The notes under the pieces: model-generated | Seen by the model: only the letters and a program-made list of their open reading frames with translations | Databases searched by the model: none | Told to the model about the DNA's origin: nothing | DNA from: a virus | Length of the DNA: 30,556 nt | IMG/VR virus record: IMGVR_UViG_3300042673_000164 | Coordinates: 1-30,556 of that record | Direction: 5' to 3' (one strand) | Made by a program: the position numbers and the translations under genes | In this document: positions 1 to 30,556 of the stretch, piece after piece | Layout of the letters: every line of letters starts with the position of its first letter | Position numbering within the stretch: position 1 is the stretch's first letter

Positions 1-1837
1 GGGGGTCGGGGGTTGGCATTTGGCGGGCTTGGACGGCTCGGGAGATTGTGGTTTTGCGGGCGAGTGTGATGCCTTGGGCTTTGGCTTGCCGGATGATTTC
101 GTTGGTTCCTAGTTCTTTGGGGTAGCCGAGTTCGTCTAAGCGTTTGGCTAGGGCTATCTCTTGGCTAGTGAAGCCTGTGCGTTCTTTGGTCTTGAGTCTG
201 ATGTTGATGGTGTCATCAAAGTCTTCAACGATGAGGTCGATGGTGTCTGGTACCCAGCCGATGCGTGTGTGGGTGCGTTTGAGTCTTAGGCCGTCATCGG
301 TCTTGGATAGTTGGAAGACGATGTCCACGTCATCGTTCTTAGCTGATGATCCTCGTTGCCCGAGTTTGGCGTTCTTGCCTGCGTGGTCGGTGCGCACACA
401 TGCTACGCCTTCACGCTTGAGGGCTAGGCCTGTGGTGCGGGCGAACTCACGGTAGGAGTCTGCTGAGTTCTCTTCACCGTCAATGGCACGTCCTGTGGTG
501 TCGATCACGACAACCTCAGCCTTGACCAGCCTGATGAGGTGCATCAAGGCTGAGGCTCCTTCTGGTGTATTGAGGGGTGGCAGTGAGGGGATGATGGCGT
601 AGTGGAAGTGGGATAGGTCGTCGTCTTCTGTGTAGCCGAATTGTTCTAGGCGTTCGTAGAGATCGGATTCAATCATTTCGTAGTCGAGATACAGACAGTT
701 GACTGGTGGTTGTGCTGCTTGGCCGAAGATCGGTTTGCCTGTGGCAAGAGCTGCTACCGCGTTGAGTGTGAGCCATGACTTGCCTGTCTTGGCTCCAGCG
801 AAGATGGCGGTCTGTCTGCCTCGGGCGATCAACGGTTTGCATATCCAGTCTTCGGTTGTGTGTTCTTGTGTCCAGAACTCTTTCCAGTTGACGAGCATGC
901 CTAGCATTTCGTCGCCGGTGGGGATGGGTGGTAGTGGTTCGGCTTGGCCGTTTGGGGTGGCTAGGTAGGCTTGGGCTGCTTGTTTCCAGTTGCCGTTGTG
1001 GTCTCGGGCGGCCATGTAGCCGAAGCGGTTGTATCCGCCTTCTGGTAGCCAGGGGATGCTTGAGGTGAAGACGATGAGTGCGTCGTTGCCGTTGTGGCCG
1101 ATGGTGGCTGAGGTTCCGTCGCGTGGGTCTTTGCCTGGTCGAACCCAGTGCTGTTCACCGTGTCGGTCAGTCTTTGCCAGTGTCCAGCCGTCTTTGGTAA
1201 GTAGTTCGTCCCATGTGGTTTGTGCGTTGTATCGGGCTGATGGGGTCGTTGGATCGTTCAGGAAGGTGTCTGATACGTCTTTGGGCTTCACCATTGCGGG
1301 TTGGCTGGTGAGGAGCGTTAGGAGCCACTGTGGTGCGTCTGCGGGCTTCCTGTCGTTGGGTGAGTGACCATCCTCCCATTCGTAGCGTTTGCCGTTCGGG
1401 TGGACGCTTGGGTGCGCGAGGACTTGGCCTCCAGCACCTCTGATATCGAGTCCTAAACCGAGCCGCGAGCCTGCATCATTCCTGATCTCTACTGGTGCAT
1501 AGAAGTACAGGTGTCGGCCACCAGTGCCGGTGATGGCTTCCACTGTGTCAGGTAACTTGCCGTATCGTTCCTCCAAATCATGCAAGGTGTCTGAGCCTCG
1601 GTACTGCTCACGATCATCCACATCAACCACAAACACCTGACCGTGCTGAGTGCGACCTGTAGCAATACCAATCCCAAAGGTGGCGTACTCCCCACCCCAC
1701 CAAGCCTTGATCGTGTCAACGTCTGTGGTGGCCTTAGTCTGCCAAGCCTCGATGCCAGGGTATTTGTGACCAGGTTTGATCGGGATAACCCTGATGCCCT
1801 TCTGGGCGTAGCTGAGCGCAATATCTAGTGTGTTCAT
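1..1837 (-). CDS. Prim-Pol primase/polymerase fused to RecA-type helicase (3' end cut by window edge)
   Basis: I read 612 uninterrupted codons from the ATG at 1837 to the window edge, so the C-terminus is missing. Residues 1-175 match the bifunctional primase/polymerase (AEP) fold: a D-x-D metal site at residues 72-74 (VVDVDD), the TGTGGRHLYF motif with His109, and LDIRGAGG at about 130-137 followed by AHPSVHPNGKRYEW. Residues about 330-560 are a RecA-like ATPase of the AAA_25/RepA type: Walker A GAKTGKS at 348-354, a LYLDYE segment near 382-387, and a hydrophobic strand ending in VVVIDTTGRA. Such fusions prime and unwind DNA in phage and plasmid replication; that role here is inferred from the family. 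The ATG overlaps the stop of the HNH gene as ATGA. Third-position base use changes sharply around 1400: codons upstream are mixed, those downstream mostly end in A or C. Confidence 0.9.
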   Translation of the reverse strand, partial: MNTLDIALSYAQKGIRVIPIKPGHKYPGIEAWQTKATTDVDTIKAWWGGEYATFGIGIATGRTQHGQVFVVDVDDREQYRGSDTLHDLEERYGKLPDTVEAITGTGGRHLYFYAPVEIRNDAGSRLGLGLDIRGAGGQVLAHPSVHPNGKRYEWEDGHSPNDRKPADAPQWLLTLLTSQPAMVKPKDVSDTFLNDPTTPSARYNAQTTWDELLTKDGWTLAKTDRHGEQHWVRPGKDPRDGTSATIGHNGNDALIVFTSSIPWLPEGGYNRFGYMAARDHNGNWKQAAQAYLATPNGQAEPLPPIPTGDEMLGMLVNWKEFWTQEHTTEDWICKPLIARGRQTAIFAGAKTGKSWLTLNAVAALATGKPIFGQAAQPPVNCLYLDYEMIESDLYERLEQFGYTEDDDLSHFHYAIIPSLPPLNTPEGASALMHLIRLVKAEVVVIDTTGRAIDGEENSADSYREFARTTGLALKREGVACVRTDHAGKNAKLGQRGSSAKNDDVDIVFQLSKTDDGLRLKRTHTRIGWVPDTIDLIVEDFDDTINIRLKTKERTGFTSQEIALAKRLDELGYPKELGTNEIIRQAKAQGITLARKTTISRAVQARQMPTPDP

Positions 1838-2217
1838 CCAATTACCTTGTGCCATTCGTCGTGGTGATGTTTACAGAGTCGAGATGTTGGCCAAAGGTCT
1901 GCATCTAGTTTGAACTTTCGTTTCGGCGCCCAGTGATGTGTCTCAACAAGATTGTGAGGTGAGGTGCAGCATTTCACTTCGCATGGTTTTACTTCGCATC
2001 GTGGGCATCCTTGACCGAGACAGAGTTGGCATCGTTCATCAATGACTTCATCAATGCTTTGACCCATGAACTCCCATTCGCTCATCGAGATGAACTGGGT
2101 TCTGCCATCGCAGTTGGTGCAGCGACGGTAGAGATGTGTGACGTTACGGTTGCAAAGACGCTGAACCCAATCTCCTACACAGTTGATGTTGCATTTCCTG
2201 CATCGGTACTCGTTCAT
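1834..2217 (-). CDS. HNH-type zinc protein
   Basis: This 127-residue protein begins with a zinc-ribbon-like part (CRKCNINC, then a CTNC pair) and has more Cys pairs in the middle (CQLCLGQGCPRC). The C-terminal third has the pattern ETHHWAPK followed by LWPTSRLCKHHHDEWH, which resembles the beta-beta-alpha-metal core of HNH nucleases (an HH start, then C-x2-HH and a final WH). The family cuts or nicks DNA in phage replication, packaging or homing. Which role applies here is not visible. The gene is coupled to its neighbours by ATGA overlaps on both sides: its start overlaps the stop of the HTH gene and its stop overlaps the Prim-Pol start. A structural DNA-binding role without nuclease activity is possible. 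Confidence 0.7.
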   Translation of the reverse strand: MNEYRCRKCNINCVGDWVQRLCNRNVTHLYRRCTNCDGRTQFISMSEWEFMGQSIDEVIDERCQLCLGQGCPRCEVKPCEVKCCTSPHNLVETHHWAPKRKFKLDADLWPTSRLCKHHHDEWHKVIG

Positions 2218-2444
2218 ACCTTCTCCAGATAGTCATCAAACCATTCAGGCCATATCTCAAACGGATGTTTGCCCAGCATGATTGCATAGCGGTCAGCCAT
2301 GTATTCGGTCAGTTTGCAGTCTTGGTTACGCCACCGGACAATCGTCGCTCGTTCCAAGCCGAAGATGTCAGCCATGAAGCTTGCGGTGGTGTCCGGTGGG
2401 AACTGTTCAATCAATCTGATCGCTGGATACTTCCAGCCCGACAT
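2214..2444 (-). CDS. small helix-turn-helix DNA-binding protein
   Basis: The 76-residue product reads as a compact HTH: an aspartate/alanine-rich first helix, then IFGLERATIVRWRNQ as a likely turn and recognition helix, and a C-terminal ADRYAIMLGKHPFEIWPEW segment typical of small actinophage Cro/excisionase-like proteins. It probably regulates the early genes or assists replication initiation, which is inference from size and fold. Its ATG overlaps the stop of the 104-residue gene (TGATG), and its stop is within the first codons of the HNH gene, so all three are co-translated. Confidence 0.65.
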   Translation of the reverse strand: MSGWKYPAIRLIEQFPPDTTASFMADIFGLERATIVRWRNQDCKLTEYMADRYAIMLGKHPFEIWPEWFDDYLEKV

Positions 2445-2758
2445 CAGTCGTTGACGTATTCGGTGTCGTGCTGATGACCGTAACTGGTCACTGAATCATC
2501 CACATCTTTGAATGCGTCTGCGAGCTGTGTGATCTCCTCATCGGAGAACAGGTTGACTTTAGGCACGATGCAGTAAGCCTGTTGCGCGTCGTGTGTTTCC
2601 ATGTCGAGCGGGTCGATGCCTGTGGCTTCGATGTGGTCTTGTACCACTCCAAGGATTGATCCGATTTGTGTGGCCGTGATGATGACATCACCTGGCAAGG
2701 TTTCATCCCAGTTGATCCGTATGGTTCCGAGGTGTGTGTTGATGTATATCTGTTTCAT
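2444..2758 (-). CDS. hypothetical early protein, 104 aa
   Basis: I do not recognise a family. The start is well supported: ATG at 2758 is preceded by AGGAGG with six bases of spacing. The product is acidic, starts with a short beta-rich segment (KQIYINTHLGTIRINWDE), and ends with a helical acidic tail (SDEEITQLADAFKDVDD) followed by a His-containing terminus. It heads the coupled group HTH-HNH-Prim-Pol, so a role in early regulation or replication is plausible but not shown. Confidence 0.65.
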   Translation of the reverse strand: MKQIYINTHLGTIRINWDETLPGDVIITATQIGSILGVVQDHIEATGIDPLDMETHDAQQAYCIVPKVNLFSDEEITQLADAFKDVDDSVTSYGHQHDTEYVND

Positions 2759-2767
2759 GAAGTCCTC

Positions 2768-3046
2768 CTATTGGTCTTCTGTGGGATGTTTTGGTTGGAA
2801 TGGTTCGCAGTTGAACCCGTATGACTTGCCTTTGCGTTTGCCTGCAACGCGATAGGTGATTGGTTTTCCTTTCCGTGTGCGTGAGTGTTGCTTCTTGTTG
2901 ATCAATGTTTCAAACACTTGGAGTGCTTCCCATTGTCGATCCATACCACCGTGAATGAGTGCCTGGCTTAGCAGGTCACAGCAGGTGCGCAGATTGAGAT
3001 TGTCCAATAGCAATCCGTCTGTATAGATTTTTTCTTGTCTGTCCAT
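2768..3046 (-). CDS. hypothetical early protein, 92 aa
   Basis: No family is recognised. The N-terminal half is helical and Leu-rich (LLLDNLNLRTCCDLLSQAL). The C-terminal half is very basic (TRKGKPITYRVAGKRKGKSYG), which would suit nucleic-acid binding. The ATG at 3046 has AAAAAGGAA about 8 bases upstream. It is separated from the 104-residue gene by only nine bases, most of which are that gene's ribosome binding site. Confidence 0.6.
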   Translation of the reverse strand: MDRQEKIYTDGLLLDNLNLRTCCDLLSQALIHGGMDRQWEALQVFETLINKKQHSRTRKGKPITYRVAGKRKGKSYGFNCEPFQPKHPTEDQ

Positions 3047-3065
3047 TTCGCAGGGTTCCTTTTTG

Positions 3066-3290
3066 TTAGTCGTCTTCTGTTATCTCAAACGATCTAGCGA
3101 TACGGTATTTCTCCGCAGCACTAGCCGATTCGAGGAGTCCGAGTGTAGTTGACGCGGTTTGGTTCTTCAGGGTTGTAATCCAGAATGATGGTTGACCTGC
3201 TGCACGTTGCACTGTTGCGATCACAACATAGGCATCGCACATGCCTTCGGTGCAGGCATCAATGTATTCTGCGATTGGGTCTTCAGTCAT
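3066..3290 (-). CDS. hypothetical early protein, 74 aa
   Basis: This small acidic protein is not recognised. It has a predicted helix-strand pattern, AYVVIATVQRAAGQPSFWITTL in the centre and a helical Ala/Ser-rich C-terminal half. ATG at 3290 follows a GAGGAGTGGAAG ribosome-binding region. It lies in a run of short genes between the SSB-like gene and the Prim-Pol. Confidence 0.55.
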   Translation of the reverse strand: MTEDPIAEYIDACTEGMCDAYVVIATVQRAAGQPSFWITTLKNQTASTTLGLLESASAAEKYRIARSFEITEDD

Positions 3291-3381
3291 CGTCTTCCAC
3301 TCCTCGATCTCCGCACAATGGTTTAGCAGGTATCGGCTGTCTGCACGGGCATGGGTTGTTACGCCTACCGAATGTCGTCAT
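3283..3381 (-). CDS. possible 32-aa Cys-containing micro-ORF
   Basis: An ATG at 3381 opens a 32-codon frame that fills the gap between the zinc-ribbon ORF and the 74-residue gene, overlapping the first by 17 bases and the second by 8. The product contains PCPCRQ and one more Cys and ends in an acidic tail (VEDDD). The upstream ribosome binding site is weak. Tight packing in this operon is the only argument for it, so it may be chance. Confidence 0.25.
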   Translation of the reverse strand: MTTFGRRNNPCPCRQPIPAKPLCGDRGVEDDD

Positions 3382-3550
3382 GAGCTTCGCTTGCTGTTCG
3401 ATACTCGCTGTGGCTTCCTGCCATCATGCGACCTTCTTGAGTGATAGCAATCCATGTTGGTGCGTCTGGATCACATAAGCAGCCGGTGACACGTTGCGGA
3501 TCATGACGGATCATTGAGCCACACTTCAAACATTTGGCTTGGAGAATCAT
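3365..3550 (-). CDS. small zinc-ribbon-like protein, 61 aa
   Basis: The product has CLKC at residues 7-10 and CLC at 24-26, a spacing that could hold one zinc ion in a ribbon. The rest is polar, with a Thr/Ile strand (PTWIAITQEGR). Start ATG at 3550 overlaps the upstream stop as ATGA, so translation is coupled. Zinc ribbons of this size often mediate protein or nucleic-acid contacts; the partner is unknown. Confidence 0.6.
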   Translation of the reverse strand: MILQAKCLKCGSMIRHDPQRVTGCLCDPDAPTWIAITQEGRMMAGSHSEYRTASEAHDDIR

Positions 3551-3711
3551 TGGGTGTCCATTCGTAACGCATGCAACATGCCATGCAGCTCGTTGACTGT
3601 GTCGGTCAGTCGTGCCACCTGCACTTCTAGGAGCGCAATGGTGTATCGCTGTTCAGCAATGGTGAACTCGTGGTCAATGGATTCTTGGTGCATTGTCTTC
3701 ATCCAAGCCAT
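3547..3711 (-). CDS. small coiled-coil protein, 54 aa
   Basis: The frame is open from 3756, but I place the start at the ATG at 3711 because it overlaps the upstream stop as TGATG, the usual junction in this genome. The longer version would add 15 residues and a 46-base overlap. The product is almost entirely helical with heptad-like Leu/Val spacing (IALLEVQVARLTDTVNELHGML). Function unknown. Confidence 0.5.
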   Translation of the reverse strand: MAWMKTMHQESIDHEFTIAEQRYTIALLEVQVARLTDTVNELHGMLHALRMDTQ

Positions 3712-3950
3712 CAGCGTCGTTCCATCAGGATCGGTGGTGACCAGGTTGAGTCCCATGCTGAGCCAGGTTTGGTGGCGACACGAATGAGGCCGTCTGAGTC
3801 GAGCATGACGAGGAGGTGGATGCCTCCGGCGATGCCTGCTGCTGTGATGTCGTAGTTTTGGATTTTGCCTACCCAGCGGGCTTCGCCGTCTCGATCTGCG
3901 AGAACGGTGACGGTGTAGGGCGCGTCTGGGAATGTGTCAGCTGCGGTCAT
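3711..3950 (-). CDS. hypothetical protein, 79 aa
   Basis: No family is recognised. The sequence looks beta-rich, with alternating hydrophobic residues (YTVTVLADRDGEARWVGKI) and a central Gly/Ala/Ile stretch ending in HLLVMLDSDG. The start ATG at 3950 overlaps the upstream coiled-coil gene by 14 bases, and the stop overlaps the next start as TGATG. Confidence 0.5.
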   Translation of the reverse strand: MTAADTFPDAPYTVTVLADRDGEARWVGKIQNYDITAAGIAGGIHLLVMLDSDGLIRVATKPGSAWDSTWSPPILMERR

Positions 3951-4119
3951 CGTAAGCCTCCAAATGTTTGTTGATTTCGCGCAGAAGGTTCAACTCGTAT
4001 TTGGTTTCTTCTAGTTCTTTTTTGACGGCTGCAAGTTCGCGTGACAGTTCCATGCCCATGCGACGTGATTCGCGTAGGTCTTGCGATAGGCCGTAGGTGC
4101 CTTGCTGATATCGGGTCAC
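3937..4119 (-). CDS. small coiled-coil protein, 60 aa, GTG start
   Basis: The product is a single long charged helix with coiled-coil spacing (LSRELAAVKKELEETKYEL, then NLLREINKHLEAY). It starts at GTG 4119, which overlaps the preceding stop as GTGA. Together with the neighbouring 70-residue and 54-residue coiled coils it forms a group of short helical proteins that could interact. That is inference. Confidence 0.55.
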   Translation of the reverse strand: MTRYQQGTYGLSQDLRESRRMGMELSRELAAVKKELEETKYELNLLREINKHLEAYDDRS

Positions 4120-4328
4120 AGTTCTGCTCCTTGGGCTAGGTAGACGCGGAGGCGTGAGATGTCTGAGTGGGCTTGGGTGAGTGTTGCTTTGCAGGCTTCG
4201 AGTTCTTTGAAGAGTGAGTCTGCGATGTCTTTGTAGTCGTTTCGTTGGTTGGTTACGAACTCAAGTGCTGTGTGTAGTTCGCCGACACGGATTTCTAGTT
4301 CGGCGAATTGTAGGGCTAGGTCGTTCAT
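4116..4328 (-). CDS. small coiled-coil protein, 70 aa
   Basis: A predominantly helical product with heptad-type spacing (LALQFAELEIRVGELHTALEF and LFKELEACKATLTQAHSDISRL). Start ATG at 4328 overlaps the stop of the 44-residue gene as ATGA. No enzymatic motif is visible. Codons end mostly in A or C, unlike the head genes. Confidence 0.55.
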   Translation of the reverse strand: MNDLALQFAELEIRVGELHTALEFVTNQRNDYKDIADSLFKELEACKATLTQAHSDISRLRVYLAQGAEL

Positions 4329-4459
4329 TTGGGTTTGCTCCTTTTGGCTAGTTCTAGTTTCAATGCTTCGATGGTTTTGAATAATCTTTCTTGGTCACCT
4401 TGTCCGACCCAACTGCGTTCTAGGAATTGGATGGCGTTGATGATGTCTTGTTTCGTCAT
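4325..4459 (-). CDS. hypothetical protein, 44 aa
   Basis: I choose the ATG at 4459 (MTKQDIINAIQFLERSW) rather than the longer open frame back to 4666. The upstream part of that frame is Arg/Pro/Ser-rich, overlaps the SSB-like gene out of frame and crosses the 4480-4526 hairpin. An AAGAAAG ribosome binding site lies just upstream. The product is helical with a basic tail (ELAKRSKPK). Function unknown. Confidence 0.55.
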   Translation of the reverse strand: MTKQDIINAIQFLERSWVGQGDQERLFKTIEALKLELAKRSKPK

Positions 4460-4479
4460 CTGGTTCTTTCTTGGATAGT

Positions 4480-4526
4480 TGCTCGACGGGATACCGGTGT
4501 TGGGGGTGGTGGTATCCCGCCGAGCA
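4480..4526 (-). other. 16-bp hairpin between SSB-like gene and 44-aa gene
   Basis: Arms 4480-4495 and 4511-4526 enclose a 15-base loop. In the minus-strand transcript all 16 positions can pair, one as G-U. Read from the plus strand, the same position would be an A-C mismatch, which supports a function in the minus-strand RNA. No U-run follows, so it is not a classical intrinsic terminator. A processing, stability or translation-control element is more likely. Confidence 0.6.
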
Positions 4527-4541
4527 GATCGGGTTATCGGT

Positions 4542-4940
4542 TTACCACATTGATTCGGAGTCGTCCTTGGCGGCTGCTTCCACTTTGGCTTTGAATAGTT
4601 TCGGTGCATTGAAGCCTTTCTTGGCTTCTCCGAGTCCTGTGAACTTGACTGACAGTGTGGTGCCAACCATTGTGGTGACTCCAGCTGCGGTTGCGGCCTC
4701 TCTTATCGCCTTCACCATATTTCCACGCGCCCACAAATTGCCAAAGCCGTCTGTAGTGGTAATGGTGAATACGAAGACGTAGCGGGTGTCGCCGTTGTCC
4801 CATGTTTTGATGTTGCCTGCTGGATCACGGTCTTCAAGCTTCTTCACCTCAATGACTTTGCCTGTAAAGCTGTCTCCTGGGTTATCGAACTTGAGGGCGG
4901 GATATTTGTTCCCACCTTCGCTGAGGAATATGTCTGTCAT
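4542..4940 (-). CDS. SSB-like single-stranded DNA-binding protein (OB fold)
   Basis: The 132-residue product resembles the actinophage SSB-like family: an N-terminal PALKFDNPGDSFTGKVIEV strand pair, a central aromatic beta segment (RYVFVFTITTTDGFGNLWARG), a helix (MVKAIREAATAAG) and another strand (GTTLSVKFTGLGEAKKG), consistent with an OB fold. The C-terminus is acidic and ends in DDSESMW, similar in character to the acidic tails that recruit replication partners in bacterial SSBs. ATG at 4940 overlaps the upstream stop as ATGA. Its neighbours are two nucleases and the replication helicase-primase, which suits a recombination and replication role. Confidence 0.65.
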   Translation of the reverse strand: MTDIFLSEGGNKYPALKFDNPGDSFTGKVIEVKKLEDRDPAGNIKTWDNGDTRYVFVFTITTTDGFGNLWARGNMVKAIREAATAAGVTTMVGTTLSVKFTGLGEAKKGFNAPKLFKAKVEAAAKDDSESMW

Positions 4941-5368
4941 GATGCTTTCTCCTGTATCTGGAAGTTGTTGGATTTTGGGTTGTAGATGAGATGCAGGTCG
5001 TCATCCTTGATTCGTGCGCAGATGCCTTTGAACAGCAGTGCTTGACGATGGTCAAGGTTGGCTAGTGCTTCTCCTGCTTTGGTGTATTGCTGTTTCGTGA
5101 TGTGCGAGCAGATGCCCACCACTAACTCTGCATCGTATTGTTGATCCAACATCAAACACAGGATGCCTGTGGCGATGTCGATTCTCCGATGAGATTTCAC
5201 TGCATGCAAGCCGATTGAGCGGCCTGCTGATGCAGATTCAATGATCAGGTCAATGTATTTCTGACGTGTTTGAGATGGTAGTCCTTCAATGGTTTGACGA
5301 ATGTGCCGGAGCGCAGTCATCTCATGATGTTGCACTTCGTAGATGGTGCCTTCGATGTCGTCGATCAT
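4937..5368 (-). CDS. hypothetical protein, 143 aa, replication/recombination module
   Basis: No family is recognised. The product is mainly helical, with an N-terminal amphipathic part (MTALRHIRQTIEGLPSQTR), a central hydrophobic helix (IATGILCLMLDQQYDAELVVG) and a polar C-terminus. The start ATG at 5368 overlaps the exonuclease stop, and the stop overlaps the SSB-like start, both as ATGA. Strict coupling between exonuclease and SSB suggests a recombination accessory role, which is inference from position only. Confidence 0.6.
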   Translation of the reverse strand: MIDDIEGTIYEVQHHEMTALRHIRQTIEGLPSQTRQKYIDLIIESASAGRSIGLHAVKSHRRIDIATGILCLMLDQQYDAELVVGICSHITKQQYTKAGEALANLDHRQALLFKGICARIKDDDLHLIYNPKSNNFQIQEKAS

Positions 5369-6516
5369 CCTGGGTACGCATCCTTCGGATTGTCAAAGCC
5401 TGCGATCTTGCGTGACTTCGGCTTCGGCTTCGTTGGGTCAGGTTCAAAGAACGGTGACGAATGATCTGCCTCAACACGCTCAATGGCTTTGATGAGCGCA
5501 TCCAGTTGATCGTTGTCGCAGTTCTGTAGTTTCGGCACATCAGATGGCCAAGCAAGGATGAGGAGGGCTTGAGCGTCTTTGCTGAGTGCGCTGATGCGTT
5601 GTTTCACCCACAAGGCTCGTGCTGTCATTGCGGTGTTACCTGATGCGATAACGCCTCCAGCCTGTGGCTTCGGACTGGCCACAGGCTGGTCGGCACTCCG
5701 CTTCTCTTCGGAGAACTTGTACGGCTTGAATAGGTCTTTGCGTTTGCGCCATTCACGGGTGGCGATTGACATGTTCAACGCGTTCAATCCTGCGACCAAG
5801 TCAACGCTGTAGAAGCTGCATGTTGCTTCTCCTGCTGGTAAATGGCAGATGATGCCTGTGGTCTTGTCGATGTCTGGGAGCGGTTTGCGTTCACCGGTAC
5901 GCCAGTCATAAATCCATTCGGCGTTCGCATAGGCGGCGAGTTGGACGCTGATTGATCCATAACTGTAACTGAGATCAGTTCCAGTCTTTAGGTCAAAGAT
6001 GACCAGACGACCGTCACGCAACTGCACGATGCGGTCAGCGGTACCCGCGTATTGAAGTTCATCGTTGATCAACAACACTTCAATCCACTCAGCCTGCATC
6101 CGCATATCCCACGCAGCTGTTGCCGCAACATACGTCTCAATATCGGCTTGCAATCCTTGCAAGATTTGCGGTTTCAAACCTCGATCAATTTGTTCTGTGA
6201 TTGCGTGGAGTGCAGTACCGAGATTGGCTCGGGAAAATGCGCCTGCTGCTTCAATCGCATCTTGCGCAATTTTGTTCATCTTGGAACGATCATCCAACGC
6301 GGTTGATGCTTGTGCAAGCAAGTCTGGTCGTTGAACAATGCCTGTCAACGCCATTCGTGTCTTCCAATCAGCAAGTGAACTGGAATCGTCCAAAGTTTTG
6401 GCGATCGTTGTCACTCGGGTGTAGCCAAGTTCTTTCCCTGTGTCAGGGTGTTGAATCTTGTATCGACCCCAGCGGTCTTTGGGTGCTTCCTCAGTGAGGA
6501 AAGTATCGGCGGTCAT
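5365..6516 (-). CDS. PD-(D/E)XK exonuclease (RecB/Cas4-like)
   Basis: I place the start at ATG 6516, with AAAGGAG ten bases upstream; the frame is open to 6564, but the extra residues look non-coding. In the resulting 383-residue protein the RecB-type nuclease motifs are in order: GTALH with His104, a GTADR aspartate at 161, the DLKTG motif at 175-179 (Asp and Lys), and the QLAAY motif starting at Gln192. A variable segment (about 260-290) precedes a helical C-terminal domain (330-380) rich in Pro/Lys at its end. The family processes DNA ends for recombination or repair. It is coupled to an unknown 143-residue gene and the SSB-like gene, a common phage recombination grouping. Confidence 0.8.
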   Translation of the reverse strand: MTADTFLTEEAPKDRWGRYKIQHPDTGKELGYTRVTTIAKTLDDSSSLADWKTRMALTGIVQRPDLLAQASTALDDRSKMNKIAQDAIEAAGAFSRANLGTALHAITEQIDRGLKPQILQGLQADIETYVAATAAWDMRMQAEWIEVLLINDELQYAGTADRIVQLRDGRLVIFDLKTGTDLSYSYGSISVQLAAYANAEWIYDWRTGERKPLPDIDKTTGIICHLPAGEATCSFYSVDLVAGLNALNMSIATREWRKRKDLFKPYKFSEEKRSADQPVASPKPQAGGVIASGNTAMTARALWVKQRISALSKDAQALLILAWPSDVPKLQNCDNDQLDALIKAIERVEADHSSPFFEPDPTKPKPKSRKIAGFDNPKDAYPG

Positions 6517-6594
6517 GTTGCAGGGACTCCTTTGTGTTTTGGGAATTATTGGAATGGTCACCATAGCAGAACAAACTGCTCTGGTCAGGTATGC

Positions 6595-6960
6595 CTACTT
6601 AGGGGGTGTATCAGGGTTGATCATCAAGTCAACAGTGGTCATGAGTTCAGCCCAAAGATGGGCAGGCATGATCGCATACCAGTCATCCACATCGGTAGAA
6701 CCACGCCTCTTGGCAATGACCAGACCAGTCCAAGCCTCAGCGTTCTCCATCTCCACTTCCAACTCACCAAGCCAACCAGGGATGTCAATCGACTTGCAGT
6801 TCTTCACCTCAATGCAAACGCCAGGGATGCCGTCGATATCGCCTCGATCATCCGTCCAACCGGCACGACTTCGCTCAGCATTCACCCAACCCCAAGTGCG
6901 CAACCACTTCGCCACAGCCAACTCAGCTGACGAACCCTTGCGCTTCTGTGGTGATGTCAT
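6595..6960 (-). CDS. PD-(D/E)XK Holliday-junction-resolvase-like nuclease
   Basis: The 121-residue protein carries the small resolvase/VRR-NUC pattern: KGSSAELAVAKWL with Glu13, then DDRGDIDG with Asp41, and CIEVKNCK with Glu51 and Lys53 as the E-x-K catalytic pair. Enzymes of this fold cut branched DNA or nick during recombination and packaging. The start ATG at 6960 overlaps the WhiB stop as ATGA, and GAGGAGAAG precedes it. An endonuclease with a different DNA substrate cannot be excluded. Confidence 0.75.
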   Translation of the reverse strand: MTSPQKRKGSSAELAVAKWLRTWGWVNAERSRAGWTDDRGDIDGIPGVCIEVKNCKSIDIPGWLGELEVEMENAEAWTGLVIAKRRGSTDVDDWYAIMPAHLWAELMTTVDLMINPDTPPK

Positions 6961-7244
6961 ATTCTTCTCCTCGGTTTGTTTGGTTTCCTACGGCCGCGTT
7001 CAACAGTAGTTGTCCCAGCCCACACACCGTACTCCTCGTTATCTAACGCAAACTGCAAACACGGTTTGCGCACTGGACACATCGCACAAATCTCTTTTGC
7101 TTTGCGTATAGATATTGATGAGCCTTCGTTGAAGAACAAGTCCAGCATCCCTCGACATCGGGCTTGGTCTTGCCATTTTGGTCTGTCAGGTCTGAAGACA
7201 CCTTCACCTTCAGACCACAGATCAACGACATGGCCGTTGCTCAT
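6957..7244 (-). CDS. WhiB-family iron-sulfur transcription regulator
   Basis: The 95-residue protein has the four Wbl cysteines at 30, 53, 56 and 62 (C-x22-CxxC-x5-C), the GVWAGTT turn at 73-79 and a basic C-terminal tail (RGRRKPNKPRRR) for DNA contact. WhiB-like proteins bind a [4Fe-4S] cluster and act with the primary sigma factor. They occur essentially only in Actinobacteria and their phages, which is the strongest host clue in the window. Phage copies can alter host or phage transcription. The gene is coupled by ATGA to the upstream membrane protein and the downstream nuclease. Confidence 0.93.
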   Translation of the reverse strand: MSNGHVVDLWSEGEGVFRPDRPKWQDQARCRGMLDLFFNEGSSISIRKAKEICAMCPVRKPCLQFALDNEEYGVWAGTTTVERGRRKPNKPRRRI

Positions 7245-7531
7245 CGGGCAGTTGGATGACTGTGTCGGGCGTTGAGTTGTGCGCGACGTGCAGCCACAAG
7301 TCTTGAACTTTTGACTGCACGAGCCTCACGCTTCTGTTCCCGTGATGGTTGCGATATCCAGTAGTGAACTGCGCCCAATGCAACAACATTGATTCCCATC
7401 CAAACAATCCAATCTGTTCGACTGGCAGGTTCGGCATCTGGTAGGTCTTCTGCTGATGGCATGAACATCATCACCCAACCGATTGCGATCAGTGCTGTTG
7501 TCCAACCTATCTTGATTCTGTTTCGCTCCAT
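7241..7531 (-). CDS. two-span membrane protein, holin-like
   Basis: Two hydrophobic segments (about residues 9-25, GWTTALIAIGWVMMFMP, and 40-58, IVWMGINVVALGAVHYW) are joined by an acidic loop and followed by a long basic tail (SREQKREARAVKSSR onward). ATG at 7531 has a strong AAGGAGG seven bases upstream. It follows the exported lysozyme by 61 bases and precedes WhiB by an ATGA overlap. Two spans with a charged tail and a lysozyme neighbour suggest a holin or other membrane effector. This is inference, since holins share little sequence. Confidence 0.55.
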   Translation of the reverse strand: MERNRIKIGWTTALIAIGWVMMFMPSAEDLPDAEPASRTDWIVWMGINVVALGAVHYWISQPSREQKREARAVKSSRLVAARRAQLNARHSHPTAR

Positions 7532-7592
7532 GTTTCCTCCTTGTAGTAGGTGTTACAAAGGTAGGACATTGGTGGCACCTAGTGGTGGATGG

Positions 7593-8114
7593 TCACCAAC
7601 CGCCAGGTGGAGGAGTCCAAGGATCCCAGCCCGCGATCTTGAACAGCACCAAACCTGCCTTGAGGTTCGTCAAAGCATCGAGCAGTGGAGCTTGTTCGCA
7701 GGCAATACCGGCAAGGCAGACCGCAGCTCGGTCGTTGCGTTCAAGGTTGTAGTTGACTCCGTTGATCTGAAGCAGACCCGAATCCGACTTGTTGGTTGCC
7801 TTTGTGTAGCCAGTGATGTTGCAGTTCTTGTCAACAATCGAGGAGCCAATACGGTTCGGGCATCCACCAGATTCTCGGAGGATGATGTGGCCTAGTTTCG
7901 CCCAGGTCTTGCGTGGCCATCCTGCTTCTGCTGCAAGGATGGGGAGCCAGCTGATGTCGCCGTGTTGGAACACGATGCGAGGCTGGTCTTCTTTGAGGTG
8001 TCGTGGGATGCTGGTGTGGGTTGGGTGGGGTTCGGGGGCTTGGGTGGCTTTCGCTACGCCTATGCCGAGGGTGAGTGTGGATATGGCTATCGCTAATGCT
8101 GTGATGCGTTTCAA
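7593..8114 (-). CDS. exported lysozyme/lytic transglycosylase (SLT-like)
   Basis: Translation starts at TTG 8114, with GGAAGG seven bases upstream. Residues 1-26 are a Sec-type signal peptide (KR, then ALAIAISTLTLGIGVA, and an Ala-rich cleavage region). The mature part has the lysozyme-superfamily signature: HIILRESGG with probable catalytic Glu81, and DSGLLQINGVNY at 111-122. An ITNLKAGLVLF-like helix and a GWDPWTP motif end the domain. Four cysteines (85, 98, 133, 139) fit an extracytoplasmic disulfide-bonded enzyme. It would cleave the glycan strand of peptidoglycan. It is distinct from the M15 endolysin at 10.5-11.1 kb. A role in entry, or in lysis without a holin, is possible. Confidence 0.8.
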   Translation of the reverse strand: MKRITALAIAISTLTLGIGVAKATQAPEPHPTHTSIPRHLKEDQPRIVFQHGDISWLPILAAEAGWPRKTWAKLGHIILRESGGCPNRIGSSIVDKNCNITGYTKATNKSDSGLLQINGVNYNLERNDRAAVCLAGIACEQAPLLDALTNLKAGLVLFKIAGWDPWTPPPGGW

Positions 8115-8144
8115 TAGTTTGCCTTCCGTTTGTCCGATATATAA

Positions 8145-8171
8145 CCCGCACCCAAGGAGGGGAGATGCGGG
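8145..8171 (-). terminator. possible weak terminator or RNA hairpin
   Basis: CCCGCA (8145-8150) and TGCGGG (8166-8171) are inverted. In the minus-strand RNA an inner CCC/GGG can add three pairs, and the stem is followed by UUAUAUAU. It lies in the roughly 105-base gap between the RHH gene and the lysozyme gene. The tail is not a clean U-run, so termination may be partial. Confidence 0.35.
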
Positions 8172-8219
8172 GGATGTTCCATGCGCCCGCCGAGGTCGCA
8201 GAACGATCCGCTTCTCAGC

Positions 8220-8369
8220 CTAGTCGGTGGGGTGCTGTGTTCGGTAGTACAGGTCTAGTGCTTGTTTGACTATTTGGGCTTTCGATTCGTCTTGCAGACG
8301 GGCTTCGACATCAAGCCAGTGCAGGGTTTCGTGTGATAGTCGGATGGTCAGGGTCGGATATTTGGTCAT
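8220..8369 (-). CDS. ribbon-helix-helix (CopG/Arc-type) regulator, 49 aa
   Basis: I read this short frame directly: ATG at 8369 overlaps the upstream stop as ATGA, and it ends at TAG 8222-8220. The sequence fits the RHH fold: a strand (PTLTIRLSHE), a first helix (TLHWLDVEARLQ), a turn (DESK) and a second helix (AQIVKQALDLYYR). RHH dimers bind operators with the strand in the major groove. An autoregulatory role on the promoter and inverted repeat near 8.80-8.85 kb is a reasonable inference. Confidence 0.7.
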   Translation of the reverse strand: MTKYPTLTIRLSHETLHWLDVEARLQDESKAQIVKQALDLYYRTQHPTD

Positions 8370-8587
8370 CGTGCGCTCCTGCATGATTCGCAGATGGTGT
8401 GGTCAAGACCGACAAGTTCGGAGAACTCGGTGGCTTCTTTCTGTGTCATCTTGACCCATTGGGTGCTTGATGTGGTGATCGTCTTGCGCGATTTGTTGGT
8501 GGATAGTTTGGTTGATGCTTCAAATCCGATGTGGTCTTGGCATGCGATCCGACCGTTGAGGTCTGACCAGAATGATGTGGTGGTCAT
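8366..8587 (-). CDS. hypothetical protein, 73 aa, Cys/His-containing
   Basis: I use the ATG at 8587, which overlaps the upstream stop as TGATG, over the GTG at 8590. The product has one CQDH pair near the N-terminus and a C-terminal CESC, so a split zinc site is possible, separated by a Thr/Ser-rich stretch and a helix (KEATEFSELVGL). It is followed by the RHH regulator with an ATGA overlap. No function is recognised. Confidence 0.5.
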   Translation of the reverse strand: MTTTSFWSDLNGRIACQDHIGFEASTKLSTNKSRKTITTSSTQWVKMTQKEATEFSELVGLDHTICESCRSAR

Positions 8588-8781
8588 CACAGCACCACCG
8601 TTGTATTCACAACTTCACCGTCAACGATGAGCAGGTTTGCGTAGTAAACTTTTTTGCCGTTTGGACGCTTGATGCCTGCGAAGTGTGTCCAACCGAGTTG
8701 GGTGACGAAGTTTGTTGAGTGTTCTTTGATTTCTACAACTTCCCACTTCTGGCCTTTGTTGCTGAACTGAATTGCTTGCAT
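8587..8781 (-). CDS. hypothetical protein, 64 aa
   Basis: The frame is open to 8826, but the ATG at 8781 has an excellent AAAGGAGGG ribosome binding site and is preferred. The product looks like a small beta barrel or sheet (KWEVVEIKEH, then WTHFAGIKRPNGKKVYYANLLIVDGEVV). It is the first gene after the candidate promoter at 8825-8853, ahead of the Cys/His protein and the RHH regulator. Confidence 0.6.
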   Translation of the reverse strand: MQAIQFSNKGQKWEVVEIKEHSTNFVTQLGWTHFAGIKRPNGKKVYYANLLIVDGEVVNTTVVL

Positions 8782-8800
8782 GATGTCCCTCCTTTGAGAC

Positions 8801-8817
8801 TCAAGGTATTTCCTTGA
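8801..8817. repeat. 6-bp perfect inverted repeat in leader
   Basis: TCAAGG and CCTTGA flank a five-base spacer between the candidate promoter and the start at 8781. It could be an operator half-site pair, for example for the RHH protein encoded downstream, or a small hairpin in the mRNA leader. Confidence 0.45.
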
Positions 8818-8824
8818 TGACTTC

Positions 8825-8853
8825 AATCTAGGGGCATTGTCTTACAATTACAA
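8825..8853 (-). promoter_or_regulatory. candidate sigma-70-type promoter
   Basis: On the minus strand TTGTAA is followed after 17 bases by TAGATT, each matching 4 of 6 consensus positions, in a locally AT-rich gap of 98 bases. It is correctly placed to start the 64-aa, 73-aa and RHH genes. No transcript data support it. Confidence 0.35.
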
Positions 8854-8879
8854 CTACTAATTCAGATATTTTTTGAGCC

Positions 8880-9140
8880 TTACTGGGTAAGGGTTTCAGG
8901 GCTACAGACCTTGATTCCTCGCACCATTGCCACAGGGATGTGCAGAATATGGTCGAGGTCGCCGTCGTCGGTTTCCGATTGGTAGACCGTAATGTGGTCT
9001 TTCTTCCCACCGTCACAGGTGGCCAACAAGAACCCGCAAGTCTTGATGATGTACTCGTCCTGATCGATGTCGGTGATTGGTGTCCAGCCGATCCCACCAG
9101 AATGCGTGTCAGCCCACGTCACCAACACAATCGGATTCAT
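8880..9140 (-). CDS. hypothetical phage protein, 86 aa
   Basis: The start IVLVTWADTHSGGIGW, a central IIKTCGFLLATCDG strand pair and a final HIPVAMVRGIKVCSPE resemble a widespread phage family of unknown function in which a V-x-W-x-D-x-H/A-S start is followed by two sheets. The ATG at 9140 overlaps the phosphoesterase stop as ATGA. About 100 non-coding bases follow, containing the candidate promoter for the next gene group. Confidence 0.55.
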   Translation of the reverse strand: MNPIVLVTWADTHSGGIGWTPITDIDQDEYIIKTCGFLLATCDGGKKDHITVYQSETDDGDLDHILHIPVAMVRGIKVCSPETLTQ

Positions 9141-10111
9141 GACTTGCCTGCCAAATAATCAACGCCACGCCACCTAGCCCAACCGTCACGGATGGGGATG
9201 AGTTCAAGGTTGAAGTCTCCGTCACCAGGTTCATACTCGACAACCGCCAAGCCTTGTTGCCAGTCTTCCGACCGGTACAACGGTCTGCCATCAAGGTCGT
9301 GTCCGCCACGAGTGGATGGCACAGCTCCGTCGGTTCGTGCCAAACAGCCAGGCGATGCAGCCAAGATGGTTCTTGCACCGTCGTAATCATCCCTCGTCCG
9401 TTCAGCCCATTCGCGCCGGTGGATGTGGCCAAAGATCACTGAGGTCTTCTGGGTTGCCAAATACTTGTGGGCAGTCGAGCCACCTGATGCGACCTTGTCG
9501 CCGTGAATAACGTGCAAGCGTTGGTTGATCCAATGCACTCCAGTTGGGTAGCCGCTCAGATACTCCACCTCGGACTCGTCAAGCCTGCACAGATATGGCA
9601 CTGACATCACAGGCCAGTCGTGCGGTGTGTGTCCACGTCGCAACCCGAAGGCTGCGGAGGCTGAGTCAAGGATCATGTTGCCGAGTCGTTCTTCGTGGTT
9701 GCCTGCTATCCAGATGATGCGGGCTTTCGGTGCAAGCGTTCTGATCTGGGCGCATAGTTCGGTGGCACGGTCGATGGCGGCTTGGGTGGTGCGGGCGAAC
9801 GCTGGGGTGTAGCGGTATTTGCCGAACTCGCAGAGGTCAAGGTTGTCGCCGACGAGTACGACTTGGGAGGGTTTGGCTGCTTTGACGATGGCTAGGGCGC
9901 AGGTGATTGCATCTTCATCGTGGATGGCTTCAAGTGTTCCGTTGGCTTGATGGAAGTAGCCGATCTGCATGTCAGGCAGAATGACCGCCTTCTCATAGAC
10001 ACCGACGGTGGGTGGTTGGATGTTGAGTTTGGGGACTGTGTACCGTTTGCCTGGTGTTACCACTGGCCATGCTGGGGTGAGTCCGTTGCGGATGGTGTCA
10101 GCGAGAGACAT
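9137..10111 (-). CDS. calcineurin-like metallophosphoesterase
   Basis: The 324-residue protein shows the metallophosphoesterase metal motifs in order: VILPDMQIGYF with Asp47 and a Gln in place of the usual His, LVGDNLD with Asp89, WIAGNHEERL at 135-142 (Asn138, His139), HVIHGDK with His203, and IFGHIHRRE with His229 and His231. Such enzymes hydrolyse phosphomonoesters or diesters, including nucleotides and nucleic acid. The phage substrate is unknown. The start at 10111 overlaps the small HTH gene by 14 bases, and translation is coupled to the 86-residue gene downstream. The D-x-Q form of motif I is seen in other phage members, so activity is still likely. Confidence 0.85.
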   Translation of the reverse strand: MSLADTIRNGLTPAWPVVTPGKRYTVPKLNIQPPTVGVYEKAVILPDMQIGYFHQANGTLEAIHDEDAITCALAIVKAAKPSQVVLVGDNLDLCEFGKYRYTPAFARTTQAAIDRATELCAQIRTLAPKARIIWIAGNHEERLGNMILDSASAAFGLRRGHTPHDWPVMSVPYLCRLDESEVEYLSGYPTGVHWINQRLHVIHGDKVASGGSTAHKYLATQKTSVIFGHIHRREWAERTRDDYDGARTILAASPGCLARTDGAVPSTRGGHDLDGRPLYRSEDWQQGLAVVEYEPGDGDFNLELIPIRDGWARWRGVDYLAGKS

Positions 10112-10325
10112 TGGTTGCCCGATATCTGGTGATGATTGAGCCGTGAAGTGTTATCCCTCGCGCTTGGAGGGCTTTGATGATTTGCGCGGGTGTGATCGTT
10201 GGGTCGATCAGGGCTTCTAGTAGGTCTTTTCCGTCTTGGTCGTTGAGTCCAGCAACGATTTCGCTGATTCGGTCACGCCTTTTTTGTGGGCTTTCTTGCC
10301 GTATTTCGTTGAGAAACTTGCCCAC
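10098..10325 (-). CDS. small HTH-like protein, 75 aa, GTG start
   Basis: The frame is open to 10394, but GTG at 10325 has AAGGGGA seven bases upstream and gives a 75-residue protein, avoiding most of the overlap with the preceding gene (53 bases remain). The sequence DLLEALIDPTITPAQIIKAL then QARGITLHGSIITRYR fits a small actinophage DNA-binding family in which a second, bent helix recognises DNA. It might be a packaging or regulatory factor. I see no nuclease or ATPase motif. Confidence 0.55.
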   Translation of the reverse strand: MGKFLNEIRQESPQKRRDRISEIVAGLNDQDGKDLLEALIDPTITPAQIIKALQARGITLHGSIITRYRATNVSR

Positions 10326-10527
10326 TGTTTGTCCCCTTGAGATGCCAGTCGATGTGTGAATCCAACTTACTGTCAATCTTGTCCACATTTCCACCGATGG
10401 TGCGAATTGCTTCCATCACCGTTGCGTGGTCATCGTGATTCTCTTTGCGGAACGCCATCATCAGCGTTGTCAACACGGTGCCAACCAAGCCGATCAGAGC
10501 TGCGAGAACGATTCCCCAGTCCATCAT
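10273..10527 (-). CDS. single-span membrane protein in lysis region, 84 aa
   Basis: One N-terminal hydrophobic segment (WGIVLAALIGLVGTVLTTLMMAF, about residues 4-26) is followed by a charged, helical part (ATVMEAIRTIGGNVDKIDSKLDS) and a basic tail. This layout is common in actinophage proteins next to endolysins, where they act as holin-like or antiholin proteins. The start overlaps the endolysin stop (ATGA, with a second ATG three bases on). Its exact role is inferred from context only. Confidence 0.55.
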   Translation of the reverse strand: MMDWGIVLAALIGLVGTVLTTLMMAFRKENHDDHATVMEAIRTIGGNVDKIDSKLDSHIDWHLKGTNSGQVSQRNTARKPTKKA

Positions 10528-11093
10528 GCGGGGAGTGTCGCTTCATAATCGAGGACGGCTTGAGGCATGGCTTGCCCTTCAGTAAACCGAATGTGCCAAC
10601 TTTCAGCCCCAGGCATCTCGACAACCTCATGGCTGAAGCCGAAGCGTTGCTCGTTGGCAAGCAGCCAGTCCATCACTTTCTTGTTGCCGGTGTTCGCAAT
10701 GTCTATAGCGATACCCAGCATGTGACGTGAGCAAGTCTTCGGGTCGTCGTTAGGTGCAGCGAGTGGGGCGTTGCCAGGCTTCAGATACCACTTCTCACCG
10801 TTCCAAGTGCGTGTCGAGGCATTTGGCAGAGGGGTCTTGCTGTACCTGGTCACGAATCCAGCGCGTTGCTGTTCGATGCTGCGGAAAGTGTCGCCGCTGC
10901 TCGTCGGTTTCAAGATGACACCATCAGCCTTGGCGGCTGCAATCATTGCCTCAACTGCACGAGCTGCACAGTGGTGCATCATTCCGCCACAGGACAGTCG
11001 ACGCAACATTGGTGTCGTGATCTCGGACGGCTTCTTGCCTTTGAGATGTTCACAGAACTTGATCGGCACCACAGGCCAAGGCATCTTGGTCAT
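10524..11093 (-). CDS. endolysin, M15/VanY-type L,D- or D,D-carboxypeptidase-like peptidase
   Basis: The 189-residue protein contains the M15 zinc site: SRHMLGIAIDIA with His124 and Asp131, and AESWHIRF with catalytic Glu164 and zinc ligand His167. The SGDTFRS motif at 66-72 precedes them, as in VanY-type enzymes. It would cut stem-peptide bonds in peptidoglycan. No signal peptide or separate wall-binding domain is visible, so it should need a holin. It is flanked by holin-like membrane proteins: the 77-aa one is three bases upstream and the 84-aa one overlaps its stop. Confidence 0.88.
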   Translation of the reverse strand: MTKMPWPVVPIKFCEHLKGKKPSEITTPMLRRLSCGGMMHHCAARAVEAMIAAAKADGVILKPTSSGDTFRSIEQQRAGFVTRYSKTPLPNASTRTWNGEKWYLKPGNAPLAAPNDDPKTCSRHMLGIAIDIANTGNKKVMDWLLANEQRFGFSHEVVEMPGAESWHIRFTEGQAMPQAVLDYEATLPA

Positions 11094-11095
11094 GG

Positions 11096-11329
11096 CTACT
11101 TTTTCTTTGCGCCGAACGCCTCATTGATTTCTTCGGCAGTCAACTGACCATCCAAAGAGGCTTGAGCCAACTTCTGAACGACGGTCGCAACAGCGGCGAA
11201 CCCAGCCAACACAGCCGACTTCCAAATCTCTAGTTCCGGTGCGATCACAGCAGAACCACCAACAATGGCCAAGGCTGACGATAGGAACACAGCGACAATA
11301 CGGCCACCCACATCTTGAATCTTCTTCAT
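11096..11329 (-). CDS. putative holin, 77 aa
   Basis: Two hydrophobic segments are visible: GRIVAVFLSSALAIVGGSAV at about 9-28 and WKSAVLAGFAAVATVVQKL at about 36-54, with a short amphipathic helix (LTAEEINEAFG) and a Lys-rich end (AKKK). Position immediately before the M15 endolysin and this topology suit a class II holin that triggers endolysin release. Its ATG overlaps the stop of the 55-residue membrane protein as ATGA. Confidence 0.65.
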   Translation of the reverse strand: MKKIQDVGGRIVAVFLSSALAIVGGSAVIAPELEIWKSAVLAGFAAVATVVQKLAQASLDGQLTAEEINEAFGAKKK

Positions 11330-11493
11330 GACTTGTCTTCTTTCTTGGTTAGGACACCCACAAGATGAAGAGCCAAAGTCCCAACCGTCACCCAGATGGC
11401 AAGTTGCTGGGTGAACCCAGACAACGTGCCAATCGTGATGATAGATGCGCCGATAGTCCAGAGGAGTGCGTGAATCTCGCCCCAGAATCTCAT
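11326..11493 (-). CDS. two-span micro-membrane protein, 55 aa
   Basis: I translated this frame codon by codon. ATG at 11493 overlaps the stop of the stalk-protein gene as ATGA, and its own TGA overlaps the holin ATG as ATGA, so it is locked into the lysis operon. The protein has two hydrophobic helices (ALLWTIGASIITIGTLSGF and QLAIWVTVGTLALHLVGVL) and a basic-acidic tail (TKKEDKS). Size and topology fit a holin, antiholin or pinholin. It is short enough to be missed by length filters. Confidence 0.7.
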   Translation of the reverse strand: MRFWGEIHALLWTIGASIITIGTLSGFTQQLAIWVTVGTLALHLVGVLTKKEDKS

Positions 11494-12926
11494 TGTCGTC
11501 TCCGTAAAGTAGGCGCAGGACTTGCCGCTAATAGTACCGCACCCAACGCAACTAACGCACGACGCTCAGACACAGGGATGCGCGAATCGAACGGAACATA
11601 ACTATCGGCGAACCCTGAGAAGATATTCAACACCGACTCAAACGCTTTTCTCACGGACGAAGGTGCCGATTGCACCGCAGCCACCACCTCAGCAGCTTGC
11701 TCCACAGACAACTCATCCGTGCTGATCTCACTGAACAACGCCTCAGCCTGGACGCTAGTGATGGCGGCCAAGACGGCGGGGCTGGAGACGAATGTGGCGG
11801 CTTGGTTGGTGTCGAGGTCTTTGGTGATGAGGTCGTCGACTAGGGCAACGATTTGTTCTTCGGTTGCTTCTGAGAGTTGTTCGATGACGGCATCAAACTG
11901 TTCTTCTGTCAGGGCTTCTTTCACGTCTGGTGGGGCTGGGACGGTCTGTGGTGGCTCTGGCGCAGTGTCGGTGATTGGGAGCGTCTCAGGGGCTTGTGGC
12001 GCTTCTGGTGGGCTTGTGTCGTCAGGCAACGGTAGGGTGACGGCTGGTTCTTCTACCGTGTCGGGAGGTTCGGGTGCTGTTTCTGGTGGAATTGGTTGTG
12101 TCTCTGGTGGTGTGGGTGCCGTATCTGGTGGTGCTGGCATCGTTGTGGGTGGTGGCTCAACCGTTGCAGGTGGCTGCGCTACTGGTGGCGATACGGGTTC
12201 TGTGGTGGTCGTGGTTGCAGGCACCGTCGAGGTGGTCGTCGTTGAAGTGGTGGATGTAGATGCTTGAGTGGTTGACGGTTCTAGGGTGGTCGTCGTTGAT
12301 TCTGTTGATGTTGTTTGGGGTAAGGAAGAAGTAGTTGACTCAGCCACAGTCGTTGTGGACACATCGGTTGTGGTTGTGGCCACAGGGCTAGTGCTGAAGG
12401 CTTCGTCCGGCACGATCTCCCAATCACCATCATCAATCTTCCAAGCCAACATCAGGCAGGTGCCACCGCCATTCTCATACATCCACACCTCAAGTGGCAG
12501 ACTGCCAGCCTGAAGGCTGAGATTGCCAGACTGCCAAGCGGAACAACCCTGATCAGTCCATGATCCCCAAGTGTTGCCACCGATAGTTGCTTCACCTCCG
12601 TCATCTGATGCCAACCAGAACTCGATGGTGGTGTGTTCTGGAATCGTGATGAAGCCCGTCAGATGCACCATGAACAGATCATCAGGACAACCCTGAACAG
12701 GTTCACCGTCATAGCTGCGATTGATATTGTTCTCAACCTCACTCGCACACAACGTGTACAGCGTTGTTGACTGCTGAGGAGGTACCTCGTCTATGACGTA
12801 GTAAGAGGCATCCAAGCCTTGAACCACATCAGCACGAGCAACAAACGGAAAGAAACTGAGAACTACAGCAGGGAGAACAATTACAAGGCGGGCGAAACTA
12901 CCCAAGCCAAAGACGCTTCGTCCCAT
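11490..12926 (-). CDS. exported PA14-like protein with Thr/Pro stalk and C-terminal membrane anchor
   Basis: I choose ATG 12926 (478 residues) over the ATG at 12971, because it puts a signal peptide at the very start: a short basic part, LVIVLPAVVLSFFPFV, and cleavage after ARA at residue 32. Residues about 34-175 look PA14-like (GLDASYYVI, then IEFWLASDDGGEATIGG, and later LPLEVWMYENGGGTCLMLAW), a fold used for carbohydrate or surface binding. Residues 178-245 are Thr/Ser-rich and 246-335 Pro/Thr/Glu-rich, making a stalk open to O-glycosylation. A helical domain (336-440) with repeated short helices leads to a hydrophobic segment (456-470) and RRRQ at the end. The protein should face outward from the membrane. 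It lies directly upstream of two holin-like genes and the endolysin. A tail-spike identity is less likely because of the signal peptide. Confidence 0.75.
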   Translation of the reverse strand: MGRSVFGLGSFARLVIVLPAVVLSFFPFVARADVVQGLDASYYVIDEVPPQQSTTLYTLCASEVENNINRSYDGEPVQGCPDDLFMVHLTGFITIPEHTTIEFWLASDDGGEATIGGNTWGSWTDQGCSAWQSGNLSLQAGSLPLEVWMYENGGGTCLMLAWKIDDGDWEIVPDEAFSTSPVATTTTDVSTTTVAESTTSSLPQTTSTESTTTTLEPSTTQASTSTTSTTTTSTVPATTTTTEPVSPPVAQPPATVEPPPTTMPAPPDTAPTPPETQPIPPETAPEPPDTVEEPAVTLPLPDDTSPPEAPQAPETLPITDTAPEPPQTVPAPPDVKEALTEEQFDAVIEQLSEATEEQIVALVDDLITKDLDTNQAATFVSSPAVLAAITSVQAEALFSEISTDELSVEQAAEVVAAVQSAPSSVRKAFESVLNIFSGFADSYVPFDSRIPVSERRALVALGAVLLAASPAPTLRRRQ

Positions 12927-13207
12927 GCGTAATCTTTCCCATCTGTAGGTCGAGGCACAGGGGCTTGCCAATCATAATTGGAATCCAATGACCAAGACTC
13001 AAATGGCTGTGGAACAACAAACACGTCAGCATCAGCATGATAGATAAAACCAACACCAGCGTAAGTCTTGCCTTCAACACCAATAAAAGTTTCTACCCAT
13101 GTTCCTGTGTAGCGTTCAGGGTTCGCTTCTAAGAAGTCTTGTTGAACAACAGCAACACGAGTGACAACATTGTTTGCGTCAATCTGTGCGAAGTATTGTG
13201 CGCTCAT
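12881..13207 (-). CDS. small tail-tip/fibre-associated protein, 108 aa
   Basis: A small protein with an N-terminal YFAQIDANNVVTRVAVVQQD, a central THY-type region (GKTYAGVGFIYHADADVFVVPQP) and a C-terminal aromatic part (YDWQAPVPRPTDGKDYAWDE). Similar small proteins accompany tail fibre genes in environmental phages, where they may help fibre folding or act as adaptors. The start overlaps the fibre gene stop as ATGA. The next gene starts inside its last 46 bases in another frame. Confidence 0.55.
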   Translation of the reverse strand: MSAQYFAQIDANNVVTRVAVVQQDFLEANPERYTGTWVETFIGVEGKTYAGVGFIYHADADVFVVPQPFESWSLDSNYDWQAPVPRPTDGKDYAWDEASLAWVVSPAL

Positions 13208-14259
13208 ACCTTGAACCTCACATAAATAATTCCGCTGCCACCTGCACCACCTGAGCGTGTTCCCGTTGGACCGCCGCCTGAACCGCCGCCACCTGAACCA
13301 CTGTTAGCGGTTGCTGCGCTGCCAGCCGTGTTGTATGCACCGCCTGCACCTCCAACAGACGAGCCGCCTGCACCACCAGTTGAGCCGCCAGTATTGCCAC
13401 CACCACCACCACCACCAGCAGACTTGAAAACTGCTGAACCTGAACCAATGAAAGTTGCGATATCTTTACCTGCTGCACCCGCACCGCCGTTTGTTGCGCC
13501 TGCATTACTTCCAGCAGTACCACTCGCACCACCACCACCGCCACCAGCATAAGGTGATGGGTCATATCCAGTACCACCGACTGAACCATCTGGCAAATCT
13601 AAATTGACATATGAAACGATAGTGACCGCCCCAGCATTTCCACCACTACTTGCGCCAGCACCACCAACCTGACCGATAGCGGCTCCGCCACCGTTGAAAG
13701 TGCCGCCCAAGCCACCACCTAATGCTTTTATACCGTCAATTTGAGATAGCGCGCCAGCAGTTGAAGGATTTGTTGAACCTGCTGCGCCACCTGCACCAAT
13801 ATCTACAGTTGCGTTAGCCGACAAATAAATAGTTTGTTGAACAATAGAAGCACCGCCACCACCGCCGCCGGCAGGAACATTGTTATTGCAGCCACCACCA
13901 CCGCCGCCGCCGCCAACTAGCATCACATCAAATAAGCCCGCTTTGGTAACAGTCAAAGTTCCATCGCTAGTAAACGTCAACAACGTGTAGGCCGTACCGC
14001 CGACAGTAATGCTCGACGAAGTGCCACCTGTTGCAGCACCGTAGCCGGTTGAAAGATCAACCCAAGCCGAACCGTTGTAGACCTGCAACTGTGTTGCTGT
14101 TGAATAAGCAACCATGCCCGCCGAAGGTGTAGGAATCGCAGAACCACGAGCAGCCGTACCAGAGAACACCATCACGGCTTGATCCATGAGGTAGCCCTGA
14201 ACATCGGCTGAAGTCAGCACGTCTCCAGAGTTGAATGTTTTGCGTCCTAAGCCAGCCAT
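13204..14259 (-). CDS. glycine-rich tail fibre protein, 351 aa
   Basis: Residues 1-70 form an attachment module (GRKTFNSGDVLTSADVQGYL, then MVAYSTATQLQVYNGSAWVDL) that is duplicated in the 69-residue gene upstream. A beta-rich link (about 85-115, LLTFTSDGTLTVTKAGLFDV) leads into a Gly/Ala-rich domain (116-340) with runs such as GGGGGGGG and GGAGGAGG, ending in GSGIIYVRFKV. Gly-rich domains of this kind form receptor-binding polyglycine lattices in some phage adhesins, so a host-recognition role is likely. SD AGGAGA lies just ahead of ATG 14259. GC-rich repeats could drive length variation. Confidence 0.75.
   Translation of the reverse strand: MAGLGRKTFNSGDVLTSADVQGYLMDQAVMVFSGTAARGSAIPTPSAGMVAYSTATQLQVYNGSAWVDLSTGYGAATGGTSSSITVGGTAYTLLTFTSDGTLTVTKAGLFDVMLVGGGGGGGGCNNNVPAGGGGGGASIVQQTIYLSANATVDIGAGGAAGSTNPSTAGALSQIDGIKALGGGLGGTFNGGGAAIGQVGGAGASSGGNAGAVTIVSYVNLDLPDGSVGGTGYDPSPYAGGGGGGASGTAGSNAGATNGGAGAAGKDIATFIGSGSAVFKSAGGGGGGGNTGGSTGGAGGSSVGGAGGAYNTAGSAATANSGSGGGGSGGGPTGTRSGGAGGSGIIYVRFKV
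14179..14253. repeat. 75-bp direct repeat, copy A
   Basis: This segment in the 351-aa fibre gene matches 14402-14476 at 74 of 75 positions (only 14221/14444 differ). It encodes the attachment module's first residues. Confidence 0.9.
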
Positions 14260-14272
14260 GATGTCTCCTAAT

Positions 14273-14482
14273 CTACACGCTCACCCAAGCCGTACCGTTG
14301 TACACCTGGAATCCTGTTGCTGTTGAATATGCGCACATGCCTGCTGATGGGCTAGGTATCGCTGAACCTCGTGCAGCTGTACCAGCGAACACCATCACCA
14401 TTTGATCCATGAGGTAGCCCTGAACATCGGCTGAAGTCAGCACATCTCCAGAGTTGAATGTTTTGCGTCCTAAGCCTGGCAT
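14273..14482 (-). CDS. 69-aa fibre attachment-module paralogue
   Basis: The product corresponds to the first 67-70 residues of the 351-residue fibre and then stops, with no Gly-rich part. It differs at only a few positions (for example MVMVFAGTAARGSAIPSPSAG against AVMVFSGTAARGSAIPTPSAG). ATG at 14482 follows GGGAGAATC. It may be a stand-alone fibre base protein, or the remnant of a fibre whose receptor-binding part has been lost. The short gap and near-identical DNA indicate a tandem duplication. Confidence 0.7.
   Translation of the reverse strand: MPGLGRKTFNSGDVLTSADVQGYLMDQMVMVFAGTAARGSAIPSPSAGMCAYSTATGFQVYNGTAWVSV
14402..14476. repeat. 75-bp direct repeat, copy B
   Basis: Partner of 14179-14253 at a fixed offset of 223 bases, inside the 69-aa gene. 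It shows recent duplication or ongoing gene conversion. Confidence 0.9.
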
Positions 14483-14494
14483 GATTCTCCCATA

Positions 14495-15748
14495 CTACTG
14501 AAGCGCATAGTCTGCGTCGTCAAGTTCAGATGTGTCAAGTATAAACGGTAGAACCAAATCAATCTTGCCGAACCCGATATTGACTTCATGTCTGGAAGGG
14601 CTGAGGCGGTGTTGGATGGATTCGACAACCACATTCTGGGTGACGGTTAGCGGCACACCGCTGGTGAACACACGGGTCACCGACAGAATGTCACCAATCT
14701 CCAAAGCTGCAATCTGTTCCTGTTGTGCAGCCGTCAACATGTTGACCAGCACCGAAGCCTCCGAGAACCTCACCTCCGGCTCACTGAACCTACCAACCAG
14801 ATTCGTAGCCAAAGCCGACCCAGCCGCAGCTGTATCCAACGGGATGTCAGTCAACGAGAAAGTCTTGATTCCGTACTCTGTTTGACTGGCCGTACCATTC
14901 GCTACACTCGAAACCGTTCCACCAGATATCTGTACTGTTGCACGGTTCACCACAGTCTCAGCACCATAAATGTTTGACAACGACTGAATCGGAATAGCAC
15001 CCGTCGCAGTACCACCAAGACTTGCCACAGCCGTCCCAAACGAAGTTGACACACGCGGATCAAAGTTGATGTTTCCAGAACGATCAGCGAACAAACGACC
15101 ATCCTCAGCGAACTGCACAGCCTGCAAAGCCGCCAACGCATTCGTCGCATCCTCATAGGCAACAGACCCACACGTTGCGACACCAGTAGAGATTGACCGC
15201 AACGCTGTAGACCAAGCCACCTCACTCCTGTTCAGAATGGTGTTGACTCGGGCTGAGGTGAGTTCAGCCGATGGGGTGAATGCGGTCAGGGTGGTTTGTG
15301 ATAGTTGGGCTAGGGCATCGACAGCGGAGATGCTTGCTGTTGAGAGTTGTGGTTCGGCATAGTCAATGTTTAGGTCGAAGACGTAGCCTGAGAACATCGC
15401 AGCTGTGCCAGCGGTGCCACCATACACCTGCACCTGGCGACGTGGGGCAATACCCAACGCACCCTGATACCAAGGTGAGTCGGTGTTGAGTGGGTCAAAC
15501 TGGCGGCCTGAAGCCTGGTCGTTTGCAACGATGTTGAGTGTGCCTGCGTTGAAAGTGTCCAACTGGGTTTGACGGCCACGATTGATGTTCACTGCTTGCA
15601 CATATTCAGTGATATCCACAAAGTCTGTTGAACCATCCAGCACATCAGTGCCATCAAGAACAGACGAATCAAGTGTGAAAGCGTCAGCAAGAAAGCCGAC
15701 ATCCAACAACACCTTGACCGTTTCCCCCCACTTCATCACCTTCGCCAT
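14495..15748 (-). CDS. minor tail protein, 417 aa
   Basis: It follows the tape measure directly (TGATG overlap), the normal place for distal-tail/baseplate proteins. The N-terminal part (DITEYVQAVNINRGRQTQLDTFNAGTLNI) resembles siphovirus minor tail proteins that form the tail tip ring. Residues 100-200 include a beta-rich and helix part (MFSGYVFDLNIDYAEPQLST, SAVDALAQLS). A FTLDSSVLDGTDVLDG motif occurs at 24-39 and a related FILDTSELDDADYAL at the C-terminus (402-416). The same motif appears in the repeat protein of the head module. It likely connects the tail tube to the fibres. Confidence 0.7.
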   Translation of the reverse strand: MAKVMKWGETVKVLLDVGFLADAFTLDSSVLDGTDVLDGSTDFVDITEYVQAVNINRGRQTQLDTFNAGTLNIVANDQASGRQFDPLNTDSPWYQGALGIAPRRQVQVYGGTAGTAAMFSGYVFDLNIDYAEPQLSTASISAVDALAQLSQTTLTAFTPSAELTSARVNTILNRSEVAWSTALRSISTGVATCGSVAYEDATNALAALQAVQFAEDGRLFADRSGNINFDPRVSTSFGTAVASLGGTATGAIPIQSLSNIYGAETVVNRATVQISGGTVSSVANGTASQTEYGIKTFSLTDIPLDTAAAGSALATNLVGRFSEPEVRFSEASVLVNMLTAAQQEQIAALEIGDILSVTRVFTSGVPLTVTQNVVVESIQHRLSPSRHEVNIGFGKIDLVLPFILDTSELDDADYALQ

Positions 15749-17925
15749 CAGCCGAATGTCCCCGTGAACGGGTTCCCTCCATTGTTCCGTGCGCGACGAT
15801 TCAGAATGTCTTGAATCTCCTGAGCAACCTGATCAGGGCTAGAGATCAAACCAGCATTCACATTGATGACCGTCTGACCAGAGTCCTGTGGAAATGTACC
15901 GGTGAAAGGATTACCAGTCGAAGTAGACGCAACGGAACCGGTGAACTCTCCCATCGGATTGTTCGCAGCAATCTTCGGATACAACTTCGCCAACTCACCA
16001 CGCTTCTCATCAGCATCATTCAAACGCTCCTGAGCCTCAGCCTCACGGAAAATCGCATCAGCAACAGCTTCAGAAGCCTCAGCCTGCTTCTTCTTCGCCT
16101 CATTGACCACAATCAAGGCTTCGCCATAAACCTTCGTACCATCACTCGCACCATTGATGACATCATTCAACAACTCCTGCTGAGTCTTGAACTCACCAGT
16201 CGCATCAGTCTGATCATCAGTCGCATCCCTCAAAGCCAACTTCGCTTCAGCCAAAGAAATCTCAGCCTCACGAATAGCCTGAGGAGAAGACTCAGGATCC
16301 TTACGAATCTTTGCCAACTCCAACTCGGCATCCTTCACAGCGAACGTCGCCTGCTCAATGCGGTACCCAGCGCGCTCAACGCCACGCTGAGCCTTATCCA
16401 AAGCCAACGCAGCCGCCTTAGCCTCAGGTGAATCAGCACCGAACCCAGCAGTGATCTGCGCCAAGTTCGCTTCCGCTGTGGCTAGATCAGCATCAGCCTG
16501 AGCCTTTGCCTCATTAGCCCGCTTTGAATCCTTTTGCGCCTGAGTAAACGCCCTGGACGCATTCGTTGAAGCCCGCATCGCATCCGTGTACTTCTCCAAC
16601 TTCTGCTTCGCAGTTTCCACAGCCTTAGCTGCACCACCAGTCGCCTTGCCCTTATCGTCTTCTTCCTTGATGGTCGTCCTCACAACCTTGCCAAGACGCT
16701 CCGCATTCCGAACCTGCTGCTCAGTGGTGCGATTGCTAGAGAACTTCAACGCATCCAACTCCAACCGAGCCGTCCTCACACCGTTAGCCAAATCGTAGAA
16801 CAGTTGATCCGCACCAGCGAGTTGCTCATCAATACGGTCACCTACGTTGCTAGCAGCGATACCAACCGCAGCCGACTTGAACGCACCAGACACGTTGCGT
16901 GACAGAGCTGACGCAATGATTCCGACCTGACCCAACTTCTCGACGATGTCAGCCAAACTTCGGGCGAACTCTAGGGTGGCGATATAGGCAGACTTCATCA
17001 CCGCAATCGCTTGGATGCCGAAATCGCCCATCGCAGCAATCGCAAACTCAAAGGATCGACCAAGACCCTTCTCGTCAAGGTTCTCAGCGAACGCTGTGAT
17101 CGCAGGAACAATCCTGTCGTTGATGAATCCAACAAACTCTTTGAAGTAAGGCAACAAGACCAAACCAACCTCAGTTGCGGCATCAGACAACGAAGCCTGC
17201 AAGATGCGCATCTGGTTGGCGAAGCCTTCTGAGGTTCGCGAGAAGTCACCTTGAGCCAGGTTGGTATCTTTCAGAATCAACGCATAGGCGGCCTGAGTCT
17301 TTGCGGTGATATCAAGCGCACCCTTGCCGTCATACAAGCCCATATTGAATGCTTCTTGTTTGAGGCGTACATCGTTGATGGCCACACCGAAACGCTTCAA
17401 CGGTTCAGCCTCACCGGACAAACCTGAACGCAACGCCATGATCGCTTCCTCGATCGGTGTGTTGTTGAACGAAGCCAAGTCAGCAGCCAACTGAACCAAC
17501 GTGACCGACATGTTCGCAGCTTCACCCTCACCAATGCCGAACGCTTGGATCAAGTTGCCGAAAGTACCAGCCGCTTCCAACGCAGCCTGCTTCGTAATAC
17601 CGAATGACGATGCTGAAGTCTTCGCAAAGTTGTCAACAATGAACGCCGAGTTCTTGAACACCGTGTTCACCTTCGACTGAGACTCCTCAAGATTTGATGC
17701 CTGTTGCACCAACTTGAATGATGCCGCAGCCACAGCACCAGCCGCAGCAGTACCAGCAATCGCCATCGTCCTGAACGACGGGATCAGATTCTTCAGTGAC
17801 CTGGCAACACCCTTCTCCAAGTTCGCTGACAAACCAGAGAAACTTCTAGCCATCTTGCCAACGCCAGTAGTCGCATCACTAACATCAGCAATAAACTTGA
17901 CAACGAATGTGCGTTCACCAGCCAT
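15748..17925 (-). CDS. tail tape measure protein, 725 aa
   Basis: The longest gene of the tail module encodes an alternating helical protein. An N-terminal strand (RTFVVKFIADVSDATTGVG) precedes a hydrophobic stretch at 53-72 (TMAIAGTAAAGAVAAASF). The conserved SKVNTVFKNSAF and LIQAFGIGEGEAANMS region (about 84-140) is typical of TP901-type tape measures. Residues about 440-650 are an Ala/Glu/Lys-rich coiled coil, and the C-terminus carries two similar GNPFTGTF motifs. Using the general 1.5 angstrom per residue rule, a tail of roughly 110 nm is expected. It is followed by the minor tail protein with a TGATG overlap. Confidence 0.92.
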   Translation of the reverse strand: MAGERTFVVKFIADVSDATTGVGKMARSFSGLSANLEKGVARSLKNLIPSFRTMAIAGTAAAGAVAAASFKLVQQASNLEESQSKVNTVFKNSAFIVDNFAKTSASSFGITKQAALEAAGTFGNLIQAFGIGEGEAANMSVTLVQLAADLASFNNTPIEEAIMALRSGLSGEAEPLKRFGVAINDVRLKQEAFNMGLYDGKGALDITAKTQAAYALILKDTNLAQGDFSRTSEGFANQMRILQASLSDAATEVGLVLLPYFKEFVGFINDRIVPAITAFAENLDEKGLGRSFEFAIAAMGDFGIQAIAVMKSAYIATLEFARSLADIVEKLGQVGIIASALSRNVSGAFKSAAVGIAASNVGDRIDEQLAGADQLFYDLANGVRTARLELDALKFSSNRTTEQQVRNAERLGKVVRTTIKEEDDKGKATGGAAKAVETAKQKLEKYTDAMRASTNASRAFTQAQKDSKRANEAKAQADADLATAEANLAQITAGFGADSPEAKAAALALDKAQRGVERAGYRIEQATFAVKDAELELAKIRKDPESSPQAIREAEISLAEAKLALRDATDDQTDATGEFKTQQELLNDVINGASDGTKVYGEALIVVNEAKKKQAEASEAVADAIFREAEAQERLNDADEKRGELAKLYPKIAANNPMGEFTGSVASTSTGNPFTGTFPQDSGQTVINVNAGLISSPDQVAQEIQDILNRRARNNGGNPFTGTFG

Positions 17926-17934
17926 GCGCTGATT

Positions 17935-18639
17935 CTACTCTGATGCCTCCAACCGCTGACGCAAAGCACGAAACTCTGTGATCACGGCATCCCACTTCGC
18001 TTCACCTTCCAAACCAGTCCAACTCCAAACCCTCGGCGGTTCATTCCAGAACTCCTCAGTCAACAAATATGAACCATGAGAACGCGAACGAGGCTGACGC
18101 ACCTCCCGAGACTTGATCGGTCGAGGTTGCTCAACAACATCCCAACTGAAATCAGTATCCAACAACACACCACGACCCTCATGAAACTCAAAGGTTTCAC
18201 CTGGTGCATGCTGAGGCAAATAGAACAACCGTGCAGGGTCTTTCGTCTGCGGGTCACCAACAAGGTTCAACCGTTCATGCAACCCCTGCCACACAGCCCG
18301 CCACAATGAAGCAGGCACACGCTCAGCCAAAGGCAACACCAAGTGATAGTGAGGATCAGAATCACGATGCGAATACGTCGAATACGCAAACCACTCCAAC
18401 CCATCAAGCCTTGCCTCACGGAACGACTCACCGTCCATGTCCACCACCAACGCCTCAATGAACCGCACATTGCGATTCCCACGAGTAGTACTTGGGTAGT
18501 ACTCAACAGGTGACCACAACGCCCCATCAGTCTTGACAGCGTTCTCCTCATGGAAAGCCAACAACTCACGCAGCTGCTCCCAAGACGAAGCCAACGGCTT
18601 CGGATAGATCGACTTCACATTCTTGAACAGAACCGCCAT
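17935..18639 (-). CDS. archaeo-eukaryotic-primase-like protein in tail operon
   Basis: I choose ATG 18639 (234 residues), preceded by GGGAGGTGG, over the upstream ATG at 18693. The protein shows AEP-fold features: VVDMDGE with Asp67 and Asp69, YSTYSHRDSDPHYHLVLPL with His91, 97 and 99, and DPQTKDPARLFYLPQ at about 129-143, all in the order seen in RepB/PriCT-type phage and plasmid primases. An Arg/Pro-rich link and a C-terminal helical part follow. Primases make RNA or DNA primers, but this one sits between a gp10-like protein and the tape measure. It may be a moron acquired from a plasmid or phage, or a protein adopted for another use. Confidence 0.6.
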   Translation of the reverse strand: MAVLFKNVKSIYPKPLASSWEQLRELLAFHEENAVKTDGALWSPVEYYPSTTRGNRNVRFIEALVVDMDGESFREARLDGLEWFAYSTYSHRDSDPHYHLVLPLAERVPASLWRAVWQGLHERLNLVGDPQTKDPARLFYLPQHAPGETFEFHEGRGVLLDTDFSWDVVEQPRPIKSREVRQPRSRSHGSYLLTEEFWNEPPRVWSWTGLEGEAKWDAVITEFRALRQRLEASE

Positions 18640-18689
18640 AACCACCTCCCTACCCATCAGGGTAGCGAACTGGCAGGGAAAGTCAACTA

Positions 18690-19301
18690 TCAATCTGGAA
18701 TGAAAACAATGCCAGTATCGGTCTGACTGTAAACGCCACCCAAAGCCTTACGGGCTGCGGCTTCCTGAGCGCGTTGATCTTTCAAATCGTCGTACACCCG
18801 TTGAATTGCATCTAGGTATTGTTTGGCAATATCAGCTTTGTGCTTCCTGACGGTAGGCCAGAAGAAGTATCCCGATTTGCCTCGATGCCTCAAGAATTGT
18901 TGAGTCTTGGGGCTACGCGCACCACCGAACTCGGCACCGAAGAACACGTCACCCCTTGTCACTTTGCGTTTGCGTTTACGGTTCGGGCGGGACTTTGACA
19001 CAAAGTTTGAACTACTTGAAAGCACTGCTGCTGGTAGCGAATTGAAAGTTCTAGCCTTCATGCCTTTCATCACTTCGGTTGCCTGGTTGCCTCTAGTTAC
19101 TGAAGCAGCTTCAAACTTGGCTGCGACAACTAGAAGATTTGCCACCGCTGTTGAAGCCTTGTTGGCTTCTTTCTTGAATCGTTGATCTGACTTCGCTAGG
19201 TCACGGATGAACTGAGTGATACCAACAATCTCAACGCTGCTGTTCCCAGCAGGTGTGAAACCGACCTGGCCTGCTCGACCGATTGCGTTGTTGATTGCCA
19301 T
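18690..19301 (-). CDS. HK97 gp10-like structural protein
   Basis: The 203-residue protein has an N-terminal VEIVGITQFIRDLAKSDQRF helix pair, a long basic part (SRPNRKRKRKVTRGDVFFGAEF) and a GARSPKTQQFLRHRGKSGYFFWPTVRKHKA region. This fits the HK97-gp10 tail-completion family, which typically shows an E-F-G-x motif and a C-terminal Phe/Pro-rich end. The family sits at the head-tail interface or tail tube, usually before the tail terminator. Here it lies after the chaperone and before the primase-like gene. The start ATG at 19301 has AAGAGG ten bases upstream. Confidence 0.55.
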   Translation of the reverse strand: MAINNAIGRAGQVGFTPAGNSSVEIVGITQFIRDLAKSDQRFKKEANKASTAVANLLVVAAKFEAASVTRGNQATEVMKGMKARTFNSLPAAVLSSSSNFVSKSRPNRKRKRKVTRGDVFFGAEFGGARSPKTQQFLRHRGKSGYFFWPTVRKHKADIAKQYLDAIQRVYDDLKDQRAQEAAARKALGGVYSQTDTGIVFIPD

Positions 19302-19310
19302 TCGCTCAGA

Positions 19311-19433
19311 CTACCTCTTCAGATGAATTGCTCTCCAACGAAGATAGGCGAGCATTGTGAAGATCATTCGTGGGGATTCTGTCAGCAAAACACTGGGCGC
19401 AATCCCTGTCTCTACAGACAGGTACGCAATCAT
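19311..19433 (-). CDS. tail assembly chaperone, C-terminal (frameshifted) part
   Basis: This 40-residue frame (MIAYLSVETGIAPSVLL, then a helical RMIFTMLAYLRWRAIHLKR) is in the -1 frame relative to the upstream chaperone ORF and can be reached by slippage at CCCTTTG, 19454-19460. The ATG at 19433 also overlaps the upstream stop as ATGA, so independent coupled translation is possible. Its sequence resembles the T portion of G/GT chaperones (an A-x-E-x-G-I-x-P helix turn). The fused product would be 136 residues, with 89 from the upstream frame and 47 from here. Confidence 0.65.
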   Translation of the reverse strand: MIAYLSVETGIAPSVLLTESPRMIFTMLAYLRWRAIHLKR

Positions 19434-19720
19434 CCAGTGGGCTGACTGATCTCCAAAGGGACGATCACTGCTTCAGCGGCATCTCCCACTTCTAGCGATT
19501 CAATCTCATCGCACCATGATTCAAAGTCAAGGCCAGTCTTCTTCAAACGATGCTCAGCATGCCAACCCAAATACGCAAGGTCAGTCAACGTGAGTTCTGT
19601 TTCAAACTTGGCGACACTTCGATTGAACTTGTTCTCAAACGCAATGAAGTCTGGGAACGCAGCCACAATCTTTCGTGACTTGCCATCAAGCGCACTCGTA
19701 AGTTCTAGTGCAATCTTCAT
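19430..19720 (-). CDS. tail assembly chaperone (G-type), 96 aa
   Basis: Located between the major tail protein and the tail-length genes, this protein is in the normal chaperone slot. It has an N-terminal MKIALELTSALDGKSRKIVAAF strand-helix and a helical centre (TDLAYLGWHAEHRLKKTGLDF), with an acidic helical C-terminus. It carries a strong ribosome binding site (GGAGG before ATG 19720). Chaperones of this type bind the tape measure during tail assembly. The C-terminal end contains a frameshift signal at 19454-19460, so a small share of ribosomes should make a longer protein. Confidence 0.7.
   Translation of the reverse strand: MKIALELTSALDGKSRKIVAAFPDFIAFENKFNRSVAKFETELTLTDLAYLGWHAEHRLKKTGLDFESWCDEIESLEVGDAAEAVIVPLEISQPTG
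19454..19460 (-). promoter_or_regulatory. probable programmed -1 frameshift slippery site CCCTTTG
   Basis: In the zero frame the bases read C CCT TTG, which fits the X-XXY-YYZ rule for -1 slippage. Slipping here joins the 96-residue chaperone to the 40-residue frame that ends at 19311. Location in the chaperone gene matches frameshifts known from many siphoviruses. No downstream pseudoknot was modelled. Confidence 0.65.
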
Positions 19721-19755
19721 ATATACCTCCGCAGGTAAGGGTTGTTATGTTGAAA

Positions 19756-20178
19756 CTATGCTCCGGTACCAGTCTTGGTGATTGCACCAGAGATCGGGTA
19801 GGTGATGCTGACAACAGCGAGGTCACCAACAGCACCAGCAACAGGAGTCCAAGACACAGGCAAAGCGTTGAACGCATACTGTGGGTTGGCAGACGAAGCA
19901 GCAGCAGTTCCGTTTGGCTTCACAGTCATTGGCACAGCAGTGCCAGCAGTGTAAGCATCCCAGAACAACTTCTCAATAGTTGGGAAATCCTGATGCAACT
20001 CAAGCGTGACCGAGTTGTCGATCAAACCTTGAATCCGTGTCACAGCCGAGGAACCCATTGCAGTTGTTGCAACTTCGGCCGCAGTCGTCGATAGGGTCAC
20101 GGACGCTACATACTGGGAAATATCGGTGTTGGCAGTACCGAAGGTGACTGCCACGTTGGTGAGAACTTGCTTTGCCAT
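19756..20178 (-). CDS. major tail tube protein, 140 aa
   Basis: The 140-residue protein is dominated by beta strands with Thr/Ala: TNVAVTFGTANTDISQYVAS and VTLSTTAAEVATTAMGSS. The pattern SVTLELHQDFPTIEKLF and the C-terminal segment ending in VSITYPISGAIT are seen in small major tail proteins of actinophages. Such proteins polymerise to form the tail tube. The ATG at 20178 has AGGAG six bases upstream. The 97-base gap before it includes short inverted repeats (CCGC-AA-GCGG just after the previous stop and CGGC-TGA-GCCG), which may separate its transcript from the upstream one. Confidence 0.75.
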   Translation of the reverse strand: MAKQVLTNVAVTFGTANTDISQYVASVTLSTTAAEVATTAMGSSAVTRIQGLIDNSVTLELHQDFPTIEKLFWDAYTAGTAVPMTVKPNGTAAASSANPQYAFNALPVSWTPVAGAVGDLAVVSITYPISGAITKTGTGA

Positions 20179-20275
20179 TTGATGCTCCTGCCTTATCGGC
20201 TATCGAGATGAACTACTTCTGCTCGGCTGAGCCGATGCGATAACTCTACACGCACCAACCGCAAGCGGGCAACCG

Positions 20276-20689
20276 TTACTGATAGACGATGACACGGAAA
20301 TCAACCATCAGGTAGGTCGTGTCATTGCCTTCCATTGTTGAGATGTTTGAAGCCGACTCGACCAGTAGGTTCGCGACCGCACCACCCAACGTGCGATCCC
20401 CTTCCAAAGCGGCACGAATAGAAGTCGCACCCTCATAGGACAGGAACCCATCCAACGCAGCTTGCGCAGACCGCTCAGCTGACCTGCCCACCACAACCGA
20501 CACCGTGAAGACTGATGTGATCAACCCTCCACGCATCGCACCGTTGTAGGTGATCGTGTCCAGCATCGGCCAAGCGAACGGGGTGTTCAGATTGTCAGGC
20601 TGATAGGCGTAAGACCTCAGCCCGCTGATCGTTGCCAGGCGAACCTGCAACCCTTGCTTGATTTGGGTGACGGTAGTTTCTTCGTTCAT
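20276..20689 (-). CDS. tail terminator / tail completion protein, 137 aa
   Basis: It lies between the connector and the major tail protein, where siphoviruses encode the tail terminator. The protein has a helical start (EETTVTQIKQGLQVRLATI), a PFAWPMLDTITYNGAMRGG region and a beta-rich C-terminal part (TSVFTVSVVVGRSAERSAQ, then YLMVDFRVIVYQ). This is a typical fold for terminators that cap the tail tube and join the head. The start at 20689 overlaps the connector gene stop. The call rests on position more than on sequence. Confidence 0.6.
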   Translation of the reverse strand: MNEETTVTQIKQGLQVRLATISGLRSYAYQPDNLNTPFAWPMLDTITYNGAMRGGLITSVFTVSVVVGRSAERSAQAALDGFLSYEGATSIRAALEGDRTLGGAVANLLVESASNISTMEGNDTTYLMVDFRVIVYQ

Positions 20690-21312
20690 GCGAACATTCG
20701 CAGCCGTCGATACGGTTCGACAAGTTGTGCCATGTCCGGATCAAGGAAACGAGAAACACGAATGGCACCCAAGTCACCGAAACCTGCAACACCAAGCGGT
20801 GAGTCATATCGTTTGAAGATTCGTGAAGCCTGAATGATGGTGGCCTGTGTGACAGGTTCCGGCACAGACGGCCAACCGAACACAGCAGTCACCTGAACCA
20901 AAGCCTGCTCACCATAGTTGCCGTTGACTGTTGGGAACAGATAGTCACCAACCGCACGAATCTTGTCGTATGCCCACTGCAAACCATCCAAGCGACCATT
21001 CAACGGTTCCAACTGATAATCAGACGGCGACCAAGTCACATCAAAGTTTCCATCGGTAGCACCAGAAGTCTTCAACACAATCGCAGTTCCAGCGATGTCA
21101 TCAATGCTGCAATAGAAATCATTCTCAGCCATATAGACCCGACTGGTTGCAGAACCAACAGACCAGAACTGGCGGTTGCAATATCCGTCAATGAGACGTG
21201 AAGCAGCCCCAGCACAGTTGTCAATCAGATCATCATCAATGGTGTCAGCCGTCCCAATGCGAAGAGCTGCTTTGATCTGATTGCGAGTGGCGTAGCCATT
21301 GGTGATGGTCAT
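20686..21312 (-). CDS. head-tail connector (gp6-like adaptor), 208 aa
   Basis: The N-terminal sequence (YATRNQIKAALRIGTADTID, then DDLIDNCAGAASRLIDGYCNRQF) fits the gp6-like adaptor family, where two helices and a conserved D-G-x-C-x-R turn pack in the connector ring below the portal. The middle is beta-rich (TGNFDVTWSPSDYQLEPLNG) and residues 130-200 hold a helix and a C-terminal loop. It is the first tail-side gene after the glycosyltransferase cassette. Normally it follows the capsid gene directly. ATG at 21312 is preceded by GGGA. Confidence 0.75.
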   Translation of the reverse strand: MTITNGYATRNQIKAALRIGTADTIDDDLIDNCAGAASRLIDGYCNRQFWSVGSATSRVYMAENDFYCSIDDIAGTAIVLKTSGATDGNFDVTWSPSDYQLEPLNGRLDGLQWAYDKIRAVGDYLFPTVNGNYGEQALVQVTAVFGWPSVPEPVTQATIIQASRIFKRYDSPLGVAGFGDLGAIRVSRFLDPDMAQLVEPYRRLRMFA

Positions 21313-21324
21313 GGTGTTCCCATG

Positions 21325-21981
21325 TTACTTCACCGCAACAGGTGGAAACTCTTGACCGCGAACAATGTCCCCAGCCGCCAACATCGATTGCACCAACTCA
21401 ACATCAGCCTGACCTTGCACATCCGAGTTCAATGACAAAGCCTCAGCATGACGGACATGCACAAACCTTGGCTCCTTATCAAAGCCCACCGAATACCCAT
21501 GCTTGCGAACCTCCAACCACCACACCCAGTCAGCCCAACGGGTTCGACGAAACGGAACATCCAAGACAACCTGCCGACGACATATCATCGAACCACTCAT
21601 CGGATTGTTGCCACTCTCTAGCATCCGAGCGAACCCAGCCTCATTGGCTTGGAACAGGCCACCAGGTCGTTGCTCACCGGTTATCGAAACCACATCCGTG
21701 TCCAACACCAGCCCGTCAGCCCAGTTCGGCAGGATCAGATCGTCAAGCCCGAAGCCCCACACATATTCGGTGGACAAAGCAGCAAAGCCATCATTCCAAG
21801 AATCCCAAAACAACTGAGCCGTGCGCACATTGCGAATGAAATCGGGGACATCCAACGGAACCAACGAAGCAACGACAATCTCATCAGGCTTGGTTGGCAA
21901 CTGCTCGATCATGTTAACAAACTGGCCACCCCACTTCTCCCAATACTCCACAGAAGCACAAGCTGCCACACCGACCGTCAT
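21325..21981 (-). CDS. GT-A-type glycosyltransferase-like protein, 218 aa
   Basis: I place the start at the ATG at 21981, which overlaps the GT17 stop as ATGA, and not at 22035. The sequence opens with a Rossmann-like strand and helix (MTVGVAACASVEYWEK), then DEIVVASLVPLDVP. It contains FGLDDLILPNW, a probable DD-type nucleotide-sugar/metal site, and MICRRQVVLDVPFRRTRWADWVWWLEV, a pattern found after the DxD in family 2-like enzymes. The C-terminus is helical. The donor and acceptor cannot be predicted. It is the last gene of the cassette, with the connector next. Confidence 0.6.
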   Translation of the reverse strand: MTVGVAACASVEYWEKWGGQFVNMIEQLPTKPDEIVVASLVPLDVPDFIRNVRTAQLFWDSWNDGFAALSTEYVWGFGLDDLILPNWADGLVLDTDVVSITGEQRPGGLFQANEAGFARMLESGNNPMSGSMICRRQVVLDVPFRRTRWADWVWWLEVRKHGYSVGFDKEPRFVHVRHAEALSLNSDVQGQADVELVQSMLAAGDIVRGQEFPPVAVK

Positions 21982-22712
21982 CTCTTCACCCGCCACGATT
22001 CGGGATGCAAGTTGTTGCGAATCCACCAAGGCCAATCAGCATCAAGTTCAACCTGGTTCATCACTTCACCATCAATGAACTTCCCCTCAGCGAAACAAGC
22101 CTCAATCATTGTGCGCGTGTCACCCACGTTGTATTCCTGATGAGAGAACTCAGTCAACTTATTCACACACCAATCCACCCCGCCCATCCAACCAAGATGA
22201 AACCCGCCAAAAGCGACAGGCATATTGATCCGATCAAATCTGCGCATCCAATCCAAAGAATCAGCAGCCTTCCCACGAGTGCCACCAATCATCGTGTAAT
22301 GCAACGGGCGTTCCCAATGAACACTGAAAGCAAAGTTTCGCATCATCGCTCGATGCCAACCCTGAGCAAAAGTGTCCAGCATCCGAGGATGCCAAATCTC
22401 ATCCACATCCGACACAGTAATCACATCATCAGGCTGACAACCAAGCCGATCAAACTCAACCAGCAACTGGTCACGAGTTGCCTTCTCAACAGTCCAAGGA
22501 TTGTGATGTCTTGGTGTATCGAAGTCCACCCAATGAATCAGATCAGCCCACTTGGCAAACCGTTCCCGATCTGCACGTTGGCGTGGCTTGCCGGTGAAAG
22601 TCTTGTCACCCTCAATGATCACCATCACATCAACAGTGTCAGCCAACTCCCACAAACGACACTCAAGAACATCAGCCTCACCGTTGTATAGAACACCATC
22701 AAAGACGCGCAT
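21978..22712 (-). CDS. family-17-like glycosyltransferase, 244 aa
   Basis: Translation from the ATG at 22712 (TGATG overlap with the GT2 stop) gives the GT17-type start MRVFDGVLYNGEADVLECRL, followed by VMVIIEGDKTFTGKPR and the metal-binding VITVSDVDEIWHPRML with the D-x-D at 102-104. The middle and C-terminus contain helix-strand pairs and the aromatic motif VHWERPLHYTMIGGTRG. Members transfer a sugar, in eukaryotes N-acetylglucosamine, to a glycan. Bacterial and phage members are less studied. It belongs to a coupled four-gene cassette. Confidence 0.8.
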   Translation of the reverse strand: MRVFDGVLYNGEADVLECRLWELADTVDVMVIIEGDKTFTGKPRQRADRERFAKWADLIHWVDFDTPRHHNPWTVEKATRDQLLVEFDRLGCQPDDVITVSDVDEIWHPRMLDTFAQGWHRAMMRNFAFSVHWERPLHYTMIGGTRGKAADSLDWMRRFDRINMPVAFGGFHLGWMGGVDWCVNKLTEFSHQEYNVGDTRTMIEACFAEGKFIDGEVMNQVELDADWPWWIRNNLHPESWRVKR

Positions 22713-23371
22713 CAATCCCACCCGAGTGTTCGTCGTCTGCCCAAGTCCCAAGCCCCCGCGTCTGGTATTCCTGACCGCCATCGCATGTCGTGGAGATTGC
22801 TGTTGTCTGCGAAGCTGCGGTTGTTCTTCTCGCCAAACGCAGGGTTCGCCTTGAGCGTTGACGAATTATCATGCTCAACTTCAACATCCGAAACCACGAC
22901 AGAGATGTTGAACGCCTTCGCACGTTGCTCATAGTCATTGTCCTCAAAGTAGGCGGGAACGTAACACTCCGAGAATAGACCGATCTTGCTCACCACATCC
23001 TGCCCAAGCCACACACACGACCAGTTCCGCTTCGTGCGAACCACCGTCCCATCGTCGCAGCCATCGTAGAAATGTTCTAGTTGTCCAGGCTTGAACCATG
23101 CGTCAGAGTTCAACAGAATCCAGCCTCGTGCGTGAGGTGTTGATTTGATACCAAGATTCCAAGACGGTGCGACACCGAGATTGGTGGGCATTGACCAGAC
23201 GTGATAGTTCTTGACCAGCCGCCGATCAATCACCCAAGGAAAGTATTGCAGGCTCGACTCGCCGCCGTTGTCAATGATGATCAGATGCTCAACGGGATAG
23301 TCAATGGATTGCAGGCACCGTTCCAGTAGGTCATACCGGTTCAGGACGGGGATGATGATGACAGGCACCAT
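22712..23371 (-). CDS. family-2 glycosyltransferase, 219 aa
   Basis: The N-terminus (VPVIIIPVLNRYDLLERCLQ, then HLIIIDNGG) is the standard GT2 start with Asp34 for nucleotide binding. NLGVAPSWNLGI at 64-75 and ILLNSDAWF with Asp90 complete the donor-binding site. A VPAYFEDNDYEQRA segment (about 138-151) contains the acidic catalytic-base region. It resembles rhamnosyl- or glucosyl-type GT2 enzymes. AAGGAG lies before the ATG at 23371, which overlaps the GT4 gene by 31 bases. Confidence 0.85.
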   Translation of the reverse strand: MVPVIIIPVLNRYDLLERCLQSIDYPVEHLIIIDNGGESSLQYFPWVIDRRLVKNYHVWSMPTNLGVAPSWNLGIKSTPHARGWILLNSDAWFKPGQLEHFYDGCDDGTVVRTKRNWSCVWLGQDVVSKIGLFSECYVPAYFEDNDYEQRAKAFNISVVVSDVEVEHDNSSTLKANPAFGEKNNRSFADNSNLHDMRWRSGIPDAGAWDLGRRRTLGWD

Positions 23372-24519
23372 TCATGCAGCTCCTTCATGATTGGCTTCCA
23401 GTGAGCCTCGTAGACGGTGTCTGCGTTGTACCCTTGGGCAAACTCCACAGCGGTCTTGTCCACGCCTCTCGGAGCCTTGTAGGCCTGTCTCAGGGCATCC
23501 ACAATGGAAGGAACCTGCGGAGTGCAGAACCATGCCTTCTGATGGGCATCCCAGAACGGCTGCACATCGACCTTCCAACCCGACCCAACCAACTCAGGCT
23601 GAGCCGTAAAGTCTGAAACGATCACAGGAACGCCACAAGCCTGAGCCTCAATGACCGCCAACCCGAACCCTTCACCCATCGAGCAAGACAACAACACGTC
23701 AGCTGCCGAATACATCGCAGCCAAAGCCTCTTGCGGGAACCCAATCCGATAGGCGTACTGATCAACGATCTTGTACTGATGTTCCTCAAGCCCAACTGCC
23801 TTGATCAGATCAAGCACACTGATCCCACCAGATGAACCATCACGCTCGACATGCAGATAGATGACTGCGTCAGGATGAGTCTTGGCGAAGATGCCAAACG
23901 CCAACAGGTTCTCTCCAAACGATTTGCGTGAAGGGTTCGCACCCTTGTTCGCTGCATTCATCATGACCACAAACTTGTCTTCAGGTATGCCCATCAGTTC
24001 ACGGCCAGTTGCCTCACCTGTAGAACTCTTGTATTTCTTTGTTGGCTTGAACACAGGTTCAATACCGTGAGGCGCATAGAAGTGTTCAATGCCTGCCTGA
24101 TCTAACATCTGCCCACCGAACTTAGACATCGCTATCGGCTTCACGTTAGGACGCGCACACCAACGCAACACATCCTCTGGACAAGGTGAGTGATCTATTG
24201 GAACCCATGAAGCGATATTCGGACACAGATCAAACGATGGAGATTTGAACACCCACACATCAAACAGAGTCATCAAGATTGGTGGGATGTCTTTGTTGCC
24301 GTTAGCCCAATCCATCCAATGCGCAACCATGATGTCATCGGAATATGGTGCGTTCCCTCGCGGATAAATCTTGACACCGTTCCACATTGATGTTGAACCT
24401 TCCAGTCCATACATTGCGTGGATCGCTACTTCGTGTCCTTCTTGCGTGAGCCTTGGGACGATTTGCGCTGTTTGTTGGCCGTAGCCGGAGTGCGTGAAGG
24501 GCGCGTTGGAATACCACAA
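23341..24519 (-). CDS. family-4 glycosyltransferase (GT-B fold), start uncertain
   Basis: Homology to GT4 begins at LWYSNAPFTHSGYGQQTAQI and includes the C-terminal donor site EGFGLAVIEAQACGVPVIVS with the E-x7-E pair. This supports starting at TTG 24519 (392 residues), although its AGGG ribosome binding site is close. The frame is open to a GTG at 24651 with good AAGGAG; that would add 44 Arg/Pro-rich residues, which look like off-frame translation of the 72-residue ORF that occupies the same DNA. GT4 enzymes use nucleotide sugars to build glycans. Here it is the first enzyme of a four-gene glycosyltransferase cassette downstream of the capsid gene. Confidence 0.8.
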   Translation of the reverse strand: MWYSNAPFTHSGYGQQTAQIVPRLTQEGHEVAIHAMYGLEGSTSMWNGVKIYPRGNAPYSDDIMVAHWMDWANGNKDIPPILMTLFDVWVFKSPSFDLCPNIASWVPIDHSPCPEDVLRWCARPNVKPIAMSKFGGQMLDQAGIEHFYAPHGIEPVFKPTKKYKSSTGEATGRELMGIPEDKFVVMMNAANKGANPSRKSFGENLLAFGIFAKTHPDAVIYLHVERDGSSGGISVLDLIKAVGLEEHQYKIVDQYAYRIGFPQEALAAMYSAADVLLSCSMGEGFGLAVIEAQACGVPVIVSDFTAQPELVGSGWKVDVQPFWDAHQKAWFCTPQVPSIVDALRQAYKAPRGVDKTAVEFAQGYNADTVYEAHWKPIMKELHEWCLSSSSPS

Positions 24520-24644
24520 CGCCCTGCATCGGTTGGGGTTGGTAGGTCTGCCACTTCGGGCAAGTGTGCCACGCCCCGCTGCAAGAGCAGGGTCGCCTCC
24601 AGGTCGGGTAGGTCGATTGGTGTTCCCTTGATGATGACGAGCAT
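24426..24644 (-). CDS. short ORF after capsid gene, 72 aa
   Basis: The ATG at 24644 has AAGGAA seven bases upstream. The start MLVIIKGTPIDLPDLEATLLL with QRGVA resembles small proteins encoded after capsid genes in many actinophages (a G-T-P-I-x-L-P strand and an L-x-x-R-G-V-A helix), followed by a basic, disordered tail. It overlaps the 5' part of the GT4 frame. It may be a real head protein with the GT4 gene starting inside it, or a chance frame. I favour the first view. Confidence 0.5.
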   Translation of the reverse strand: MLVIIKGTPIDLPDLEATLLLQRGVAHLPEVADLPTPTDAGRCGIPTRPSRTPATANKQRKSSQGSRKKDTK

Positions 24645-24686
24645 CTTTCACTTCCTTCTCCTTCGCAGTAGCAGGGTAAATAGAAA

Positions 24687-24723
24687 TAGGGTCGCAACGC
24701 CCTGCGTGTTCGTTGCGACCCTA
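24687..24723 (-). terminator. intrinsic terminator after major capsid gene
   Basis: A 13-bp perfect stem (24687-24699 with 24711-24723) and an 11-base loop, followed on the minus strand by UUUCUAUUU. It lies 38 bases after the capsid stop codon and should end or reduce transcription before the glycosyltransferase genes. Confidence 0.85.
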
Positions 24724-24761
24724 AGCCTAGGGGATTTATGGGGATCAAGTCCCCTTCAGCC

Positions 24762-25940
24762 TTATGGCTGGAGGAGGTGCTTGATGTGTGAAGTTTGTGG
24801 CAAGTTGCCGTCAACACGGAATGTGCAACGGAACGTGCGGAGGTCTGCGCTGAATGCGAAGTCATCCGAAACATCAATCTTGATTCCACCAACTTGTCGC
24901 ACATAGTACGAAGGTAGGTGTCCAACGATGACGCTCTTGCTTGTTGTGGCAAGGTCGGCCATTGCTGGGTTCTCAAAGATTTGCTTGCCGAGCAAGGTGT
25001 CTGGGACATCAACTGCCAGCGATGGGCTGAACAAGTAGATGCCGTCAGTTGACTTGATCTTGCGAACCGAAGCGATGGTCTTACCGTTCATCATCCAGCC
25101 AACACCTGGAAGGTTGCGAGCTGCACCATCAAGGCTGTAGTAGAGGTCGATAAGTTCGTTGCCTGCAAGAACTGCCGTGCCTGCTGCGGTACCGCCAACA
25201 GACGATGCTGTGACGATGCCCTTTGGCTGGTTGGTTCCGGAACCTGTGGTCAAAGCTGCACCAACACGGAAGCCGAGTTCGGCTCCAGCCTGGCTTGCGA
25301 TGAAGGACAGAATGTCCACGCCTGCGTCTTCGATCATTTCACGCGAGACCTGTACAAGGAACGAGTACTTGTAGGCCGACAATGTGATGAACGAGTTGAA
25401 CACTGGATCGGATTCTGCGATTGCAGTTGCTTCGCCAACGATTGCTGCCGTCGAGTACTGCGCCTGCGATGGAATCTGCAAGTTCTCTCCACCATTGGTG
25501 TTCAACACCGTTGATGTTTGGAGGACTGGTGCAGCCAAACGGGCGAGGCCGATGACTTGGTCGTAGAACGACGTAGGAACTGGCGAACCAGTTTGGGTCT
25601 TGATGACATCGCGCTTCTCAAAGTGTGCGCTGCGTACTTCGCCCTTGGCCAACGAACGCATGATTGCTGCGTCATCAACTACTGGTGCGGAGGACACTGG
25701 GCGAACCTGGTCAGAGATTTCGCGGGTTGCTGCATCGAAACGCAGTTCACGAGCTTCATCTTCACGGATCTTGGCGATGGTCGCTGCGCGGTCATCGAGT
25801 TCCTTGTTGATTCGGTCGTAGGTCTGTGATTCTTCTGCTGTGAGGTCACGCTTCTCGGCAGTGGCTTTGTCCAAGATTGACTTGGCTTCGTCCCATGCGC
25901 GTTGACGGATTTCAACTTGACGGTCTAGATATTCTTTCAT
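24762..25940 (-). CDS. major capsid protein (HK97 fold), 392 aa
   Basis: Residues 1-75 are a charged helical domain (LDRQVEIRQRAWDEAKSILD), the delta/scaffold domain usually cut off by the prohead protease. The HK97 core starts near residue 100 with SFYDQVIGLARLAAPVLQTS, then YSFLVQVSREMIEDAGVDIL, and MNGKTIASVRKIKSTDGIYL in the P-domain/A-domain region. It ends with a compact strand pair (DLRTFRCTFRVDG). The length matches other actinophage capsids. It follows the protease gene by a 122-base leader with twin hairpins and precedes a strong terminator, as expected for an abundantly made protein. Confidence 0.93.
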   Translation of the reverse strand: MKEYLDRQVEIRQRAWDEAKSILDKATAEKRDLTAEESQTYDRINKELDDRAATIAKIREDEARELRFDAATREISDQVRPVSSAPVVDDAAIMRSLAKGEVRSAHFEKRDVIKTQTGSPVPTSFYDQVIGLARLAAPVLQTSTVLNTNGGENLQIPSQAQYSTAAIVGEATAIAESDPVFNSFITLSAYKYSFLVQVSREMIEDAGVDILSFIASQAGAELGFRVGAALTTGSGTNQPKGIVTASSVGGTAAGTAVLAGNELIDLYYSLDGAARNLPGVGWMMNGKTIASVRKIKSTDGIYLFSPSLAVDVPDTLLGKQIFENPAMADLATTSKSVIVGHLPSYYVRQVGGIKIDVSDDFAFSADLRTFRCTFRVDGNLPQTSHIKHLLQP

Positions 25941-26003
25941 GATATTTCTCTTTTCGGTTTGATTACGGATATGGATACGCAGGGAGAACTCAACTCAACC
26001 TGA

Positions 26004-26049
26004 TGCGGCTCCGCAATCAGCAACATTGCAGCGGCTCCGCTGAACAATG
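26004..26049 (-). other. twin hairpins in capsid gene leader
   Basis: Two self-complementary sequences share GCGGCTCCGC: 26004-26015 and 26029-26042. The second extends to a longer stem with CATTG (26024-26028) and CAATG (26045-26049). They lie in the 122-base gap between the protease stop and capsid start. They may stabilise or process the capsid mRNA. Confidence 0.45.
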
Positions 26050-26062
26050 CAGTACAAGAATA

Positions 26063-27907
26063 CTAGAAGGGATTCTTCAACAATTCAAGGTGCTTCGCCA
26101 TGATCCCGATGTGGGCTGGCGCAGCCTGTGGTGTTGGTTCTAGTTTGGCAACAGTTTCACGAAGCAAAGCTGCGTGATCTGGTGACAATGTTTGACCTGC
26201 TTCAAGGTTCGTGATCGCTACAGCAAGACGGTCAGCGTCGATGCCGGTACGGGTAGCAAGCGCATCAAACGAACGAACAGAGGCAGATGTGGCCGAGTAG
26301 GCAGGGAAACCTGTGACTACCGAAACTTCATACAGTTTGATCTGACGCAGTTCACGATACTGACCATCATCAGACCACTTGTCGCCACCTGAAGGAACAG
26401 TGAAACCGAACGACATCGAGTCCACGTCTTTGCGTTGCATCAACACGGACAGGTCACGGCCAACAGTAGTGTCAGGCAAACTTGCATCCACCAACAAACC
26501 TTTGGAGTCCTCTGACAGGCGCAGAGTCTTTGCGCGTGTTGTGGCGAGAAGCATGCTTGAATCGTGGTTCATATACATGCGGATATTGTTCCGAGACTTC
26601 AGGGACTTATTGAACGCACCAGGTGCGATCCGCTCAATAAACGGTAAAGGCTCGGAATCAGAATTGAACACTGCGGCATAACCTGTGAACGACATACCGT
26701 CGCCAGACTTGTCTGCTCGCAACTCAAACTCGTTGAACGTGACGCGGCGTGTTTCAACCTGTTCTTCCATGCTTGAAAGACTAACAGGAAATGAACTCAG
26801 CATTCTAGAAGATTTGGGGTGAGCCTTCGGAAGCAGATCGTTGTCGCCGATGTAGGCATCATTCTCTGGTCGACCGTTGCGCAACAAATACAAGAACGCA
26901 TTCACACGGGCATACGCCCACTGATCACGAGTCATACCTGGACGATGCGAAGTTGAATACGCTCCAGCACCACGACGGAACACAGTGCGCAACATCCCAA
27001 CCGTTGCCCGCTTGCCAGGGTTATCCCCAACAGAATCATTGTGTTCATCAGCCTTATTCTTCAAACCTGTCTCAATCGCCTCAGACAACTCAATCGTGCC
27101 ACTACCAGCAGGAGCCTTCGCTGAACCTGGAGGATTCTTCTCAGAACCAACGATCTGATCCTTCTTCGGTGCCGGAGCATCAGCCCGTTCATCTTTGATC
27201 TGCTCAGCCTTCGACATAAACCAATTCATCGCAGGCTCAGGATCAAGCGGGTTGATTCCCCACAAATAGAACGCCACAGCACCGGCACCAGGGAACTCAT
27301 CGTTGTCAGGATCAGAGTTCTTTGGTGCATCAAGATCGACTAGATGTCTGGCACCCCAAGCGTTCGCACGAATCACCTTGTCTTCTGAGATGTCGCCACG
27401 CGACATGTCACGAGCCTCACGAACAGTGCGCTCAACCAAACCGTCACCAGCCAAGCCTTGACCGTAGTAGTCCAAACCTTTGCGAGCTGCGTTGCGAATG
27501 TAGGTTGGAAGATTGAGTGCAACTTGACGCACCTCATCTTCCATCTCGTCTTCGTCTTCTTGTTCACGAGGTTGCCAGGCGTTGCAATAGAAACCGCCAT
27601 CAACATACGCATCCCAACGCTCACACCAAGCCTTCAGATTGTCGCCCTCACCTTGAACATCATCTTCGTTATAGAACTCGCAGTTCCCACATGCTCGACC
27701 TTCAGGAACATCAGGTGACAACGCAGGCCGATAGTTGTCCGGCAACGCACGTTCACCACCAGGTTCCATATCTTCAGCAATCGACACAGCAACCATCTGA
27801 TCAATCGCATCCTGCTTCGTCGTATGGCAACCAATGACCTCACCATCTTCCTTGATGGTTGCCCAACCTGCGCAGCCCTCCGCTTTGTCTGTAATGAAAT
27901 AAGGCAT
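26063..27907 (-). CDS. multidomain capsid maturation protease (HK97 prohead protease, S78) with N-terminal extensions
   Basis: The 614-residue protein has at least four parts. Residues 1-45 are a small WATIKEDGEVIGCHTTKQDA domain. Residues 70-112 contain Cys73, 76, 95 and 108 with the RACGNCEFY start, a metal- or cluster-binding pattern. Residues 125-235 (RNAARKGLDYYGQGLAGDGL, DLDAPKNSDPDNDEFPGAG, WGINP) and 275-365 (EAIETGLKNKADEHN, AYARVNAFLYLLRNGRP) resemble domains fused to proteases in other phages. The prohead protease is at about 385-545: GYAAVFNS, MYMNHDSS with His448, and SMSFGF with Ser499. The enzyme cleaves the capsid protein's delta domain during maturation. An internal start at Met380 could yield a protease-only product. 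The ATG at 27907 overlaps the upstream stop as TGATG. Confidence 0.88.
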   Translation of the reverse strand: MPYFITDKAEGCAGWATIKEDGEVIGCHTTKQDAIDQMVAVSIAEDMEPGGERALPDNYRPALSPDVPEGRACGNCEFYNEDDVQGEGDNLKAWCERWDAYVDGGFYCNAWQPREQEDEDEMEDEVRQVALNLPTYIRNAARKGLDYYGQGLAGDGLVERTVREARDMSRGDISEDKVIRANAWGARHLVDLDAPKNSDPDNDEFPGAGAVAFYLWGINPLDPEPAMNWFMSKAEQIKDERADAPAPKKDQIVGSEKNPPGSAKAPAGSGTIELSEAIETGLKNKADEHNDSVGDNPGKRATVGMLRTVFRRGAGAYSTSHRPGMTRDQWAYARVNAFLYLLRNGRPENDAYIGDNDLLPKAHPKSSRMLSSFPVSLSSMEEQVETRRVTFNEFELRADKSGDGMSFTGYAAVFNSDSEPLPFIERIAPGAFNKSLKSRNNIRMYMNHDSSMLLATTRAKTLRLSEDSKGLLVDASLPDTTVGRDLSVLMQRKDVDSMSFGFTVPSGGDKWSDDGQYRELRQIKLYEVSVVTGFPAYSATSASVRSFDALATRTGIDADRLAVAITNLEAGQTLSPDHAALLRETVAKLEPTPQAAPAHIGIMAKHLELLKNPF

Positions 27908-28590
27908 CAGATCAACAACAATACTTCAGCATCGTCATCCAAGATACTGAATGTGATCAAACCTGTCGCAGCGATAACCGCACCACCCAACATGCTCGAC
28001 CCGACAGCAGACACCAGACGTGGCTTCTTTGGTTCATTGATCTGAATCGGAATCTCTTTGGGCTTCGGTCTTGGCTTCGGTCTTGGTTGCCTGTAGGGCT
28101 GATAGCCAACACCGTCATCAACCGGTGGAGGCGCAGGAGGCGAAGCCTGTGCTGTAGCAGCTGCATCCAACCCACCAAGACTGGCCGCAGCGACCACATC
28201 TTTCTTGACCTTCGTTGTGGCAGTTGCGTCAAGCCCACCCAAAGTTGCCTCAGCAATCACATCCTTGGCAACCTTCGTTGTGGCCGATGCGTCAAGCCCG
28301 CCCAAACTCGCCGCCGCAACAGCAGCCTTCCTTGTCTTAGCCTGCGCAGCCGCAACCAAACCACCGAACGCCGACGAAGCCACCGCCACCTTGACCACAG
28401 TTGCAGTGGCCGTACTTGCAAGGCCACCAAGAGTCGATGCCGCAGTTGCGACAGTTAGAAACTCACCACCATCCAACACCCTTGTCCCATCAAGGGCTGA
28501 CGAGTCAAGAATGAACGCGGCACCACCACCAAGGCCGAAGCCTGTGTTGTCAAGTGTGGTTGAGTCAAGAACAAACCGTTGAACGGCCAT
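27907..28590 (-). CDS. repeat-containing structural protein with C-terminal hydrophobic segment
   Basis: I use ATG 28590 (227 residues) and not the GTG at 28593. Residues 6-40 have two related motifs, FVLDSTTLDNTG and FILDSSALDGTRVLDG. Five 21-residue units with the core [ST]LGGLxAxA follow (about 48-149). A Pro/Lys-rich segment (RQPRPKPRPKPKEIP, about 167-182) leads to a possible transmembrane helix (SAVGSSMLGGAVIAATGLIT) and an acidic-hydrophobic end (ILDDDAEVLLLI). No family is recognised. The place between two head genes suggests a virion or assembly protein. The gene is coupled to the protease by TGATG. Confidence 0.6.
   Translation of the reverse strand: MAVQRFVLDSTTLDNTGFGLGGGAAFILDSSALDGTRVLDGGEFLTVATAASTLGGLASTATATVVKVAVASSAFGGLVAAAQAKTRKAAVAAASLGGLDASATTKVAKDVIAEATLGGLDATATTKVKKDVVAAASLGGLDAAATAQASPPAPPPVDDGVGYQPYRQPRPKPRPKPKEIPIQINEPKKPRLVSAVGSSMLGGAVIAATGLITFSILDDDAEVLLLI
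28144..28446. repeat. five degenerate 63-bp coding repeats
   Basis: LGG or FGG motifs recur exactly every 21 residues, five times, in the repeat protein. The third to fifth units are the most similar (SLGGLDASATTKVAKDV, TLGGLDATATTKVKKDV, SLGGLDAAATAQ). The repeat could change length by slippage or recombination. Confidence 0.85.
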
Positions 28591-28597
28591 CACAAAC

Positions 28598-28981
28598 CTA
28601 CGAGGCGAGCGTCAACGAAGCGGTGAGATTACCTGCATCAATCGCATAGGTATCACCAGCGTCATACGGGTTCGCAGTAATCGTTCCAGAGAACAAGAAG
28701 TTGCCTGTGGTCAAACTATCCCAAGCAGTGAAATGGTTGGCATCTTCCGACCCAGCAATGTTTGTCCAAGTCACATCATCATCAGAAGTCAAAACACCAG
28801 CCGAAGCCACCCCAAACGACACAGCCTTGCGTGTTGTCTCAGTTGCAGGGTTCGCAGTCCCATTAGCACCAGGATCACCGACATGAAGTTTCACATACAC
28901 CTGTGCAACAGCGAACGATGTGTTGTTGCCCAAAGCATTCAGCCAAGCGTTGCCAAGATATGCACCGATTCCGTGTGCCAT
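28598..28981 (-). CDS. small virion-type protein, 127 aa
   Basis: The protein begins with a helix (MAHGIGAYLGNAWLNALGNN), followed by FAVAQVYVKLHVGDPGANGTANP and a beta-rich remainder (GVLTSDDDVTWTNIAG, LFSGTITANPYDAGDTYAIDAGNLTASL). The LHVGDPG turn is common in phage structural proteins annotated as tail-fibre or head-decoration proteins. Which of these applies is not clear. Portal and repeat-protein genes flank it, and ATG 28981 overlaps the portal stop as TAATG. Confidence 0.6.
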   Translation of the reverse strand: MAHGIGAYLGNAWLNALGNNTSFAVAQVYVKLHVGDPGANGTANPATETTRKAVSFGVASAGVLTSDDDVTWTNIAGSEDANHFTAWDSLTTGNFLFSGTITANPYDAGDTYAIDAGNLTASLTLAS

Positions 28982-30525
28982 TAGTCTTCAACCCTTTCGG
29001 TGATTGTCAGAATGCGTCCTTCAGCGTCACGTTCAACGGTGCGCACAGTAGGCCGTGACTCTGGGATGTTGACCCGAACCACAGTCTCAGGCACATTGAT
29101 CACTGGTGCAGGAACATTCACTGCTGGTGGCGTGTAGTTCAAGATCACTTCAGGCATGTTGATGTCCATGTTCTGCGACTTCACCTCGTAGACCGATGCG
29201 GGATCGGCTGGGTTGATTGTCGACAAAGCCTGCAACTGTGTTGAAGGAACACCAGTGTGCGCAATCGTTGGCAGCTCAAGTGCGCTCATCACTTCGGCAG
29301 GATCAAAGCCTGACAGGATCAAGCGTTGTGCGATCTGTGATTTCTTGTCCAACTCGGCAAGGTTCGCTGCGCCGATGTCCACGTTGGCCAACGGAACACG
29401 ATACGCCTCGCCACCCTCAACAGGAGACATGTCTTCGATGCGGTGGATGTCGTTGATTGATAGGAAGCCTGATTGAATACCGGTCGAGAATGCTGCGTAG
29501 CGTGACGCTTGGTCACCGCGCAACAGACCATCCACGTTGAACTTCAAGAATGCTCGACCTGTCAGCAACTTCTGGTAGCCGTCCTCAATCTTGGAGATGT
29601 ACGGTCTGAGAGTGTGGGTGACGAAGTTGATGCCGTTCATTTCTACCGACGCATAGGACATCGCCCCAGCGGAGTTGTGTCCAAGCATTGCTGGTGGCAC
29701 ACGGAAGATACGGGCAATCTCTTCAATGGCGAAACGGCGTGACTCAAGGAACTGTGCCGAGTCGTTGTCCACTGTGGTCTTGGTGAACTTTGCGCCACCG
29801 AACAGAATGCCTGGTCGATGTGAACGACGCAACCCTCGATGACCTTCCTCAAAGCCATTCACCAAATCTTTCGCCTGCTCACGAGTCAAGTTGCCAGGGA
29901 ACTCGATGATGCCGGAAGCACTTGAGCCTTGACCGAAGAAACGTGCAGCGAACTCTTCCAAGGCTTTCGCCAAACCAAGATTCTCTTTGATGAGATCAAT
30001 GCGGGAACGGCCACGCATTTCACCAGGCAAACGAAGTTCAGTGATGTGAATCATGTCCTCATGTGGGATCACATCACGGTTGTCATACACAAACTCAGGA
30101 CGACGTGTTTCACGGTTGCGTGTGCATTCAACCTTCTCAGGGTTCAGCACAATAAGTGCAGCCACACCTTGATCGTCACGAACAATCCGAGTGAACGAGT
30201 TGCCGTTCAACAACAACGATACCAACACCTGCTGGAAATGTTCAGTGCGGGTGATACCAGACTCAGGGTTATCCAACCACATTGGTCGTGGACGGAACGC
30301 TTGACGCTCAGCACCAACACGGACGAACGTGTCAACAGGCAAAGTGGAAACGGAATCAGCAATGATTCGAACACACGAATACACAGCCTCAATCTTCAAC
30401 GAGTCTTGCTGGGTGACAACAGTTCCGGCATTGGTTGTCATCGAGAAGCCGTCGCCTAATGCGAACAGCGATTGGAATGAAACTGCGCGTTGCTCACCTC
30501 CATTGTTCAAGAGTCGTGACAGCAT
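28981..30525 (-). CDS. portal protein (HK97/lambda type), 514 aa
   Basis: Standard HK97-type portal features are seen: LKIEAVYSCVRIIADSVSTLP at about 44-65, VLVSLLLNGNSFTRIVRD, MIHITELRLPGEMRGRS, the clip/stem region FAARFFGQGSSASGIIEFPG and IARIFRVPPAMLGHNSAG with YASVEMNGINFV. The C-terminal 60 residues are a proline/valine-rich strand repeat (INMPEVILNYTPPAVNVPAP and VINVPETVVRVNIPE) ending in a small RTVERDAEGRILTI domain found in other actinophage portals. The portal is the DNA channel and the head-assembly start. The ATG at 30525 overlaps an upstream stop (TAATG), which ends a gene that extends beyond the window. Confidence 0.94.
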   Translation of the reverse strand: MLSRLLNNGGEQRAVSFQSLFALGDGFSMTTNAGTVVTQQDSLKIEAVYSCVRIIADSVSTLPVDTFVRVGAERQAFRPRPMWLDNPESGITRTEHFQQVLVSLLLNGNSFTRIVRDDQGVAALIVLNPEKVECTRNRETRRPEFVYDNRDVIPHEDMIHITELRLPGEMRGRSRIDLIKENLGLAKALEEFAARFFGQGSSASGIIEFPGNLTREQAKDLVNGFEEGHRGLRRSHRPGILFGGAKFTKTTVDNDSAQFLESRRFAIEEIARIFRVPPAMLGHNSAGAMSYASVEMNGINFVTHTLRPYISKIEDGYQKLLTGRAFLKFNVDGLLRGDQASRYAAFSTGIQSGFLSINDIHRIEDMSPVEGGEAYRVPLANVDIGAANLAELDKKSQIAQRLILSGFDPAEVMSALELPTIAHTGVPSTQLQALSTINPADPASVYEVKSQNMDINMPEVILNYTPPAVNVPAPVINVPETVVRVNIPESRPTVRTVERDAEGRILTITERVED

Positions 30526-30556
30526 TACTTCCTCGCCTCTTTCTTCCCGCGCTCAA
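30525..30556 (-). CDS. 3' end of gene upstream of portal (terminase large subunit by position)
   Basis: Nine codons (ERGKKEARK) and a TAA stop remain, overlapping the portal start as TAATG. Terminase usually lies here in HK97-like head modules. Only position supports this identity. Confidence 0.35.
   Translation of the reverse strand, partial: ERGKKEARK

Follow-up and report, generated by a model that had tools for sequence, protein, structure and literature searches.

A family of membrane-tethered stalk proteins with exchangeable lectin-type heads, putatively displayed on infected cells by freshwater actinophages

Freshwater actinophages of ~30 kb to >200 kb probably share, on balance, a previously undescribed system in which a two-component membrane chassis presents exchangeable lectins, unrelated in fold, on the surface of the infected cell and would thus remodel host sugar-binding during infection. 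The chassis consists of a helical base with a hydrophobic tail and a small two-span protein (TM55), the two forming a single polypeptide in large phages. Lectin-like domains on phage virions are already known; the family described here appears to place lectins on the infected cell itself, tethered to the membrane and encoded beside the lysis genes, in freshwater actinophages carrying whiB. The exchangeable heads, the obligate or fused TM55 partner and a headless mini form of the protein all go beyond the original prediction made from this DNA.

Genomic setting of the stalk gene

The window, that is, the whole stretch of DNA analysed here, is an IMG/VR virus record of 30,556 bases from a tailed phage. 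Its genes follow the order portal, prohead protease, HK97-type capsid protein, glycosyltransferases, tail genes, fibres, stalk gene, lysis genes and early genes, the last including whiB, a gene which serves to mark actinophages (PMC6802176). Among named phages, the closest capsid protein is that of phiPsal1, a phage of Pontimonas salivibrio (42% identity), and the source virus is a freshwater actinobacteria virus. The gene immediately upstream of the stalk gene has a counterpart in phiPsal1:

12881..13207, minus strand: 108-aa protein (phrog_7759), the final 46 bases of which overlap the stalk gene; found at the equivalent place in phiPsal1

In phiPsal1, the 108-aa upstream gene is followed directly by an M23 endolysin, with no stalk gene, and neither the profile of the base nor that of TM55 matches this phage. 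Since phiPsal1 has the flanking genes without the stalk gene, the stalk gene and TM55 look like a two-gene module inserted between the fibre and lysis genes.

Domain organization and conservation of the stalk protein

The stalk gene is encoded on the minus strand, the plus-strand reading of the stretch being full of stops, and starts with the ATG at 12926, with GGGAAAGA ~6–7 nt upstream. Scans for RNA folding in the start region, promoters and terminators returned nothing above chance. The predicted succession of a signal peptide, a PA14-like domain, a stalk rich first in T/S and then in P, a helical domain and a hydrophobic tail ending in RRRQ was borne out by sequence pattern, Pfam, AlphaFold and composition:

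11490..12926, minus strand: whole stalk gene, 478 aa, stop included in the span; predicted exported, tail-anchored PA14 stalk protein, based on translation, relatives and purifying selection
12831..12926, minus strand: signal peptide, residues 1–32 (MGRSVFGLGSFARLVIVLPAVVLSFFPFVARA, then cleavage before D), by a pattern conserved among relatives
12387..12830, minus strand: PA14 head, residues 33–180, by Pfam, PDB profile, AlphaFold and fold match; Cys 60, 80, 128 and 157; DDGG at 108–111
11916..12386, minus strand: T/S- then P-rich stalk, residues 181–337 (157 residues), by composition; disordered in the AlphaFold model
11595..11915, minus strand: helical C-terminal domain, the base common to the family, residues 338–444, by alignment, AlphaFold, >500 relatives and dN/dS
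11493..11594, minus strand: hydrophobic tail, flanked by RR on its N-terminal and by RRRQ on its C-terminal side, by hydropathy and basic end; contains a 17-residue helix (452–468) and is fused to a TM domain in large phages

The signal peptide was called from the sequence pattern (n-region, hydrophobic core, A-x-A then D/E); it ends with A-R-A before D in the window protein and, for instance, with RWLIFAPVAILALFAPQANA before E in relatives. The strict pattern fits 116 of 149 distinct relatives, and the inspected non-fitting ones have V-S-A or similar. Pfam PF07691 matched the window protein with 26.1 bits in one run (cut-off 24) and with 22.3 bits (E 1.2e-4), just below the cut-off, in the other. 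The AlphaFold model of the head (pLDDT ~95) agrees with the predicted PA14 fold, its nearest solved structures being the PA14 domain of RsgI3 (Z 18), the MpAFP lectin (Z 17) and the Flo/Epa adhesins (Z ~13); consistently, the family profile matched the RsgI3 PA14 domains in the PDB at 1.5e-13. The DDGG motif, invariant in 56 aligned relatives, occupies a position which we take to be the calcium/sugar site of lectin-type PA14 domains, and the modelled head suggests a sugar-binding type, although a lectin fold alone does not prove sugar binding.

The stalk (37% T+S, 24% P) contains a single basic residue. In the model, the helical domain spans residues 340–432, with pLDDT of ~90 up to residue 432, and residues 452–468 form the last helix. 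A hydrophobic tail with at least 2 K/R among the last 5 residues is present in all 154 distinct relatives and is a probable membrane span with its basic end inside, although its hydrophobicity is only moderate (mean 1.70). The LPXTG motif of sortase substrates is absent before the tail from the 60 commonest tail sequences listed.

A scan with the whole protein yielded 237 relatives, and a scan of IMG/VR with the C-terminal domain at least 512. Across the family, the stalks measure 80–292 residues and consist of 62% T/S/P. The stalk proteins form a real, widespread family, and their dN/dS values (head 0.17, base 0.19, stalk 0.50) argue for purifying selection with a loosely constrained spacer. 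In 154 distinct proteins, cysteines are confined to the heads and absent from the stalk and C-terminal domain, almost every PA14 or jelly-roll head having 4 and the FN3 and short heads having 2. The mini form, which lacks stalk and base, was tallied separately. The family is known from metagenomic fragments and redundant contigs, and its description rests on sequence and structure prediction. Ordinary tblastn found no relative among 50,697 phage records, which reflects a limit of sensitivity, because a profile search later recovered a relative in phage DSL-LC01. One scan of genome contigs with the PA14 head, bearing on cellular origin, gave only 2 weak Lachnospiraceae matches. The bases of 3 relatives (L261, L262 and L256) show weak matches to MgtE_N/FliG-type helical repeats, with E values down to 5.6e-11 (L261), which hints at how the base may fold.

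A two-span partner, adjacent or fused

Directly downstream of the stalk gene, and overlapping it by ATGA in the window, lies the gene for the partner protein:

11326..11493, minus strand: TM55, 55-aa two-span protein with an invariant TLSG; phrog_29041, with no function assigned; fused to the stalk protein elsewhere

In all 125 loci that were fetched by the stalk protein and had room for it, the following gene is TM55 (37–63 aa, two-span, TLSG), mostly with an overlap of 1–4 nt. TM55 is always present over 207 loci, ~80 of which were fetched by TM55 itself. The reverse search considered the closest 80 of at least 522 TM55 loci, which are not a random sample; among the 78 with a readable upstream ORF, the base is found upstream in 72 and a mini form in 6. 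The mini form, of ~70–80 aa, takes the place of the stalk protein in these 6 loci and consists of a signal-like N-terminus, a short ectodomain with cysteines and a tail, which is identical at 11 of 31 positions to one stalk tail. It keeps TM55, hol77 (the 77-aa holin-like protein described below) and M15 beside it but has neither lectin nor stalk, which suggests that the core task of the tail and TM55 may need no glycan.

A strong indication of a physical association comes from the Actinomycetia phage DSL-LC01, a metagenome-assembled genome of 129 kb (PMC10611076), in which the profile found the family as a 944-aa hypothetical protein. This single chain comprises, in order, a signal peptide, 3 heads on poly-T stalks, the base (E 3.5e-30), the tail, a charged linker and a TM55 domain (E 8.7e-19). 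A further scan identified 34 loci, on contigs of up to 210 kb, in which base and TM55 are encoded by one ORF (33 loci) or adjacent to each other (1 locus). Given that 2 genes which are otherwise always adjacent are fused into one polypeptide, we strongly infer that the stalk protein and TM55 act as one complex. The fusion also makes a topology likely in which the heads are outside, the tail runs out-to-in, the charged linker is inside and TM55 runs in-out-in. It further turns physical association of the two proteins into a direct, testable claim. In one locus (L276:5515-5728), TM55 is directly followed by a phage-encoded sortase-type surface protein of 71 aa, which has LPNTG, one span and a basic tail and lies beside the stalk gene.

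Exchangeable heads on a common base

The same base and tail carry a PA14 head, a jelly-roll head (FGVWEF/YSQS), an FN3 head or a short WTC (disulfide) head, and PA14 and jelly-roll heads are both found on bases that are at least 90% identical. The AlphaFold model of the jelly-roll head (pLDDT 87) matched the C-terminal domain of VesC (Z 11.8), followed by many carbohydrate-binding modules and a phage tailspike (Z 7.5–9); this is suggestive of carbohydrate binding in a modelled fold that is a common one. Heads of the large phages exceeded the Pfam cut-offs for Lectin_L-type (E 5.5e-43), SUEL_Lectin (1.5e-7), Lectin_C (1.5e-5) and PA14 (3.8e-8), and in 2 loci (L262 and L274) the lectin-family profiles match the same ORF as the base and TM55. 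Overall, relatives carry at least 4 different kinds of lectin head on a common base. The heads represent ready-made lectins, the ligands of which would reveal surface sugars of hosts that are difficult to grow.

Two ideas on the heads were rejected. Matching of the head to the phage's own fibres was assessed by comparing fibre similarity between same-head and different-head loci with similar bases, and showed no significant link, 90 of 500 permutations reaching the observed difference. Recruitment of the heads from fibre genes of the same loci is not borne out either, the heads occurring only in stalk proteins and pieces thereof. One contig (L120:4935-5135) contains, at its end, a 201-nt inverted copy of part of the PA14 head with 94.5% identity, which is probably a contig-end chimera but may be an invertible or silent head cassette.

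The position of the stalk gene after the fibre genes and the presence of PA14 domains in other phage structural proteins would fit a tail or fibre protein of the virion with an uncleaved signal-like N-terminus. However, the canonical cleavable signal peptide is conserved across the different heads, cysteines are restricted to the heads, the membrane tail is fused to a two-span domain, and none of the heads recurs in fibre genes of these loci. The tail-protein reading was rejected on the signal peptide, the cysteine pattern and the membrane fusion, and we regard it as highly improbable. These same features, together with the basic tail end, uphold the original view of a membrane-tethered surface protein of the infected cell, rather than a normal tail protein.

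Association with the lysis genes

Downstream of TM55, the window encodes the following genes, the first two in the order originally predicted:

11096..11329, minus strand: hol77, 77-aa two-span holin-like protein with an ATGA overlap with TM55, by PHROG and position
10524..11093, minus strand: M15 (VanY) peptidase, 189 aa, endolysin candidate (Pfam E 1.9e-11)
10273..10527, minus strand: 84-aa holin-like protein with one N-terminal span and a charged C-terminal part, following M15

All genes from the stalk gene to that of the 84-aa protein overlap or abut. The holin label of hol77 stems from a weak PHROG match (E 0.003), its strong PHROG match being named "nuclease", which is unhelpful. The prediction that the stalk gene heads a lysis cassette holds for most loci, with a hol77-like gene downstream in 182 of 191 and M15 in 140 of 158, but not for all: the invariable neighbour is TM55, M15 is absent nearby in 18 of 158 loci, and the fused gene of DSL-LC01 lies on the strand opposite its hol77-like gene. 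In one clade, the terminase takes the place of the lysis genes, and 5 of its contigs have no VanY match. In other fused genes, hol77 follows at +300 and M15 at +490.

This neighbourhood raises the possibility that the tail and TM55 form a holin/antiholin-like or lysis-timing membrane complex, with the stalked lectin sensing or gripping glycans of the wall or outside, comparable to sensing by T4 RI or to corynephage LysZ. The two-span partner is obligate and fused, the genes form an operon that runs on into hol77 and M15 through 4-nt overlaps, the mini form retains TM55, hol77 and M15, and some fused genes sit directly before hol77 and M15, all in agreement with such a role; assignment of TM55 to the holin/antiholin class would be based on its two spans and cassette position, its profile match being to phrog_29041 alone, without assigned function. 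On the other hand, hol77 and the 84-aa one-span protein already resemble the LysF1a/LysF1b pair, several unrelated lectins would be odd as lysis sensors, and freshwater monoderm hosts would burst by osmosis after wall cutting; the loci without M15 and the opposite strand in DSL-LC01 also speak against it. We consider a lysis module the main rival to the explanation given below, yet an unlikely one; if it were true, the stalk protein would be a lysis regulator reaching outside the wall.

LysZ provides an actinophage precedent for an envelope protein linked to lipoglycan and lysis: it is a corynephage lysis-region protein with one span, N-in/C-out, the outside domain of which is proposed to meet lipid-anchored glycans (PMC13056207). 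Relief of the lysis defect in lipoglycan mutants would characterise this class. This precedent, and the location before a holin-like gene, could also favour the originally suggested spanin-like or envelope-disrupting lysis function. By contrast with LysZ (177 aa, N-in/C-out), with which the comparison is by description, the stalk protein is predicted to be oriented N-out/C-in, opposite to LysZ and spanins alike, and combines a signal peptide and stalk with lectin heads and a partner protein. It corresponds neither to an inner-membrane N-in/C-out coiled coil nor to an outer-membrane lipoprotein pair, its stalk being disordered in the model with no coiled coil, and its hosts are not known to have a second membrane. 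With a PA14 head in addition, the spanin-like proposal has very little probability and found no support.

Lectin display and its possible purpose

Taken together, the features above support well, as far as sequences can tell, a putative lectin display complex that is made late and tethered in the membrane of the infected cell; the explanation as a whole, including the purpose proposed below, falls just short of an even chance in our estimate. The stalk protein would be exported by Sec with its head outside, as strongly suggested by the conserved signal peptide and the head-confined cysteines. The tail would cross the membrane out-to-in, and TM55 (inside-outside-inside) would bind the tail and base to give one membrane complex, both steps being strong inferences. 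The stalk of ~157 residues, which if extended would measure up to ~50 nm by our own estimate of ~0.3 nm per residue, would take the lectin across the wall; O-mannosylation of the stalk by the host is probable, judging from general knowledge of actinobacteria. Production would be late, together with the fibre and lysis genes, considering that fibres precede the gene and the holin-like and M15 genes follow it. Glycan binding is proposed because the PA14 head is nearest to RsgI3, MpAFP and Flo/Epa, the jelly roll lies near carbohydrate-binding modules, and relatives match lectin profiles.

As the purpose of this display, we tentatively propose masking: the heads would bind and cover the host's own surface glycans, so that neither other virions nor the phage's own progeny, at and after lysis, would attach to the dying cell and its remains, comparable to lytic conversion by T5 Llp but acting through surface lectins. 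We prefer this purpose, while holding it at less than even confidence, on account of the lectin heads, a stalk long enough to span the wall, late expression that would fit protection of the progeny, and the precedent of T5 Llp. Against it, head type and the hypervariable fibre genes vary independently, whereas a link between them might be expected if the phage masked its own receptor; the lectin-free mini form and the only moderate hydrophobicity of the tail also weigh against the overall explanation. If masking proves true, re-adsorption or superinfection would be prevented in Gram-positive hosts by a means that is new.

The displayed lectins could instead make infected cells stick to particles or to cells nearby, so that progeny would be more likely to meet new hosts, as might be expected from a lectin-stalk-anchor anatomy like that of Flo/Epa adhesins and from the multi-lectin arrays of large phages. 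Yet late production would be of little use for this purpose unless lysis were delayed, and the mini form is headless, making adhesion a rather improbable explanation.

Comparison with known systems

No relevant match to known anti-phage or exclusion profiles (PADLOC, NCBIfam and PHROG) was obtained for the stalk protein, TM55 matching phrog_29041 only, and neither the base nor the system is named by any match in Pfam, NCBIfam, PHROGs or PADLOC. Full-length relatives are present in BFVD/UniProt (e.g., A0A6J5SZ50) as PA14 or uncharacterised proteins of uncultured phages with no function given, and the phrog_29041 and UniProt entries make no mention of the pairing, the fusion or the exchange of heads. 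A literature search found no paper describing the stalk protein or such an arrangement in any phage.

For masking, a close likeness is to T5 Llp and Cor, small exported and anchored phage proteins with genes next to the receptor-binding gene, which act in superinfection exclusion and lytic conversion. Llp has an intramolecular disulfide (PMC9586334), and the mini form could hold one as well. Compared by description, Llp and Cor are lipoproteins of the outer membrane that target FhuA from the periplasmic side, whereas the system here combines a tail-anchored lectin-stalk protein with a two-span partner; in place of a lipobox, the stalk protein has an A-x-A cleavage site before D/E and a C-terminal tail. 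Fungal Flo/Epa and bacterial MpAFP share the PA14 lectin head (fold match Z 13–17), the T/S-rich stalk and the C-terminal anchor, but they belong to cells instead of phages, as GPI or cell-wall/RTX systems, and have no two-span partner. The closest solved PA14 domains (6qdi and 6qe7; Z 18) belong to RsgI-type anti-sigma factors of Clostridium, in which a sensor of polysaccharides outside the cell is linked to a membrane protein; unlike these, the stalk protein has no anti-sigma domain or cytoplasmic effector. The anatomy resembles that of fungal adhesins, but we found no known kind under which a phage system could be filed that pairs exchangeable lectins with a membrane partner fused to them.

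Additional features of the window

Several other loci of the window are of note. Glycosyltransferase genes (GT1, GT2 and GT17-type, and one with no Pfam match) lie between the capsid and neck genes (21325-24651); phiPsal1 also has 2 glycosyltransferases at the corresponding place, yet no stalk gene. Two adjacent fibre genes (13204-14482) share a nearly identical 60-residue N-terminal anchor (MAGLGRKTFNSGDVLTSADVQGYLMDQ). A primase/replication-like gene with no Pfam match (17935-18693) is located within the tail block, between tail genes and the tape measure. An exported protein with a weak SLT lysozyme-like match (7593-8114), distant from the M15 endolysin, is a possible second muralytic enzyme. 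Finally, a gene between the portal-side gene and the prohead protease (27907-28593), with no Pfam match, encodes 4 to 5 repeats of ~22 residues (AAASLGGLDAxATTKVxKD).
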